From positions 3,715,501-3,779,500 of the forward strand of contig NZ_JBANRJ010000001.1 in the NCBI RefSeq assembly GCF_037154075.1: a stretch of 64,000 nt of DNA. The letters are read 5' to 3'. The first letter of the stretch is position 1; each line of letters starts with the position of its first letter. A program made the translations under genes and the position numbers. Origin of the DNA: Sphingobium aromaticiconvertens (GTDB lineage: Bacteria; Pseudomonadota; Alphaproteobacteria; Sphingomonadales; Sphingomonadaceae). Shown here piece by piece: positions 1 to 64,000 of the stretch. Below the pieces are notes generated by a model that searched no databases, was not told where the DNA came from, and saw only the letters and a program-made list of their open reading frames with translations.

Positions 1-1
1 G

Positions 2-88
2 GTGCGGCAGGCACGGGCGACGATCAAGGATCGCAACCCATCCATCTCCACCCCGACCGACCAGACATTGGCCGACGCTTCGGCCTGA
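2..88 (+). CDS. 3' end of an unidentified protein (partial)
   Basis: Frame 2 is open from the window edge to a TGA and encodes 28 residues ending TPTDQTLADASA. Strong hairpins follow it, as expected for the end of a transcription unit. Frame 1 is also open to nearby position 102, so the frame is not certain. Too little is present to identify a family. Confidence 0.3.
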   Translation: MRQARATIKDRNPSISTPTDQTLADASA

Positions 89-148
89 TCGTTCTGGCCT
101 GACACTTTTACCGGCGTGGGGCCTCCCCCCGTCCCACGCCGGGGCTTC

Positions 149-190
149 GCCCGGAAGGATGTACCCTTCATCCTTCCGGGCGTTTCTTTT
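149..190 (+). terminator. Rho-independent terminator
   Basis: A perfect 13-bp stem (149-161 pairs with 169-181, loop of 7) starts GCCCGGAAGG and is followed by the T-rich tract GTTTCTTTTTC. A second hairpin lies just upstream (113-120 with 133-140). Together they end the transcript entering from the left. Confidence 0.85.
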
Positions 191-267
191 TCTACACGAC
201 CGTCACCAACCGGTGCAGCCGTGAACATATCTTAACCAACGGACGCTACAGCAGCCCGTTCAAACCC

Positions 268-2046
268 ATGTTCATTCCGCGCACCCCTTCCCCGATTCTC
301 CAGCCGGTGATCACCAGCCTGGTCTATTTCGCGACCGCGACGCTGGCGCTGCTGACATCGCGGTTCGAGGGTGCTCTTGCCTTTATCTGGGTGGCCAACG
401 CCTTCCTGATGGCGGAACTGCTGACGACGCCCACCAGCTATTGGTGGCGGCCGATTGCGGCCTGCACAATCACCAGCGCGATCGCCACTACCCTGTTCGG
501 CATGGGACCGCAGGCCGCCATACCGATGGCCGTCATCAATATGGCCGAGGCGCTGATCGTAGCATCGCTGCATCGGCATTTCGTGCCGGGCAATGTCGTC
601 GCCGGATCTTTAAAGCCCCTGCTCGTGTTCGTCGCAGCGCTGTGCTGCGTGGCTAATGTCGTGGGCGCCTTCGGATCGGCCTTCATCGCGTCCGCCGTTA
701 CGGGCAAAGATTTTTGGACGAATTGGCTGGCCTGGTATACCGGCCATGTTCTGGGTGCGCTGATCTGCGGGCCAAGTCTGGTGGTGCTGCTCCAGGGCGA
801 AGCCAAGCGATGGCTACGCGAAGCCGCATTACCGATGAAGCTGGAAGCGGTTGGGCTGTTGGCGCTGTTCACCACCATCAGTTGGGTGACGTTCCACCAG
901 ACAGCCTATCCCATGCTTTTCCTGCCAATGCTGCCACTGGTCCTGATCGCCTTTCGCATCGGCCATCTGGGCGCGTCGGCGGCCATTCTGGTGCTGGTCG
1001 GTATCGGCGGTTTCGCTACCCTGACGGGCGCTGGTCCGATCGACATGATCGACGGGCCGATCGGCGAGCGAACGCAATTTTTCCAATTCTATCTCGCGTT
1101 CAGCTTCCTCATATCGGTGCCGGTCGCCGCCGAACTGAACGGCCGCAAGCGCCTGTTCCAGATGCTGCGCGACAGCGAGGCACGCTACCGCATCATTGCC
1201 GACCATAGCGGCGACGTGGTGCTGAACATCGATGCGGAAGGGATCATTCAATATGCCTCCCCTTCCGTCACCCAGAGGATTGGGCAGACGCCCGAGGCGA
1301 TGGTCGGACGATCGGCGACCGACTTCGTGGATGCGGGGGACCGGGCGCTGGTGATCGCCACCCATCACAAGACGCTTTCCGAGCCGGGCGCGATCCACAT
1401 GGTCGAGTTTCGTCGCCGGGAAAGCAGCGGCAACACCATCTGGTACGAGATGGTCGCGCAGGCGATTCTGGATGAACGTGGCGTGCCCACCGGCATCGTC
1501 AGCACCCTGCGCGACATGTCGCGCCACAAGGCGGTCGAGCGTGAATTAAAGGCGGTCGCGAACGTCGATGAACTGACCGGAGCCGCAACCCGTCGCGCCT
1601 TTCTGGAACGACTCGACAAGATCGTGGCCAATGGCAGCAAAAGCGAGACATCCTGCCTGGCGCTGATCGACGTGGATCATTTCAAGCGGGTCAACGATCA
1701 ATATGGCCACGCCGTAGGCGACCGCGTGCTCCGCGCTTTTATCGACGAATTGCGGCCAGAAGTGCGTGACGGCGACATGATCGGGCGACTGGGGGGCGAG
1801 GAATTCGCCATTCTGCTGACCAATACGGACCTCGCCCATGCAAGCACCGTCTGTGAACGACTTCGGGCAATGGTGGCTTCGATGATCGTGCCTGTGGATG
1901 CGCGCCGCAGTCTGTCGATCACTTTCAGCGCGGGTCTCGTCCAGCTCAATGATATGGAGGACGGAACCACCGCGCTGGAGGCAGCCGACAAGGCGCTGTA
2001 TCAGGCCAAGCATGGCGGGCGGAACTGTATCCGTCTGGCGGCCTAA
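268..2046 (+). CDS. MASE1-PAS-GGDEF diguanylate cyclase
   Basis: A 592-aa membrane protein predicted to make cyclic di-GMP from two GTP. Residues 1 to about 290 form a hydrophobic multi-span MASE1-like sensor. Residues about 300-425 form a PAS/PAC domain (LRDSEARYRIIADHSGD onward). The rest is a GGDEF domain opening with DELTGAATRRAF. The active-site loop is GGEEF at 509-513, a functional variant. The product-inhibition I-site RxxD is present as RDGD at 500-503. No EAL domain follows, so it should act only as a cyclase, with feedback inhibition. The first in-frame ATG was used. It is transcribed alone after a strong terminator. What the MASE1 and PAS parts sense is unknown. The tad pilus operon 3 kb away is a plausible but unproven output. 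Confidence 0.93.
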   Translation: MFIPRTPSPILQPVITSLVYFATATLALLTSRFEGALAFIWVANAFLMAELLTTPTSYWWRPIAACTITSAIATTLFGMGPQAAIPMAVINMAEALIVASLHRHFVPGNVVAGSLKPLLVFVAALCCVANVVGAFGSAFIASAVTGKDFWTNWLAWYTGHVLGALICGPSLVVLLQGEAKRWLREAALPMKLEAVGLLALFTTISWVTFHQTAYPMLFLPMLPLVLIAFRIGHLGASAAILVLVGIGGFATLTGAGPIDMIDGPIGERTQFFQFYLAFSFLISVPVAAELNGRKRLFQMLRDSEARYRIIADHSGDVVLNIDAEGIIQYASPSVTQRIGQTPEAMVGRSATDFVDAGDRALVIATHHKTLSEPGAIHMVEFRRRESSGNTIWYEMVAQAILDERGVPTGIVSTLRDMSRHKAVERELKAVANVDELTGAATRRAFLERLDKIVANGSKSETSCLALIDVDHFKRVNDQYGHAVGDRVLRAFIDELRPEVRDGDMIGRLGGEEFAILLTNTDLAHASTVCERLRAMVASMIVPVDARRSLSITFSAGLVQLNDMEDGTTALEAADKALYQAKHGGRNCIRLAA

Positions 2047-2147
2047 ATCCCCGACAATCGCGCAGCAAGATTATGTGACGCCCATAGTGCATAAAATTGC
2101 AATGATATGTTGTATCTTTACCGGCCCACGCCTATGTAGCGGCCACG

Positions 2148-2525
2148 ATGACAAACAGCCTGCGTAATAGCCTGATGAGCGGACGGTTCGACCGGATCGC
2201 TATAGCCCTGTCTGGACTGTGCGTCGCCCATTGCTTCGCAACCGCCGTCATCCTGGGGTTGCTGGCCTCAGCGGGCGGCATTTTCGAAAGCCCGATCTTC
2301 CATGAAGCGGGCCTGGTGCTGGCGATCCTGCTGGGTGCAATCTCGCTGGGTCATGGCGCGATGGTGCATAAGTTCATGATGCCCGCGGCGATCGGATCGC
2401 TGGGCCTTGGCATCATGGCGGGTGCGCTGACGATGGATCATGGCATGCAGGAAAGCTTCTACACGCTACTGGGCGTGGGCATCCTGGCGCTGGGCCACGA
2501 CCTCAACCACCGCGCCGGGCGCTAG
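2148..2525 (+). CDS. MerC-domain inner-membrane protein
   Basis: A 125-aa protein with about four hydrophobic segments. It resembles the MerC family of mercury-transport membrane proteins. The first segment carries Cys and His residues (LCVAHCFAT), in the place where MerC has its Cys pair. There is no merR, merA or merT/P nearby, so mercury resistance is not supported; MerC-like proteins in sphingomonads are common outside mer operons and may handle another metal. The ATG has no clear Shine-Dalgarno. An imperfect dyad (GATA-N5-TATC, 2104-2116) lies upstream, too weak to name a regulator. Confidence 0.75.
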   Translation: MTNSLRNSLMSGRFDRIAIALSGLCVAHCFATAVILGLLASAGGIFESPIFHEAGLVLAILLGAISLGHGAMVHKFMMPAAIGSLGLGIMAGALTMDHGMQESFYTLLGVGILALGHDLNHRAGR

Positions 2526-2615
2526 CCAGCTCGAACGGGCAGGACGCGCCCAGTCCCCGCGCGGTCATTTGACGACGCGAGGACATGGAACGGACTGACG
2601 ATAGGAAGGGGGTGG

Positions 2616-2792
2616 TTATTCCGCCTCTTCGACGGGGGCGCCGGGGCCGTTCTTCAGGATCGATTCGATCGCGTTCTTCGCGCTCGCCTTGCTGGTATAG
2701 CCTTCGGTCCAGAAGATCACTTCTGCATTATATTTGAACTTGGCGACAAACTCGCCGGCCTTGTTTTTCTCGATCACGAACTTGTGCGCCAT
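2616..2792 (-). CDS. YegP-like (DUF1508) small protein
   Basis: A 58-aa ORF starting MAHKFVIEKNKAGEFVAKF, with FWTEGYTSKASAKNAIESI later. This is the pattern of the YegP/DUF1508 family, a short beta-beta-beta-alpha fold found singly or in tandem; here it is a single unit with an acidic tail (PVEEAE). The start is well supported by AGGAGAG a few bases upstream. It lies just downstream of the FAD oxidoreductase on the same strand (24 bp), so it may be the last gene of that operon. Function of the family is unknown. Confidence 0.85.
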   Translation of the reverse strand: MAHKFVIEKNKAGEFVAKFKYNAEVIFWTEGYTSKASAKNAIESILKNGPGAPVEEAE

Positions 2793-2815
2793 GAGATCTC
2801 TCCTGGTTCATTGTG

Positions 2816-3919
2816 TTACCGAAACCTCTTTGGGGAATAGACCTCGGCGTCGATGCTGGCAATGGGGGCCGGACGTGCCGTATCGAGGATCAGGTTGCTG
2901 CCCAGCAATGCGGCGGCAGGCGCAGTCTGGATGCCAAAGCCCCCCTGCCCTGCGAACCAGAAGAAGCCGGGGCTGTCGGGATCGAAGCCATAGACCGGCG
3001 TCCGGTCAGGCGCGAAGCTGCGAAGGCCCGCCCATTTACGTTCTACACCCGCGATCTGCCAGTCAACCGCGCGACTGAAGCGGTCGATCGCCTGCGCCAC
3101 CGCCAGTTCCTCTGGCGCGGCATCGCAGGGGGTGGACGGCACTTCATCATGTGGGGTGAGCCAGATGCGATCCGCCCCCTCCGGCTTGAAGTAAAAACGC
3201 TGCTCCAGATCCATGACCAGTGGCAGGTCGGGCGACGGCAAGGTCGGCACGCGCAGTTGAACGACGGTGCGGCGCAGCGGTGTGATGCCCAGCGGGCGGA
3301 CACCGCAGATTTGCGCCACAGTGTCGGCCCAGGCGCCCGCAGCGTTGACCAATATGCCGCAGTGGATGACCTCATCACCCGCCTCTGTCCGCCATCCCGC
3401 GCCATCACGCCGAGCCGCGCGAAGGGGTACGCCGGTCATCACCCGTCCGCCGCGACGGCGAAACTGCGCGAGACAAGCCTGATGCAGGCCGGTCACGTCG
3501 ATGTCGCGGCAGCTGGGTTCATAAAGGCCAATGGTCCAGTCGGGCCGCAGGCCGGGGACAAAAGCGGCGGGATCGACCGCAGTCAGGGCCACGCTCCCTT
3601 GCCATGTGCGGAGCATCGCGTCGCGCGCCGCTGCGCTGTCGGCTCGCCCAATGTGCAAGGTGCGGCGCGGGGACAGGAAGGATCGGTCCGACAGATCGGG
3701 ATCTGGCGTTTCCAGCAATGGGCCGGACGCCGTGGTGAGAGGCTGGATTGAGGGACCACCATAGCTTTCCTGCCAGAAAGCGACCGAACGGCCGGTGGCG
3801 TGATAACCCGCAACCGGTTCCATCTCCAATATGAGGGTCCGGGCATGAGCGGCAAGCTGCGCGCCCAGGCTCGCGCCCGCCATACCGCCGCCGACAATGA
3901 CGATATCGACCGATGTCAC
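2816..3919 (-). CDS. FAD-dependent oxidoreductase, D-arginine dehydrogenase (DauA)-like
   Basis: A 367-aa DAO-family flavoenzyme. A Rossmann FAD-binding motif opens the protein (VIVGGGMAGAS), followed by GYHATGRS, VNAAGAWAD, WAGLRSF and the C-terminal GFFWFAGQGGFGIQT. These blocks match what I recall of Pseudomonas DauA, which oxidises D-amino acids to 2-oxo acids. The DauA active-site His48 position is Phe here (GRSVAFW) while the nearby Tyr53 is kept, so the substrate may differ. The GTG start at 3919 forms a GTGA overlap with the stop of the upstream hydrolase gene. A longer reading to 3982 would run through that gene and is rejected. Confidence 0.85.
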   Translation of the reverse strand: MTSVDIVIVGGGMAGASLGAQLAAHARTLILEMEPVAGYHATGRSVAFWQESYGGPSIQPLTTASGPLLETPDPDLSDRSFLSPRRTLHIGRADSAAARDAMLRTWQGSVALTAVDPAAFVPGLRPDWTIGLYEPSCRDIDVTGLHQACLAQFRRRGGRVMTGVPLRAARRDGAGWRTEAGDEVIHCGILVNAAGAWADTVAQICGVRPLGITPLRRTVVQLRVPTLPSPDLPLVMDLEQRFYFKPEGADRIWLTPHDEVPSTPCDAAPEELAVAQAIDRFSRAVDWQIAGVERKWAGLRSFAPDRTPVYGFDPDSPGFFWFAGQGGFGIQTAPAAALLGSNLILDTARPAPIASIDAEVYSPKRFR

Positions 3920-4890
3920 GGTGCGGATCGGTCCAGAAAGCTGTCGATGCGCGACAGGGCGTCGAGCCGGACGGCATCGCATTCGCGCAGGATTTCGTGC
4001 GCCGCCTCCGGGCCGTAGACATGCATCTGTGCGGTAGACAGGCGGGTGGCGATCCGGCGGATGGCGGGTGTTGAAACCAACTGATCCGCATCAGCCGCAA
4101 GGATGAGCAGGGGTAGCGCCAGCCGCGCAAGCGCCGGACTAGCCGCAAGCGAGCGCGTCGATTCGAAGGCCTGCTCCACCCAACGCCAACTGGGCGGGCC
4201 AAGCGCGATGCCGCGATTATACTCGCGCCACCACAGTTCATCGGCATAGCGTTCGGGGCTGTGCGTCAGCCGCTTCTGACGCAGACGATCGAGACGCTCC
4301 GACCCCTCCTGCTGGGTCCAGGCCATGCGCTTGTCCTGTCCCAGACGACACATGATGCGCGCCAGGCCATAGCCGATGGCATCAGGCAGCGCGCCGGTAT
4401 GCAACCCCAACATCGGTGCAACCAATATGGCGGCATCGGGCGCGGCCACCCCCTCGGCCAAAGCACGCAGCAATAAATGGCCACCCATCGAGTGACCCAG
4501 CATGACATGCGGACCATCCCCCTGCCCCCGCCAGTCCACAGCGAGCGCGCCAAAGTCAGCGATCCATTGACCGAAATCCTCGATATGCCCGGTCAGTGGA
4601 TTATCGGTCAGGCGGCCCGACCCGCCCTGCCCGCGCCAGTCGAAGGTCGTCACCGCCCACCCCAGCGCGGCCCAATGCGCCATCACTTCAAGATATTTCT
4701 CGATCACGTCGCCGCGCCCGCCCAACAGCAGCATCTGCCCCCGTGTCCCCGATCCCAATCGGTAGCGACGGAGCGACCAGCCATCGGGCGCAGTCCAATG
4801 GTCGAACAGTCCCCCGTCCGGCCAGGCGCGGCGGTCAAAGGCCGCCGGAACGGAGGCGCGCGGGTCAAATGCGTGTGTTGGCGAATCCAT
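3916..4890 (-). CDS. Alpha/beta hydrolase (serine aminopeptidase S33 / lysophospholipase-like)
   Basis: A 324-aa alpha/beta hydrolase. The nucleophile elbow is GHSMGG with Ser134. The acid is probably the Asp in LILAADADQLVS and the base the His in GPEAAHEIL near the C-terminus. FDWRGQGGSGR is the usual oxyanion-side loop. The size and layout fit monoacylglycerol lipase or lysophospholipase L2-type enzymes, but the substrate cannot be read from sequence. No signal peptide is seen. It is the first gene of a pair with the FAD oxidoreductase (4-nt overlap) and is divergent from cpaA across 50 bp. Confidence 0.85.
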   Translation of the reverse strand: MDSPTHAFDPRASVPAAFDRRAWPDGGLFDHWTAPDGWSLRRYRLGSGTRGQMLLLGGRGDVIEKYLEVMAHWAALGWAVTTFDWRGQGGSGRLTDNPLTGHIEDFGQWIADFGALAVDWRGQGDGPHVMLGHSMGGHLLLRALAEGVAAPDAAILVAPMLGLHTGALPDAIGYGLARIMCRLGQDKRMAWTQQEGSERLDRLRQKRLTHSPERYADELWWREYNRGIALGPPSWRWVEQAFESTRSLAASPALARLALPLLILAADADQLVSTPAIRRIATRLSTAQMHVYGPEAAHEILRECDAVRLDALSRIDSFLDRSAP

Positions 4891-4940
4891 CAGGACATGG
4901 TTACGATTTGGTAAGCCATTGGGTCTAGACCTCTGGTCCC

Positions 4941-5414
4941 ATGATGGGGGAATATTTCAAACTGGGACTAACAGTCCTGCTGGCGATGCTGCTGATATGG
5001 GCTGCGGTCACGGACCTCAAGTCCCGCATCATTTCCAATCGCCTTAATATCGCCATTGCGCTTCTGGCGCCGATCTACTGGATCGCCTGCGACCTGCCTG
5101 TCTGGCCGGGCATGGCCGTTCAGTTGATACTGGCGGTCAGCGTCTTCATGGTGTTCGCCTTCCTGTTCGCCCAGGGGTGGATGGGCGGAGGCGATGTCAA
5201 ACTGCTCGTCGCACTGGCGCTGTGGTTCCCCCCGATGGCCGTCCTGTCGATGCTGACGCTGATGGCGCTGCTGGGCGGCGGCGTCACGATCGCCACTGTC
5301 GTCCATCATCGGATGACCCGGCGGCTTGGCCAACCCGAAATACCCTATGGAGTCGCCATAGCATTGGCCGCCCTTTGGTTGGTTGGCGAACGATATATTA
5401 ACCAATTTGCCTGA
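4941..5414 (+). CDS. cpaA: Prepilin peptidase CpaA/TadV
   Basis: A 157-aa inner-membrane aspartyl protease of the A24A family that cleaves Flp-type prepilins. The two catalytic aspartates are visible: Asp25 in AAVTDLKSR and Asp85 in MGGGDVKLL. The N-methyltransferase domain of larger PilD enzymes is absent, as is usual for CpaA/TadV. It opens the pilus operon; cpaB starts 52 bp later. Two adjacent ATGs (4941 and 4944) are possible starts and neither has a clear Shine-Dalgarno. No flp pilin gene, its substrate, lies in this window. Confidence 0.93.
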   Translation: MMGEYFKLGLTVLLAMLLIWAAVTDLKSRIISNRLNIAIALLAPIYWIACDLPVWPGMAVQLILAVSVFMVFAFLFAQGWMGGGDVKLLVALALWFPPMAVLSMLTLMALLGGGVTIATVVHHRMTRRLGQPEIPYGVAIALAALWLVGERYINQFA

Positions 5415-5466
5415 TGTCTGCACGGTGAGGGGCTGAATACCCCCGGTTGAGGGAGCAAGTTTCGTC

Positions 5467-6474
5467 ATGGACGCAAAGAAGATCGTGCTGCTGGTGGGGG
5501 CGCTAGTCATAGCGGTGACCACCGCGTTGCTGGCGCGGAGCATGTTCAACACCTCCGGGTCGCCCCAGGTCAACGCCGCGGCAATGCCGACCGCCGCAGA
5601 CCAACCGCATGTGCTGGTCGCGACCAAGGCTCTGCCGGTGGGCACCATCCTCGACGCTGAAAGCTTCCGCTATCAGCCCTGGCCCAAGGATCTGGTCGAA
5701 CAGGTCTATTACCTGAAGGGTCAGGCCGATCCCGCGCAGCTTGCAGGCGCCGTTGTCCGCAACGCCATTACCGCCGGCCAGCCGCTGACGCAGGGTTCCC
5801 TCGTCAAGCCCGGCGACCGTGGCTTCCTGGCCGCCGCTCTGGGGGCGGGCATGCGCGCCGTGACGGTGCCTGTATCCGCGCAAAGCTCCGTGGCGGGCTT
5901 CATCTTTCCCGGTGACCGCGTCGATCTGGTCCTGACCCAGTCGGTGTCGGGCGGCGGCGACGGCGATCCGCTCAAAGTATCCGAGACCATCCTGCGCAAC
6001 CTGCGCGTCCTGGCAACCGATCAGCGCACCGACGCGATGGGTGCCGATGGCAAGCCGGTCGTCCAGACCTATTCCAACGTCACCATCGAAGTGACACCCA
6101 AGATCGCCGAGAAAATCGCGGTCGCCCAGACCATCGGTTCACTGTCGCTATCGCTCCGTTCGATGGCCGACACCGCATCGGACCTGGATGCGGCGATTGC
6201 TGGCGGTGAGATCGACCTGCCCGATGGCACCAATCCGGCGGCCGAGAAAAAGGCGCTGGCCAAGATCGCCGCCCGCCCCATCGACCGGGGTTCAACCTAT
6301 TCGACCGGTGCGGACGTGTCGCGTTACCAGCGCAGCTCCGTGCCTGCCAAGGCCGACGCCGGTGCAACAACACCGATGGCACCGGGTGGCGCGGCAACGG
6401 CCAGCTACAAGGGACCAGTGATCCGCGTCGCACGCGGCACCAATGTGACCGAAGTTCCGGTCGGGGGGAAGTAA
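5467..6474 (+). CDS. cpaB: Flp pilus assembly protein CpaB/RcpC
   Basis: A 335-aa protein with an N-terminal membrane anchor (residues about 5-28), then a SAF domain (about 50-115, HVLVATKALPVGTILDAE) and the RcpC/CpaB domain (AVTVPVSAQSSVAGFIFPGDRVDLVLTQ region). It is a periplasmic component of the Tad pilus thought to work with the secretin. The C-terminal 80 residues are low-complexity and rich in Ala, Thr and Pro. It sits 1 nt before cpaC. Confidence 0.93.
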   Translation: MDAKKIVLLVGALVIAVTTALLARSMFNTSGSPQVNAAAMPTAADQPHVLVATKALPVGTILDAESFRYQPWPKDLVEQVYYLKGQADPAQLAGAVVRNAITAGQPLTQGSLVKPGDRGFLAAALGAGMRAVTVPVSAQSSVAGFIFPGDRVDLVLTQSVSGGGDGDPLKVSETILRNLRVLATDQRTDAMGADGKPVVQTYSNVTIEVTPKIAEKIAVAQTIGSLSLSLRSMADTASDLDAAIAGGEIDLPDGTNPAAEKKALAKIAARPIDRGSTYSTGADVSRYQRSSVPAKADAGATTPMAPGGAATASYKGPVIRVARGTNVTEVPVGGK

Positions 6475-6475
6475 G

Positions 6476-8032
6476 ATGAAGGGGATGCATATTCTGGCCC
6501 GCAGCGGGTCGACCCGCGCGGCCATCAAGCCGATCGCCGGTCCCGCCATCGCCATCAGCGTCGCGCTGGCTGCCATCGCCACGCCGACCGCCGCACTGAA
6601 CGCCCAAGCCGCCGCTCAGGACAATGCGATCCTGTTGTCGGTCGGCAGCAGCCGCGTGGTCAACCTGCCCGCGAAGATGAGCGACATCGTGATCGCCGAT
6701 CCAGAAGTGGTCGACGTGCATGTCCGGTCCAACAACCAGCTCTATCTGCTGGCCAAAAAGCCGGGTGAAACCACAGTGTTTGCGACCTCCAGCACTGGCA
6801 AGGTACTGTTTTCCAGCACGGTCCGCGTCGGCAACAACCTGACCAGCATCGACCAGATGCTGAAAGTCGCGATGCCCGAAGCGAACATCGCCGTGAACAA
6901 GATGAACGGCATGGTCCTGCTGACCGGCACGATCAAGGCGCCCGAAGACGCAGCGGAAGCCGAACGGCTGACGCAGGCTTTCGTCGGCAAGGATGTGACC
7001 GTGGTCAGCCGCCTGCTGATGGCGACGCCCTTGCAGGTGAACCTTCAGGTCAAGATCGCAGAGGTAAGCCGCGATGTCGGGCACAAGATCGGCATGAACT
7101 GGGCTTCCGCCGATCGCAGCGGTGGCAAGGTCATCGGCAACATCGGCGGCGGCAGTCGCAATTTCGTCGACTATAGCCCGCCCCCCGGCGTAACCAACGT
7201 GCTGCCAAATGGCACCGGTCCCGCCACATGGACATTCAGCAACCCCATCGATGGCAGCTACAGCATCGGCGGAGTCGCCCGCTTGTTCGGCCTGGACGTC
7301 GCCGCAGCGCTGGACCTGGCGGAAACGAGCGGCCTCGCCACCACGCTGGCGCAGCCCAACCTGACGTCGCTGTCCGGTGAAACCGCCAGCTTCCTGGCGG
7401 GTGGCGAATATCCCTATACCGTCAGCAACGGCACACAGGGCAACAGCATCGAGTTCAAGCAATATGGCGTGCAGTTGGCCTTCACGCCGACTGTGCTCGC
7501 CGATGGCCGCATCTCTCTGCGGGTACGCCCGACGGTGTCCAGCCTCGACTTCTCGATCAATTCCAATGTTCCCGCCCTCAAGAGCCGAACGGCGGAAACC
7601 ACGGTCGAGCTGGGTTCGGGTCAGGCCTTCATGATCGCCGGACTGCTGAGCAACGAAACCGGCAATACGATCAACAAAGTGCCGGGGCTGGGCAATATCC
7701 CGATCCTGGGCAGCCTGTTCAAATCGCGCGCCTTCCAGCGCAACGAGACCGAACTGGTGATCGTCGTCACCCCTTATCTGGTGAAACCGGTCAACGCGTC
7801 GGACATTCGCCTGCCCACGGACGGTTTCCGCAACGCCAATATCGGCCAGGGCCTGTTCCTGGAACAGGGCGCAGACGGCGTCAGCGGCAAACGCAGCGAA
7901 ATGCCGAGCCGCGCGCCTATGGCCCCCATTCCCGGCCCGCAGGCGTCGACCGCCCTGCCCGCCGTCGCCAACCGCGACGACTCCAGGCGCGCCGGCAAGG
8001 CCAGCGACGCAGCCCCCGGCTTCAGCTTCTAA
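6476..8032 (+). CDS. cpaC: Tad pilus outer-membrane secretin CpaC/RcpA
   Basis: A 518-aa secretin that forms the outer-membrane channel for the Flp pilus. An N-terminal hydrophobic stretch (about 20-42) serves as a signal sequence. Next comes the pilus-secretin N-terminal domain (ILLSVGSSRVVNLPAKMSD), a BON-like segment (MLLTGTIKAPEDAAEAERL region) and the secretin core (about 250-430) with FLAGGEYPY and VPGLGNIPILGSLFKS, the conserved signature near the pore. Pro- and Ala-rich tail. Its start is 1 nt after cpaB, so the two are translationally linked. Confidence 0.95.
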   Translation: MKGMHILARSGSTRAAIKPIAGPAIAISVALAAIATPTAALNAQAAAQDNAILLSVGSSRVVNLPAKMSDIVIADPEVVDVHVRSNNQLYLLAKKPGETTVFATSSTGKVLFSSTVRVGNNLTSIDQMLKVAMPEANIAVNKMNGMVLLTGTIKAPEDAAEAERLTQAFVGKDVTVVSRLLMATPLQVNLQVKIAEVSRDVGHKIGMNWASADRSGGKVIGNIGGGSRNFVDYSPPPGVTNVLPNGTGPATWTFSNPIDGSYSIGGVARLFGLDVAAALDLAETSGLATTLAQPNLTSLSGETASFLAGGEYPYTVSNGTQGNSIEFKQYGVQLAFTPTVLADGRISLRVRPTVSSLDFSINSNVPALKSRTAETTVELGSGQAFMIAGLLSNETGNTINKVPGLGNIPILGSLFKSRAFQRNETELVIVVTPYLVKPVNASDIRLPTDGFRNANIGQGLFLEQGADGVSGKRSEMPSRAPMAPIPGPQASTALPAVANRDDSRRAGKASDAAPGFSF

Positions 8033-8047
8033 GGAAGGACGAGAGAC

Positions 8048-8701
8048 ATGATGCGCTTTGCCCCAATGACCATCGTCCCGCTCGCGCTGATCGGCGCGCT
8101 CGCCCTGCCGGTCGCCGCCCATGCGCGTGATCGCGACAATCGCAGCGTCGAATCGATCCATCAGCCAGTCGTCAGCTATGCCGCCTATGCCTTTGATGTG
8201 CAGGCGGGCGCCGATGGTGGCCTGTCCGACACTGAGGCCCAGCGCATGAACGAATGGCTGGTTTCCATCGGCCTTGGCTATGGCGATCAGGTCGCGATCG
8301 TCACCGATGCGGGTTATTCCAGCCCCACTCTGCGCGAGGGCATCGCCAATCTTGTCGCGCGTCATGGCCTGTTGGTCGGCGAGGACAGCAGCGCTGCCGA
8401 TGGCGCTCCGCCCGAAGGAGCCGTGCGGCTGGTCGTGCGGCGTGCGACCGCCTCCGTCCCCGGTTGCCCGGACTGGACGACCAAGGCGGAAACCAACATG
8501 AACCTGTCGACCTCGTCCAATTTCGGGTGCGGCATCAACAGCAATCTGGCGGCGATGGTCGCGAACCCGGAAGACCTGGTGCGCGGACAGACGACCGAAA
8601 GCGGCCTGCGGACGGCAACGTCGAACCGCGCCATCTCCACCTATCTCGAAAAGAAGCCCACCGGCTCGGGCGACCTCAAGACCCTGACGGGGGGCAACTG
8701 A
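8048..8701 (+). CDS. cpaD: Tad pilus protein CpaD
   Basis: A 217-aa exported protein of the CpaD family, which assists secretin assembly. A signal peptide is clear (PLALIGALALPVAAHA). The family hallmark is in the C-terminal half: VPGCPDW, then SNFGCGINSNLAAMVANPEDLV. CpaD is normally a lipoprotein, but there is no lipobox cysteine at the cleavage site here; the protein appears to be cut by signal peptidase I instead. It is 1 nt upstream of cpaE. Confidence 0.9.
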   Translation: MMRFAPMTIVPLALIGALALPVAAHARDRDNRSVESIHQPVVSYAAYAFDVQAGADGGLSDTEAQRMNEWLVSIGLGYGDQVAIVTDAGYSSPTLREGIANLVARHGLLVGEDSSAADGAPPEGAVRLVVRRATASVPGCPDWTTKAETNMNLSTSSNFGCGINSNLAAMVANPEDLVRGQTTESGLRTATSNRAISTYLEKKPTGSGDLKTLTGGN

Positions 8702-8702
8702 C

Positions 8703-10001
8703 ATGAACGCACCTTGGAAACCGGGGATCGCCGGAACGCGTGATCCCTTCCACGCCTTCGTCTGCGACGATCATAGTTTCGACCTGCTCCGCAGCGTAGC
8801 CGCCGAACTGGGCTGGGCGCCCGAAAAGGTCGCGAAGGGCGGCATGCGTAACGCTGTCCAGAGCCTGTCGATCAGCGCGTCCCCGCAAATTCTGTTCATC
8901 GACATGTCGGAAAGTGGCGATCCGCTGAACGACATCAACAGCCTTGCCGAAGTGTGCGAGCCGGGCACGGTCGTGATCGCGGCAGGCCAAGTGAATGACG
9001 TCCGCCTGTATCGCGACCTCATCTCCAGCGGCATTCAGGACTATCTGCTCAAACCCTTTGGCGCGGACCAGTTGCGCGATGCTCTGGTACAGGCACAGGC
9101 CGTTTTCCTGTCGCCGCGCGTCGAAGCGAGCACCGAACATCCGCATATGACCACGGCGGTCATCGGCACACGCGGCGGTGCGGGCGCCTCCTCGCTGGCG
9201 ACCTCGCTGGCCTGGATGCTGAGCGAAAAGAAGAAGCGACCCACCGCCCTCCTCGATCTGGACATCCATTTCGGCACCAATGCGCTGGCGATGGATCTGG
9301 AGCCGGGCCGCGGCCTGACTGACGCGATCGAAAACCCAAGCCGCATCGACGGACTGTTCATCGAGCGCGCGATGGTGCGCGCCAGCGACACGTTGGCGAT
9401 CCTGTCGGCCGAAGCGCCGATCAGCCAGCCGATGTTGACGGATGGCGGGGCCTTCTATCAACTGCTGGAGGAATTCCGCGCCGCCTTTGAATGCAGCGTC
9501 GTCGACCTGCCGCGCGGCATGCTGATCCAGCATCCGCATCTGATGGCCGATGTGAACGTCACAGTGGTCGTCACCGAACTGACGCTGGCGGCCGCGCGCG
9601 ATTCGATCCGCCTTCTCTCCTGGCTCAAGTCCAACGCACCCCAGTCGCGCGTGATCGTGGTCGCCAATCAGGTCCACAGCAATACGGTCGAAATCACCCG
9701 CAAGGATTTTGAACAGTCGATCGAACGCAAGATCGATGTCCTGATCCCTTTCGACCAGCGCATTGCCGCGCAGGCCGCAAAACTGGGCAAGACGCTGGCC
9801 GACGCCGCCAAGGGCAGCAAGGTTGCCGCTGCCTGCACCCTGATGATGGAGCAGGTACTGGGCGCCGCGGCCGAGGATAGCGACGAGGCGAACGGCAAGA
9901 GTACCGGCAAGCGCGGCGATTCCCTGATGGGCAAGATCGGCGGCCTCAAGGGTCTGGTGGCCTCTCGCCGCAAGGACAAGGCCGGTTCGGTCAACGCCTG
10001 A
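8703..10001 (+). CDS. cpaE: Tad pilus localisation ATPase CpaE/TadZ
   Basis: A 432-aa MinD/ParA-like protein that places the Tad machine at the cell pole. Residues about 15-130 form a pseudo-receiver domain. The ATPase domain begins with a deviant Walker A, GTRGGAGASSLA, which lacks the usual GK[ST]; this is common in CpaE proteins. ALLDLDIHFGTNAL is the Walker A' / B region. The C-terminal 50 residues are Lys/Gly-rich. Its TGA overlaps an ATG by one base (TGATG) that opens a 16-codon ORF where cpaF is normally found. Confidence 0.93.
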   Translation: MNAPWKPGIAGTRDPFHAFVCDDHSFDLLRSVAAELGWAPEKVAKGGMRNAVQSLSISASPQILFIDMSESGDPLNDINSLAEVCEPGTVVIAAGQVNDVRLYRDLISSGIQDYLLKPFGADQLRDALVQAQAVFLSPRVEASTEHPHMTTAVIGTRGGAGASSLATSLAWMLSEKKKRPTALLDLDIHFGTNALAMDLEPGRGLTDAIENPSRIDGLFIERAMVRASDTLAILSAEAPISQPMLTDGGAFYQLLEEFRAAFECSVVDLPRGMLIQHPHLMADVNVTVVVTELTLAAARDSIRLLSWLKSNAPQSRVIVVANQVHSNTVEITRKDFEQSIERKIDVLIPFDQRIAAQAAKLGKTLADAAKGSKVAAACTLMMEQVLGAAAEDSDEANGKSTGKRGDSLMGKIGGLKGLVASRRKDKAGSVNA

Positions 10002-10051
10002 TGCAAATGCGGCCGGAATATGGGCCAGAACAAGTGACGGGGTTGGGCTGA
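10001..10051 (+). other. 16-codon ORF filling the cpaF position (possible deletion remnant)
   Basis: An ATG overlapping the cpaE stop (TGATG) opens a 16-residue ORF (MQMRPEYGPEQVTGLG) that ends 1 nt before the tadB ATG. In tad operons the ATPase gene cpaF/tadA usually lies between cpaE and tadB. The exact fit, with coupled start and stop, suggests an internal in-frame deletion of cpaF or a leader-like coupling peptide. The sequence is too short to match to CpaF by eye. Confidence 0.4.
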
Positions 10052-10052
10052 C

Positions 10053-11051
10053 ATGGACGGCAAGATCATCCTGATGGCAATATTGCTGACCACCCTTTTG
10101 GGTATGGCAGTCATGGCCTTTGCCGGTCCCTCACCGGACAAGGCGAGCAAGCGGCGTCTGGCGACCATTCGTGGCCGCCACAGCGATTCAGCCGAATCGA
10201 TTCTGGAAGCGCGGATGCGCAAGGCGATTTCCAATCGCTCGACCACCGCTGACATGAAAATGCTGACGTCGCTGATCCCGAACCCGGAAATGCTGACCAA
10301 GCGCCTGAAGATGACAGGCAAGAAATGGACGCTGAACGGCTATATGATCAGCTGTGCGTGCATCGCGCTGGGCTTGACCGCCCTGCTGATGTTGCGCGGC
10401 TTTCCGCCGCTGCTGGCCGCCTTTGTTGGACTGGCCGCCGGCCTTGGCCTGCCGCACTGGTGGGTCGGGCGAACGATAGCCAAGCGCGTGCAGAAGTTCA
10501 CCGCGAAATTCCCCGATGCGCTGGAATTGCTGACGCGCGGCCTGCGCTCTGGCCTGCCCATTGCTGAGACGCTGGGTATCGTATCCTCAGAAATCCCCGG
10601 TCCCGTCGGGGAAGAGTTCAAGCTGATTACCGAGCGCATCAAGATTGGCAGGACGATGGATCAGGCGTTGCAGGAAACCGCAGATCGCCTGGGCACAGCG
10701 GAATTTCAGTTCTTCGTCATCACACTGTCGATCCAGCGCGAAACGGGCGGCAACCTGGCCGAGACACTTTCAAACCTTGCCACCGTGCTGCGCCAACGCG
10801 CGCAGATGAAGCTCAAGATCCGCGCCATGTCGTCGGAATCCAAGGCGTCGGCCTATATTATTGGCGCTCTGCCGCCGTTGGTGTTCGTGATGATCTGCTA
10901 CATCAATTTCAACTATATGGCTCCGTTCTTCACCCCCGACCCTGCGGGCCTTTTCGGCCTGTCGCTCATGCAGGTGATTGGCATTGGCGGCATGTGCTGG
11001 ATGGGCATTGGCGCCTTCATCATGGCGCAAATGGTCAACTTCGAAATCTAA
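10053..11051 (+). CDS. tadB: Tad pilus inner-membrane platform protein TadB/CpaG
   Basis: A 332-aa type II secretion F-domain protein. There is one N-terminal membrane segment, a basic cytoplasmic stretch, two central segments (about 95-135), then the GspF domain with KFPDALELLTRGLRSGLPI and the conserved FFVITLSIQRETGGNLAETL, and a final pair of membrane helices. It forms the inner-membrane platform with TadC and should be driven by CpaF, which is not encoded here. 16 nt separate it from tadC. Confidence 0.94.
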   Translation: MDGKIILMAILLTTLLGMAVMAFAGPSPDKASKRRLATIRGRHSDSAESILEARMRKAISNRSTTADMKMLTSLIPNPEMLTKRLKMTGKKWTLNGYMISCACIALGLTALLMLRGFPPLLAAFVGLAAGLGLPHWWVGRTIAKRVQKFTAKFPDALELLTRGLRSGLPIAETLGIVSSEIPGPVGEEFKLITERIKIGRTMDQALQETADRLGTAEFQFFVITLSIQRETGGNLAETLSNLATVLRQRAQMKLKIRAMSSESKASAYIIGALPPLVFVMICYINFNYMAPFFTPDPAGLFGLSLMQVIGIGGMCWMGIGAFIMAQMVNFEI

Positions 11052-11067
11052 GGGGCAGGACAGGACG

Positions 11068-12060
11068 ATGAACGCAGCACCTCACCCCGGATCGACCCTG
11101 TTCGGCCTGTCGGCGACCGATGTCGGTACGCTATTGGCCGCACTCGCCACTTTTGCCGTACTCTTCGCACTCTATGCGATCATGACCGTGCGCGATCCGA
11201 TGGCCAAGCGGGTCAAGGCACTCAATGAGCGCCGCGAACAGCTCAAGGCGGGCATTACAGCCTCTACCGCCAAGCGCCGCGCCAAGCTGGTCAGGAAGAA
11301 CCAGACCACCGACCAGATGCGATCCTTCCTGTCCAGCCTCAAAATATTGCAGGACGATCAGTTGAAGGACGCACAGATTCGCCTGTCGCAGGCGGGTATC
11401 CGGTCGAAGGACTGGGCCGTGGCTGTCATCTTTGGCCGCATGGTCCTGCCGATTGTGGTCGGCGGATTCGCCGCCATCATGCTCTATGGCGTGGGGGCGT
11501 TCCCGGAATGGGGCGGCATGAAGCGTTTCATGGCCTTCACCGTTGCGCTGCTGCTGTCCTATAAAGCGCCCGACATATTCATCAACAACAAGGTGCAGAA
11601 GCGGTCCGCCGCAATCCGCAAGGGCCTGCCCGATGCGCTCGATCTGCTGGTCATCTGCGCCGAAGCCGGCCTGACGGTCGATGCCGCCTTCAACCGCGTC
11701 GCCCGCGAATTGGGGCGCGCCTATCCTGAGCTGGGCGACGAGTTTCAGTTGACGGCGATTGAACTCAGCTTCCTGACCGAGCGCCGCATGGCGTTCGAAA
11801 ATCTCGCCTCACGCGTCAAGCTGGACGCGGTCCGGGGCGTGGTCACGACCATGATCCAGACGGAGAAATATGGTACGCCGCTGGCTTCCGCCCTGCGCGT
11901 GTTGTCGGCCGAATTCCGCCACGAACGCATGATGCGCGCGGAAGAAAAGGCCGCTCGCCTGCCCGCGATCATGACCGTGCCGCTGATTCTCTTCATCCTG
12001 CCGACCCTGTTCGTCGTGATCCTGGGTCCGGCGGCCTGCTCGATCAGCACCGCCTTCTGA
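11068..12060 (+). CDS. tadC: Tad pilus inner-membrane platform protein TadC/CpaH
   Basis: A 330-aa GspF-domain protein paired with TadB. Membrane segments are at about 12-35, 120-165 and 295-325. The cytoplasmic domain has RKGLPDALDLLVICAEAGL and the later YGTPLASALRVLSAEFRHER. The start ATG is preceded by AGGGGCAGGACAGG; an earlier in-frame ATG at 10978 lies inside tadB and is rejected. It is the last gene of the operon: no tadD, tadG or flp follows. Confidence 0.93.
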   Translation: MNAAPHPGSTLFGLSATDVGTLLAALATFAVLFALYAIMTVRDPMAKRVKALNERREQLKAGITASTAKRRAKLVRKNQTTDQMRSFLSSLKILQDDQLKDAQIRLSQAGIRSKDWAVAVIFGRMVLPIVVGGFAAIMLYGVGAFPEWGGMKRFMAFTVALLLSYKAPDIFINNKVQKRSAAIRKGLPDALDLLVICAEAGLTVDAAFNRVARELGRAYPELGDEFQLTAIELSFLTERRMAFENLASRVKLDAVRGVVTTMIQTEKYGTPLASALRVLSAEFRHERMMRAEEKAARLPAIMTVPLILFILPTLFVVILGPAACSISTAF

Positions 12061-12188
12061 AAATTTGCGGTCAGGAGGGCGCGCTGCCGTAGCGGCGCAT
12101 CCTTCCCACCCTTTTCCGCCGCATTTCGTGCTGGCTGCGGCCCGCCCCCTCTCCTATGCTTATGCTATAACAAGGAGAGGACAGCATC

Positions 12189-12626
12189 TTGCTCAAGCGC
12201 ATCGGCACTCGTCTTTTCATGGGTAGCGGCCTTTTCCTGAGCGCCCTGATTGCCGCCACCCCATCACATGCGGCGCAGCCGATCAGCGGGCGCTGGCTCA
12301 CCGTTGAAGGCAAGGCGATCGTCGAGATCGCATCCTGCGGTAACAGCGTGTGCGGGCGTATCGCCAGGATCGTGAAGCCCACGCCCGGCCGTCCCCACAC
12401 CGATACCAACAATCCTGATCCCAAACTGCGCAACAAGCCGCTGGAAGGGCTGGCCATCCTCAGCAGCTTCAGCGACGCGGGCGCGCATTGGAAAGGGACG
12501 ATCTACGATCCCGAAAGTGGCAAAAGCTATAACAGCAAGGTCAGCCGCAATGGCGACGGCACACTGAAGGTACAGGGCTGCATCGCCTTCTTCTGCAAGA
12601 CCCAGACCTGGACCCCGATGAAATAA
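12189..12626 (+). CDS. DUF2147 secreted protein
   Basis: A 145-aa exported protein of the DUF2147 family. The signal peptide is MLKRIGTRLF...ATPSHA, cut before AQPISGRW. The family pattern is RWLTVEGKAIVEIASCGNSVCGRI, then DPESGKSYNSKVS and a C-terminal FFCKTQTWTP. The TTG start at 12189 is chosen because AAGGAGAGG lies 8 nt upstream and it gives the signal peptide a basic N-terminus; the ATG at 12219 would remove it. Function of the family is unknown. It has its own promoter region (12061-12188), where a TATGCTATAA stretch could serve as -10. Confidence 0.85.
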   Translation: MLKRIGTRLFMGSGLFLSALIAATPSHAAQPISGRWLTVEGKAIVEIASCGNSVCGRIARIVKPTPGRPHTDTNNPDPKLRNKPLEGLAILSSFSDAGAHWKGTIYDPESGKSYNSKVSRNGDGTLKVQGCIAFFCKTQTWTPMK

Positions 12627-12724
12627 GGGCGCTCAGCGAGTGGTTGGGAATTGGGCAAAATCGGGACGCGTCCAGCGCCCAAAAGCACAGTCAGACCGAC
12701 CGGCAGCCATTCTCAAACACTCTT

Positions 12725-13417
12725 TCACTCGCTCAGGATGAAGGCAGCCCCTGCCTTGGCATGGATGGACGTGCAATCATAGATCGGCAGCACATTCGCC
12801 TTCACGTCCACGATCATCTCCAGTTCGGTGCAGGCAAGGACCACCGCCTGGACATCTTCCTTGGCGATATCGGTCATTTCCGATTTCATGAAGCGTTCGG
12901 ACTCGCGGCTCACCTTGCCCACAGCCAGTTCATCATAAACAATGCGGTCGATCCGATCGGCCAGATCCATGTCGGCAGGCAACAAAGAGATGCCGTGCCC
13001 AACCAGCCGCTGGCGGTAGAATTTTTCCTTCATCACATTACCTGTGCCGATAAGGGCGGCTTTCTCAACACCCTCGGCCTTCATCTTCTGCCCCACCAGG
13101 TCGGCAATGTGGAGGATAGGAACCTCAACGGCGGCCTGAACCTGTTCGTAGATGCGGTGCATGCTGTTGGCGCAGATCAGCAGGCATTTCGCTCCCGCCT
13201 GCTCCAGCCGCTGGGCCGCGCCGATCAGTTGCCCGGATGCGCAATCCCAGTCGTCCTGCGTGGCGCAGCGCGCAACTTCGGCAAAGTTAAGGCTCTCGAT
13301 CAGCAAAGGCGCGCTGTTCTGCCCACCTTTGGTGCGGTGCACGGTCTGGTTGATGATCTCATAGTAGCGGGCGGTGGACGTCCAGCTAAGACCGCCGATC
13401 AGACCAAGTTTATGCAT
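12725..13417 (-). CDS. Aspartate/glutamate racemase family protein
   Basis: A 230-aa member of the Asp/Glu racemase family. It starts MHKLGLIGGLSWTSTARYY, and the two catalytic cysteines are seen in ICANSMH (first half) and ACTELEM (second half). The thiols abstract and donate the alpha proton from opposite faces, so racemase activity is likely; aspartate is the usual substrate of this subgroup, but specificity is not proven. The start at 13417 has AGGGG upstream; a longer reading to 13471 runs into a terminator hairpin. It lies downstream of pntB on the same strand, but a hairpin separates them. Confidence 0.85.
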   Translation of the reverse strand: MHKLGLIGGLSWTSTARYYEIINQTVHRTKGGQNSAPLLIESLNFAEVARCATQDDWDCASGQLIGAAQRLEQAGAKCLLICANSMHRIYEQVQAAVEVPILHIADLVGQKMKAEGVEKAALIGTGNVMKEKFYRQRLVGHGISLLPADMDLADRIDRIVYDELAVGKVSRESERFMKSEMTDIAKEDVQAVVLACTELEMIVDVKANVLPIYDCTSIHAKAGAAFILSE

Positions 13418-13445
13418 CGAAACCCCTGAAACCTTCACATATGGA

Positions 13446-13480
13446 AAGGGACGGTCAGGCAGGATGCCCAACCGTCCCTT
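13446..13480 (-). terminator. Terminator between pntB and the racemase gene
   Basis: AAGGGACGGT (13446-13455) pairs perfectly with ACCGTCCCTT (13471-13480), and the stem extends imperfectly into the loop. Read on the minus strand it lies about 40 bp after the pntB stop, followed by only a short T tract (TTTCC), so termination may be partial. Confidence 0.6.
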
Positions 13481-13516
13481 AAAGAGTTAGGGGAAGCGGC
13501 CCCCAAAGGTCAAAGC

Positions 13517-14956
13517 CTAATGGGCCAGACCCTTGACGATTTCCTCGACCATCTTCTTTGCGTCGGCCAGAAGCATCATGGTGTTGTCCATGTAGAAGAC
13601 CTCGTTATCGACGCCGGCATAGCCCGCGCCGCCCATGGAGCGCTTCACGAACAGCACCGATTTGGCGTTGGCGACGTCCAGGATCGGCATGCCATAGATG
13701 GGCGAGGTCTTGTCGGTCTTCGCCGCCGGATTGGTCACATCGTTGGCCCCGATGACGAAGGCGACGTCGGCCTGACCGAACTCGCCGTTGATGTCCTCCA
13801 GCTCGAACACCTCGTCATAGGAGACATTGGCTTCGGCCAGCAGCACGTTCATGTGACCCGGCATACGGCCTGCGACCGGATGGATCGCGTACTTGACCTT
13901 GACGCCTTCCTTCTTGAGCAGGTCGCCCATCTCACGCAGCGCGTGCTGCGCCTGGCTGACGGCCATGCCGTAACCCGGCACGATGATGACGCTGTCGGCC
14001 TGCTTCATCAGGAACGCGGCGTCCTCGGCAGAGCCACGCTTGTAGGGACGATCGATGACCGGACCGCCTGCACCGGACGGACCGGATTCCGCGCCGAAGC
14101 CGCCTGCGATAACGCTGATGAAACTGCGGTTCATCGCCTTGCACATGATGTAGGACAGGATCGCGCCCGACGAACCGACCAGTGCTCCGGTGATGATCAT
14201 CGCGCTGTTGCCCAGCGTGAAGCCCATCGCCGCAGCCGCCCAGCCCGAATAGCTGTTCAGCATCGACACGACGACCGGCATGTCCGCGCCGCCGATGGGG
14301 ATGATCAGCAGGAAGCCGATGGCAAAGGACAGGCCGATGACGGTCCAGAACAGCCAGGGCGCGGCCACAGTCGGCGCGGCCATCACATAGAACCAGCCGA
14401 TGAGAGCCAGAATCGCGACCAGCGTGCCGAGGTTGATGACATGGCGGCCCGGCAGCATGATCGGCTTGCCCGACATGTTGCCGTTGAGCTTCAGGAAGGC
14501 GATGACCGAGCCGGAGAAGGTGATCGCGCCGATCGCCACGCCCAGCCCCAGTTCGATGCGGCTGGCATTGTGGATCTCGCCGGTCACACCATCGAGAATG
14601 CCGAACGCGCCGGGATTAAGGTACGCGGCAGCACCCACCAACACTGCGGCCATGCCGACGAGCGAGTGGAAAGCCGCCACCAGTTGCGGCATGTCCGTCA
14701 TCGCGATCTTGCGCGCGGTGATGAAGCCGATCACGCCACCGATGGCGATGGCTCCGACAATCTCCGGCAGGCTCACCACGTCATGGGTGAAGAGCGTCGT
14801 TCCGACCGCGATCGCCATGCCGGCCATGCCGAAGCGATTGCCGGTCCGGCTGGACGCTGGGCTGGAAAGGCCCCGCAACGCGAGGATGAAGAGAATGCCC
14901 GCAATCAGATAGGCGAGGGCAACGAAGGGCGGAACACCAGCTACTGCGTCATGCAT
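13517..14956 (-). CDS. pntB: NAD(P) transhydrogenase subunit beta
   Basis: A 479-aa subunit with about eight or nine N-terminal membrane helices (the dII proton channel) and a C-terminal NADP(H)-binding dIII domain. dIII is recognised by VIIVPGYGMAVSQAQHAL, IHPVAGRMPGHMNVLLAEA, VFVIGANDVTNPAA and VFVKRSMGGAGYAG. The enzyme uses the proton gradient to reduce NADP+ with NADH. Its ATG overlaps the pntAB stop by one base (TGATG); a GTG one codon earlier is less likely. Last gene of the operon. Confidence 0.95.
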   Translation of the reverse strand: MHDAVAGVPPFVALAYLIAGILFILALRGLSSPASSRTGNRFGMAGMAIAVGTTLFTHDVVSLPEIVGAIAIGGVIGFITARKIAMTDMPQLVAAFHSLVGMAAVLVGAAAYLNPGAFGILDGVTGEIHNASRIELGLGVAIGAITFSGSVIAFLKLNGNMSGKPIMLPGRHVINLGTLVAILALIGWFYVMAAPTVAAPWLFWTVIGLSFAIGFLLIIPIGGADMPVVVSMLNSYSGWAAAAMGFTLGNSAMIITGALVGSSGAILSYIMCKAMNRSFISVIAGGFGAESGPSGAGGPVIDRPYKRGSAEDAAFLMKQADSVIIVPGYGMAVSQAQHALREMGDLLKKEGVKVKYAIHPVAGRMPGHMNVLLAEANVSYDEVFELEDINGEFGQADVAFVIGANDVTNPAAKTDKTSPIYGMPILDVANAKSVLFVKRSMGGAGYAGVDNEVFYMDNTMMLLADAKKMVEEIVKGLAH

Positions 14957-15240
14957 CACTTGCGTTCCTTCTTCTTGTACATGGCCAGCATGCGCTCGGT
15001 CACGGCAAAGCCACCGAAGATGTTGACGCTAGCAAAGACCACGGCCAGCAGGCCCAGATATTTGGCCGCCGCGCTCCCCGCCTCCGCCGAAGCGACCAGC
15101 GCGCCGACGATGATGACCGAAGAAATGGCGTTGGTGACGGCCATCAAAGGCGTGTGCAGCGCAGGCGTGACCGACCACACCACATAATAGCCGACGAAAC
15201 ACGCCAGCACGAAAACCGATAGGATGGAAATAAAGTCCAT
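14956..15240 (-). CDS. pntAB: NAD(P) transhydrogenase subunit alpha part 2
   Basis: A 94-aa membrane protein with three or four helices, the split-off membrane part of the alpha subunit. It contains the conserved stretches LACFVGYYVVWSVTPALHTP, NAISSVIIVGAL and VNIFGGFAVTERMLAMYKKK. The split arrangement is typical of alphaproteobacteria. The start ATG at 15240 follows GGGAGTAGGAACG; an ORF extension to 15297 has no support. Confidence 0.94.
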   Translation of the reverse strand: MDFISILSVFVLACFVGYYVVWSVTPALHTPLMAVTNAISSVIIVGALVASAEAGSAAAKYLGLLAVVFASVNIFGGFAVTERMLAMYKKKERK

Positions 15241-15319
15241 CGTTCCTACTCCCCGTTCATCCCGAATTGGCTGCGGGACGTTGGCCTGCCCGTGCATTGC
15301 ACGAAGCCAAGCATTCCCC

Positions 15320-16441
15320 TTAGCCGAGCAGCCGCTCGTTCACGACCTTGCCGTCCTGAGTCAGGCGGATGGCGTTACCGATTTCCTCGTCCAGCACCGG
15401 CGCATTCTTCTCCTTGTCCCAGAAGGCGGACAGGAAGTTATAGAGGTTGCGCGAGAACAGCGCCGAGGTATCGGCGGCAAGACGCGACGGCACGTTGCGA
15501 TGGCCGACGATCTTCACGCCATGGCGTTCGACGATCTCGCCCGCGACTGCGCCCTCGACATTGCCGCCCTGCTCGACCGCAAGGTCGACAATGACGCTGC
15601 CGGGCTTCATGGACGCGATCTGCGCGTCGCTGATGAGGCGTGGCGCGGGCCGACCGGGGATCAGCGCCGTGGTGATGACGATATCCTGCTTGGCGATATG
15701 ACTGGAGACGAGTTCGGCCTGCGCGGCCTTATATTCGTCGGACATTTCGGTGGCATAGCCGCCGGTGCCCTCGCCCTCGATGCCTGCGACCTTCTCAACG
15801 AAGATTCCCTTGGCGCCGAGCGATTCGATCTGTTCCTTGGTCGCGGCGCGCACATCGGTGGCGGACACCTGCGCGCCCAGACGGCGCGCGGTGGCGATCG
15901 CCTGAAGACCCGCGACGCCCACGCCCATGATGAAGACGCGCGCGGCCGAAACCGTGCCAGCCGCTGTCATCATCATCGGAAAAGCGCGGCCATATTCGGA
16001 CGCGGCGTCCAGCACCGCCTTGTAGCCCGACAGATTCGATTGCGAAGAGAGGATGTCCATCGATTGCGCGCGGGTGATACGCGGCATGAATTCCATCGCC
16101 AGCGCCTCAAGACCCGCCGCCGCATAAGCCTCGACGCGTGCGCGCTCTCCGAAGGGATTGAACCCCGCCGCGACCCACGCGCCGGGCTTGGCGCCGGTCA
16201 GGCTGGCCGCATCCGGCCCCTGCACGCCCAGCACGATGCCTGCGCCTGCAACGGTCGCCGCGCGGTCGCCCACGGCAGCACCAGCGGCGGCATAGTCCGC
16301 GTCGGCGATCGATGCCGCTTGTCCGGCGCCAGCTTCCACAGCGACCTCAGCCCCCAGCGCAATGAACTTCTTCACCGTTTCCGGCGTACCAGCCACCCGC
16401 CGCTCACCTGCGGCCTGCTCTTTCATTACTGCTATTTTCAT
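15320..16441 (-). CDS. pntAA: NAD(P) transhydrogenase subunit alpha part 1
   Basis: A 373-aa soluble NAD(H)-binding dI domain, related to alanine dehydrogenase. It begins MKIAVMKEQAAGERRVAGTP and carries the Rossmann motif in VFIMGVGVAGLQAIATARRLGA, followed by TDVR. The start at 16441 was chosen over a GTG at 16453 because GGAGGGGG is placed correctly only for the ATG. First of the three transhydrogenase genes, 35 bp after the oxidase subunit IV gene. Confidence 0.94.
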   Translation of the reverse strand: MKIAVMKEQAAGERRVAGTPETVKKFIALGAEVAVEAGAGQAASIADADYAAAGAAVGDRAATVAGAGIVLGVQGPDAASLTGAKPGAWVAAGFNPFGERARVEAYAAAGLEALAMEFMPRITRAQSMDILSSQSNLSGYKAVLDAASEYGRAFPMMMTAAGTVSAARVFIMGVGVAGLQAIATARRLGAQVSATDVRAATKEQIESLGAKGIFVEKVAGIEGEGTGGYATEMSDEYKAAQAELVSSHIAKQDIVITTALIPGRPAPRLISDAQIASMKPGSVIVDLAVEQGGNVEGAVAGEIVERHGVKIVGHRNVPSRLAADTSALFSRNLYNFLSAFWDKEKNAPVLDEEIGNAIRLTQDGKVVNERLLG

Positions 16442-16476
16442 TATCTTTTGCACCCCCTCCGGATCGTCGGCTCAGT

Positions 16477-16602
16477 TCAGCTGGAGATCAGCAGAACCAC
16501 CAGCGCGGCAACCGCTATGGAAGCAATGGTGCCCCATTTCATCACCGACGTGAAACCGGCATAGGTCTGGTTCGCGCTCTTCATATTGCCCTCGGACGCC
16601 AT
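16477..16602 (-). CDS. aa3-type cytochrome c oxidase subunit IV
   Basis: A 41-aa protein: a short hydrophilic N-terminus (MASEGNMKSANQTYAGFTSV), then one membrane helix ending LLISS. This is the pattern of the small bacterial aa3 oxidase subunit IV, and such genes are commonly found upstream of pntAA in sphingomonads and rhodobacters. AAGGGGACAG lies before the ATG. It heads the pnt operon. Confidence 0.85.
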   Translation of the reverse strand: MASEGNMKSANQTYAGFTSVMKWGTIASIAVAALVVLLISS

Positions 16603-16755
16603 ATCGTCTGTCCCCTTGCATAAATTTCCGCGCCCCTACTATCGTCAAGCGCCCCCCCCCTCAAGCCCGATGAGTGCAAAGAAAATCTTTTAGATTAAGC
16701 GCCTCTTTACCTTGCTTCCCTACACCGGGTGGCCTGTCTGTTTTGAGGGGTGCAA

Positions 16756-18195
16756 GTGGCGCGGGACGGAATATCCTTGCTGATGTTGATCGATGATGAG
16801 CCGGCCCAGCGCCGCCTCGTATCGGCATTGGCGGCACGCGCAGGGTGGCGGACGCTGCTGGCGGGCGATAGTGAAACCGCGATTGCAATGCTCGGCACGC
16901 AAGACGGGATGCAACTGGATGCGGTGCTGCTGGACCAATGGAGCCCGGATTATGACCCCACGCCGCTGATCCTTGAGATTCGTGAACGCCGCCCATCCCT
17001 GCCGATCCTGGTGCTGACGGCGCATAACAGTGTTGCCGTCGCGGTGGCGGCGATGCGGGCCGGAGCGACCGACTATCTGGCCAAGCCCATCGCTCCTGAC
17101 CGGTTGCTCGCAGCGCTCGCCGCGACTCAGGCCGATGCCGGCGCGACCGGCGAACTGCGCCCCCTGACCGAGAAGATCAGCGCCCCCCTGTCCTTCGAGG
17201 ATGTGGTGGGGTCCGCGCCCCAGTTCCGCGCGGCGCTCGCCATCGCGGCCAAGGCAGCCCGCGCCCGTGTCCCCGTGCTGGTCGAAGGCGAAAGCGGCGT
17301 CGGCAAGGATGTGATCGCCCGCGCCATCCACGCGGCCTCCCCCCGGCACAAACAGCCGATGGTGACGGTCAATTGCGGGGCCATTCCTACAAATCTGGTC
17401 GAATCGGAGCTGTTTGGGCATGAACGCGGCGCTTTCACCGGCGCGTTCGACCGGCATGTCGGCAAGTTTGTGGGCGCGGACATGGGCACGATCTTCCTCG
17501 ACGAAATCAGCGAAATGCCGCTGGACGCGCAGGTCAAGCTGCTGCGGGTGTTGCAGGATGGCGAAGTCCAGCCGGTCGGCGCGCGCGCGCCGGTCCATGT
17601 CGATGTGCGGGTGATCGCTGCCACCAATAAGCGATTGCTGGAAGAGGTAGAGGCCGGGCGGTTTCGCGAGGACCTCTATTATCGCCTCAACGTCGTGCAA
17701 CTGACCGTGCCGCCCCTGCGTGAGCGGATGGGCGACGTGCCCGCCCTCTCCCGCCATCTGCTGGCGCGGATCGCCGCTCAGCCGGGCTTACGCAGCCTGG
17801 GCCTGACCGGCGATGCGCTGGCGCTGTTGATGCAGCATGACTGGCCAGGCAATGTCCGCCAACTCCAGAACGCCCTGTTCCGCGCCGCCGTGCTGTGCGA
17901 CGGCGACGCCCTCACCCCGCTCGACTTTCCACAAATCGCATCTCAGATCGCGTCCCGGCGCGCCATGGGCGCCGCGCGCGCCGATGCGACGCACCCCAAT
18001 GAGGACGCCGCAGGCATTACCCTGTTCGAAGGCAATGGGCATGTGCGCCAGTTGGCGGAGATTGAAGCGGATGTGATCCGCCTGGCGATCGGCCACTATC
18101 GCGGACGCATGACCGAAGTCGCCCGAAGGCTGGGTATCGGCCGCTCGACTCTCTACCGCAAGCTCGCGGAACTGGGCATCGACAATGCAGCATAA
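16756..18195 (+). CDS. Sigma-54-dependent response regulator (NtrC family)
   Basis: A 479-aa activator with three domains. Receiver: acidic LMLIDDEP near the N-terminus, probable phospho-acceptor Asp in AVLLDQWS, and Lys in DYLAKP. AAA+ domain: Walker A GESGVGKD, the sigma-54 contact loop GAFTGA and Walker B TIFLDEISEMP. C-terminal Fis-type helix-turn-helix: MTEVARRLGIGRSTLYRKL. It should therefore drive RpoN promoters in response to a sensor kinase, but no kinase gene is adjacent. GTG at 16756 is preferred to GTG at 16750 because GAGGGG sits 5 nt before it. It is divergent from the oxidase/pnt operon. Confidence 0.93.
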   Translation: MARDGISLLMLIDDEPAQRRLVSALAARAGWRTLLAGDSETAIAMLGTQDGMQLDAVLLDQWSPDYDPTPLILEIRERRPSLPILVLTAHNSVAVAVAAMRAGATDYLAKPIAPDRLLAALAATQADAGATGELRPLTEKISAPLSFEDVVGSAPQFRAALAIAAKAARARVPVLVEGESGVGKDVIARAIHAASPRHKQPMVTVNCGAIPTNLVESELFGHERGAFTGAFDRHVGKFVGADMGTIFLDEISEMPLDAQVKLLRVLQDGEVQPVGARAPVHVDVRVIAATNKRLLEEVEAGRFREDLYYRLNVVQLTVPPLRERMGDVPALSRHLLARIAAQPGLRSLGLTGDALALLMQHDWPGNVRQLQNALFRAAVLCDGDALTPLDFPQIASQIASRRAMGAARADATHPNEDAAGITLFEGNGHVRQLAEIEADVIRLAIGHYRGRMTEVARRLGIGRSTLYRKLAELGIDNAA

Positions 18196-18286
18196 GGGTG
18201 TGACCGCCTGATACTAGGGGCGGACTATCGTATGTTCATGTGCCTGCCTTGTTGAATATCCCTGCCGCCTATGCTTTGGAGCGGGA

Positions 18287-18904
18287 ATGAGAAAATTGCT
18301 CCCCGTCGCCTTTGCCTCCCTTGCACTGCTTGCCGCCTGCGGCCGACAGGAACCGGTAGACGACCTGCCGAGCCAGGACGAGCTGGCAGCGGTCGCCAAT
18401 GCCGCCGCCGCAAACGCCGCGGCCGCAACAGACGCGCAGAAGACGGAGGACAATCGCAACTACGTCAATCTGGCGCATGGCTTCTCCATCACCTTCCCCG
18501 AAGGCTGGACAAAGGACACCGCCGCCAGCACCGCCGAAGGTGCCGTCTATCAGGACCCAGGCGCAGGCGCGGACGTCCGCGCCATCTGGCAACGCAACGC
18601 CAACGACCAGGACTTGCAACAGATCGTTGCAGCCGTGAGCAGCGGATCGGACTCGGTCGATGGCGATTTCGTCGGCGACAATGAATATCGCGGCACGGCC
18701 ACCGATGGCGAGGGCAATGGCGTCGAAGTCCGCCTGCTCAAGCAACCCGATGGGTCGATCGTGACGGCCACCTTCGTTTATCCCGAAATGCTGGGCGAGC
18801 AATATAAGCCGATCGCCAAGACCGTACTCGACAGCCTGCGGACCTTCGCGCCGGAGGCAGAGGCCGGCACCCCGACGGCGGCCGTCGCGAACAGCACCGA
18901 TTGA
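18287..18904 (+). CDS. Putative lipoprotein of unknown function
   Basis: A 205-aa exported protein. The lipobox LLAAC ends the signal peptide, so the mature protein starts with a lipidated Cys. An Ala/Asn-rich linker (about 40-60) leads to a compact domain (about 65-190, HGFSITFPEGWTKD onward) whose start resembles the PsbP/DUF1795-type fold 'F.i..P.gW'. No family can be named with confidence. It is alone after the sigma-54 activator gene, 91 bp downstream. Confidence 0.8.
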   Translation: MRKLLPVAFASLALLAACGRQEPVDDLPSQDELAAVANAAAANAAAATDAQKTEDNRNYVNLAHGFSITFPEGWTKDTAASTAEGAVYQDPGAGADVRAIWQRNANDQDLQQIVAAVSSGSDSVDGDFVGDNEYRGTATDGEGNGVEVRLLKQPDGSIVTATFVYPEMLGEQYKPIAKTVLDSLRTFAPEAEAGTPTAAVANSTD

Positions 18905-19049
18905 ACGGGGCTTTCCGATCAGAATGGTAGCCCACTAGTCATTCTATATAGACCCTGCGACTTAGTTCCGATGCCCGGAGCAGGTGCGGGTGATATCCAT
19001 CCTACCATATCGTTTGCGTCACAATGTCCCGGCGCAGAAGTAGTAGGAT

Positions 19050-19208
19050 ATGTCACAGATTTCGAGACTTTTTGCGCGCGCCTACCTGGCTTCATGCCTG
19101 GGGCTGGCCACACCCGCCCTGTCGCGGTCAACCGCTGATCGCCCCAAGGGCGACCATCCCGAACGCAATTGCAAACCGGAGCGGGAGATTTGCCCGACCG
19201 CATTTTGA
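19050..19208 (+). CDS. Possible small secreted protein (52 aa)
   Basis: Within the 355-bp gap between the lipoprotein gene and folP lies a 52-codon ORF with a credible signal peptide (RLFARAYLASCLGLATPALS) and a short, charged mature part with two cysteines (RNCKPEREICPTAF). A weak purine stretch (GTAGGAT) precedes the ATG, and CTATATAG at about 18942 could be a -10. No family is recognised. The rest of the gap shows nothing else. Confidence 0.4.
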   Translation: MSQISRLFARAYLASCLGLATPALSRSTADRPKGDHPERNCKPEREICPTAF

Positions 19209-19259
19209 CCAGATAATGCGCATAGCGGGACAGCACAGGCGGCTGTTCCCGCTAACGCC

Positions 19260-20381
19260 TCATGCTATTGTCAACGCCGCGTCCTTAAGCCCGCGCCAGA
19301 CCCGCAGCGCCTGCACGGTTTCGGGCACGTCATGCACCCGAACCATCTGCGCGCCAAGGTCGGCGGCACGAACAGCTAGAGTGATCGAGCCGCCCAAACG
19401 CTCTGCCGGGGGCGCTTCGTTGGAGAGAGCGCCGATCATCCGCTTGCGGCTGCCCGCAAACAGAAGGGGGACGCCCAATCCCTGGAATATCGCCAATCGG
19501 TTGGTAAGCGCCAAATTGTCGGCAAGCGATTTGCCAAAGCCCAGGCCGGGATCAGCCATGATTCTGTCCCGCGCGATTCCGGCAGACAGGCAGGCGGCGA
19601 TCCGCCCTTCCAGCGCGTCGAACACGTCAGTCACGGCTTCGACATAGCCTGCATCATTCTCATGCGGATCCTCGCCCGAGGATGGCGCGTGCATCAGGAT
19701 GACCGGGCATCCCGCCGCCGCAACGACATCCAGACTGCGGGGATCATGCTGGAGCGCGCTCACATCGTTGACGATATGGGCGCCCGCGGCGAGCGCGGCC
19801 TCCATCACAGCCGCCCTGCGCGTATCGATGGAAACAGGGATGCCAGCGGCAGCGAGCCGCTCGATCACGGGCACAATGCGAACGATTTCGTCGCCCTCCC
19901 ACACTTTAGCCGCGCGTGGGCGGGTGGATTCGCCGCCCACGTCGATCAGCGCAGCGCCCGCCGCCGCCATCGCAAAGCCTGCATCGGCAGCGGCCTGCGC
20001 GTCGCCAACATGCTTGCCGCCATCGGAAAAGCTGTCGGGCGTCATGTTGAGAATGCCCATGACCTGCGGCCCCTCGAACCGGATCGTGCGTTCGCCCAGT
20101 TGGAACGGCGCACGCGGGGCCGAGATGGCGGTCGACAGCGCCTGCGCGCGCGCCGCCAGCGGGTCGGATAGCGCGCCGATCGCGGCATCAAAGTCAGCGA
20201 CAGGGATCGCCTGCCGGGCCACCCGAACACCACCGCGCATAGCCGTTAGTTCATAACCCTGGAACCACAGCAACCCGTTGCCCAGCCGCGCCACCTGCCC
20301 GTCGAGGCCGAAGGGCGAATCCACGAACCATATCGGGCGCAGATAGAGGCGGGCATCGGCGGGGAGGTCGGGAATGATCAT
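19260..20381 (-). CDS. folP: Dihydropteroate synthase
   Basis: A 373-aa enzyme that joins 6-hydroxymethyl-7,8-dihydropterin pyrophosphate to p-aminobenzoate in folate synthesis. The TIM-barrel core starts near residue 105: MGILNMTPDSFSDGG, LIDVGGESTRPRA, VSIDTRRAAV, HIVNDVSAL, DPGLGFGKSL and LLFAGSRKRMIG. About 100 residues precede this core, whereas the E. coli enzyme (about 282 aa) has almost none; this extra part begins MIIPDLPADARLYLRPI and has no recognised domain. It ends 47 bp from the ccrM gene's end on the same strand, so both may share a transcript. Confidence 0.92.
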   Translation of the reverse strand: MIIPDLPADARLYLRPIWFVDSPFGLDGQVARLGNGLLWFQGYELTAMRGGVRVARQAIPVADFDAAIGALSDPLAARAQALSTAISAPRAPFQLGERTIRFEGPQVMGILNMTPDSFSDGGKHVGDAQAAADAGFAMAAAGAALIDVGGESTRPRAAKVWEGDEIVRIVPVIERLAAAGIPVSIDTRRAAVMEAALAAGAHIVNDVSALQHDPRSLDVVAAAGCPVILMHAPSSGEDPHENDAGYVEAVTDVFDALEGRIAACLSAGIARDRIMADPGLGFGKSLADNLALTNRLAIFQGLGVPLLFAGSRKRMIGALSNEAPPAERLGGSITLAVRAADLGAQMVRVHDVPETVQALRVWRGLKDAALTIA

Positions 20382-20428
20382 CCTGGTGTTCCGTTGGGGT
20401 CTGGCCGTTCAGGCTTTGCCTGGCCTTC

Positions 20429-21770
<1,342 letters not shown>

Positions 21771-21824
21771 GGTGCCGAGATTTTTTTCGTTAACGCGTCT
21801 GATGTCGTTCCAAAGGTCCATGGC

Positions 21825-21876
21825 TTGACCCATTCATAACCATATGGGTATGTCATTATCATAACCGAATAGGCAT
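21825..21876 (+). promoter_or_regulatory. arsR promoter with two operator-like dyads
   Basis: A -35 TTGACC (21825-21830) is followed about 18 bp later by TATGTC. A near-palindrome ATAACCATATGGGTAT (21836-21851) fills the spacer, and a related copy ATAACCGAATAGGCAT lies 25 bp on (21861-21876), just before the arsR ATG. This layout fits autorepression by the ArsR protein. Confidence 0.55.
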
Positions 21877-21888
21877 GGGAATGCGCGA

Positions 21889-22203
21889 ATGACGAGCGAT
21901 CTGATTTTCAAGGCATTGGGCGATGGCACCCGGCGGTCGCTGTTCGAACGACTGGCGCGTGAGGGCGAGCATAGCGTCCATGCTCTTACCGCCTTGGCAG
22001 GTGTGTCACAGCCGATGGTATCGCGCCATCTGGGACAACTGAAGCGTGCCGGTCTTGTTACCAGTCGCCGTGCAGGCCGCGAGACATTCTACGCAGCACG
22101 GACCAAGGGGATTGGGCCGGTGGTCGAGTGGATGGCGCTCTATGGCGCACTCTGGTCTCAGCGGTTTGTCGCCCTGGAGAAGCTGGCGGAACGGCAGCGA
22201 TAG
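21889..22203 (+). CDS. ArsR-family transcriptional regulator
   Basis: A 104-aa winged helix-turn-helix repressor. FKALGDGTRRSLFERL and the recognition helix region GVSQPMVSRHLGQLKRAGLV are clear. There are no cysteines that could form the ArsR/SmtB metal sites, so it belongs to the metal-independent branch (SdpR-like). Members of this branch usually sit beside an SRPBCC/AHSA1 gene, which is absent here. The low-complexity spacer upstream carries two repeats that may be its own operators. Its targets cannot be read from the window. Confidence 0.88.
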   Translation: MTSDLIFKALGDGTRRSLFERLAREGEHSVHALTALAGVSQPMVSRHLGQLKRAGLVTSRRAGRETFYAARTKGIGPVVEWMALYGALWSQRFVALEKLAERQR

Positions 22204-22348
22204 ATCGAGCGAAGAAATACTGCTCTTTTACATCCGTGCAATAGAATGTCGGAATATCTTTTTTCCACGTAGTATTATTACGCTTCCGAATCTATAAACG
22301 AAATGTTAATGGCCCGCGGTCCTTAATGCCCGACAGCAATCGAGGATA

Positions 22349-22382
22349 CGCCCCTCATCTCATTCCCTTGCGATGAGGGGCG
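22349..22382 (+). terminator. Hairpin between arsR and hisE, possible terminator
   Basis: A perfect 11-bp stem (22349-22359 with 22372-22382, arms CGCCCCTCATC / GATGAGGGGCG) lies in the 313-bp convergent gap after arsR. Only a short pyrimidine tail (CTTTCC) follows on the plus strand. Apart from this and the his hairpin, the gap has nothing I can support. Confidence 0.5.
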
Positions 22383-22483
22383 GCTTTCCACAAAATGATG
22401 ACATTGTGATGATGGCGCGTTTTCGCGGCGGCTGGAATTACCTGCCCAGTATAAACTGAAGATTAGCCAAGCTTAAGATGGAA

Positions 22484-22507
22484 GCAGAGGGACACATCCT
22501 CCTCTGC
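22484..22507 (-). terminator. Probable terminator of the his operon
   Basis: GCAGAGG (22484-22490) pairs with CCTCTGC (22501-22507). On the minus strand it lies 10 bp after the hisE stop and is followed by TTCCATCTT. The stem is short, so the assignment is moderate. Confidence 0.5.
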
Positions 22508-22516
22508 ATGGTCGCA

Positions 22517-22837
22517 TCAGTCGGCGGGTCGTGATGCTTTTTCCGTGAGGCCCGAAACCCCCTCGCGCCGATCCAGTTCATCCAGCACGTCGTCCAGCGA
22601 CACGCCGGTATCGGTCAGCAGCAAGATCAGGTGAAAGAGCAGATCGGCGGCCTCGCCCGTCGTCTCGGCAATGTCGCCCGATAGCGCGGCGATAACAGTC
22701 TCGACCGCCTCTTCGCCCACCTTCTGCGCGATCTTTCCCCGGCCGCGCGCGCTCAGCTTTGCAACGTAGGATTGCGACGGATCGGCAGCGCGGCGCTGGC
22801 GGATCGTCTGTTCGAGCTGGTGAAGGGTGGCGCGCAT
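22517..22837 (-). CDS. hisE: Phosphoribosyl-ATP pyrophosphatase
   Basis: A 106-aa alpha-helical hydrolase that removes pyrophosphate from phosphoribosyl-ATP, the second step of histidine synthesis. The MazG-like metal-binding helices are seen in KVGEEAVETVIAAL and EAADLLFHLILLL. The ATG at 22837 has GAAGG just upstream; a GTG at 22864 is possible but lacks a site. It is separated from hisF by the PEP-CTERM gene, an unusual insertion in the operon. Confidence 0.93.
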   Translation of the reverse strand: MRATLHQLEQTIRQRRAADPSQSYVAKLSARGRGKIAQKVGEEAVETVIAALSGDIAETTGEAADLLFHLILLLTDTGVSLDDVLDELDRREGVSGLTEKASRPAD

Positions 22838-22882
22838 GGCGCCTTCAAGCGCCACGCGGGCCACCCGTCAACCTAAAAGCAC

Positions 22883-23155
22883 TTATTTCCGCTTGGCGCG
22901 CGCACGGAACATCCGCACGCCGATGACCGCAATGCCCATGGCGAACAGGCCCATCTGCTCCGGCTCTGGCACCGGGGTCGCCCCGCCAGTCGAACCCCCG
23001 CCGGAACTGCTGGTCGAACCACCCGTGCTGGTGCCACCGCTGCTGGAGCCACCACATTTGCCAAACCAGCACCAGGTCGCCTGCGCCGGCGTAGCCGCGC
23101 CGATCAGCGTTGCAGCACCCATTGCCAGAAACAGTTTGTTCACGTTCATTTCCAT
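22883..23155 (-). CDS. Small PEP-CTERM sorting-domain protein
   Basis: A 90-aa exported protein. Signal peptide to ATPAQA, a short mature start with two cysteines (TWCWFGKCGG), a Ser/Gly/Thr-rich low-complexity linker, then VPEPEQMGLFAMGIAVIGV followed by the basic tail MFRARAKRK. The last part is a PEP-CTERM signal: VPEP motif, hydrophobic helix, Arg/Lys cluster. Such proteins are processed by exosortase and are linked to exopolysaccharide. It lies between hisF (153 bp) and hisE (45 bp) on the same strand. ATG at 23149 is an alternative start. Confidence 0.85.
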   Translation of the reverse strand: MEMNVNKLFLAMGAATLIGAATPAQATWCWFGKCGGSSSGGTSTGGSTSSSGGGSTGGATPVPEPEQMGLFAMGIAVIGVRMFRARAKRK

Positions 23156-23308
23156 CACCCCATGTTGGTTGAAACAGACGTAAGCTATGGGTGCAGGGGG
23201 CGTGCCAAAGCGCCAAGGGCACGGCAGACAACTGCGCGCGATGGTTAATGCCCGGCGAGCAGATATGGTTACTGTAAGGTAAATCGACGCTTTCGCATCA
23301 ATCGGCGT

Positions 23309-24073
23309 TCAGCCCGCGCGCACAGACACGCCGGCGGCCGCCAGCGCCCGATGCGCCTCAGCAATGCTGTGTTGACCAAAATGAAATATGGAGGCTGCCA
23401 GCACGGCGCTGGCGTGCCCCTCGATCACGCCTGCCACCAGATGGTCGAGCATGCCCACGCCGCCGCTGGCGATGACTGGCACGGAAACGGCATCGGCGAT
23501 GGTGCGGGTCAGCGCAAGGTCATAACCTGCGCGCGTACCATCCCCATCCATGGAGGTGACAAGCAGTTCGCCCGCACCCAGCTCCGCCAGCCGCAGCGCA
23601 TGGGCCAACGCATCGATACCGGTGGGCTTGCGCCCGCCATGGGTGAAGATTTCCCAGCGGCCTTCGCCAACCTTGCGGGCATCGACCGATCCGACGATGC
23701 ACTGGCTGCCGAAGCGATCGGCGATGTCCGCGACCAGTTCGGGCCGGGCGACGGCGGCGCTGTTGACCGCCACCTTGTCGGCCCCCGCGAGCAGCAGCGC
23801 GCGTGCATCTTCCGGGCTGCGGACGCCGCCACCGACTGTCACCGGCATGAAGCAGACCTCCGCCGTGCGGCGCACGACGTCCAGGATCGTGCCGCGCGCC
23901 TCATGCGTGGCGGTGATATCAAGGAAGCAGAGTTCGTCCGCTCCAGCCGCGTCATAGAGCTTGGCTTGCTCGACCGGATCACCCGCATCCCGCAGGTCCA
24001 CGAAATTGACGCCCTTGACCACCCGGCCATTGGCGACATCGAGACAGGGGATGACGCGGGTGCGGACGGTCAT
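23309..24073 (-). CDS. hisF: Imidazole glycerol phosphate synthase, cyclase subunit
   Basis: A 254-aa TIM barrel that closes the imidazole ring using ammonia from HisH. The catalytic aspartates are in RVIPCLDV (near residue 11) and VGSVDARK (near 130). Phosphate-binding loops are TVGGGVRS and VIASGGVG. Its ATG overlaps the hisA stop by 4 nt (ATGA), so it is coupled to hisA. Confidence 0.96.
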
Positions 24074-24807
24074 GCCGCCGCCTGCGCCACCGCAAGCGCG
24101 GTTTTCAGGTCGAGCCGTCCGTCATACAGTGCGCGGCCGGTGATAACGCCTTCAATGCCTTCGTCTGCGTGGAGGCTGAGAATGCGGATGTCCGCGATCC
24201 CCGCCACGCCGCCGCTGGCGATCACCGGAATGTCGGTGGCGCGGGCGAGTTCGACGGTTGCGTCGATATTGCAGCCCTTGAGCATGCCGTCGCGCCCGAC
24301 ATCAGTGAACAGCAGGCTGGCGACCCCCGCATCCTCGAACCGGCGGGCGAGGTCGATCACTTCCATGTCGGACTTTTCCGCCCAGCCATCGGTCGCGACG
24401 AAGCCGTCCCGCGCATCGACTGCGACGACGATGCCGCCGGGGAAATCACGCGCGGCGGCCTTGACGAAGGCGGGATCTTTCAGCGCCGCCGTACCGATGA
24501 CGATGCGCGACACGCCCAGATCGAACCAGCGCTCGACAGATTCGCGATTGCGGATGCCACCGCCCAACTGGACATGGCCAGGAAAGCGGCTGACGATCCG
24601 CTCGACCGCCTCTGCATTGACGGCATGCCCGGCAAAGCTGCCGTCGAGATCGACGACATGCAGGTGCTGGGCGCCGGCGTCAGCGAACAGCATGGCCTGT
24701 GCGGCGGGATCGTCACCATAGACGGTAGCTCGGTCCATATCGCCCTCTGCAAGGCGGACGACCTGTCCCCCTTTAAGGTCGATGGCGGGAAATACGATAA
24801 GGCTCAT
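24070..24807 (-). CDS. hisA: ProFAR isomerase
   Basis: A 245-aa TIM barrel that isomerises ProFAR to PRFAR. Catalytic Asp residues are in [14 protein letters not shown] (near residue 8) and FTDVGRDG (near 130). The ATG at 24807 overlaps the hisH stop (ATGA); the extra 24 residues read upstream lie inside hisH and are rejected. Confidence 0.96.
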
Positions 24808-25418
24808 GGCCGCCACTCCAGAAAGCGGGACAGGAAGGAAAGGCCATAGGACTGGCTCTTTTCCGGGTGAAACTGGCAACCGATGATCGTATCGCGCGCG
24901 ACCGCGGCGACCAGCGGACCGCCATGGTCGGTGACAGCGGCGACATGGGCGGGAGCGGCGACATCGAAATGATAGCTGTGTAGGAAATAAGCCTCGCCTG
25001 CCTCCAGCAGCGGCGGCGGCGTGCCGTTGAGGATCACGTCGTTCCAGCCCATATGCGGCACCTTGATGGCGGGATCAGTCCGCTCGATCCGGCGCACAGT
25101 GCCCGCTATCCAGCCCAGCCCATCATGCCGCCCAAACTCTTCCCCCGCATCGGCCAGCAATTGCATGCCCACGCACACGCCCAGGAAAGGGACGCCGCGC
25201 TTCTGCACGGCCTCGCCCATCGCCTCGACCATGCCGGGGATCGCGACCAGTGCATCGCGACAGGCGCGGAAGGCGCCGACACCGGGCAGGACGATGCGGT
25301 CGGCCCGGCGCACCATATCGGCGTCGGCGGTGATCGTCACATCGCTCGTCCCCGCTTTACACAACGCATTATGCACCGAGTGGAGATTGCCCGCGCCATA
25401 GTCGATCAGGGCAATCAC
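24804..25418 (-). CDS. hisH: Imidazole glycerol phosphate synthase, glutaminase subunit
   Basis: A 204-aa class I glutamine amidotransferase that supplies ammonia to HisF. The nucleophile Cys is in FLGVCVGMQLL and the His/Glu pair in GCQFHPEKS. It starts MIALIDYGAGNLHSV. Overlaps of 4 nt link it to the YciI gene upstream and hisA downstream. Confidence 0.96.
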   Translation of the reverse strand: MIALIDYGAGNLHSVHNALCKAGTSDVTITADADMVRRADRIVLPGVGAFRACRDALVAIPGMVEAMGEAVQKRGVPFLGVCVGMQLLADAGEEFGRHDGLGWIAGTVRRIERTDPAIKVPHMGWNDVILNGTPPPLLEAGEAYFLHSYHFDVAAPAHVAAVTDHGGPLVAAVARDTIIGCQFHPEKSQSYGLSFLSRFLEWRP

Positions 25419-25705
25419 GGGGCAAGGCTTTCAAGCATGACGTCGGGCGCAGCGCGGCTGGGCACGAATTCGGTGATCTCGAAATCAGCGACGCCGTGGA
25501 CGACGAACGGATCCGTCGCGGCCTTTTGCGTCACCATGTCCCGCTCACCGCGCGCGATCAGGATACCACCGGTGCGCGGCTCCTTGCGCCCCGCCATCAA
25601 CAGCCATCCATCGGCCAATCCCTGGTTCAGCCACGCCACATGCGCGTCCAGATGGCAGTCCACCATCTCGATCGGTACTTTGTAGGTCAGCGAAATGATG
25701 AACAT
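25415..25705 (-). CDS. YciI-like protein in the his operon
   Basis: A 96-aa protein with the YCII fold (ferredoxin-like). It begins MFIISLTYKVPIEMVDCHLDAH, continues WLLMAGRKEPRTGGILIA and ends with FEITEFVPSR. The His and Asp typical of the YciI active-site pocket are in the CHLDAH and DPFVVHG segments. Its biochemical role is unknown. It is tied to hisH by an ATGA overlap and follows hisB by 36 bp, so it is co-expressed with histidine synthesis genes. Confidence 0.88.
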   Translation of the reverse strand: MFIISLTYKVPIEMVDCHLDAHVAWLNQGLADGWLLMAGRKEPRTGGILIARGERDMVTQKAATDPFVVHGVADFEITEFVPSRAAPDVMLESLAP

Positions 25706-25741
25706 GATCGTGATTCCCGAAAGCCCGCCGACGAAGCCAAA

Positions 25742-26329
25742 TTACAGGATACCCTTGGTCGAGGGAATGGCGTCGGCCTTGCGCGGGTCGATCTCGATCG
25801 CTTCGCGCAGCGCACGAGCCAGACCCTTGAAGCAGCTTTCGACGATATGATGATTATTGCTGCCATAGAGATTTTCGACGTGCAGCGTGATCCCGGCGCT
25901 CTGGGCAAAGCTCTGGAACCAGTGCTCGATCATTTCAGTATCCCATTCGCCCAGCCGCTGAACGGTGAAGGGCACCTTGAACACCAGCCAGGGACGGCCG
26001 GACATATCGAGCGATACGCGCGTCAGCGTCTCATCCATCGGCGCATGGGCCGTACCAAAACGGCTGATGCCGCGCTTGTCGCCCAGCGCCTTGGCCAGCG
26101 CTTCGCCGATCGCGATGGCGGTATCCTCGGTCGTGTGATGCTGGTCGACATGCAGGTCGCCGACGGTCTTGACGGTCATGTCGATCAGCGAATGCCGCGA
26201 CAGTTGCTCGATCATATGATCGAGGAAGCCGATGCCCGTAGAAACACTATAGATGCCGGTGCCGTCGAGATTGACGGTGACGTCGATCGAGGTTTCCGCC
26301 GTGTGGCGGTGGATGTCCGCTGTTCGCAT
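25742..26329 (-). CDS. hisB: Imidazoleglycerol-phosphate dehydratase
   Basis: A 195-aa Mn-dependent dehydratase, the monofunctional type without the phosphatase domain of enterobacterial HisB. Metal-binding His clusters are in [29 protein letters not shown] and [17 protein letters not shown]. It is the first gene of the operon hisB-yciI-hisH-hisA-hisF; hisG, hisD and hisC must lie elsewhere. It is divergent from sspB, and the shared 106-bp gap must carry both promoters. Confidence 0.96.
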
Positions 26330-26435
26330 GGCTTGGCCCTATAGCGGCTAATATGGCGCATGCAATGCATCGCAGGGCTTCCATGATAACCGCGCACTCT
26401 TGACCCGCCGCATAGCCTCGTTAGGAAGATGCCGG

Positions 26436-26915
26436 ATGAGTGAAGACCTGCCCGATAGCCTGATTCCCTATGACGAGATCGTCCAGGAGGCCCTGCGCGC
26501 TGTCGTCGGCCGGGTGTTGGGCGAAGTCGCGACCACCGGCGGACTGCCCGGCGGCCATCATTTCTACATCACTTTCAAGACCCACGCGACCGGCGTTGAC
26601 ATTCCACGCCACCTGTCGGAGCGTTTTCCCGACGAGATGACGATCGTCCTCCAGAACAAATTCTGGGATCTGAAAGTCAACGATACATGGTTCGAGGTCA
26701 GCCTGACCTTCAATCAGGTGGGCGCGCATCTGGTGATCCCCTTTGCCGCGATCACTGCCTTTGTCGATCCGGCAGTCAATTTCGCGTTGCAATTCCAGGC
26801 ACAGGCCGACGACGAATTGCTCGAACCGCATGAGGCGGCCGAAAATGACACGCCGCTGGTCACAAGCGAAGACGGCTCCAATGTCGTCACGGTGGATTTC
26901 GGCAAGAAGAAATAA
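26436..26915 (+). CDS. sspB: ClpXP adaptor SspB (alphaproteobacterial type)
   Basis: A 159-aa protein of the SspB-like family that delivers ssrA-tagged proteins to ClpXP. MSEDLPDSLIPYDEIVQEALR starts the domain; GGHHFYITFKTHATGV and IVLQNKFWDLKV form the peptide-binding part. The C-terminal end VTVDFGKKK resembles the ClpX-docking tail, after an acidic linker. The ATG at 26436 is preceded by AGGAAG; an upstream ATG at 26400 gives an extension with no homology. It is followed by fumC after 60 bp, a common pairing in this group. Confidence 0.9.
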   Translation: MSEDLPDSLIPYDEIVQEALRAVVGRVLGEVATTGGLPGGHHFYITFKTHATGVDIPRHLSERFPDEMTIVLQNKFWDLKVNDTWFEVSLTFNQVGAHLVIPFAAITAFVDPAVNFALQFQAQADDELLEPHEAAENDTPLVTSEDGSNVVTVDFGKKK

Positions 26916-26975
26916 GGGCTGGCAGGACCACCTGCCCCTCCCCACATCTGCGTCATCCTACGTCCAGGAGCGCAT

Positions 26976-28361
<1,386 letters not shown>

Positions 28362-28410
28362 TGCAGATCAGCATGGCGGAACCTGAGGCCTTTCGATACA
28401 TTCTCACAGG

Positions 28411-28761
28411 ATGAAGAAAAAAGCCCCCTCTGCTCCGCTCGTTACCATCCGGCCGCCGAAAAAAGCGGGGCTGCTGCGAAAGGCTGCCCGTATCGGCGCC
28501 ACGCTGGTGGCAACGCGCGTCGCGGCCTCCACGGGCAAGAAGGGTGCGATTGGATTGCTGGCTGGTATGGGCGCAAAGCGAATCATCACGCGCTATCCCG
28601 TGGGGGCGCTGGTGGTCAGCGGCGCCTATCTCGCCGGAACACTGTTTGAAACCAAGCGCGAGTTGGACCGAAAGAAGGCCGCCAAGCTGTTGCCCGATCG
28701 CAGCGCCACAACCGTCCGCATAGAGGATGCACGAGCGCGCAAGGCCAGGATCAAGGGCTGA
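28411..28761 (+). CDS. Basic protein of unknown function
   Basis: A 116-aa, Lys/Arg- and Ala-rich protein. Its middle (about 25-80: ARIGATLVATRVAAS, AIGLLAGMGAKRI, YPVGALVVSGAYLAG) has three short moderately hydrophobic stretches, possibly membrane-associated. The tail is charged (KRELDRKKAAKLL). No family recognised. Codon use matches its neighbours and a weak purine stretch precedes the ATG, so the gene is probably real. Confidence 0.6.
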   Translation: MKKKAPSAPLVTIRPPKKAGLLRKAARIGATLVATRVAASTGKKGAIGLLAGMGAKRIITRYPVGALVVSGAYLAGTLFETKRELDRKKAAKLLPDRSATTVRIEDARARKARIKG

Positions 28762-28816
28762 CACCTCCCGACGCTACCCTCTTGGCGATGTCCTGTACTG
28801 CGGCTACCCTCGTGCC

Positions 28817-29836
28817 ATGCACTTTTTCTCCGACAATGCGACACCGATCTGCCCGCAGGTGATGGCCGCGATCGCCGCCGCCGATCAGGCCGACCATGGC
28901 TATGATGGCGACGCCTGGAGCGCGCGGCTGGACGCGGCCTTTTCGACATTGTTCGAAACGCCCGTCAGCGCGTTGTGGGTCGCGACCGGAACAGCCGCCA
29001 ATTGCATCGCGCTCGCCACGCTCTGCCCGCCTTATGGTGGCATAATTTGCCATGAGGAAGCGCATGTGGAGGTGGACGAAGGTGGCGCGCCGGGCTTCTT
29101 CACCCATGGCGCAAAGCTGATGCCGCTGCCCGGCGATGGGGCGAAACTGACCCCCGCAACGATTGCGGCGAAGCTGGCGACGATCCGCAACGATGTGCAT
29201 CAGGTGCCAGTCCGCACGCTCACCATCACCAATGCGACCGAATATGGGCTGGTTTACACCCCGGATGAGGTCGCGGCGCTGGGCGCGGTTGCGAAGGCTT
29301 ATGACCTTGGCTTCCACATGGATGGCGCGCGTTTCGCCAATGCGGTCGCGCATCTGGGCTGCCGTCCGGCCGACCTGACATGGCGCGCAGGCGTGGACGC
29401 TCTGTCCTTCGGCTGCGTCAAGAATGGCGGGATGGTGGGCGAGGCACTGTTGTTCTTCGGTCCACAGGCCCCAGCGCGCACGGAGGAGGCACGCCGCTGG
29501 CGCAAGCGGTCGGGGCATCTTTTCTCCAAGGGCCGCTATCTCGCCGCTCAGATATTGGCGCTGCTGGACCATGACTTGTGGATCGCCAATGCCGCCGCCG
29601 CCAATGCCGCCGCGCAGGCGCTGGCGCAGGCGATTCCCGGCAGGTTGATACACCCCGTACAGGCGAATGAGCTATTCATACGCCTGTCCACCGACGAAGC
29701 GGCGACACTGCGCGCGCAAAGCTTCGACTTTTACGACTGGGGCACCGGCGCCGCGCGGCTTGTCACCAACTGGAGCCAGAGGCCAGAGCATGTCGCGCCG
29801 CTGGCCGACGCGCTGGTCCCACTCGCCCGTGGATAG
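28817..29836 (+). CDS. ltaE: Low-specificity L-threonine aldolase
   Basis: A 339-aa PLP enzyme of the beta-eliminating lyase family that splits threonine (and allo-threonine) to glycine and acetaldehyde. It begins MHFFSDNATPICPQVM. GFHMDGARFANAVAHLG supplies the PLP-contact Asp, and the Schiff-base Lys is in LSFGCVKNGGMVGEALL. The ATG at 28817 was chosen from homology; earlier in-frame codons overlap the preceding gene. Confidence 0.9.
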   Translation: MHFFSDNATPICPQVMAAIAAADQADHGYDGDAWSARLDAAFSTLFETPVSALWVATGTAANCIALATLCPPYGGIICHEEAHVEVDEGGAPGFFTHGAKLMPLPGDGAKLTPATIAAKLATIRNDVHQVPVRTLTITNATEYGLVYTPDEVAALGAVAKAYDLGFHMDGARFANAVAHLGCRPADLTWRAGVDALSFGCVKNGGMVGEALLFFGPQAPARTEEARRWRKRSGHLFSKGRYLAAQILALLDHDLWIANAAAANAAAQALAQAIPGRLIHPVQANELFIRLSTDEAATLRAQSFDFYDWGTGAARLVTNWSQRPEHVAPLADALVPLARG

Positions 29837-29848
29837 TACGGGCGCGGT

Positions 29849-30850
29849 TCAGGCGTCCGCGCCCCGCTCCTCCGCCACCACGGTCCGGCGCACGCGATGG
29901 GGCGCCATGTCGTCGATGCGGCTGCTGATCTGGTTTTCCGCCTTGGCCTGACGGACATTGCTGCCCGCCGGAATGCTGTGGGTCAGCCATACATTGCCGC
30001 CGATTACCGACCCCCGACCGATGATGATCCGCCCCAGCACCGTCGCACCGGAATAGATGATGACATCATCCTCCAGCACGGGATGGCGCGGTTCGGCCTT
30101 TTCCAGCTTGCCCTGCTCGTCCACCGTGAAGCTGCGCGCGCCCAGCGTGACACCCTGATACAGCCGCACCCGATTGCCGATGATCGCGGTTTCGCCGATG
30201 ACGACGCCGGTTCCATGATCGATGAAGAAACGCTCGCCAATGATGGCGCCGGGGTGGATGTCGATCCCGGTCTTGGAATGCGCCACTTCGGAGATGATCC
30301 GTGCCACCAACGGCGCGCCCAGACCGTGCAACTCATGCGCCAGACGATGGTGGATGATGGCAAGGATGGAGGGATAGCAGATCAACACCTCGTCCACGCT
30401 GCGTGCGGCAGGATCGCCCTCGAAGGCAGCCTCCACATCGGTGTCGAGCAGGACGCGCAGATCGGGCAGGCGCGAGGAGAAGGCACCGATGATCCGCGCG
30501 GCCTCGGCATCCAGTTCCTCCGCACTATTGTCCGGCCGGGCGTAATAGAGTTCCAGCCGAATCTGACCGTACAGGCGGCTGAGCGACGTCTGGAGCGTTT
30601 CAGCGACGAAGGCATCCTCATTGTCGATCCGCACAAAGCTGGGGCCCAGGCGCAACGGGAACAGCGCCCCGCACAGCGACATCATGATCTTCGTAATGTC
30701 CCCCCGCGAGGGGAAGCCCGCGCCGCCATATTCGGTATGATGGCTCTGCCCCTGCCGCCAGCGCGTCCGCGCTGCGGCGAGGCCCTGAACGAGCCGGTCG
30801 ATATCCCAATAATGCCCCTCCGTAAGGGGGTCTGTCCGTTCGTCGCTCAT
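29849..30850 (-). CDS. epsC: Serine O-acetyltransferase (EpsC type)
   Basis: A 333-aa enzyme that acetylates serine for cysteine synthesis. The C-terminal 170 residues form a left-handed beta helix of hexapeptide repeats (IDIHPGAIIGERFFIDHGTG, VVIGETAIIG, VLGRIIIGRGSVIGGNVWL) with the catalytic His/Asp in this region. The N-terminal 150 residues are the longer helical part seen in the EpsC branch. The ATG at 30850 is used; a longer ORF to 31039 would overlap the divergent peptidase gene. 12 bp separate its end from that of ltaE (convergent). Confidence 0.92.
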   Translation of the reverse strand: MSDERTDPLTEGHYWDIDRLVQGLAAARTRWRQGQSHHTEYGGAGFPSRGDITKIMMSLCGALFPLRLGPSFVRIDNEDAFVAETLQTSLSRLYGQIRLELYYARPDNSAEELDAEAARIIGAFSSRLPDLRVLLDTDVEAAFEGDPAARSVDEVLICYPSILAIIHHRLAHELHGLGAPLVARIISEVAHSKTGIDIHPGAIIGERFFIDHGTGVVIGETAIIGNRVRLYQGVTLGARSFTVDEQGKLEKAEPRHPVLEDDVIIYSGATVLGRIIIGRGSVIGGNVWLTHSIPAGSNVRQAKAENQISSRIDDMAPHRVRRTVVAEERGADA

Positions 30851-31012
30851 AAGCCTGTCACATACATGGTTGATCCGTGACCCTGGCTTAGCGGGCGAGC
30901 GGCTGCGGGCTAAACGAGTTTTCCTTGTCCACCTTGCTGTTTCTCTTTTCCGTCCATCCGATCGCCATGATAGGCACTGGGCCAGACGAAAGACCAAGCC
31001 AAGGGGAACACC

Positions 31013-32677
31013 ATGCGCACGACCCTCCATCCCTTCCACGCCATGAAGGCGCTGATGCTCGCTGGCTTTCTGTCAGGCAGCGCGCTGGCGCTGGCCGCAC
31101 CTGCGCCTAGCTTCGACATTGCGCGTGTGCGCGCCGACATCCAGACACTGTCGAGCGACGCCTTTGAAGGGCGCGGTCCGGCCACGGCGGGCGAGAAGAA
31201 GACGATCGATTATATCGCCGCGCAGATGAAGGCGGCCGGTGTAAAGCCTGCGGGCGACAAGAGCAGCTATTTCCAGAACGTCCCCCTGCTGCAATCCGAC
31301 ATCGTTGGCACGCCCCGCCTGTCGATGACCATCGGTGGCAAGGCGATACCGCTGGCGCAGGGCGAACAAATCGCCGTGCGCGCCGCCTCGACCGGGCAAG
31401 ATGCGGTGAAGATCGCGGAGGCGCCGCTGGTGTTTGTCGGCTATGGCGTCAAGGCGCCAGAGCGGAAGTGGGACGATTTCAAGGGCGTGGACCTGAAGGG
31501 CAAGATCATGGTCGTGCTGGTCAACGATCCCGATTTCGAGGGCGGCGAAAGCGATTTCGGCGGCAAGCTGATGACCTATTATGGTCGTTGGACCTATAAA
31601 TATGAGGAAGCCGCGCAACAGGGCGCGGCGGGCGTGCTGGTGATCCACGAAAACGAGCCAGCCTCCTATGGCTGGGCGACGGTCAAGAACAGCAATACCA
31701 ACACCATGTTCGACATCGTGCGAAAAGATCCCAAGGCTGCCCATACGCAGATGGAAGCCTGGATTCAGCGCGATCTGGCCGCCGAACTGTTCAAGGCGTC
31801 GGGCATCGACATCGAGGCCGCAAAGGCCGCCGCACGCAAGGCGGATTTCAAACCCATGCCGCTCAAAGCCACTATGGACGCCGACTATGCGGTGAAGGCG
31901 CAGGTCATCACCTCCTACAATGTCGCGGGCATGGTGCCGGGCAAGGGCCACCCAGACGAAACCGTCATCTACTCCGCCCATTGGGACCATCTGGGCGTCG
32001 GCCTGCCGGACGCGAAGGGCGACCGCATCTATAATGGCGCAAAAGACAATGCGTCGGGAATCGCCGCGTTGCTGGAATTGGCGCGTACCTTTGCCAAAGG
32101 GCCGCAACCCGATCGCACGGTGCTGTTTCTGGCGGTGACGGCAGAGGAAAAGGGTCTGCTGGGCACGGAATATTATGCCGACAATCCGCTACGCCCGCTG
32201 GCAAAGACGGTCGGTGTCCTCAACATGGATGGCCCCTTCGGGATTGAGAAGACGACCGATTTCAGCATTTCGGGTAACGCCAAGCTGGACCTGCTCACCA
32301 TGCTGACGGAAGAAGGCGCCAGGCAGGGCCGCAGCTATACGCCCGATGCACGGCCGGAAGCGGGCAGCTTCTATCGCTCCGACCATTTCCCCTTCGCCAA
32401 GCGCGGCGTCCCCGCCATCTCCTTCTCGGCCGGGCGAACGCTGGTCAATGGCGGACAGGTACGGGGCAAGGAATTACAGAATATCTATACGCGCGATCGT
32501 TATCACCAGCCCGCCGACGAATATGATCCGTCCTGGAATATGGACAGCGCGCCAGGCGACCTGACGATGCTCTATAATGTCGGGCGTGAACTGGCTGACG
32601 GGCGGAGCTGGCCCAACTGGTCGAGCGACAGCGAGTTCCGTGCCGCCCGCGATCAGAGCATGAGCAGCCGTCCATAA
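31013..32677 (+). CDS. Secreted M28-family zinc peptidase with PA domain
   Basis: A 554-aa exported aminopeptidase-like protein. A signal peptide ends near ALALAAPA. Residues about 125-270 contain a PA-type insert (LVFVGYGVKAPERKWDD, GVLVIHENEPASYGW). The M28 catalytic domain has zinc ligands in SAHWDHLG (His), GAKDNASG (bridging Asp), TAEEKGLLG (catalytic and metal Glu), LNMDGP (Asp) and YHQPADEY (His). It should release N-terminal amino acids from peptides in the periplasm. AAGGGG lies 8 nt before the ATG. Confidence 0.92.
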   Translation: MRTTLHPFHAMKALMLAGFLSGSALALAAPAPSFDIARVRADIQTLSSDAFEGRGPATAGEKKTIDYIAAQMKAAGVKPAGDKSSYFQNVPLLQSDIVGTPRLSMTIGGKAIPLAQGEQIAVRAASTGQDAVKIAEAPLVFVGYGVKAPERKWDDFKGVDLKGKIMVVLVNDPDFEGGESDFGGKLMTYYGRWTYKYEEAAQQGAAGVLVIHENEPASYGWATVKNSNTNTMFDIVRKDPKAAHTQMEAWIQRDLAAELFKASGIDIEAAKAAARKADFKPMPLKATMDADYAVKAQVITSYNVAGMVPGKGHPDETVIYSAHWDHLGVGLPDAKGDRIYNGAKDNASGIAALLELARTFAKGPQPDRTVLFLAVTAEEKGLLGTEYYADNPLRPLAKTVGVLNMDGPFGIEKTTDFSISGNAKLDLLTMLTEEGARQGRSYTPDARPEAGSFYRSDHFPFAKRGVPAISFSAGRTLVNGGQVRGKELQNIYTRDRYHQPADEYDPSWNMDSAPGDLTMLYNVGRELADGRSWPNWSSDSEFRAARDQSMSSRP

Positions 32678-32711
32678 GGATCGACAATCATTGAAGTGAA
32701 ATGCGCCATAA

Positions 32712-32740
32712 GGCGGGGCTATTCCATGCCCCGCCCATTT
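32712..32740 (+). terminator. Terminator-like hairpin after the M28 peptidase gene
   Basis: GGCGGGGC (32712-32719) pairs perfectly with GCCCCGCC (32728-32735), 8-nt loop, followed by CATTTCC. It lies 35 bp after the peptidase stop codon. Confidence 0.6.
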
Positions 32741-32880
32741 CCATCCATCGCCCGAAATCGCCTCCGCACAGCGGATGCCGACGTCTCAAAACTCGCAGCT
32801 CTCCCGCATTTCTCCAGACTAGCTTTACGCCTTGTTAGGTCCGAATCTCTAAATGGCGGAACGCCACAAGGAGATTCCGT

Positions 32881-33135
32881 ATGCCGGCCGTCCAGCCATC
32901 GCTCACACCAGCAGCAACTGAACCGTTACACCCTGATGCCACGATTGATGCAAGCCGCAACGTAAGCGCCATGCATATGGCGATCGAACAGGGTATGACG
33001 CCCGGCCTCGACATCATTGCTCCGCTATCCGGCCTGGACAGGGCCGTCGAAACGGCATCGCGATGGGCAGCCTATCCGGCGCTAGCCATCGCGGCGATCT
33101 TCATCGAGAGGCTCTTGAGGACCGCGTTTGCCTGA
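32881..33135 (+). CDS. Small protein with one C-terminal membrane helix
   Basis: An 84-aa ORF. AAGGAG is perfectly placed 8 nt before the ATG, the main reason to accept it. The N-terminal 60 residues are hydrophilic (PAVQPSLTPAATEPLHPD...), and the C-terminus has a hydrophobic segment (YPALAIAAIFIERLL). No family recognised. It lies at the left edge of the polysaccharide locus. Confidence 0.5.
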   Translation: MPAVQPSLTPAATEPLHPDATIDASRNVSAMHMAIEQGMTPGLDIIAPLSGLDRAVETASRWAAYPALAIAAIFIERLLRTAFA

Positions 33136-33460
33136 TCCTGCCGTAGATCATCATAAAATTGGCTCAGGTCGCCGGAATAGTCACCGGTTTTGGTTGCAAC
33201 GCAACATTGAATAGCGTTAGTCAGCAGCATCAAATGCAACCTGCGATACGGAAACCCTCTCACATCTAGAATTTGAGACGTTGAACAACACGCAGACGCT
33301 GCCCGGTGCGAGCGGCTGAATCGGTTGGAAAGATGATAAAGATGGACCAATCGCTCCCACACCATTACGAAACCCGATGCATATATGCCGGTTCCGCACA
33401 CACGATAACATATTGCAATCAGACGATCATTCACTGCATTGAGGGTATAAGGAGGTTCGC
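33136..33460. other. Non-coding gap before the sugar transferase gene
   Basis: About 325 bp, lower in GC than its surroundings. A minus-strand ORF (33072-33521) covers it but has no homology, no start signal and runs into two other genes, so I take it as chance. The 3' end carries the AAGGAGG of the next gene. The promoter of the sugar transferase gene must lie here, but I cannot fix it. Confidence 0.5.
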
Positions 33461-34846
33461 TTGTTCCTAACTTCCGGAATGCCCACGACAGAAACAGCCA
33501 AACTGTCAACGGCCACTTCAAAGCGTTTGTTTCGGCTTCACAGCTATGTCGGCCTGATGTTGCTCGACTGCGCCTTGATCGTAATGACCTTCCTTGTTGT
33601 TGAAGGTCTTGCGGTCAACAGCCTGACAAGCCTCCACGGCGTTAATGTCGCCGCGATGGTCATACTCATCTATCTTTGCATAGCCATAAATGGGCAGGCC
33701 TATTCGCTGGAGGCCTTGCAGTTTCCCAATGTTGCGGGCGGAAAAGCCCTGATTCACATGATACTGACGATGCTGGCGTCGCACAGCTTTCTGTACTTCG
33801 CCCATGTCGGCGATCAGATTTCCCGCCTGCCGTTCACGATCAGCATCGTAATCAGCGCTTTTCTGCTGGCCGCCGCGCGACGCCCTTATGCCAGCTATGT
33901 TCTCAGGATCGCTCGGGGTGATCTCACCAACGATCTGCTCATCAAGGATGGTGTTGCATTTGAGGCTCAGCCCCATGCTCATGTCGTCGATGCGGTGGAA
34001 GCCCACCTTCAGCCCGACCTCAACGATCCTTATATGCTGCATCGCCTGGGCTGCTGGCTTCAATCCTTCGATCGCGTAGTAATAGCCTGCCCGGCCGAAA
34101 ACGCCGCGCAATGGCGTTTGCTGCTTCAGGGCGCGAACATTCAGGGAGAAATCATCATCCCTGGCATCGACCTGAGCGGCGTGATCGGCGTCGGTTCGTT
34201 CGAGAATCGCTCGACACAGATCGTTTCCAAAGGCCCTCTCAGCATGGCGAATCGCGCCCAGAAGCGCATTTTCGATCTCGCCATTACTGCGCCCGCGCTC
34301 ATCCTGCTGGCGCCCCTTATGTTGATCGTGGCGATCGCAATCAAACTGGAAAGCCCTGGCCCCGTCTTCTTCCTGCAGGACCGCGTTGGACGAGGCAACC
34401 GGCTATTCAAGATCATGAAGTTTCGGAGCATGCGTGATGATCTGACTGATCATAGCGGCGCGATTTCGGCAAGTCGTGATGACCTTCGCATTACAAAGGT
34501 CGGCGCCATCATCCGGCGTACCAGCATTGACGAACTGCCACAGCTCATCAATGTCCTGCGCGGTGACATGAGCCTTGTTGGCCCTCGTCCTCATGCCCTG
34601 GGTTCAACGGCTGGCAACAAACCATTTTGGGAAGTCAGCCAGCTTTACTGGTGCCGTCACTCGCTCAAGCCAGGCATAACGGGTCTGGCCCAAGTCAGAG
34701 GTTTCCGGGGCGCGACCGAACAAGCACAGGATCTGGAAAACCGCCTGCGTGCCGACCTTGAGTATATCCAGAACTGGTCGTTCATGCGGGAGGTTCTTAT
34801 TCTGCTGGGCACACTTAGAGTCCTGGTGCACAAGAATGCATTCTGA
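33461..34846 (+). CDS. Polyprenyl-phosphate sugar-1-phosphate transferase (initiating enzyme)
   Basis: A 461-aa membrane enzyme that starts repeat-unit assembly by moving a sugar-1-phosphate to undecaprenyl phosphate. Four N-terminal helices (about 28-145), a central soluble part (about 150-265), then the bacterial sugar transferase domain: [62 protein letters not shown] and VGPRPHA. The TTG start at 33461 is chosen since AAGGAGG lies 5 nt upstream; the ATG at 33479 is 23 nt away from it. The sugar is probably glucose by analogy with sphingan starters (GelB/SpsB), not proven. Confidence 0.92.
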
Positions 34847-35070
34847 CCATGCTTGCTCGGCATCAATATGACATGGTGAATGAATGCCTGCTGGTGGGCA
34901 TCTTCCTTCCATAATACGACCGGAGAGATAGTGAATGGATGGCCCGCCGAGGGTTAACAGGCTTTCACGGTATGCAAGTTGGCACGAGCGATAGATGCCT
35001 GCACGCTGCTTCGTCACCTCAAGCGATGGTTACGGGTCATTAGGGGCCAGACCTGATGACACCGAGGCAA

Positions 35071-36153
35071 TCAGCTTGTCGGCATAGGGCAATTGCGATG
35101 GACCCGTTTCCCTTCCGCAGAGGATCGGTATTCCAATATGTATCGCACATCGCCGCCGAGGAAAAAAATGCTGCCCCTGGCTTTGGAGACTAGAGCATCG
35201 GCAAGAGAAGCGGCTTTCCTGTCGGCTCCCAAAAATGGCTTGAGCAGCAACAGTCCGGTCATATCCTTGTCTTGAGCCTGGCTGACGCCGGATCTGCGCT
35301 GTATCAACCCGCCGTCCCCCTTATGGGATGTCACGATTGCCCACGACAGTCTCGCCATCGCCTGGCGCTCGCCTGTCGAAAGAGGCATGGCCGTCAACTC
35401 GGCGAGCGAGGCCAGCGCTTCGGCGGCGAAAAGGTGATAATGACGCGCGCGCTCACCACGCCTCAGTTCTTCGGGCAACAGACCATCGACATCGATATCG
35501 CCCAGACCGTTCTTTAGCACAGTTCGGGCGTAGGCTATCATCGTACAATCACCCACGGCAAGGCCCGCCGCGCCGACAGACAAGCCGCCCCAATATTGCA
35601 GGTTGTTGACCCTGTTCATGTTCCGGGAAACGTAAAATTGTCGCACCAGGTTCGACATCTTGACCAGATAGGCTTTTATTCGATCGACCTCTGAGCCTCC
35701 CGGGAAGCTGTCGTCCGCCTTCATAAAGGCAATGCTCAAGGCGGCCGTCATCCATGTCGCGAAATGATGATCACTGTCGCTTTTCGGCTGAAGCAGGGCA
35801 TTGGTCTGCTGTAACGATAGAAAATGCGCGAGCAGACACCTTGAAATATCGGCCTTTCGCAGGGGGTCGGAAGTCGCGCGATAGGCATCGGCCATGCTCA
35901 CGATTTTGCTTACCGGATAGGTGACCCTTCGCCTGACCTCTTCCTGGCTGGACACCATCTCTGGATCGAAGCGAGAATGGCTCTTGTCGGAGGCGAGGTA
36001 GCGACCCTTCACCCCCATTTCCAAAGGAACGACACGAGGGGTCTCGCAGGCAAAGCCCTGCCTGGCAAAAGCAGGGTGAATTGCCAGTGCGACGCTGGCC
36101 GCAATTGAAAAAACGGTCCACCGCATAAGCGTTTGGCCGCTAGTGCAACGCAT
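35071..36153 (-). CDS. Alginate lyase-like (PL5) protein with altered active site
   Basis: A 360-aa exported protein. Signal peptide MRWTVFSIAASVALAIHPAFA. The body follows the PL5 alginate lyase pattern: RYLASDKSHSR (AlgL S.D..R loop), VNNLQYWGGLSVGAAGLA (AlgL NNH.YW), DVDGLLPEELRRGERARHYHLFAAEAL (AlgL LP.E..R..RA..YHNYA). The catalytic His of NNH is Leu here, and the catalytic Tyr of YHNY is Phe, while the Arg and Asn are kept. It may bind or cut another polymer, or be inactive. Start is uncertain: ATG 36153 (used) lies 7 nt after the upstream stop; 36126 is an alternative. The adjoining pyruvyl transferase gene is probably co-transcribed. Confidence 0.7.
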   Translation of the reverse strand: MRCTSGQTLMRWTVFSIAASVALAIHPAFARQGFACETPRVVPLEMGVKGRYLASDKSHSRFDPEMVSSQEEVRRRVTYPVSKIVSMADAYRATSDPLRKADISRCLLAHFLSLQQTNALLQPKSDSDHHFATWMTAALSIAFMKADDSFPGGSEVDRIKAYLVKMSNLVRQFYVSRNMNRVNNLQYWGGLSVGAAGLAVGDCTMIAYARTVLKNGLGDIDVDGLLPEELRRGERARHYHLFAAEALASLAELTAMPLSTGERQAMARLSWAIVTSHKGDGGLIQRRSGVSQAQDKDMTGLLLLKPFLGADRKAASLADALVSKARGSIFFLGGDVRYILEYRSSAEGKRVHRNCPMPTS

Positions 36154-36160
36154 GAATGCT

Positions 36161-37234
36161 TCAGTGAAATACAGCTTGAACCGCCTGATCCAGCTTGGCA
36201 TTCGCATCAAAGCATAGCCTCCTGTTAATATATGCCAGGCGCGGTTTTTTTTCGGGAAGGTCGCCGACATTTACGATGTTCTCGGCCAAACCAATATCTC
36301 CGAAGATGCTGATGATTTTTCGATCTTTGTGATTGTCCACGACCGGAACGGGCGCTGCCCCCATATAGGCGCCCATCAACAGGCTGTGAAGGCGATTGGA
36401 ATATATAGCCGATGCCCGGCCATATTTGTCAAAAGTCTCTTCGATGGACATGGCCTTGAGGAACTGGACATCGGGGCGATGGCCATATTTTTTCGCAAGA
36501 TGACGCATGAACGCATCATCCCTGCGGACCTGGGATATAAAAAGCAGGGGATGTTCATCAGAGCACTGGGCAACGATGCCATCGACAAAATTCTCCACAG
36601 AATTACGCTCCTGCTCGCCTCTGTCGACCCGGAACGAAAAGGCGATGGCATCCTTGTCCATGCTTTTGGGCTCTTTGGCATAGAGGCCGAACGACATGTC
36701 GGGTACCAGGCCGTCACAACGCAGGCGGAGTTCCTCCAGATGTAGAACCGTACCGCTATCCCGGACTAAATGCATCTTGGTCAGCCGCAAGCGGCTCTTC
36801 AGCAGCGCAGATGCACGTCGGCCCAGTCCGCTGTAGGATGCGCCAAGATGCACAAAATTGACGCCGAAAAGGGCCATGAAACGATAGGCGCAATTAATCA
36901 TCGTTCCGGTAGCAAAGGATAATCTCGACTTTTCGCCTCCGATCCCGCTCGGGAGGAAGAAATAATATACCCTCTGGCCTTTGAGGGATATGGATATGGA
37001 CCTGTATATTACCTCAACAAATCCATATTTTATGTGCTTTACCGTGCCATTATATCCAGAAAGATTAATAACATCTTCTGAAAAATGGATTGGAGCCTTT
37101 GATGTATCGATATAGATTTCTGAATAGGACGATATTTTCCGCAAAAGTTCTCTGTTGATCAGCGCGTCGCCAACATTCTCAAACTGCGTCTTTAAACGCA
37201 GGAAGCTGACATTATCTAATCTTTCGTTAACCAT
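36161..37234 (-). CDS. Polysaccharide pyruvyl transferase family protein
   Basis: A 357-aa protein of the PS_pyruv_trans family, which adds pyruvate ketals to sugars of exopolysaccharides. Landmarks are FENVGDALINRELLRK near the N-terminus, LVRDSGTVLHLEEL in the middle and the C-terminal SNRLHSLLMGAYMGAAPVPVVD, the family's donor-site block. Codon use is more AT-rich than in the neighbouring core genes, which suggests transfer. ATGs at 37234 and 37246 are both possible starts; AGGA before the first supports it weakly. Substrate unknown. Confidence 0.82.
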   Translation of the reverse strand: MVNERLDNVSFLRLKTQFENVGDALINRELLRKISSYSEIYIDTSKAPIHFSEDVINLSGYNGTVKHIKYGFVEVIYRSISISLKGQRVYYFFLPSGIGGEKSRLSFATGTMINCAYRFMALFGVNFVHLGASYSGLGRRASALLKSRLRLTKMHLVRDSGTVLHLEELRLRCDGLVPDMSFGLYAKEPKSMDKDAIAFSFRVDRGEQERNSVENFVDGIVAQCSDEHPLLFISQVRRDDAFMRHLAKKYGHRPDVQFLKAMSIEETFDKYGRASAIYSNRLHSLLMGAYMGAAPVPVVDNHKDRKIISIFGDIGLAENIVNVGDLPEKKPRLAYINRRLCFDANAKLDQAVQAVFH

Positions 37235-37363
37235 GTATTGGTCCATCCTGCAATATCTGGATGCGCTGAAGCGCTTGCTTCCGGATCTTCGCCCAGATTG
37301 CCCGGTCGATCGCATGATGATAGAAAGCTACAAATTTTCTACTAACGGGCGGGAATTTACATA

Positions 37364-38653
37364 ATGAAATCTATGGCGCGGAAGACAATCATAGTTATTG
37401 CTTCCCGATATTTGATTAGATTTGTCCAGTTGGCATATTTTATTTTATTAGCCCGCGCCTTATCTCCCGAAGGCTTCGGCAGTTATGGCATAATCACGGC
37501 GTCAGTATTTTTGATGGGAGTCATCGGAAATCTGGGATTGCGACAAGCGGCTGTGCAGCTTGTCGGAAAGGGCAGCATTAGCGATGGGCAAGCGGCGCTA
37601 ACCAGCTTGATGGTCTTGCCACTACTGACAGTGGGATGCTGTTTATCGGTATGGTGGTTCAACGAGGGGCAAATCTCTGCCTTTAGTGCTGCGGAGCGCT
37701 GGGCAATCTGGCTGTCGGTTGCATGTGTTCTATGCATATCTTTGATGCAGGGCATATTTCTGGGCAGAGGACAGACGTCGCTGTTCGCCGGCGCCGATGC
37801 AGGCCCGCGCCTTTTACAAGCCGCCCTGGTTTTCGCTTTGTGGCTGACCAACAATCTAAATCTGGTGACGGCTCTTGTCACATTTGCGCTTGGCTATGCC
37901 GTGTTCATCCCCTGGGTCTTGCTCAAAACTTTTCGCGGCGCCGATATTAGACGACCCAGCCCGACTGAATTCTACCGGATGATACGGATCGGACTCGTCT
38001 ATGCCATCTCGCTTTTTCTTATCTCGCTCCAGGGCAGGGTCGGACTTTTCTTCCTTGATGGTGCAGGGAAGGACGCGCAGATCGGCAACTTTTTTGCAGC
38101 GCAGAGGGCTACCGAGATTTTCCTGGACGTTGCAACGGCCGCCGCCGTCGTTCTCTTTTCAGAGACGGCGCGCGCGGCGGATCCACAGGCCAATTTCCGC
38201 GTTGCTGTGCGAACCGCCGTCGGCATATTTGTCATGTTTCTACTTGCCGGAGTGGTGATGGCCGTGGCCGCGCCGCTGATGGTGAACATCGCGCTGGGCG
38301 CAGCCTATGTGGATGCCAAGGTGCCACTGATCATTCTTAGTCTGGGGTTAGCCCCCGCTGCCGTTACGCGCGTGATGAACAGCGTGCTTTCAGGCATGGG
38401 GAAGCCTTGGCTAAGTGGCGGCATTGCAGGACTGGGCGTTGTGGCGAACATATTGGTCTGCGCATTAGCCGTCCCGCGCTGGGGTGCAGTGGGTGCAAGT
38501 ATCGGACTGGTGTCCGGGCAGATCATTGCTTGCATCAGCTATGCCGTCATATGTCGCAAGATGTTCGGGATAGGGATGGCCGATGCGGTGCCAGACTTTT
38601 CAGGTGCCATCCGAAAGCTCAAAAAGCGCGTTTCAAGTCGGCAAAGGTCGTGA
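37364..38653 (+). CDS. Oligosaccharide flippase (Wzx type)
   Basis: A 429-aa membrane protein with about 12-14 helices, MATE/PST-like fold. The start MKSMARKTIIVIASRYLIRFVQ and LLARALSPEGFGSYG are typical of the polysaccharide_synt family. It should flip undecaprenyl-linked repeat units across the inner membrane. The 5' part is unusually AT-rich. Its 3' end overlaps the end of the convergent Wzy/WaaL-type gene by 21 bp. ATG at 37373 is an alternative start. Confidence 0.9.
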   Translation: MKSMARKTIIVIASRYLIRFVQLAYFILLARALSPEGFGSYGIITASVFLMGVIGNLGLRQAAVQLVGKGSISDGQAALTSLMVLPLLTVGCCLSVWWFNEGQISAFSAAERWAIWLSVACVLCISLMQGIFLGRGQTSLFAGADAGPRLLQAALVFALWLTNNLNLVTALVTFALGYAVFIPWVLLKTFRGADIRRPSPTEFYRMIRIGLVYAISLFLISLQGRVGLFFLDGAGKDAQIGNFFAAQRATEIFLDVATAAAVVLFSETARAADPQANFRVAVRTAVGIFVMFLLAGVVMAVAAPLMVNIALGAAYVDAKVPLIILSLGLAPAAVTRVMNSVLSGMGKPWLSGGIAGLGVVANILVCALAVPRWGAVGASIGLVSGQIIACISYAVICRKMFGIGMADAVPDFSGAIRKLKKRVSSRQRS

Positions 38654-39949
38654 TCGCCGCGACCGTCGTAACGTCGAAGCCACCTTGGATGCAGTCAGTG
38701 CTTCGGAACGGACAATCAGCATCGTCAAGGCAAAGAGGACTACCGGCTTGCCTGCATAATTGACGCCCGTCAGGCTGGCCAGAAAGGACATGAGCACAAG
38801 ACATACGGCATAGGAGTTTCGCCCAAGCAATCGCCCGCTGCGAATGCCGGACAGCAATTGGGCGAGCAGAAAAGCGCTGGTCAGAAAGGCGCCGATCATG
38901 CCGGTCTCAAACAGAGCATTGATGAAGGAGTTGTGGGGATGGGGCGGCCGATACCTGTTCCACATATGATCGAAAGCCGGCAGATCGAAACTGCCATAGC
39001 CTTTTCCCAGCAGATGCGATCCTTCATTATAGGCCTGGAGGGTGACTTCCCAGATTCGCGTGCGCCCCGTCAGCGTTGGATCACCCGTTTCATCGCCGAA
39101 CCACTGGAAAAGAGCTTCCGAGTTCCAGACTATCGCGACCGTTAATATGATGAGCGCGATTACCGACGCCCAACCCAAGGCACCTCTTTTCGACAGGAAA
39201 TATCCCAGAGCGGCCGCAAGCAGAGCATAAGCGCTGTAGGACCGCGCCAACGCTGCGGCCGCGCAAGCCGCAAGCACCAGCCCGACGATGACGCAGACAT
39301 AGTTTCGCTTGCTAACCACTTCACGCAGGTTTCCGTTGAGGAATGCAATGCCCATGAAAACCAGAGCAACCGACATATAGGCGCCCAAGCGGAGCTGATG
39401 CTTGAATACACCGCGCAGCTCAGGGAAACCGGTTGATGAAAAAGGCTGGAAAGCCAGCCCAGGCGCGACCACTATCATGGCGAAGGAAACCAGCGCCAGA
39501 ACGAACGCCGACCAGATTACGATCCGGACGATATAGTCTATCGGCACCCTGCTGATATAAACACAACCCACCCATAGCAAGGCAAGGTAAACACTCTGGA
39601 CTGCTGTGTTTGTGGGTGAAGCCGACCAGGCCATCGACAGAATACACCAGGCGACATAAACAAAATAGACATAGTCGACGGCTAGAAACCGTGGAAAGTT
39701 CCATCTTTCCACGCGCCCACCGTAGAGCATGCATATAATTGCGCAGATCGACGCTGCACACATAACCAAATTGCCAAAGTTAACAGCACCATTCAGAAAT
39801 TGCAGTTCCAGGGCCAGTACCCCGAAAAGGAAAATCTGCGCGGCGGTCTTTTCATATTTTGGAATGAAGGCCGACATTTTGTTGGAGGCCCACAGCTTGG
39901 AATAGTGCGGCAAATCGGCAGACATGTTTTTTTCGCTGATTGCCGTCAT
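38633..39949 (-). CDS. O-antigen ligase/polymerase family protein (WaaL/Wzy type)
   Basis: A 438-aa membrane protein with about 11 helices. The Wzy_C domain is shown by the large periplasmic loop with RTRIWEVTLQAYNEGSHLLG, GKGYGSFD and RPPHPHNSFINALFETGMIG, the H.HN..... motif typical of O-antigen ligases and polymerases. In this locus it could polymerise the repeat unit or ligate it; sequence does not decide. The start is uncertain: ATG 39949 was used (GGGGG 9 nt upstream); 39973 and 40018 are alternatives. Confidence 0.85.
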   Translation of the reverse strand: MTAISEKNMSADLPHYSKLWASNKMSAFIPKYEKTAAQIFLFGVLALELQFLNGAVNFGNLVMCAASICAIICMLYGGRVERWNFPRFLAVDYVYFVYVAWCILSMAWSASPTNTAVQSVYLALLWVGCVYISRVPIDYIVRIVIWSAFVLALVSFAMIVVAPGLAFQPFSSTGFPELRGVFKHQLRLGAYMSVALVFMGIAFLNGNLREVVSKRNYVCVIVGLVLAACAAAALARSYSAYALLAAALGYFLSKRGALGWASVIALIILTVAIVWNSEALFQWFGDETGDPTLTGRTRIWEVTLQAYNEGSHLLGKGYGSFDLPAFDHMWNRYRPPHPHNSFINALFETGMIGAFLTSAFLLAQLLSGIRSGRLLGRNSYAVCLVLMSFLASLTGVNYAGKPVVLFALTMLIVRSEALTASKVASTLRRSRRSRPLPT

Positions 39950-40190
39950 GCCTTTACGCCCCCACGTGACCATTCCGAAATCCCGACCCCAAAAATCATC
40001 AATTGGTATAGCCAACATAGCAAGGCCATAGAATTCTGATCATAAGAGGTGAAAGCAGGTTTCGGTAACCCATGACGACTGATTACTAACATTCCGTGAA
40101 GCAGCACTCCAGCAAAGGCAGGCACTTCTTTGCCCCCCGGCTCCTTTCCTTCGTTCGCATTGGGTTCTTGCAGGGCGGCTGGACCAGCTA

Positions 40191-41035
40191 GGGTCAGGAC
40201 CTGTTAAATTGCTTGCGCATTGGGTGATGGGTTGATTCAATAGCAGCGTTAGGAGGCGCTGCCGATGGATGTTCCGTTTCTGCTGAGTGAGGCGCAGATG
40301 CGCCGGATCGAGCCGTATTTTCCCTTGTCTCATGGGGTGCCAAGAGTGGATGATCGGCGGATAGTGTCTGGGATCATTTACGTCATCAAGCACGGGCTGA
40401 TGTGGCGCGACGCGCCCAAGGAGTATGGCCCACACAAGACGATCTACAATCGTTTCATCCGCTGGAGCAGGCTCGGCGTGTTCAACAAAATCTTCGCTGG
40501 CTTGGCAGCAAAGGGCGGCAAGCCCGACCAGTTGATGATCGATGCAACCCACCTGAAAGCACACCGGACGGCGGCAAGCCTGCTTAAAAAGGGGATGTTC
40601 CCCGACGTATCGGACGCACCAAAGGCGGCCTGAACTCCAAGCTACATGCCGTATGCGATGGCAAAGGCCGACCGCTCATCATGCTGCTCAGTGAAGGGCA
40701 GATGAGCGATTATAAGGGCGCTGCACTGATGATCGATGCCTTCCCGAAGGCAAAGGTCCTGCTGGGCGACAAGGGCTATGACGCCGACTGGTTCCGCGCG
40801 GCACTGGCCGACCGCAAGATCACGGCCTGCATCCCGTCAAAGGGGAACCGGAAAGTGCCCATTCCACACGACACGGCGCTCTATAGACAGCGGCACAAAG
40901 TCGAGAATATGTTCGGCAGGATCAAGGACTGGCGGCGCATCCACACGCGCTACGATCGTTGCGCCCATACCTTCATGTCCGCCATCTGCATCGCCGCGAC
41001 CGTTATATTCTGGATCAATCAATGAGTCCTGACCC
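40191..41035 (+). mobile_element. IS5-family insertion sequence (IS427-like group), 845 bp
   Basis: Terminal inverted repeats GGGTCAGGAC (40191-40200) and GTCCTGACCC (41026-41035) bound one transposase. Both ends are flanked by TA (40189-40190 and 41036-41037) inside CTAG, as expected from the two-base target duplication of this group. The element is complete. It sits about 170-240 bp upstream of the WaaL/Wzy-type gene and seems not to break a gene. Confidence 0.9.
40265..41025 (+). CDS. IS5-family transposase, made by -1 frameshift
   Basis: Two reading frames make one DDE transposase of about 253 aa. ORF A (40265-40633) has the N-terminal helix-turn-helix region and the first catalytic Asp in LMIDATHLKAHRTA. 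ORF B runs to 41025 and has the second Asp in LLGDKGYDADW and the Glu in RHKVENMFGRIKDW. The heptamer A_AAG_GGG at 40588-40594, in frame for ORF A, allows a -1 slip that joins the frames; downstream the shifted frame reads PRRIGRTKGGLNSKLH, as in known members. A programmed shift is thus more likely than a mutation. Confidence 0.88.
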
Positions 41036-41190
41036 TAGGGCAAGCCCCGCTTTTGCAGCATGGAGCGGTCACGATACGCTCTTAAACATTCCTAAATTTT
41101 CAAATTTTGTAGAAGATATTTATCATCCCACCATATCATCATCATACTTTATGAGATATTTTATTAATCTATTTGATATAATATAAAATC

Positions 41191-41505
41191 ATGTCCAGAA
41201 TTGTACAAAGTTATCTTTTCATCCGCATTTTTCTGTTGGTCGCTTTTTCCAGCACCGCAATGATGTTAATTTTTTCCATATACAGCGACATAAGGATTGT
41301 CGATTTTCTATTGCAATCCTTCGAATTTACCTTCGCATCTACCCTCTTTTTTTTAGTAGCAAGCCTCATCCTTCTGGCTGCTCTGATAACGATATTCGCC
41401 AGGACTTGGGCTGGAAGCAACGGTATTGCAGAAAGCGAGGACGCTGGCCCTGAAGATTTAAGACGGTTGGGCGCGTCCTATAGCAATTCGGATTTAAGCA
41501 TATGA
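41191..41505 (+). CDS. Small membrane protein, AT-rich, unknown
   Basis: A 104-aa ORF with two hydrophobic helices (about 8-32 and 47-70) and an acidic tail ending SNSDLSI. Its composition and the AT-rich upstream sequence (with TATAAT-like stretches near 41175) differ from the core genome, as in the rest of this locus. No Shine-Dalgarno is seen, so a leaderless transcript or a chance ORF are both possible. No family recognised. Confidence 0.4.
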   Translation: MSRIVQSYLFIRIFLLVAFSSTAMMLIFSIYSDIRIVDFLLQSFEFTFASTLFFLVASLILLAALITIFARTWAGSNGIAESEDAGPEDLRRLGASYSNSDLSI

Positions 41506-41569
41506 TGTAGATATAGCGGGAATCATTTCATCTCGGCGCGCGGGAGGAAATGACCGTCACGCTTCACAT

Positions 41570-41722
41570 CTACCGCAGTATGCGCCGCACATGGCGACCG
41601 ATAAACCGGGCAGCCTCTTCCTGTGATGCGATGCCCGCCTGCAAATAATGCATCTCGCGCGGGGCAGAAGGTCCAGCAGATCGCCTCGTCATACAGAAGG
41701 TCGGCGTACTCCCTTCCCTCAT
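41570..41722 (-). CDS. Possible 50-aa ORF coupled to glmS
   Basis: The glmS stop is part of an ATGA: the overlapping ATG opens a 50-codon ORF ending in TAG at 41570. The C-terminal half (REMHYLQAGIASQEEAARFI) reads like a helical protein; the N-terminal half is less convincing. No family recognised. Kept because of the ATGA link, which is frequent between real genes in this window. Confidence 0.3.
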   Translation of the reverse strand: MREGSTPTFCMTRRSAGPSAPREMHYLQAGIASQEEAARFIGRHVRRILR

Positions 41723-43542
41723 TCTACCGTGACGGATTTTGCCAGATTACGAGGCTGATCGACATCCGTACCCTTGGCCACCGCGACATGATAGGCCAGC
41801 AACTGCACCGGCACGGCATAGACCAATGGCGCGATCAACGGGTGGACCTTGGGCATCTCGATCGTCGCCATGCAATTCTCGCCCGCCTGGGCGATCCCTT
41901 CCGCGTCGGAGATCAGCACGACCTTGCCGCCACGTGCCTGCACCTCCTGCATGTTGCTGACGGTCTTTTCGAACAACGGCCCGCTGGGTGCGATCACGAT
42001 CACCGGCACTGCATCGTCGATCAGCGCGATAGGACCGTGCTTCATCTCGCCCGCTGCGTAGCCCTCGGCATGGATATAGCTGATTTCCTTGAGCTTCAGC
42101 GCGCCTTCCAGCGCCATCGGATAGTCAGGACCACGGCCCAGATACAGCACGTCGCGCGCAGGCGCGATCAGATGGGCCATCGCCTCAATCTCACCATCAT
42201 GGGACAGTGCCTCGTTCATGGCGGCGGGCGCTTCGGACAGATGCCAGACGATCTGTGCCTCTTCTTCGGGCGTCAGCCGTCCCCCCGCCCGCGCCAGATT
42301 GGCCGCCAGCGCCGCCAGCACGGCAAGCTGGCACGTGAACGCCTTGGTCGATGCAACGCCGATCTCCGGCCCGGCATGGGTCGGGAGCAGCAGGTCCGCC
42401 TCCCGCGCCATCGAGCTGGTCGGCACGTTGACGACGACCGCGATCACCTGCCCCGCAGCCTTCGCATGACGCAGCGCCGCCAGCGTATCCGCGGTCTCGC
42501 CCGACTGGCTGATGAAGAGAGCAAGGCCGCCCTTTTCCAGCACCGGGTCACGATAGCGAAACTCGCTCGCTACATCGATGTCGACGGGGATGCGCGCGAA
42601 CTTCTCGAACCAGTATTTTGCCACCAGCCCCGCGTAAAAGCTGGTGCCGCAGGCGACGATCGTGATCCGCTTCACGCTGCCAAGATCGAATTCCATGTCG
42701 GGCAGCGACACCTGATTTTCCATCCGCCGCAGGTAGGATTTGAGCGTCTGGGCGACCACGACGGGCTGCTCGTAAATCTCTTTCTGCATGAAGTGGCGAT
42801 GGTTACCCTTGTCGATCAACGCGCCCGACACGCCGGAGAGGGTCACCGGCCGCTCGACTGGGTGATTATCCTTGTCGAATATTTCCGCGCCCGTCCGAGT
42901 GATGACGACCCAGTCGCCCTCCTCCAGATAGGCGATCCGTTGAGTCAGCGGCGCCAGCGCCAGAGCATCGGACCCCAGATAAGTTTCACCATCGCCATAG
43001 CCGACCACCAGTGGCGATCCCAATCGCGCGCCGATCAGCAGGTCGGGATGGCTGCGGAACAGGATCGCCAGCGCGAAAGCGCCATTCAGGCGCGGCAGCA
43101 CCTGCGCGACCGCATCCCTGGGTTCAACGCCCTGTTCCACCAGATCGCTGACCAGATGGGCGACCACCTCGGTATCGGTCTGACTGTCGAAGGTGCGGCC
43201 TTTCGCGATCAGTTCGTCGCGCAACACCTTGAAATTCTCGATGATCCCATTGTGGACCAGCGCCACCTCCCGCGTCGCATGGGGGTGCGCGTTGCTCGTC
43301 GTCGGCGCGCCATGGGTGGCCCAGCGGGTATGCGCTATGCCGATATTCCCCGGCAGGGGCGCATCGCGCAGTTCCTTGACCAGATTGACCAGCTTACCCT
43401 CGGCCCGGCGCCGCGCGATCACCCCATCGTCGATGGACGCCACGCCCGCGCTGTCATAACCGCGATATTCCAGCCGCTTGAGGCCATCGACCAGCCGCTC
43501 GGCGACGGTTTCCTTGCCCACGATTCCAATGATTCCGCACAT
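41719..43542 (-). CDS. glmS: Glutamine-fructose-6-phosphate aminotransferase
   Basis: A 607-aa enzyme that makes glucosamine-6-phosphate for peptidoglycan, LPS and capsule precursors. N-terminal Ntn glutaminase domain with nucleophile Cys2 (MCGIIGIVG), RLEYRGYDSAG and HTRWATHG. Two SIS isomerase domains follow (ACGTSFYAG, ISQSGETADT, LGRGPDYPMALEGALKLKE). The C-terminus DQPRNLAKSVTVE is canonical. The start at 43542 is fixed by Cys2; a reading to 43836 is spurious. No glmS ribozyme-like structure is expected in this phylum and none was seen. Confidence 0.97.
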   Translation of the reverse strand: MCGIIGIVGKETVAERLVDGLKRLEYRGYDSAGVASIDDGVIARRRAEGKLVNLVKELRDAPLPGNIGIAHTRWATHGAPTTSNAHPHATREVALVHNGIIENFKVLRDELIAKGRTFDSQTDTEVVAHLVSDLVEQGVEPRDAVAQVLPRLNGAFALAILFRSHPDLLIGARLGSPLVVGYGDGETYLGSDALALAPLTQRIAYLEEGDWVVITRTGAEIFDKDNHPVERPVTLSGVSGALIDKGNHRHFMQKEIYEQPVVVAQTLKSYLRRMENQVSLPDMEFDLGSVKRITIVACGTSFYAGLVAKYWFEKFARIPVDIDVASEFRYRDPVLEKGGLALFISQSGETADTLAALRHAKAAGQVIAVVVNVPTSSMAREADLLLPTHAGPEIGVASTKAFTCQLAVLAALAANLARAGGRLTPEEEAQIVWHLSEAPAAMNEALSHDGEIEAMAHLIAPARDVLYLGRGPDYPMALEGALKLKEISYIHAEGYAAGEMKHGPIALIDDAVPVIVIAPSGPLFEKTVSNMQEVQARGGKVVLISDAEGIAQAGENCMATIEMPKVHPLIAPLVYAVPVQLLAYHVAVAKGTDVDQPRNLAKSVTVE

Positions 43543-43654
43543 GGATGCCTGATGCCCCGAAACGTCTGAAAAAGGATGAACGCGATGCCCGCGTGCCGTT
43601 TGCCTATGCCATGGTCGCGGTACGCGCAACAGGGCGATATTGGCTAAAGCGGCG

Positions 43655-44521
43655 CTATTGCGGGCGAACAGTGATGAGCCAGATGTCAGGCGGCGCAAAG
43701 GCCCGCAAAGGCAGTCCGCTGGTGCCGACCCCGGCAGAGACGACCATCGTCGCCGCCCTTTGCCGATACACGCCGCAAGCATAACGCGTGCGATATTTAG
43801 ATGGAACATAGATGGCGCCGTAAAAGGGCATGGCAATCTGCCCGCAATGGGTATGGCCGACCAGCATCAGGATCGGCGCATCGTCGCCCAGCCGCGGGAA
43901 GAGGTCTGGCCCATGCGACAGCAGCAGCGGCGCCCCGCCCAGCGCGTGCATGGCATCCAGCGTGCCCGGCACGTCAGGCTTGCCCGTATAGACATCGCGA
44001 AGCCCGCCAACGGCCAACGGCCCACGCCGCACCGCCTGATTATCGAGCAGCGTGATACCCAATGCGGCAAAACCGCGCGCCCATGCGGACCGGTTCGGCA
44101 ACTGCTTCTTGCGATTGATATCATGGTTGCCCAGCACCGCGACCGTCCCCAACGGCGCGCGCAGCCGTGCGAAAGCCGCGATGGAGCCTCCCGGCGAAAA
44201 GGTCGCCCCACCCTTATCATCACCCATGTAATCGCCACCCAACACGATAAGGTCGGGTTTCAATGCATTGATCTCCGCGACGATCCGGGCCATCCGCTTC
44301 TGACCATTGTCGGGACCGGACAGATGGGAGTCCGTCAGCAGCGCCACCGTCACGGGCCGACGTGGCGCGTCCACCGGGAAGGGCAGTATGACCTCCGTAT
44401 GCCGCACGATCGGCATTGCTTGAGCGTTGGCGAACATCCACCAAAGGATGGCGATGCAAAGCCCCCCCAGGATCGCTATCGCCAACCCCAGGCGACGGAG
44501 CGCGAGCAGCAATCCGCTCAC
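43655..44521 (-). CDS. Membrane-anchored metallophosphoesterase
   Basis: A 288-aa protein with one N-terminal membrane helix (about 10-35) and a calcineurin-like phosphoesterase domain. Metal ligands are in ALLTDSHLSG, VLGGDYMG, VLGNHDIN and LVGHTHCGQ. It resembles the YkuE/UDP-2,3-diacylglucosamine-hydrolase-like phosphoesterases, but its substrate is unknown. The GTG start forms a GTGA overlap with the glmU stop, so it is coupled to glmU and shares the strand with glmS downstream (112 bp). Confidence 0.88.
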   Translation of the reverse strand: MSGLLLALRRLGLAIAILGGLCIAILWWMFANAQAMPIVRHTEVILPFPVDAPRRPVTVALLTDSHLSGPDNGQKRMARIVAEINALKPDLIVLGGDYMGDDKGGATFSPGGSIAAFARLRAPLGTVAVLGNHDINRKKQLPNRSAWARGFAALGITLLDNQAVRRGPLAVGGLRDVYTGKPDVPGTLDAMHALGGAPLLLSHGPDLFPRLGDDAPILMLVGHTHCGQIAMPFYGAIYVPSKYRTRYACGVYRQRAATMVVSAGVGTSGLPLRAFAPPDIWLITVRPQ

Positions 44522-45861
44522 CCTTTTTTGCGCGCCTGCATCTTCGCGCGGAACCGCGCGGCCCAGCCGGACTTGGCCTCCTGCACGGGTCGCACCAGGC
44601 ACAATGCATCCGCCTCCACATCGCTGGTCACCACCGATCCCGCCGCGACAATCGCGCCGTCGCCGATCGTGACCGGCGCGACCAGCGCGCTGTTGGAGCC
44701 AATGAAGGCCCCCGCGCCAATGTCCGTCTTATATTTGAAGAAGCCGTCATAATTGCAGGTGATCGTCCCCGCGCCGATGTTGGCCTCCGCGCCAACCCGC
44801 GCATCGCCGATATAGGACAGATGACTGACCTTCGCCCCCGCTTCCAGCACAGCTTTCTTGATCTCGACGAAATTGCCGACCTTTGCCTTCGTACCGATCT
44901 GTGCGCCCGGACGCAGCCGCGCATAGGGACCGATCTGTGCCCCGCTCTCTATGCTTGCCCCCTCCAGATGGGAAAAGGCGTGGATTACCACATCGTCGGC
45001 TATGCTGACGCCGGGTCCAAAGACGACATTCGGCTCGATCGTCACGTCGCGGCCCAGTTGCGTGTCATGCGCGAAGAAGACCGTTTCCGGCGCGACCAGC
45101 GTCACCCCGTCGCGCATCGCCTCCAAACGCCGCCGTGTCTGCCAATCTGCTTCTACCGCCGCCAGTTCGGCGCGGCTGTTGACGCCCGCCACTTCCCAGG
45201 CATCTGTCTCGATCACCGCACTCTGCGCGCCGGGCAGCATGACGATGTCGGGCAGATAATATTCGCCCGCTGCATTGTCGTTGCCGATCGCGTCCAGCAG
45301 CACGAACAGGTCCGTCGATCGCACCGCCATCAATCCACTATTACACAGCGTCACCGCGCGTTCCGCGTCGCTCGCATCCTTATATTCGACCATCTTCTGG
45401 ATAAGGCCCTGCCCGTCGGCGATGATCCGGCCATAAGCGGCGGTATCCTCCGGCCGAAAACCCAGCACGACCGCGCGCGGCTCGTCACCCCTGCTAAGGC
45501 GATCCAGCATGGCGCGCATCGTGGCAGCACTGACCAGCGGCACATCTCCATAAAGGATCAGCACATCGCCCGCGAACCCGGCCAGCGCGTCATGCGCCTG
45601 CGCGACGGCATGGCCAGTGCCCAGTTGCTTGTCCTGCACCGCGATCACCGCGCCGGTGCCAGCGACCGCCTGTTCCACCTGCTCGCGGCCCGCACCCACG
45701 ACGACGACCTGCCGCTCGGGCTGCAATTGCGCCACGCTGGCGATCAGGTGCAACAGCATCGGCCGCTCCGCAATCGGGTGCAGCACCTTGTGCCGCGATG
45801 ACTTCATGCGCGTACCTTGCCCTGCGGCAAGGATGATGACGGCAAGGGGGCGATGGGTCAC
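44518..45861 (-). CDS. glmU: Bifunctional UDP-GlcNAc pyrophosphorylase / GlcN-1-P acetyltransferase
   Basis: A 447-aa enzyme for the last two steps to UDP-GlcNAc. The N-terminal uridyltransferase starts VIILAAGQGTRMKS and includes QLGTGHAVAQA and YGDVPLV. The C-terminal left-handed beta helix has GPYARLRPGAQIG, KVGNFVEIKK and HLSYIGDA, with the acetyl-CoA site near GAGTITCNYDG. The GTG at 45861 gives the normal length; the extended ORF to 46017 overlaps the divergent gph gene. Confidence 0.95.
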   Translation of the reverse strand: MTHRPLAVIILAAGQGTRMKSSRHKVLHPIAERPMLLHLIASVAQLQPERQVVVVGAGREQVEQAVAGTGAVIAVQDKQLGTGHAVAQAHDALAGFAGDVLILYGDVPLVSAATMRAMLDRLSRGDEPRAVVLGFRPEDTAAYGRIIADGQGLIQKMVEYKDASDAERAVTLCNSGLMAVRSTDLFVLLDAIGNDNAAGEYYLPDIVMLPGAQSAVIETDAWEVAGVNSRAELAAVEADWQTRRRLEAMRDGVTLVAPETVFFAHDTQLGRDVTIEPNVVFGPGVSIADDVVIHAFSHLEGASIESGAQIGPYARLRPGAQIGTKAKVGNFVEIKKAVLEAGAKVSHLSYIGDARVGAEANIGAGTITCNYDGFFKYKTDIGAGAFIGSNSALVAPVTIGDGAIVAAGSVVTSDVEADALCLVRPVQEAKSGWAARFRAKMQARKKG

Positions 45862-45958
45862 GATACCGACTCTCTGTTCTTCTCTAACGATCCGATTATC
45901 CCCCGACTGCCATGTTTGGCTTGCATATGCCACCGCGTAGGCGGCATGGGATTGCGCG

Positions 45959-46627
45959 ATGACGCAGATTCCTTTCGATATCGTTGGCTTCGACCTCGAT
46001 GGCACCCTGATCGACACCAGCGGCGACCTTGCCGCTGCCGTAAATTATGCGATCGGCACGATCGGCCGCCCGCCCTATCCGCCTGACGCGATCCGCCCCT
46101 TTGTCGGGCGCGGCGCGCGGGTCATGCTGGAACGGGCGCTCGACGCCTCGGGCGGTTATACCGACGAAGTGCTGGCGCAAACCCTGCCGATCCTGCTCGA
46201 TTATTACAGCCAGAATCTCGCCATTCATTCCATTCCCTATCCGGGCCTGATGGCCGCGATGGACGCGCTCGACGCGGCAGGCGTGAAAATGGCGATCTGC
46301 ACCAACAAGGCGGAGCGCTTCGCCGTGCCCCTGATGCACCAACTGGGCCTCGCTGACCGCTTTGCCGCCATCATCGGCGGCGACACGGTCGGCATCGCCA
46401 AGCCTGACCCCGCCCCGATCCACGCCATGGCGCAGCGCGCGGGCGGCGGGCGAACGATCTTCGTCGGCGATACGATCAACGACATCGCCGGCGCACGCAA
46501 CGCCGGCATGCCCAGCATCGCCGTCAGCTTCGGCTTTCTGGAAGGGCCGATCGAGAATCTGGAGGCAGACGCCGTCATTCACCATTTCGATGATCTCGTG
46601 CCCCTGCTGACGGACTGGAAGGCGTGA
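45959..46627 (+). CDS. gph: Phosphoglycolate phosphatase-like HAD hydrolase
   Basis: A 222-aa HAD-superfamily phosphatase. Nucleophile motif FDLDGTLIDT near residue 11, motif II in AICTNKAER, motif III Lys in AKPDP and motif IV in FVGDTINDIAGA. The helical cap (about 18-80) is of the phosphoglycolate phosphatase/MupP type. In a cluster with glmS and glmU, MurNAc-6-phosphate phosphatase (MupP) is a real alternative. Its stop overlaps the next gene by GTGA. Confidence 0.85.
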   Translation: MTQIPFDIVGFDLDGTLIDTSGDLAAAVNYAIGTIGRPPYPPDAIRPFVGRGARVMLERALDASGGYTDEVLAQTLPILLDYYSQNLAIHSIPYPGLMAAMDALDAAGVKMAICTNKAERFAVPLMHQLGLADRFAAIIGGDTVGIAKPDPAPIHAMAQRAGGGRTIFVGDTINDIAGARNAGMPSIAVSFGFLEGPIENLEADAVIHHFDDLVPLLTDWKA

Positions 46628-47385
46628 CCCTGCGGCTGGAACGGGACGGCGCCCTCGCCCGGCTGCTCATCGACCGTCCCGATCGCCGCAACGCCATGAA
46701 CCAGTCCATGTGGCAGCTTCTGCCCACACTGGTAGCGCAGGCGATGGCGGACGACAGCGTGCGCGTTCTCATCCTTGCCTCCGCTACGCCCGGCCTCTTC
46801 TGCGCGGGCGCCGACATTGACGAGTTCGCCAGTCATAGTGGGCAGGAAAGCTGGCGCGTGGCCAATCAGGCCGCGATCCGATCCAGCCAATATGCCCTTG
46901 CCCACGCCGAGAAACCGGTGATCGCCGCGATCGATGGCGACTGTATCGGCGGCGGCTGTGGCCTTGCGATGGCCTGCGACATTCGCATTGCCGCCCCCGT
47001 CGCGCGTCTTGGCGTCACACCTGCAAAGCTCGGCATCGTCTATTCACTGTTCGACACGAAGCTGCTGGTCGATCTGGTCGGCCCCGCGCGGGCAAAGCGC
47101 ATCCTTTTCACAGGAGCCTTGATAAACGCGGAACAGGCTCTGTCGATCGGCCTGGTCGATGACCTTTCCACCGACCCGCTCACCGCTGCCGACGCGCTTG
47201 CCCACACCATCGCCGCCAACGCCCAGCATAGCGTGCGATCGGCCAAAACCATCATCACCCGCATCCTCGATGGACAGGCCGATGACGACGACGCAACCCT
47301 TGCCCTCTTCCGCGACGCCTTCACCCTGCCGGACTTCACCGAAGGGGTCGCCGCCTTCCGCAACAAGCGCAAGCCCGTCTTCTAA
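46624..47385 (+). CDS. Enoyl-CoA hydratase/isomerase family protein lacking both catalytic Glu
   Basis: A 253-aa crotonase-fold protein. It has PDRRNAMNQSMW, the oxyanion-hole loops (FCAGADIDEFA and IDGDCIGGGCGLAMACD) and GLVDDL. The first catalytic Glu of true hydratases (GGGCELA) is Gly here and the second (QPEI..G) is Ala (VTPAKLG). A normal hydratase reaction is therefore unlikely; a thioester isomerase, hydrolase or other crotonase reaction is more plausible. The GTG start overlaps the gph stop (GTGA). Confidence 0.87.
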   Translation: MTLRLERDGALARLLIDRPDRRNAMNQSMWQLLPTLVAQAMADDSVRVLILASATPGLFCAGADIDEFASHSGQESWRVANQAAIRSSQYALAHAEKPVIAAIDGDCIGGGCGLAMACDIRIAAPVARLGVTPAKLGIVYSLFDTKLLVDLVGPARAKRILFTGALINAEQALSIGLVDDLSTDPLTAADALAHTIAANAQHSVRSAKTIITRILDGQADDDDATLALFRDAFTLPDFTEGVAAFRNKRKPVF

Positions 47386-47455
47386 CCAGATCGTAAGATT
47401 GACCGTGTCAGGATCGCCCGATAGCAAGCCTGTGCGCCACAGTCGGGGAAGACCT

Positions 47456-48469
47456 TTGCAAACATCATCGAACAAGCCGACCGTCCTCGTCACAGGGGGC
47501 GCGGGCTATATCGGCAGCCATGCTGTGCTGGCTCTGCGTGACGCGGGCTATGCCGTCGTCGTCGTCGACAATCTGATCACCGGCTTCCGCTTTGCGATCC
47601 CCGATGACGTCGCCTTCGTGGAAGGGGATATCGCCGACCAGCCCTTGGTCGAAAAGGCGCTGCGCGACCATCATGTGGCTGCGATCATGCATTTCGCCGG
47701 TTCGATCATCGTGCCTGAATCGGTCGAGGATCCGCTCAAATATTACCGTAACAACACCGCCAACAGCCGCAGCCTGATCGAAAGCGCGGTCCGGTGCGGC
47801 GTGCGCCATTTCATCTTCTCGTCGACCGCAGCAACTTACGGCATTCCAGAGACAAGCCCCGTCGACGAGGATTGCCCGCAACGCCCGATCAATCCCTATG
47901 GCATGTCGAAGCTGATGACGGAGCATATGCTCCACGACATCGCCTTCGCGCATCCGATGAACTATTGTGCTCTGCGCTATTTCAACGTCGCGGGCGCCGA
48001 TCCGCAAGCGCGCACCGGTCAATCGACCGCTGGCGCCACCCATCTCATCAAGGTCGCGGTGGAAGCCGCGCTGGGCAAGCGCGGTCATGTCGGTGTGTTC
48101 GGCACCGATTTCGATACGCCCGATGGTACGGGTGTGCGCGACTATATCCATGTCAGCGATCTGGCGTCCGCCCATGTGCTGGCGCTGGAGGCATTGATCG
48201 CCAACCCATCCGAAAATCACCTGCTCAATTGCGGTTATGGCCGGGGCTTTTCAGTGCTTGAGGTGCTGGATGCAGTCGATCGCGTCACCAATCTGACGAT
48301 CGAGCGGAAGCTGGAGGGCCGCCGCGCCGGCGATCCGCCGTCGCTGATATCCGACAATCGCGCCATCATGGCCCGCTTCCCCTGGCATCCGCGCTATGCC
48401 GATCTCGACGCGATCGTGAACCATGCTCTCGCCTGGGAACGCAAGCTGAGCGAGATTCGCGGTAGTTGA
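47456..48469 (+). CDS. galE: UDP-glucose 4-epimerase
   Basis: A 337-aa short-chain dehydrogenase-fold enzyme that interconverts UDP-glucose and UDP-galactose for polysaccharide synthesis. NAD motif VTGGAGYIGSH at the N-terminus, catalytic Ser in FSSTAATYG and YxxxK in NPYGMSKLM. RDYIHVSDLA and NCGYGRGFSVLEV complete the family pattern. A TTG at 47456 is the best start: GGGGAAGA lies just before it and it places the Rossmann motif at the usual distance. Ends at a strong bidirectional terminator. Confidence 0.92.
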   Translation: MQTSSNKPTVLVTGGAGYIGSHAVLALRDAGYAVVVVDNLITGFRFAIPDDVAFVEGDIADQPLVEKALRDHHVAAIMHFAGSIIVPESVEDPLKYYRNNTANSRSLIESAVRCGVRHFIFSSTAATYGIPETSPVDEDCPQRPINPYGMSKLMTEHMLHDIAFAHPMNYCALRYFNVAGADPQARTGQSTAGATHLIKVAVEAALGKRGHVGVFGTDFDTPDGTGVRDYIHVSDLASAHVLALEALIANPSENHLLNCGYGRGFSVLEVLDAVDRVTNLTIERKLEGRRAGDPPSLISDNRAIMARFPWHPRYADLDAIVNHALAWERKLSEIRGS

Positions 48470-48505
48470 CGGGTAGATCGCACCGGGCCGCCGGCTTCAG
48501 ATAGC

Positions 48506-48543
48506 AAAGGGCCGCCCCTCCCTTGTCGGAGCGGCGGCCCTTT
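48506..48543. terminator. Bidirectional terminator between galE and lpd
   Basis: AAAGGGCCGCC (48506-48516) pairs perfectly with GGCGGCCCTTT (48533-48543). A/T at the outer ends makes it work in both directions, between the convergent galE and lpd genes. Confidence 0.85.
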
Positions 48544-48570
48544 AACAACCCAGTCTTGCAGGACAGACGA

Positions 48571-49971
48571 TCACATATGGATGGGCTTGCCCATCACCGC
48601 CATTGCGGCTTCCTTGATCGCTTCGCTGTGCGTGGGATGCGCGTGGCAGGTATAGGCGATGTCCTCGCTCGACGCGCCGAACTCCATGGCCTGCACCGCC
48701 TGCGCGATCATCGTGCCCGCCACCGATGCGATGATCCAGACGCCCAGCACCTTGTCGGTGTCGGCGTCGGCAATGATCTTCACAAAGCCGTCCGGCTCAT
48801 GATTGGTCTTGGCGCGGCTGTTGGCCATCATCGGGAATTTGCCGACCTTGATAGCCCCCTTCTCCTTGGCCGCTTCTTCGGTCAGGCCGACGCCTGCGAT
48901 TTCGGGCCAGGTATAAACGACGCCGGGGATCAGGTCATGATTCACGATACCAGTCAGGCCCGCGATATTCTCGGCCACGGCAATCCCCTCGTCCTCGGCT
49001 TTGTGCGCCAGCATCGGGCCGGGGATCACGTCACCAATCGCCCAGACGCCGGACACCTTGGTCGCGAAATCATGATCGGTTTCGATCTGCCCGCGCTGGT
49101 TCAGTTCGATGCCGATCTTGTCGAGGCCAAGGCCTTCGGTGTTCGGACGACGACCGATCGATACCAGCACGACATCGGCCTCGATCGTCTCGGCCTCACC
49201 ACCGGCGGCGGGTTCGACGGTCAGGACAACGCCCTTGCCCTTCACCTTTGCGCCCGTGACCTTGGTCGACAGCTTATATTCGAAGCCCTGCTTCTTGAAG
49301 ATCTTGTTGGCTTCCTTGCGGATTTCGCCATCCATTCCGGGCAGGATCTGGTCGAGATATTCCACCACCGTCACCTTGGCGCCAACGCGACGCCACACCG
49401 AGCCAAGCTCCAGCCCGATGACGCCGCCGCCGATCACGACCATGTGACCCGGCACCTTGTCCAGTTCCAGTCCGCCGGTGGAATCGACGATCTTGCCGCC
49501 CGCATTATCGACTTCGACGCCCGGCAACGGCGTGACGGACGATCCGGTGGCGATGATGATATTTTTGGCCGTCACGGCCTTGCCCGCGACGTCGACCGTG
49601 TTGGGACCGGTGAAACTGGCCAGCCCCTTGATCCAGTCGATCTTGTTCTTCTTGAACAAAAACTCGATGCCGCCGGTCAGGCCCTTGACCGCATCCACGC
49701 GCTGCGCCTGCATCGCGGGCAGGTCGAGCGACATCTTGTCGATCTTGACACCCAGCTTGGCGAGCTTGCCGCTCACCGCTTCCTCGTAGAGTTCGGACGC
49801 ATGGAGCAGCGCCTTGGATGGGATGCACCCGACATTCAGGCAGGTGCCGCCCAGCGTCTCCCGGCTTTCAACGCAGGCGGTCTTCAACCCCAGCTGCGCC
49901 GCGCGAATCGCCGCCACATAGCCACCGGGACCAGCACCGATCACCAGCACGTCATAGTCGAACTCAGCCAT
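48571..49971 (-). CDS. lpd: Dihydrolipoyl dehydrogenase (E3)
   Basis: A 466-aa flavoprotein that reoxidises lipoamide in the 2-oxoglutarate dehydrogenase complex. FAD motif VLVIGAGPGGYVAAIRAAQLG, redox-active pair GGTCLNVGCIPSKALL, NAD motif VVIGGGVIGLELGSVWRR and the C-terminal HAHPTHSEAIKEAA with the catalytic His-Glu. It is the last gene of the mdh-sucD-sucA-sucB-lpd block, separated from sucB by a repeat. Confidence 0.96.
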   Translation of the reverse strand: MAEFDYDVLVIGAGPGGYVAAIRAAQLGLKTACVESRETLGGTCLNVGCIPSKALLHASELYEEAVSGKLAKLGVKIDKMSLDLPAMQAQRVDAVKGLTGGIEFLFKKNKIDWIKGLASFTGPNTVDVAGKAVTAKNIIIATGSSVTPLPGVEVDNAGGKIVDSTGGLELDKVPGHMVVIGGGVIGLELGSVWRRVGAKVTVVEYLDQILPGMDGEIRKEANKIFKKQGFEYKLSTKVTGAKVKGKGVVLTVEPAAGGEAETIEADVVLVSIGRRPNTEGLGLDKIGIELNQRGQIETDHDFATKVSGVWAIGDVIPGPMLAHKAEDEGIAVAENIAGLTGIVNHDLIPGVVYTWPEIAGVGLTEEAAKEKGAIKVGKFPMMANSRAKTNHEPDGFVKIIADADTDKVLGVWIIASVAGTMIAQAVQAMEFGASSEDIAYTCHAHPTHSEAIKEAAMAVMGKPIHM

Positions 49972-49980
49972 ATCAATCTC

Positions 49981-50067
49981 CGTTCGCCCTGAGCCTGTCG
50001 AAGGGTCGTACTTCTTCTTTTGCCCTTAGCAAAGAAGGGCGGGGCTTCGACAGGCTCGGCCCGAACG
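49981..50067. repeat. Inverted REP-like repeat between sucB and lpd
   Basis: Left arm CGTTCGCCCTGAGCCTGTCG (start 49981, continues AAGG) and right arm CTTCGACAGGCTCGGCCCGA (start 50045, continues ACG) are imperfect inverted copies, with a small inner hairpin (CCCTT/AAGGG). This sequence type is dispersed in many sphingomonad genomes. It could attenuate transcription into lpd or stabilise the sucAB message. Confidence 0.75.
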
Positions 50068-50079
50068 GTGAAAGGATGA

Positions 50080-51315
50080 TTACAGGTCGATCAGGATACG
50101 CGTCGGGTCTTCGATCGCATTCTTCACCGCAACCAGGAAGGTCACGGCCTCACGACCGTCAATCAGGCGATGATCATAGCTCAATGCCAGATACATCATC
50201 GGGCGAACCACGACCTGTCCGTCGCGAACGACCGGACGATCCTCAATCCGGTGAAGGCCCAGCACCGCCGACTGGGGCGGGTTGATGATCGGGGTCGACA
50301 TCAGCGATCCGAACACGCCTCCGTTGGAGATAGTGAAGGTGCCGCCCTTCATATCTTCCATCGTCAACTGGCCTTCCTTGGCCTTCTTGCCATAGGTGCC
50401 GATCGTCTTCTCGATCTCGGCAACACTCAGGCTTTCGGCATTGCGGATGACCGGCACTACCAGACCATTGGGCGCGGACACCGCGACCGAGATGTCGGCG
50501 AAATCATTATAGACGATCTCGTCGCCCTCGATCTGCGCGTTGACGGCGGGGATGTCCTTCAGGGCCATCGTCACCGCCTTGGTGAAGAAGCCCATGAAGC
50601 CCAGGCGCACGCCATGCTTCTTTTCGAACAGGTCTTTATATTTGGCCCGCGCTTCGATGACGGCGGTCATGTCGACATCGTTGAAGGTTGTGAGCAGCGC
50701 GGCGGTTTCCTGCGCCGACTTCAGGCGCTTGGCGACCGTCTGGCGCAGGCGGGTCATCTTGACCCGCTCCTGCCCGCGGCTTGGACCCGACGACGCGGCA
50801 GGCGCGGCGGCGGTCGAAGCGGCAGATTCGCTCGCCTTGGCGGTGCCGGAGGCCATAGCCGCCGTCACATCATCCTTGGTCAGGCGGCCATCCTTGCCTG
50901 TGCCTTTAATCTTGCTCGGGTCCAGACCATGTTCCAGCACCAGACGGCGCACGGCGGGGGAAAGCGTCAGATTGCCACCTTCCTCATCGTCCGACACGGT
51001 CGCAGAGGCTGCGGGCGCAGGCGCGGCGGCCTCCGCCTTGGCAGCGGGGACTGCGGCAGGCGCGGCAGCAGCGGCCGCACCCTCGTTGATGGTGGCGAGC
51101 AGCGCGCCGACGTTCACCGTATCGCCTTCCTTGGCGATGATGTCGCCCAGCGTACCGGCAACAGGCGCGGGTACGTCGACCGCCACCTTATCGGTTTCCA
51201 GGCTGACAATCGGCTCGTCGAGCGCGACGGCCTCACCGGGCTTTTTCAGCCACTGTCCAACGGTTGCTTCGGTAACGGATTCGCCCAGCGTGGGGACTTT
51301 GACTTCGGTTGCCAT
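50080..51315 (-). CDS. sucB: 2-oxoglutarate dehydrogenase E2 (dihydrolipoyl succinyltransferase)
   Basis: A 411-aa E2 component. Single N-terminal lipoyl domain with the lipoylated Lys in ETDKVAV (near residue 43), an Ala/Pro-rich linker, a peripheral subunit-binding domain (about 115-150, [21 protein letters not shown]) and the catalytic domain ending with [12 protein letters not shown] (active His and Asp). Starts 8 nt after the sucA stop. Confidence 0.96.
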
Positions 51316-51323
51316 GAGCTGTC

Positions 51324-54119
51324 TCAGCCTTTCTTCTGGCGGCGGATTTCTTCACGAACGCTGTGACCCAGCGCATCGGCGACGAGGGCGCCCTGTTCGG
51401 CGACATGGCGCTTGGCCAGACCCGTTGCAGGGGACGCGGATGCCTTGCGGCCCGCATAGCGCGCGCGCATCGGTGCCCGATCGGCCTCGACGAGCGCTTC
51501 CTCGATATAGGGTTCGACATGGAACCAGCCGCCATTGTTGCGGGGCTCCTCCTGACACCAGATCACTTCCTCCAGGTTCGGCATGCGCTTCAGGCGTATG
51601 GCGAGGGCCTCGGTCGGGAAGGGATAAAGCTGCTCGATACGGACGATCTGGGTATTCTTGTCCCCCGCCGCATCGCGCGCTTCGATCAGGTCATAGGCGA
51701 CCTTGCCCGAACACAGCACCAGCCGCTTCGTTTCCTTGTCTGGCGCCGGATTGGTATCCGACAGGATGCGCATGAAATGCGTATCGCCCTGGAAATCCTC
51801 GGCCTTGCTCACCGCCAGCTTATGCCGCAGCAGCGACTTGGGCGTCATGATAATCAGCGGCTTGCGGAAGCTCCGCAGCATCTGACGGCGCAGGATGTGG
51901 AAGTAATTGGCCGGTGTCGTGCAGTTGGCGACCTGGATATTGCCCTCGGCACAGAGCTGAAGGAAACGTTCCAGACGCGCGGAGCTATGCTCAGGCCCCT
52001 GCCCTTCATAGCCGTGCGGCAGCAGGCAGACGAGACCGTTGGCCCGCAACCACTTGCTTTCCGACGAAGCGATATACTGGTCGAAGACGATCTGCGCACC
52101 ATTGGCGAAGTCGCCGAACTGCGCTTCCCACAGAACCAGGCTCTTGGGGTCCGCCAGCGCATAACCATATTCAAAGCCCAGCACGCCATATTCGGACAGC
52201 GGGCTATCCAGCACCTCAAACCGGCCATGCGGCACGGTCGAAAGCGGGATATATTTGGCTTCCGTATTCTGGTCGACCCAGACCGAGTGACGCTGGCTGA
52301 AAGTGCCACGCCCCGAATCCTGACCGGACAGACGCACGCCATAGCCTTCGGTCAGTAGCGCGCCGAATGCCAGCGCCTCGCCGGTCGCCCAGTCGAAATT
52401 GGCACCCTGCTTGAACATCTCCGCCTTGGCGTCCAGCACGCGCTGCAACGTTTTGTGGACGACATGCCCCTCAGGAACGGTGGTCAGCGTTCGGCCAAGG
52501 CTGTCGAACAGCTTGGACGTGATGCCCGACTCCACGCTTTGGCGCGTCGTTTCCGCGTCGGCGGGCTTGTGCAGCCCGGACCAACGGCCCGCGAACCAGT
52601 CGGCCTTGTTCGCTTTATAGCTCTTGGCCGCCTCGAACTCTTCTTCCAGATGGTTGACGAAATCGCCCGTCGTCTTGGCGACGAAATCATCGTCGACCAC
52701 GCCTTCCGCCATCAGCCGCGCAGAATAGACGTCGCTGACCGGCGGATGCTGGCGGATCTTCGCATACATCAGCGGCTGGGTGAACGAAGGCTCGTCGCCC
52801 TCATTATGGCCGAAGCGGCGATAGCACCACATGTCGATCACAACGTCGCGGTGAAAGGTCTGGCGATATTCCATCGCCAGCTTGCACGCGAAGGTCACGG
52901 CTTCGGGATCGTCGCCATTGACGTGCAGGATCGGCGCCTGAACCCCCTTCGCCACGTCGCTCGGATAGGGCGACGAACGGGCGAACTGGGGCGAGGTGGT
53001 GAAGCCGACCTGGTTGTTGACCACGAAATGGATGCAACCGCCGGTATTATAACCGCGAATGCCCGAGAAGCCGAGGCATTCCCAGACGATGCCCTGGCCG
53101 GCGAAGGCCGCGTCACCATGGATCAGCACGGGCAAAACCTGCTCATGCTTGATGAGATCGTCGCGGAACACCTGTTGCGCGCGGACCTTGCCCAGAACGA
53201 CCGGGTCGACCGTTTCCAGATGAGAGGGGTTTGGAACCAGCGACATATGCACCTTGATCCCGTCAAACTCGCGATCGGTGGAGGTGCCCAGATGATATTT
53301 CACGTCGCCCGAACCACCCACATCCTCCGGGTTGGCCGTGCCGCCCGAAAATTCGTGGAAAATGACGCGAAAGCCCTTGGCCATCACATTGGCCAGCACG
53401 TTCAGGCGGCCACGATGGGCCATGCCGAACACGATTTCCTTCACGCCCGACGCGCCACCATATTTGATGACCGCTTCGAGCGCGGGGATCATGGATTCGC
53501 CGCCGTCCAAGCCAAAGCGCTTGGTGCCGACATATTTGCGGCCCAGAAACTTTTCATACTGCTCGCCCTGGATGACCTTGGCCAGGATCGCCTTCTTGCC
53601 CTCCGGCGTGAAGATGATTTCCTTGTGCTTGCCTTCCATGCGCTCCTGCAGGAAGCGGCGCTCCTCCACATCGGCGATGTGCATATATTCCAGGCCGACA
53701 TTGCCACAATAATTCGCGCGCAGAATGTCGACGATCTCAGCGACGGTCGCAAAGTCCAGGCCCAGCGATCCACCCAAAAAGACCTTCTTCTTAAGGTCGG
53801 TCAGGCCGTGATATTCCGGCGTCAGGTCGGCGGGAAGCTCGCGCTGTGTCAGCCCCAGGGGGTCGAGGTTCGCGGCCAGATGCCCACGCACGCGATAGGT
53901 ACGGATCAGGAGTTGTGCGCGGATCGCGTCGCCCGCAGCCTCCGCGATGTCCGCCTCGGAAACGGCCTTGCCGCTTGCCTTGGCCGCGGCCTTGACGGCA
54001 ACCTGCATCTGCGTGGGGTCAAGCGCCCCGGTCAGATCGTCGGTATCGCTGAGTGGCCAGTTGGGCTTCGCCCAGCTTGGGCCTTCCTCAACCTCAAAAT
54101 CCTGATTCTCGTAACCCAT
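51324..54119 (-). CDS. sucA: 2-oxoglutarate dehydrogenase E1
   Basis: A 931-aa thiamine-diphosphate enzyme. Thiamine-binding region [28 protein letters not shown] and VNNQVGFTT. The C-terminal transketolase-like part has [18 protein letters not shown] and [24 protein letters not shown]. It decarboxylates 2-oxoglutarate and passes the succinyl group to SucB. Start at ATG 54119 ([13 protein letters not shown]) with GAGAG upstream; ATG 54128 is three codons earlier. Confidence 0.96.
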
Positions 54120-54201
54120 GTCTCTCATCCCATCCGAGCCGCGTGCAGTCGCGGAGCGGGAAAGGAGCGGCCGGGGTGCAGCCCGACCGCTCTTCGGCCA
54201 A

Positions 54202-55086
54202 TTAGCCCTTCAGTACTTCAAGCAACGTGGTGCCCAGCTCCGACGGGCTGGCGGCAACCTTGATACCCGCGGCTTCCATTGCCGCGATCTTGCTTTCCGC
54301 ATCGCCCTTGCCACCCGATACGATCGCGCCGGCATGGCCCATGCGACGGCCCGGAGGCGCCGTGCGGCCCGCGATGAAGCCAGCCATTGGCTTCTTGCGG
54401 CCTTTCTTGGCCTCGTCGATCAGGAACTGTGCAGCCTGCTCCTCGGCGTCGCCGCCGATTTCGCCGATCATGATGATCGATTCGGTTGCGTCGTCGGCCA
54501 GAAACAGTTCCAGCACGTCGATGAAGTTGGTGCCGTTGACCGGGTCACCGCCAATGCCAACAGCCGTGGTCTGGCCCAGACCCGCATTGCTGGTCTGGAA
54601 CACCGCTTCATAAGTCAGCGTACCCGAGCGCGAAACGACGCCCACGGTGCCTGCCTTGAAGATGCTGCCGGGCATGATGCCGATCTTGCACTGGTTGGGA
54701 GTCAGGACGCCGGGGCAGTTCGGGCCGATCAGGCGCGACTTGCTGCCCGACAGGGCGCGTTTCACGCGCACCATGTCCAGAACCGGAATACCCTCGGTGA
54801 TGCAGACGATCAGCGGGATTTCGGCGTCGATCGCTTCCAGGATGGAATCGGCGGCGAATGGCGGCGGAACGTAGATGACTGAGGCGTCAGCGCCGGTCTT
54901 CGACTTGGCTTCCGCAACGGTGTCGTACATGGGCAGGCCGATATGGCTCGTGCCGCCCTTGCCGGGGGTCACGCCTGCAACCATCTGCGTGCCGTATGCC
55001 AGCGCCTGCTCGGTATGGAAGGTACCGGTGGCACCGGTCATCCCCTGGGTGATGACCTTGGTGTTTTTGTCGATCAGAATGGACAT
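54202..55086 (-). CDS. sucD: Succinyl-CoA synthetase subunit alpha
   Basis: A 294-aa subunit with CoA-binding Rossmann fold ([19 protein letters not shown]) and the phosphorylated His in [16 protein letters not shown]. It forms ATP or GTP from succinyl-CoA with the beta subunit SucC, whose gene would normally be upstream; here mdh precedes it with only 96 bp between. The ATG at 55086 is used; upstream extension to 55149 has no homology. Confidence 0.95.
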
Positions 55087-55182
55087 ATATGCCCCTCGCT
55101 TCGCAGTGACGTGGCAATTAAGTGGTTCGATCCGCCCCAGGCTGCGCACTCACCCGGCGCGGATCGGTGCAAGCTTTTTGGC

Positions 55183-56151
<969 letters not shown>

Positions 56152-56246
56152 TCATCCTCCAAAGCATGGATATTTGGAATTGCCGCCCGCTTAAGCCCAT
56201 ATTGTAAAGGTTTCAACCGAAGAGACATGTGGACGGTCAATTATCT

Positions 56247-56268
56247 TTGCAATTCATTCGCAATTGCA
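56247..56268. promoter_or_regulatory. Fur-like box with overlapping plus-strand promoter elements
   Basis: TTGCAATTCATTCGCAATTG and the next bases form an A/T-rich imperfect dyad: TTGC/GCAA arms, an inner GCGAATGA on the minus strand as in alphaproteobacterial iron boxes, and a perfect GCAATTGC. On the plus strand TTGCAA (56247) and TAGAAC (56270) are 17 bp apart, so a regulator here would cover both elements. It also lies about 100 bp upstream of mdh on the other strand. Confidence 0.4.
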
Positions 56269-56281
56269 TTAGAACCTGATT

Positions 56282-56380
56282 CTGCTGTCCGGCCTGGGGT
56301 CCTACCCTGCCCCTTGCCCTTCCCTGCAGCACAGCCTTGCCGACCGTCGCCTTCATAAAGCGACGGTCGGTATTTTCTGT
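56282..56380 (+). ncRNA. Candidate small RNA with C-rich loop and terminator
   Basis: The 341-bp gap between mdh and zapE has no plus-strand gene, but a perfect 11-bp terminator stem (56340-56350 with 56360-56370) is followed by TATTTTCTGT on the plus strand only; the minus strand has no T tract. Preceded by the Fur-like box and promoter elements, it would end a transcript of about 95 nt. The body has TGCTG/CAGCA arms around a C-rich stretch (CCCTGCCCCTTGCCC), suited to pairing with ribosome-binding sites. No known RNA family is recognised. Confidence 0.35.
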
Positions 56381-56486
56381 GACAGGTTGCGATGAACCCG
56401 GCGTGTATTGAGACGATGCGGGAAAGTGGGGCAATTTCGGAAAGCCCCGGTCGCGGCTGGCCCGGTAAAAACTCGCACCCGATAAG

Positions 56487-57599
56487 CTATTTCGGGCCGT
56501 GGCCCAGCGCCAGATAGTCGTTCGACTGCATTTCCATCAGGCGCGACACGGTCCTCTCGAACTCGAATGCCCCATCGCCCTCGGGATACAGCGCCACAGG
56601 TTGCGCATCCGCGGACGCCAGCAGCTTGACCTTATATTCATAAAGCGAGTCAATCAGCGTCACGAACCGCGCCGCCTCGTTCCGCTTCTCCGGTCCCAAC
56701 ACCGGGATACCGACGAGGATCACCGTATGATATTTGCGCGCGATCGCCAGATAGTCCGGCGCGCCCCGCGCCTCGACGCATAGCCGCTTGAAAGAAAATA
56801 CAGCGACCCCCTTCAGGCTCTTGGGCACATGCAGCATCCGCCCACCCTGCACCATGATGTCCTCGGCAGGTACATTGGCGCGATCGCTCGGCGGGTAATC
56901 GGTCAGGCGGAAAAAGGCTTCGCTCAGGGCGGCTGTTGCTTCGGGGCCGTTGGGTGAATGCCACAAGGTCGCATCACCCAGCCGGTCGAGCCGATAATCG
57001 GTCGGCCCGTCCAGCGTCATCACATCCAGCCGATCCTTGATCAGCGCGATGAAGGGCAGGAAAAGCTGGCGATTGAGGCCGTTCTTGTACAGTTCATCGG
57101 GCGCGCGGTTGGACGTGGTGACGATCGTCACCCGCGCCGCCAGCAATCCGGCGAACAGCCGCGACATGATCGCCGCGTCCGCCATATTGTTGACGACCAT
57201 TTCGTCAAAGCACAGCAGCCGCGCCTGATCGGCCAGCACGGCCACGACCTGCGGGATCGGATCACCGCTCTCCGACTTGCGCGCTTCCGCCAGCATGGCG
57301 TGAACGTCCAGCATGAATTCGTGAAAATGGGCGCGCTTCTTGCGCTGGACGTTCACCGCGTCGAAGAACAGATCCATCAACATCGATTTCCCGCGCCCAA
57401 CACCCCCGAACATGTAAAGTCCGCGCGGCGGCTCCGGCGCCTTGCGCAACATCTTCCACAGCGTCGATCCGCGTGGCGGTGCCGCTTCCATTTCCTGCTG
57501 CAATCGGTCCAGCCGCTCGGCGGCGGCGGCCTGATCAGGATCGGCACGCAATTCGCCTGCCGCCACCAGCGCACGGTATCGGGCAATCACGCTCGTCAT
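56487..57599 (-). CDS. zapE: Cell-division ATPase ZapE (AFG1-like)
   Basis: A 370-aa P-loop ATPase. Walker A GGVGRGKSMLMD near residue 66, Walker B LLCFDEM, sensor TTSNRAPDELYKNGLNRQ and a C-terminal IDSLYEYKVKLLASA. E. coli ZapE acts at the Z-ring, while mitochondrial Afg1 aids respiratory-complex turnover; the position beside sdhB and mdh makes the latter role worth noting. The ATG overlaps the upstream thioesterase stop (ATGA). Confidence 0.92.
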   Translation of the reverse strand: MTSVIARYRALVAAGELRADPDQAAAAERLDRLQQEMEAAPPRGSTLWKMLRKAPEPPRGLYMFGGVGRGKSMLMDLFFDAVNVQRKKRAHFHEFMLDVHAMLAEARKSESGDPIPQVVAVLADQARLLCFDEMVVNNMADAAIMSRLFAGLLAARVTIVTTSNRAPDELYKNGLNRQLFLPFIALIKDRLDVMTLDGPTDYRLDRLGDATLWHSPNGPEATAALSEAFFRLTDYPPSDRANVPAEDIMVQGGRMLHVPKSLKGVAVFSFKRLCVEARGAPDYLAIARKYHTVILVGIPVLGPEKRNEAARFVTLIDSLYEYKVKLLASADAQPVALYPEGDGAFEFERTVSRLMEMQSNDYLALGHGPK

Positions 57600-58054
57600 C
57601 GTGGCGTGGAAGCCTTGCGAATGGTGGCGCTCGACGCCGCGACCGGCTCCCCATCCTGTGTGATCAACATGCGCAGGAACATTAACCGCCCGGTTTCACG
57701 AAGCAAGTCCACGTTCGCCAGCAGGATCGATCCTACGCGTCCCGAACCCAGATATTGCATCGAAAGATCGACGGTCACGCCATTGACCTGGGCGACATGA
57801 CCCATCGCCCACAAGGCACCAAAATACGCATGATCGGCAAAGGCCGCGATGAACCCGCCATGCAGTGCATCGAGCCGGTTGCGATGACTGGGCCGCGTCT
57901 CCAGCGCAACCTGCGCCCGTCCGGGCGCGTCGCTGCGCAAATAGCTGCGACCGATCGCCTGCAGAAAGGTGTCGGAATGCGGGTCGGACCATGCGGCCCA
58001 GCCTGCCCATTGCCCTTCGGTCAGCGGGACGCCGCCTATAACACCGTCACTCAC
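57596..58054 (-). CDS. PaaI-type acyl-CoA thioesterase
   Basis: A 152-aa hot-dog-fold protein. The catalytic block is NRLDALHGGFIAAFADHAYF, matching the N..G..HGG...A..D pattern of PaaI thioesterases, then TVDLSMQYLGSG. The GTG start lies 5 nt after the sdhB stop and its end overlaps zapE, so sdhB-thioesterase-zapE is one operon. Substrate unknown. Confidence 0.88.
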   Translation of the reverse strand: MSDGVIGGVPLTEGQWAGWAAWSDPHSDTFLQAIGRSYLRSDAPGRAQVALETRPSHRNRLDALHGGFIAAFADHAYFGALWAMGHVAQVNGVTVDLSMQYLGSGRVGSILLANVDLLRETGRLMFLRMLITQDGEPVAASSATIRKASTPR

Positions 58055-58059
58055 GCCGA

Positions 58060-58848
58060 TCAGAGCTGACGCTCGACCATCATCTTCTTCGTCTCGGCAA
58101 TCGCCTTGGCGGGGCTGAGACCCTTGGGGCAGACATTGGCGCAGTTCATGATGGTGTGGCAGCGATAGAGGCGGAAGGGATCTTCCAATTCGTCCAGACG
58201 CTCGCCCGTATATTCGTCGCGGCTATCAGCCAGCCAGCGATAGGCCTGAAGCAGGATCGCCGGACCAAGGAACTTGTCCGAATTCCACCAATAGCTGGGG
58301 CAACTGGTCGAGCAGCAGGCGCACAGGATGCACTCATACAAGCCGTCCAGCTTCTCGCGCTCGGCGGGCGACTGGAGACGCTCCTTACCCGATGGCGGCG
58401 GCGACACGGTCTTCAGCCAGGGCTGGATCGAATTATACTGGGCATAGAAATGCGTGAAGTCAGGGACCAGATCCTTGATCACGTCCATATGCGGCAGCGG
58501 CGTGATCCGCACTTCCTTGCCCGAACATTCCTCGATCGAAGTAGTGCAGGCCAGGCCATTGCGCCCGTTCATGTTCATCGAACAGGAACCACAAATGCCT
58601 TCGCGGCAGGACCGGCGGAAGGTCAGCGACGGATCATATTCATTCTTGATCTTGATCAGCGCGTCCAGAACCATCGGCCCGCAATTGTCCAGGTCGATGT
58701 CGAACGTGTCATAGCGCGGGTTCTGCCCCGAGTCGGGATCGTAGCGATAGACCTTGAAGCTCTTGACATTGGCTGCGCCCGCGGGGGCGGGGTGCTTCAC
58801 ACCCTTGCCGCTGATCTTGCTGTTCTTGGGCAGAGCAAATTCGGCCAT
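58060..58848 (-). CDS. sdhB: Succinate dehydrogenase iron-sulfur subunit
   Basis: A 262-aa subunit with three iron-sulfur clusters: 2Fe-2S ligands in [16 protein letters not shown] and LACTT, 4Fe-4S in [16 protein letters not shown] and 3Fe-4S/4Fe-4S in [15 protein letters not shown]. It passes electrons from the flavoprotein to ubiquinone. sdhC, sdhD and sdhA, normally just upstream, are absent; a divergent gene starts 177 bp away instead, so sdhB has its own promoter. Confidence 0.96.
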
Positions 58849-59025
58849 CGACCATCAATCCCATCTTGCATTGCTTAACCGCGATCGGCTTTTTCTGCGG
58901 CCCGCATACCAAATAATATCGAAAGGTCCAGCGCTGGTGCAGCATAATTGGCGATGCTTGCGCGAAGGGGCCAGCCAGTGCAAGGCCATAGGATAGCCCA
59001 TGAAGGGGCGTAAAACGGCTTGCCA

Positions 59026-60120
59026 ATGACGGAACGCAGCGCGAATATGCCCCCCATTGCCTTCCTGGCCATTGCAGAGGCGCAGCAGCTTTATCACTGG
59101 CTGCCTGCCGCATTGGCACTCGCGCGCGATAGCGGCGCGCGGGTCGATGTCCTGTCCCCCTCCCACGCCATCCTGCATATTGTTGCCGATCACGACCCGG
59201 AAGGGCGCATAGGGCGGGTTCTTCTCCGTCGCCCGACCTTCAAGCCCGATTCGCTGTTTACCATGCCCTCGCGGTTCGCGACTCTGGCGCTCAACTATCC
59301 AACCATCCGTCGCTACCCAACGATCGTCACCACCGAAACATCCAGCGCCATCCTGCGCCATTTCCCCGGCTTCCGTTCAAAGCTGGTCGAGATCAAACAT
59401 GGCGCGGGCGACCGGGCGGGCGGCTACAAGAACGCCCATGCCGCCTTCGACCTGGTGCTGGTCGCGGGCGACAAGGACCGGGAGCGGATGATCGCGCTGG
59501 GCCTTCAGACGCCCGACCGCGTGACCGCCTGTGGCTATGCGAAGTTCGAGGTGATGGCAGCGCGCCAGACGCTGTTCGACAACGACCTGCCCGTCATCCT
59601 CTACAACCCGCATTTCGACGCCGCGCTATCCTCCTGGGTCCGGCATGGCCCAAAGGTGCTGGCGGCACTGGAGTCGCTCAAGGGCTATAATGTCGTGATC
59701 GCGCCGCATACAAAGCTGGCGCAGCGCATTCCCCCGATCCGCACGGACGCCCCCCATATCCTCCTCGACATGGGGTCCGTCCGCTCGATCGACATGAGCT
59801 ACACCAACAGCGCCGACCTCTATCTGGGCGACGTCAGCAGTCAGGTCTATGAGTTCATTCTGCGCCCGCGCCCCTGCCTGTTCCTGAACCTCGACCAGCA
59901 TGATTGGATGGACGATCCGCACTTCGCCCATTTCACGCTGGGGCAGGTGATCGACACGCTTGCCGACCTGCCAACCGCCCTTTCCCGTGCCGCCGCGATG
60001 CAGTCGCAGTTTGAAAGCGTGCAGAAGGCGGCTATGCGCTTTGCGATCAACGATGGGCCAGTGCCCGCCTCCCGACGCCAGGCGGACGCCATCCGCGCGG
60101 TGGCGGCGCGCACCGACTGA
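59026..60120 (+). CDS. CDP-glycerol glycerophosphotransferase-like protein
   Basis: A 364-aa GT-B-like protein without signal peptide. The pattern fits the Glyphos_transf family of teichoic-acid polymerases: VEIKHGAGDRAGGYKN (acceptor-side His), LVLVAGDKDRERMIALG, ILYNPHF, NVVIAPHTKLAQR, and ADLYLGDVSSQVYEFILRPRPCLFLN, which corresponds to the D.LITDYSS..fDf block. Transfer of a polyol phosphate from a CDP donor is inferred from family. It heads a plus-strand operon; the next gene, a CDP-alcohol phosphotransferase, starts 20 bp later. ATGs at 59026 (used) and 59047 are possible starts. Confidence 0.75.
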   Translation: MTERSANMPPIAFLAIAEAQQLYHWLPAALALARDSGARVDVLSPSHAILHIVADHDPEGRIGRVLLRRPTFKPDSLFTMPSRFATLALNYPTIRRYPTIVTTETSSAILRHFPGFRSKLVEIKHGAGDRAGGYKNAHAAFDLVLVAGDKDRERMIALGLQTPDRVTACGYAKFEVMAARQTLFDNDLPVILYNPHFDAALSSWVRHGPKVLAALESLKGYNVVIAPHTKLAQRIPPIRTDAPHILLDMGSVRSIDMSYTNSADLYLGDVSSQVYEFILRPRPCLFLNLDQHDWMDDPHFAHFTLGQVIDTLADLPTALSRAAAMQSQFESVQKAAMRFAINDGPVPASRRQADAIRAVAARTD

Positions 60121-60140
60121 GCAGGACGACCGGAAACAGC

Positions 60141-61256
60141 ATGACCACCGACAGCAACCCGCAATCGCCGCTCGGACAGATCCGGCTGATCGGACAGAAT
60201 GACACCCGCATCTGGGGCATGACCAATGCCGAGCGTATCCGCCGCATGGCAAACGAGGCGGCAAAGAGCAGCAAGCAACTGGCCGCGGATCATTGCCTGG
60301 CCGTAAATCTTGCCTTCGTGTTCGACCCGCTGTTGCTACGCAAGGTGATCGCCGAGCCGGGTACGGTCTTCACCCGCAACGGCGTGCTGGTGGTCGGCCA
60401 GATGCCCGTGGAGATTGCCGTCGAACGCCCAGTCGCGGCGCAGGGCGTGACCATCATCGACCTTGCCGACGGCAAACGCATCTACAACGACCAGCTTCGC
60501 AAGCTGGAAGCGCCTTTCGTCACCGAACTGACCCCGCAGACCCGCGCTGCGATCGAACGACAAAGCTATTTCGGCGCGTATAAGGGCGTGACCGACCTGC
60601 TCACCAAATATCTGTGGCCCGAACTGGCGTTCATCCTGACGCGGATTGCTGCACGGATCGGCATGACCCCGAATATGGTGTCAGTCATTGGCGTTACCTG
60701 CTGCATCGCCGCAACCTTCCTCTTCGCTTATGGCCATTACTGGACCGGGATGCTGATTGGTTTCGTCTTCATGGTGCTGGACACGGTCGACGGAAAGCTG
60801 GCGCGCTGCACCATCACCTCTTCCAAATGGGGCCATGTGATCGACCATGGCGTCGACCTCGTCCACCCGCCCTTCTGGTGGTACGCTTGGGGTGTCGGCC
60901 TTGCGACATGGGGATTGGCGCTGTCGCCTGCGACCTTCTGGACCGTCATGGGCGTGATCTTCGCGGGCTACGTCCTCCAGCGGTTGATCGAGGGTGCGTT
61001 CATCACCGGCTTTGGCATGCATATCCATGTCTGGCGGCCCTTCGACACCTGGTTCCGCCTCATCACCGCACGGCGCAATCCCAACATGGTGATCCTGTTC
61101 GCCTCCATGCTGGCGGGACGCCCCGATTGGGGTATCATCGCCGTCGCCTGGTGGACCGGCCTCTCGCTCGCCGTCCACCTCTTCCAACTGCTCCAGGCCT
61201 ATTGGTTGAAGGCGCGCGGGCAGACGATCACCAGTTGGCTGGAGCAAGGCGCATGA
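60141..61256 (+). CDS. CDP-alcohol phosphotransferase with unidentified N-terminal domain
   Basis: A 371-aa protein in two parts. Residues about 175-360 are a membrane CDP-alcohol phosphatidyltransferase domain: the full D..DG..AR........G...D...D motif is present (DTVDGKLAR, then eight residues, G, HVIDHGVD). Residues 1 to about 150 are soluble and unrecognised (LIGQNDTRIWGMTNAER, VFTRNGVLVVGQMPVEIAVE). In IPCT-DIPPS fusions a cytidylyltransferase precedes such a domain; here the nucleotidyltransferase is a separate gene nearby, so this part may be a relic or an acceptor domain. TGA overlaps the HIT gene start (ATGA). Confidence 0.85.
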   Translation: MTTDSNPQSPLGQIRLIGQNDTRIWGMTNAERIRRMANEAAKSSKQLAADHCLAVNLAFVFDPLLLRKVIAEPGTVFTRNGVLVVGQMPVEIAVERPVAAQGVTIIDLADGKRIYNDQLRKLEAPFVTELTPQTRAAIERQSYFGAYKGVTDLLTKYLWPELAFILTRIAARIGMTPNMVSVIGVTCCIAATFLFAYGHYWTGMLIGFVFMVLDTVDGKLARCTITSSKWGHVIDHGVDLVHPPFWWYAWGVGLATWGLALSPATFWTVMGVIFAGYVLQRLIEGAFITGFGMHIHVWRPFDTWFRLITARRNPNMVILFASMLAGRPDWGIIAVAWWTGLSLAVHLFQLLQAYWLKARGQTITSWLEQGA

Positions 61257-61681
61257 ACGAAACAATCGTCAAGTTCGGCTGGCCCGACACGCTGGTCTGC
61301 GAATATACGCACTGGCTCATCCTCCTGCGCCCCGCCCAGCCGACGCTGGGATCGCTGGTGCTGGCGGCAAAGTCCGACGCCACCGCCTTCGGTGATTTGC
61401 CTCCTGAGGCCCATGCCGAACTGGCGATCGTGACCAACGCCATCGAAACCGCCCTTAAAGCTGCGATCGATTACAGCCGGATCAACTATCTGATGCTGAT
61501 GATGGTGGACCCCAACGTCCATTTCCACGTCCTGCCCCGTTATGAGGGCACACGCAGCAGCGCAGGACTAACGGTCCCCGACGCCGGATGGCCGGGCCAA
61601 CCGGATCTCGCCAGCGCGGTCAAGCTGGACGCCGCCCAGCGCGACACCCTGCTGGCATGGTTGAAACCCTACTTCGTGTAA
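61253..61681 (+). CDS. HIT-family protein with altered His triad
   Basis: A 142-aa HIT-like protein (nucleotide hydrolase/transferase fold). The triad block reads DPNVHFHVLPRYEG: the second and third His of HxHxHxx are kept, the first is Asn. WLILLRPAQPTLGSLVLA is the N-terminal pattern. The ATG is fixed by the ATGA overlap with the CDP-alcohol phosphotransferase, so the two proteins are probably made together. It may cleave or salvage a CDP-linked intermediate. Its end overlaps the convergent nucleotidyltransferase gene by 13 bp. Confidence 0.8.
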   Translation: MNETIVKFGWPDTLVCEYTHWLILLRPAQPTLGSLVLAAKSDATAFGDLPPEAHAELAIVTNAIETALKAAIDYSRINYLMLMMVDPNVHFHVLPRYEGTRSSAGLTVPDAGWPGQPDLASAVKLDAAQRDTLLAWLKPYFV

Positions 61682-62433
61682 CGGCCTTCCTCGACCCATT
61701 TCGCCGTCAACGCCGTCGCTGCCTCAACGTCCTGATGGAAGTCGACTTCCTGCCATTCCAGCCCCTCGATCGACACGGTGCCGACACTGTTGCCCTTGGC
61801 AATGATGTCGATGGCGCGCAGATACCAGCGCTCGACCCCTTCCGGCGTCCGCATCATCTGGTCGATCTGGTTGCGGAAGATCGCCGGACCTTCGCCACAA
61901 AAGGCCAGCATCCCGATCGATTCGGCATTGGTGTCGGGGGGTAGCAGACGTTTGCCGATGGCGTGCAGGCGGCCCTCGGCATCCCGATTCACTTTCATGT
62001 CGTCATCATCATAGTCGCTCTTCACATCGACAGTGACGGTGATCGGCCCAGTCGCGCCCACGATCAGCTTCGCAACGATCTCGTCCGACACGATCGTGTC
62101 GCCATTCAGGATGATGAAGTCCTGATCCATCTCCTCCCGCGCGATCCAGCAGGTGCCCAAATTATCGGCAACCTGAAAGAAGGGGTTGAACAGCGTCCGT
62201 ATCCGCGCGCCGGTGTCGCGATAGAGTTGCAGCGCATGATCCTCGACCCGCTCGGTGCGAAAGCCGGTGACGACGACGATATCGGTCACGCCATTGGCGA
62301 CCAGTGCCGCGACCTGCCAACTGATGAGGCTGCGACCGTTGAAGTCGATCATGCATTTGGGCACGTCGCGCGTCAGCGGCAACAGGCGTGAGCCTTGCCC
62401 CGCGGAAAGGATGATGGCTTTGGTGATGCTCAT
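61669..62433 (-). CDS. Sugar/polyol-phosphate nucleotidyltransferase
   Basis: A 254-aa NTP transferase. AIILSAGQGSRLLPLT (nucleotide-binding), DVPKCMIDFNGRSLI (Lys for phosphate) and DFIILNGDTIVSD (metal Asp) are the usual motifs. The closest patterns are inositol-1-phosphate cytidylyltransferase and phosphocholine/MurNAc-phosphate nucleotidyltransferases. With the CDP-alcohol transferase next door, a CDP product is the likely outcome. It faces the other genes of the block. Confidence 0.85.
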   Translation of the reverse strand: MSITKAIILSAGQGSRLLPLTRDVPKCMIDFNGRSLISWQVAALVANGVTDIVVVTGFRTERVEDHALQLYRDTGARIRTLFNPFFQVADNLGTCWIAREEMDQDFIILNGDTIVSDEIVAKLIVGATGPITVTVDVKSDYDDDDMKVNRDAEGRLHAIGKRLLPPDTNAESIGMLAFCGEGPAIFRNQIDQMMRTPEGVERWYLRAIDIIAKGNSVGTVSIEGLEWQEVDFHQDVEAATALTAKWVEEGRYTK

Positions 62434-62555
62434 GCGCGCGCTCTACCGCAAACTTGCCTTTGTGGACAATCGCCAACTGCGGACATTTGCCGTTTGGCGA
62501 CCATCACCCTAGATAGGCCGCGCCGGACCGTCCGGCGCCGGAGCATGAAACAGAC

Positions 62556-63914
62556 GTGAGCAAGCCCGACAGCGTAGCGGCCAAAAACTCCAAAGCTGGC
62601 GATTCAGGCGCGAACAGCGGCTTCGCGCGCATTCTTGCCAACACCGGCTGGCTGCTGGGCGGCAAGGGCGTGGGCGCGATCCTCTCCATCGTCTATCTCG
62701 CCATCGCCACACGCACCCTGGGCGTGGCCGACTTCGGCCGCTTCGCCCTGGTCCTCTCCGCCGCGCAGGCGATCAAGACGCTGGTATCCTTCGAAAGCTG
62801 GCAGATCATCATCCGCTATGGGCAGGAACATCTGAAGGCGGCGGACGCGGCAGAGGGCGGGCACGCACTCAATCGCCTCGCCCGCTTCTGCATTCTGGTC
62901 GATCTGGTTTCTGCCATCGTCGGCTGCGCGCTGGCGGCGGCACTGACCCTGATCTTCGGGCCTATGATGGATCTGTCGCGCGACATGGCGATCGACGCGA
63001 TCCTCTTCTGTGCGGTCATGCTGCTGACGATCCGATCGACACCGATGGGCATATTGCGCCTGTTCGACCGCTTTGACGCGGGGGCGCTCGCTGAAACGAT
63101 GGTGCCCATCGGCCGGATGATCGGTGCGCTCGCCGTGCTGGCGGCTGGCCCGTCCATCGCAGGCTTTCTGCTCGCCTGGGCTGGCGCGGAACTGCTTTGC
63201 GCAATCAGCTACTGGTGGCTGGCATTGCGGGCAGGCAAAGGCCGGATGGGATCATGGCGCGCAGGCCACACGCTGGATGCCCGGACCGAAAATCCTGGCC
63301 TCGTCGGCTTTCTCACCGCCACCAACCTGCAAGTGACACTCTCTTCAATGGGCCAGCAAGTCGCTGTACTGTTCATCGGCATATTCGTCGGCCCTACCGG
63401 CGCGGGCCTCTATCGCCTCGCCAATCAGCTCTCCGCCTCGCTCACAAAGATTTCGGGCCTCCTCTCCCGCAGCATCTTCGTGGAACTGGCGCGCACCCAC
63501 AGCCATGAAGGCACCGCAGAACTGCGCACCCTGTTTCGCCGCACCAACCGGCTGGCGCTGATCGCTGGCGCGGTCATCATCCTGCTGATCCTCGCCGTCG
63601 GCCACCCGCTGCTGGGCCTGATCGCGGGCAAGGATTTCCTCCCCGCCTATCCGCTATTGCTGGTGCTGGGCGTCGCCGCGTCGATCGACCTTGTGGGCGT
63701 CAGCTATCGCCCCCTCCTTATGGCGACCGACGGCGCGCGCCTGTCGCTTCGCATCACCTTCGTTGCAACTTTGCTGATGTTCGTCCTGCTCGCCGTGCTG
63801 CTACCGCTTTACGACACGATCGGCGCGGCCTTTGCCAATCTGGCATCCTCGATCGTCGCCTTCTTCATGATGGGCTGGGCCAGCCGCAGGATGATGCGCG
63901 GCGGCACATCCTGA
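62556..63914 (+). CDS. Oligosaccharide/lipid flippase (MATE-like, PST family)
   Basis: A 452-aa membrane protein with about 12-14 helices. A hydrophilic N-terminus (about 1-25) is followed by NTGWLLGGKGVGAILSIVYLAIATRTLG and VADFGRFALVLS, typical of the polysaccharide_synt family. GTG start. It is divergent from the nucleotidyltransferase gene across 122 bp and is the second flippase in the window; it likely exports the product of the adjacent pathway. Confidence 0.88.
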   Translation: MSKPDSVAAKNSKAGDSGANSGFARILANTGWLLGGKGVGAILSIVYLAIATRTLGVADFGRFALVLSAAQAIKTLVSFESWQIIIRYGQEHLKAADAAEGGHALNRLARFCILVDLVSAIVGCALAAALTLIFGPMMDLSRDMAIDAILFCAVMLLTIRSTPMGILRLFDRFDAGALAETMVPIGRMIGALAVLAAGPSIAGFLLAWAGAELLCAISYWWLALRAGKGRMGSWRAGHTLDARTENPGLVGFLTATNLQVTLSSMGQQVAVLFIGIFVGPTGAGLYRLANQLSASLTKISGLLSRSIFVELARTHSHEGTAELRTLFRRTNRLALIAGAVIILLILAVGHPLLGLIAGKDFLPAYPLLLVLGVAASIDLVGVSYRPLLMATDGARLSLRITFVATLLMFVLLAVLLPLYDTIGAAFANLASSIVAFFMMGWASRRMMRGGTS

Positions 63915-63951
63915 CTCCCCGCCCCACCGCGCTCCTGCCGCGCGAGAAAGC

Positions 63952-64000
63952 TTAATCCTTTTGGTCGAGCCAAATCTGCGCCGCATCCATCGATGAAAAA
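63952..64000 (-). CDS. 3' end of an unidentified protein (partial)
   Basis: On the minus strand a frame enters from the right edge and ends SSMDAAQIWLDQKD followed by TAA. It faces the flippase gene. The piece is too short to identify. Confidence 0.35.
   Translation of the reverse strand, partial: FSSMDAAQIWLDQKD

Follow-up and report, generated by a model that had tools for sequence, protein, structure and literature searches.

A five-gene locus of Sphingobium aromaticiconvertens resembling the second head-group stage of ceramide diphosphoglycerate synthesis

We analyzed a stretch of 64,000 nucleotides from Sphingobium aromaticiconvertens (contig NZ_JBANRJ010000001.1), referred to below as the window, which had been the subject of an earlier note. 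The locus consists of five neighbouring genes, called here G1, PT, HIT, NTP and FLIP (Table 1). The five open reading frames, the ATGA coupling of PT to HIT (at 61253) and the 13-bp overlap described in that note were all found in their places. The overlap of HIT and NTP is convergent and therefore provides no translational coupling. There is an in-frame TTG 6 bp before the start of G1. The possibility that the window holds a complete sphingolipid cluster was rejected, as a search with the cluster families, covering the window and 12 kb past its end (locus L005), found only these five genes.

Table 1. Genes and features of the locus, in positions of the window
Feature	Position	Strand	Size or residues	Basis
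G1, putative TagF/PF04464-like transferase	59026..60120	+	364 aa	ORF translation
PT, predicted CpgA-like CDP-alcohol phosphotransferase	60141..61256	+	371 aa	PF01066 match
CDP-alcohol transferase motif of PT, D-x2-D-G-x2-A-R-x8-G-x3-D-x3-D	60780..60857	+	residues 214-239	
HIT protein	61253..61681	+	142 aa	PF01230 score, motif, clusters
HIT motif N-V-H-F-H	61514..61528	+	residues 88-92	
Convergent overlap of HIT and NTP at their ends	61669..61681	.	13 bp, stop codons included	
NTP, predicted CpgD-like cytidylyltransferase	61669..62433	-	254 aa	PF00483 match, active-site residues
FLIP, putative MOP/Wzx-type flippase	62556..63914	+	452 aa	PF01943 match

The ceramide diphosphoglycerate (CPG2) pathway of Caulobacter is described in three papers (PMC12275187, PMC11324152, PMC13228409). 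Its genes in Caulobacter crescentus are CC_1152-CC_1168, with the enzymes CpgA-D; CpgD is a CTP:phosphoglycerate cytidylyltransferase, and the literature names CC_1166 as a potential flippase. For several steps no enzyme has been assigned. The activities of CpgD and CpgB and the lipid profiles of mutants were shown by others in Caulobacter. According to PMC11324152, Sphingomonas wittichii has orthologues of 16 of the 17 pathway genes, spread over 6 regions. Lipids of the CPG2 type aid the survival of Caulobacter without LPS and are required for its sensitivity to polymyxin (PMC12275187, PMC11324152).

PT matched the Pfam family PF01066 (38.6 bits, cut-off 22). We placed on it the consensus of the CDP-alcohol transferase motif, and observed that the fixed residues were invariant in 26 aligned sequences. 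Judged by sequence, PT appears to correspond to CpgA. NTP matched PF00483 (49.8 bits, cut-off 21.2). We compared NTP with the 12 positions of CpgD that were published as involved in catalysis or in contact with CTP or glycerate through a side chain or glycine backbone, and all 12 were kept (G12, R16, K26, N90, T93, N110, G111, D112, M147, K161, S170 and W201), in an inferred register. In NTP these residues have the same numbers or are shifted to 91, 94, 146, 172 and 203. T88 of CpgD, a backbone contact, is A in NTP. No protein with the CpgD peptide ends implied by the published primers was found among 120 listed proteins. The best solved relative of NTP in a search of its profile against solved sequences was 1jyk (E 2.3e-24), presumably the phosphocholine cytidylyltransferase LicC. 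LicC keeps the equivalent of N90 but lacks the N110-G111-D112 segment common to CpgD and NTP; N110-G111 are absent from PntC as well, where N90 is S. We propose that NTP is a putative CTP:2-phosphoglycerate cytidylyltransferase. A MurNAc-phosphate or sugar-specific enzyme of another pathway, which the earlier note had named as an outcome that would speak against it, gains little from the sequence models: the best NCBIfam matches of NTP were of the GlmU, AglF and MurU types, and they lay far under their cut-offs (MurU NF045761, 57.6 bits, cut-off 250).

The HIT protein scored just below the cut-off of PF01230 (21.0 bits, cut-off 21.5), and its profile matched solved HIT proteins (2oik, E 1.3e-10). 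In 12 aligned sequences H90 and H92 of the motif were invariant, while the first position of the triad was N in the window, E in one relative and H in ten. Gene order in collinear clusters of other taxa suggests that it is the counterpart of CC_1157. That gene was termed 'probably unrelated' in published work, and PMC11324152 reports no high cofitness of its mutants with the cluster. We searched viral contigs for relatives of one HIT protein, and none was confirmed. FLIP matched PF01943 (55.8 bits, cut-off 28.2) and is related to the flippases of sphingolipid clusters.

No Pfam family was matched by the G1 protein of the window, and a search of solved sequences with its profile found none at E<=0.01. 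However, of the 31 sequences in its alignment, 13 matched PF04464 at E<=1e-3, the family of the TagF/TarL wall teichoic acid polymerases, and G1 itself matched the TarL model NF041713 weakly (19.3 bits, cut-off 1000). G1 differs from these polymerases in that it falls below Pfam detection, is shorter (364 aa, where the TarL model has 562 positions) and stands beside sphingolipid head-group genes. Teichoic-acid-type polymerases were said in the earlier note to be unexpected in sphingomonads; TagF-like relatives proved not to be rare, as 37 of the 79 family genomes contained a match to G1 at E<=1e-3.

We searched the genome of the window for further genes of the CPG2 pathway, among them Spt, CpgB, CpgC and CC_1153. 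Intact genes for Spt (417 aa) and for CpgC-like (327 aa), CpgB-like (324 aa) and CC_1153-like (266 aa) proteins lie elsewhere in the genome, the CpgB-like gene adjoining LptF2/LptG2. Identities of Spt, the CpgC-like and the CpgB-like protein were 51%, 38% and 31% to the queries and 53%, 44% and 33% to the closest proteins of the clusters. The resemblance to Caulobacter extends from the CpgD-like, CpgA-like, flippase and HIT genes of the window to these genes. In contrast to Caulobacter, the window set forms a locus of its own with a TagF-like gene joined on, HIT and PT overlap through ATGA, a second nucleotidyltransferase gene lies elsewhere in the genome, and the published scheme gives no role to HIT or to G1.

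We determined the occurrence of the genes in 79 genomes of Sphingomonadaceae, that of the window included. The gene sets were compiled by hand, with cut-offs picked after the tables had been seen: E<=1e-40 for PT (13 weaker genomes left out), E<=1e-30 for NTP (53 left out) and E<=1e-25 for FLIP (4 left out). Every match was retained for CpgC, NTP2, HIT and G1, and kinase matches in G008 and G040 were left out as generic. With these sets, PT and NTP occurred in the identical 25 genomes, and HIT in the same 22 as the close form of NTP. HIT was never found without PT, and the three genes occurred together in those 22. PT was absent from 54 genomes, including the sole other genome of the genus. 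Among the 22 HIT genomes, PT and HIT were less than 300 bp apart in 16 and HIT and NTP in 17, on opposite strands in all 17; both distances were that short in 13, where the three genes are contiguous. With the close spacing recurring at these counts, the arrangement is beyond chance. Co-occurrence and conserved order in relatives had been named as a check of the shared pathway; the result speaks for it, with one set of genomes for PT and NTP and a contiguous trio in 13 of 22. We also observed that in the genomes of this sample HIT strictly accompanies the CpgA/CpgD stage, which is new.

The other genes were less strictly bound to PT, as 7 of the 25 PT genomes had no G1 and 9 no FLIP. CpgB, CpgC and CC_1153 all had relatives in 24 of the 25, the genome of the window included. 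In the remaining one, G017, PT, HIT and NTP lie about 9 kb from Spt, and no CpgB-, CpgC- or CC_1153-like gene was found in a search of the genome. The CC_1153-like enzyme tracks CpgB/CpgC and not the CpgA/CpgD stage, a new observation that differs from the stage assignment based on mutants. In three PT genomes (G028, G043 and G067) HIT was not found and NTP is a distant paralogue (31-35% identity); G067 and G028 were checked, and both have S in place of N90 and F in place of W201. Taken together, the counts suggest that about one third of the sampled family genomes (25/79) carry the second head-group stage or a variant of it.

Loci of many taxa were compared among the best 80 of 466 relatives of one HIT protein from Desertibaculum. 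They are not a random sample: 23 carry sphingomonad names, many stop at contig edges, and they overlap the survey of 79 genomes (for example, G035 corresponds to L117 and G046 to L103). In these best 80 of 466, PT, HIT and NTP stood together in 44 loci, ceramide-backbone genes in 38, and ceramide, head-group or LptF/G genes in 67; HIT occurred without cluster genes in 13, some with short flanks. All five families of the window were found in 5 of the 80 (L099, L109, L132, L153 and L172), with ceramide genes in each. No Caulobacter record was among the 80. On Roseomonas marmotae p1318-4 the order is NTP, second NTP, CerS, LptG, LptF, HIT, phosphoesterase, PT, kinase, CpgC-like, Spt and ACP, which is the order implied by the functions given for CC_1152-CC_1163 in PMC11324152. 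A DUF2141 gene also lies there between LptF and the phosphoesterase, while in Diaphorobacter pDCB2 HIT stands alone between them. Identities of the window proteins to those of p1318-4 were 41% (PT), 57% (HIT), 48% (NTP) and 32% (FLIP).

The earlier note had proposed a phospho-polyol or inositol-phosphate product. In such a pathway NTP would make CDP-inositol, and PT a phosphoinositol lipid or di-inositol phosphate. The closest NCBIfam model of PT is indeed the PIP synthase NF045883, inositol-phosphate cytidylyltransferase NF041135 is fourth for NTP, and solved relatives include PIPS and IPCT/DIPPS. The archaeal and thermophile IPCT-DIPPS and the mycobacterial-type PIP synthase share with the locus a cytidylyltransferase and a CDP-alcohol transferase of the same superfamilies, and the PT profile could be aligned to AF2299, beginning at profile position 20 and including part of the N-terminal domain of AF2299. 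However, both models scored far below their curated cut-offs (54.5 of 170 and 55.3 of 580 bits), the neighbours differ, and the genome of the window (G000) yielded no match to PF01658, inositol-1-phosphate synthase, although 23 of the 79 family genomes did. In eight of them (G002, G003, G008, G017, G030, G036, G038 and G078) the synthase has weak matches to NTP and to PT at a distance of about 4 kb or less, but the latter are 30-38% identical over part of PT, and the genes form a separate paralogue set; the PT-HIT-NTP trio stands in ceramide clusters elsewhere. We therefore rejected an inositol pathway for the locus as very improbable, and the proposed product was not supported.

It is unlikely that the five genes form two unrelated groups, with PT, HIT and NTP as the CPG2 stage and G1 and the flippase serving a capsule or other polysaccharide. 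G1 and FLIP occurred without PT in 19 and 30 of the 79 genomes, the MOP type of FLIP is a general one, and a different MOP flippase is present in other loci. Against this, CpgC was present in 36 of the 37 G1 genomes and 44 of the 46 FLIP genomes, G051 has the order LptF2, NTP2, CpgC, LK, G1, G1, FLIP, and the five loci with all five families argue for a link. We considered it quite improbable that the same enzymes use another acceptor or donor in sphingomonads, placing phosphoglycerate or a relative directly on ceramide or a glycosphingolipid instead of CPG. G017 lacks relatives of CpgB, CpgC and CC_1153, and therefore the second-stage genes there would need a substrate other than CPG of the Caulobacter type; the distant NTP of G067 and G028 carries N90S and W201F, and therefore the donor may vary within the family. 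The remaining 24 PT genomes, however, hold all three relatives.

We estimate with a probability of roughly 0.8 that the locus represents, in sphingomonad form, the second CPG2 head-group stage together with a flippase. This estimate is based on gene content, motifs, co-occurrence, conserved order and the further pathway genes of the same genome. The shared pathway proposed before, with a small molecule activated by CDP, a membrane CDP-alcohol transferase, a HIT protein and a flippase, is supported by co-occurrence, order and loci, but it can no longer be called undescribed, as the genes recur in ceramide/CPG clusters and the CPG2 pathway is in print in the three papers cited above. We infer that the same reactions take place in Sphingobium aromaticiconvertens, and likewise what PT uses as acceptor and what HIT, G1 and the flippase do. 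NTP would convert CTP and 2-phosphoglycerate to CDP-glycerate, from which PT would transfer phosphoglycerate to ceramide-phosphoglycerate with release of CMP. HIT may hydrolyze or transfer an intermediate of this stage, or a by-product, that is linked to CMP. Turning the lipid over before export by a second Lpt system would fall to the flippase. G1, which is linked to the pathway, may add more phosphoglycerate units and lengthen the head group in this way, or may act likewise on a related acceptor.

A doubtful extension, which we hold to be rather unlikely, is that sphingomonads and some relatives make a ceramide-anchored, teichoic-acid-like poly(phosphoglycerate) chain that replaces anionic LPS at the outer surface. 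NTP would then supply CDP-glycerate, PT would add the second unit and G1 would extend the chain, while HIT would clear or recycle the CMP intermediate and the flippase and second Lpt system would take the chain outward. HIT and the TagF-like G1 are probably parts of the pathway that have no role in the published scheme; no assignment of either gene to sphingolipid synthesis was found among the papers listed from one open-access library or by term searches in the main text of PMC11324152 and PMC9386255. Some clusters also hold a second CDP-alcohol transferase, which is, like the HIT protein and the TagF-like transferase, a candidate for CPG2 steps.

The gene set that we found around HIT, the HIT protein gene of the window, is that of the phosphosphingolipid cluster CC_1152-CC_1168 of Caulobacter (PMC11324152). 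The window locus probably represents a rearranged form, in a sphingomonad, of the pathway for ceramide diphosphoglycerate (CPG2). The earlier note had proposed an undescribed CDP-polyol transfer and export pathway; this was right in outline, but the product was wrong and the pathway had already been published. Two partners at the locus have no role in the published CPG2 work cited here. The five genes lie at the end of the window, and the ATGA common to the end of PT and the start of HIT, as well as the 13-bp overlap of the convergent HIT and NTP genes, were present as claimed.

Genes of the locus, their neighbours and further pathway genes in the same genome (C1, contig of the window's genome; other positions are those of the window)
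Feature	Position	Strand	Remark
G1	59026-60120	+	TagF/PF04464-like transferase
PT	60141-61256	+	CpgA-like CDP-alcohol phosphotransferase
HIT	61253-61681	+	HIT protein
NTP	61669-62433	-	CpgD-like cytidylyltransferase
FLIP	62556-63914	+	MOP/Wzx-type flippase
Upstream neighbours			sdhB, thioesterase-like gene, ZapE-like ATPase, malate dehydrogenase; named by eye from translations
Downstream neighbours			short STAS-like gene, cysE-like gene, others; named by eye from translations
Spt with ACP match, CpgC-like gene	C1:4.232-4.238 Mb		
CpgB-like kinase	C1:4.443-4.447 Mb		beside LptF2/LptG2
CC_1153-like gene	C1:2.004 Mb		

In Caulobacter, CC_1160 is the ceramide kinase CpgB (PMC10331486, PMC11324152), CC_1161 is CpgC, with a CDP-DAG synthase domain, CC_1159 is CpgA, with a CDP-alcohol transferase domain, and CC_1152 is CpgD (PMC11324152), a CTP:phosphoglycerate cytidylyltransferase (PMC12275187) whose structures are given in a preprint (PMC13228409). 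CC_1153 is another nucleotidyltransferase, CC_1158 a phosphoesterase, CC_1155/1156 LptG2/F2 and CC_1166 a potential flippase, while CC_1154 and CC_1162-1165 serve ceramide synthesis, CC_1162 being serine palmitoyltransferase (Spt) and the rest assigned by listing order (PMC11324152).

We scanned genome contigs with a HIT alignment, obtained 466 relatives and analyzed the best 80 of them as named loci, 23 of which were sphingomonads by title. ORFs of the 80 loci were clustered and mapped around HIT, and domains of the neighbour families were scanned in one or two members each. HIT was surrounded by an aminotransferase (Spt), fatty acyl-AMP ligase (AasR), epimerase-type reductase (CerR), GNAT protein (CerS) and ACP, and further by LptF/LptG, a metallophosphoesterase, a DAGK-type kinase, a CpgC-like protein and a second nucleotidyltransferase (AasR and ACP are RefSeq names, gene names like CerS were assigned in this analysis). 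One CpgC-like member gave Tam41 at 20.3 bits, below the cut-off of 24, and the other no family. Among these best 80 of 466, PT, HIT and NTP occurred together in 44 loci, ceramide genes in 38, and 67 loci had at least one ceramide, head-group or LptF/G gene; all five window families were present in 5 (Kiloniellaceae MAG, Belnapia, Siccirubricoccus, Nevskia MAG and Azospirillum). The remaining 13 had no ceramide, head-group or LptF/G gene, and 4 of them (Binatia or Desulfurellaceae MAGs) had other neighbours in common. At L094, L096, L097 and L098 the HIT family stood without sphingolipid genes in a common context, its neighbours being sigma-factor-like and electron-transfer-flavoprotein-like by eye.

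The cluster of Roseomonas marmotae p1318-4 was collinear with the CC_1152-CC_1168 order, and a HIT family protein annotated by RefSeq, together with a DUF2141 gene, occupied the CC_1157 slot between LptF and the metallophosphoesterase. On Diaphorobacter pDCB2 this slot was filled by HIT alone, and at L105, L121 and L159 HIT lay between the phosphoesterase and LptF2. The locus of Pseudomonas asuensis (L140), which we take to be a close relative of P. luteola, contained 13 cluster genes including HIT. At least 13 cluster orthologues were reported in P. luteola (PMC11324152). Therefore, CC_1157 was taken as the HIT gene, by gene order. This fits the joint absence of CC_1159 and CC_1157 from Zymomonas (PMC11324152). 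As far as consulted, the same source does not identify CC_1157; there the gene is called "probably unrelated" and its mutants lack high cofitness.

Further, we searched each window gene in 79 Sphingomonadaceae genomes of 78 genera, the window's own included. Considering strong matches only, PT was found in 25 of the 79, NTP in the identical 25 and HIT in 22, all inside the 25. The three PT genomes without HIT (G028, G043, G067) were exactly those with a distant NTP paralogue (31-35% identity), so that the close NTP set and the HIT set were identical. In the 22 HIT genomes, PT and HIT were less than 300 bp apart in 16 (same strand in 15), HIT and NTP in 17 (opposite strands in 17), and both spacings were that short in 13; in some of the others the genes were far apart or on different contigs. 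Thus, matching genome sets and short spacing make PT, HIT and NTP one unit, and their co-occurrence in related genomes favours a shared pathway.

G1 and FLIP were tied more loosely (G1 in 37/79, PT being absent from 19; FLIP in 46/79, PT being absent from 30). Both nevertheless appear to be associated with head-group genes, since CpgC was present in 36 of the 37 G1 genomes and 44 of the 46 FLIP genomes, and contiguous runs were observed in G051 (LptF2-NTP2-CpgC-LK-G1-G1-FLIP) and G009 (NTP2-FLIP-G1-G1). G1 itself matched no family in the Pfam scan, PF04464 was matched by 13 of 31 G1 relatives, and from this relationship G1 may act in chain extension. For mutants of CC_1167, a possible counterpart of G1, cofitness was moderate, at 0.57 with spt and 0.54 with CC_1159 (PMC11324152). 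At L151, L156, L158, L171 and others, sdhB and ZapE were neighbours as in the window; the four named loci had upstream both a HAD-type gene and a MOP flippase family different from FLIP, as if flippases had been exchanged between such loci.

Pathway genes were scattered in the window's genome, as reported for S. wittichii (PMC11324152), with open frames of 417 (Spt), 327 (CpgC), 324 (kinase) and 266 aa (CC_1153-like). CpgC-like, CpgB-like and CC_1153-like genes shared one set of 60 of the 79 genomes once two weak kinase matches were set aside, and PT, NTP and HIT were nested in this set with G017 as the sole exception. In G017 (L046; genome 96% complete) no CpgB, CpgC or CC_1153 relatives were found, and relatives of PT, HIT, NTP and FLIP lay near Spt, which was about 9 kb from PT, HIT and NTP. 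By these presence patterns, CpgB, CpgC and CC_1153 would form the first head-group stage, and CpgA, CpgD and HIT the second. In Caulobacter, however, the CC_1153 mutant had no CPG2 and more ceramide-phosphoglycerate, which places it in the second stage, and also piled up ceramide (PMC11324152). A second CDP-alcohol transferase gene stood between LptG2 and CerS at L105 (12770-13975), L121 (6169-7527), L159 (12744-13952) and L179 (9038-10246), followed at L121 and L159 by a gene resembling a fatty-acid hydroxylase by eye; it is a candidate gene for the missing enzyme that transfers the first phosphoglycerate.

The inositol-phosphate product suggested earlier was rejected for this locus. Inositol-1-phosphate synthase was not found in the window's genome and was present in 23 of the 79. 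In eight of these (G002, G003, G008, G017, G030, G036, G038, G078) weak matches to both NTP and PT lay no more than about 4 kb from it; this cassette, which fits the inositol idea, is distinct from the window locus and probably a phosphoinositol system.

In Pfam and NCBIfam, PT fell in PF01066, with PIP synthase as its highest-scoring curated model at 54.5 of 170 bits, and NTP among sugar-phosphate/choline-type nucleotidyltransferases; in Pfam, HIT was at the edge of PF01230 and FLIP in PF01943. NTP kept 12 of the 12 positions to which the CpgD papers assign a part in catalysis or in CTP or glycerate contact, some of them general to the superfamily, in an inferred register with small shifts; T88 (backbone contact) was A. 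N110-G111 was absent from both 1jyk and 6pd1, presumably LicC and PntC, and the N90 equivalent was kept in LicC and S in PntC. In the NTP paralogues of the HIT-less genomes G067 and G028, N90 was replaced by S and W201 by F, as if their substrate were different; position 201 was Y in three further sequences. PT contained the full CDP-alcohol transferase motif, and its profile aligned to AF2299 from profile position 20. HIT kept the last two triad histidines, and the first triad position was N in the window.

Plasmids also carried PT relatives: of 16 such records, 13 came from Roseomonas and 2 were typed conjugative. Ceramide and CPG-type genes surrounded PT on Diaphorobacter sp. JS3051 pDCB2 (L179, IncP), Pseudomonas sp. 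JS425 pPNP1 (L180) and R. marmotae p1318-4 (L181), with mercury-resistance genes nearby on pDCB2.
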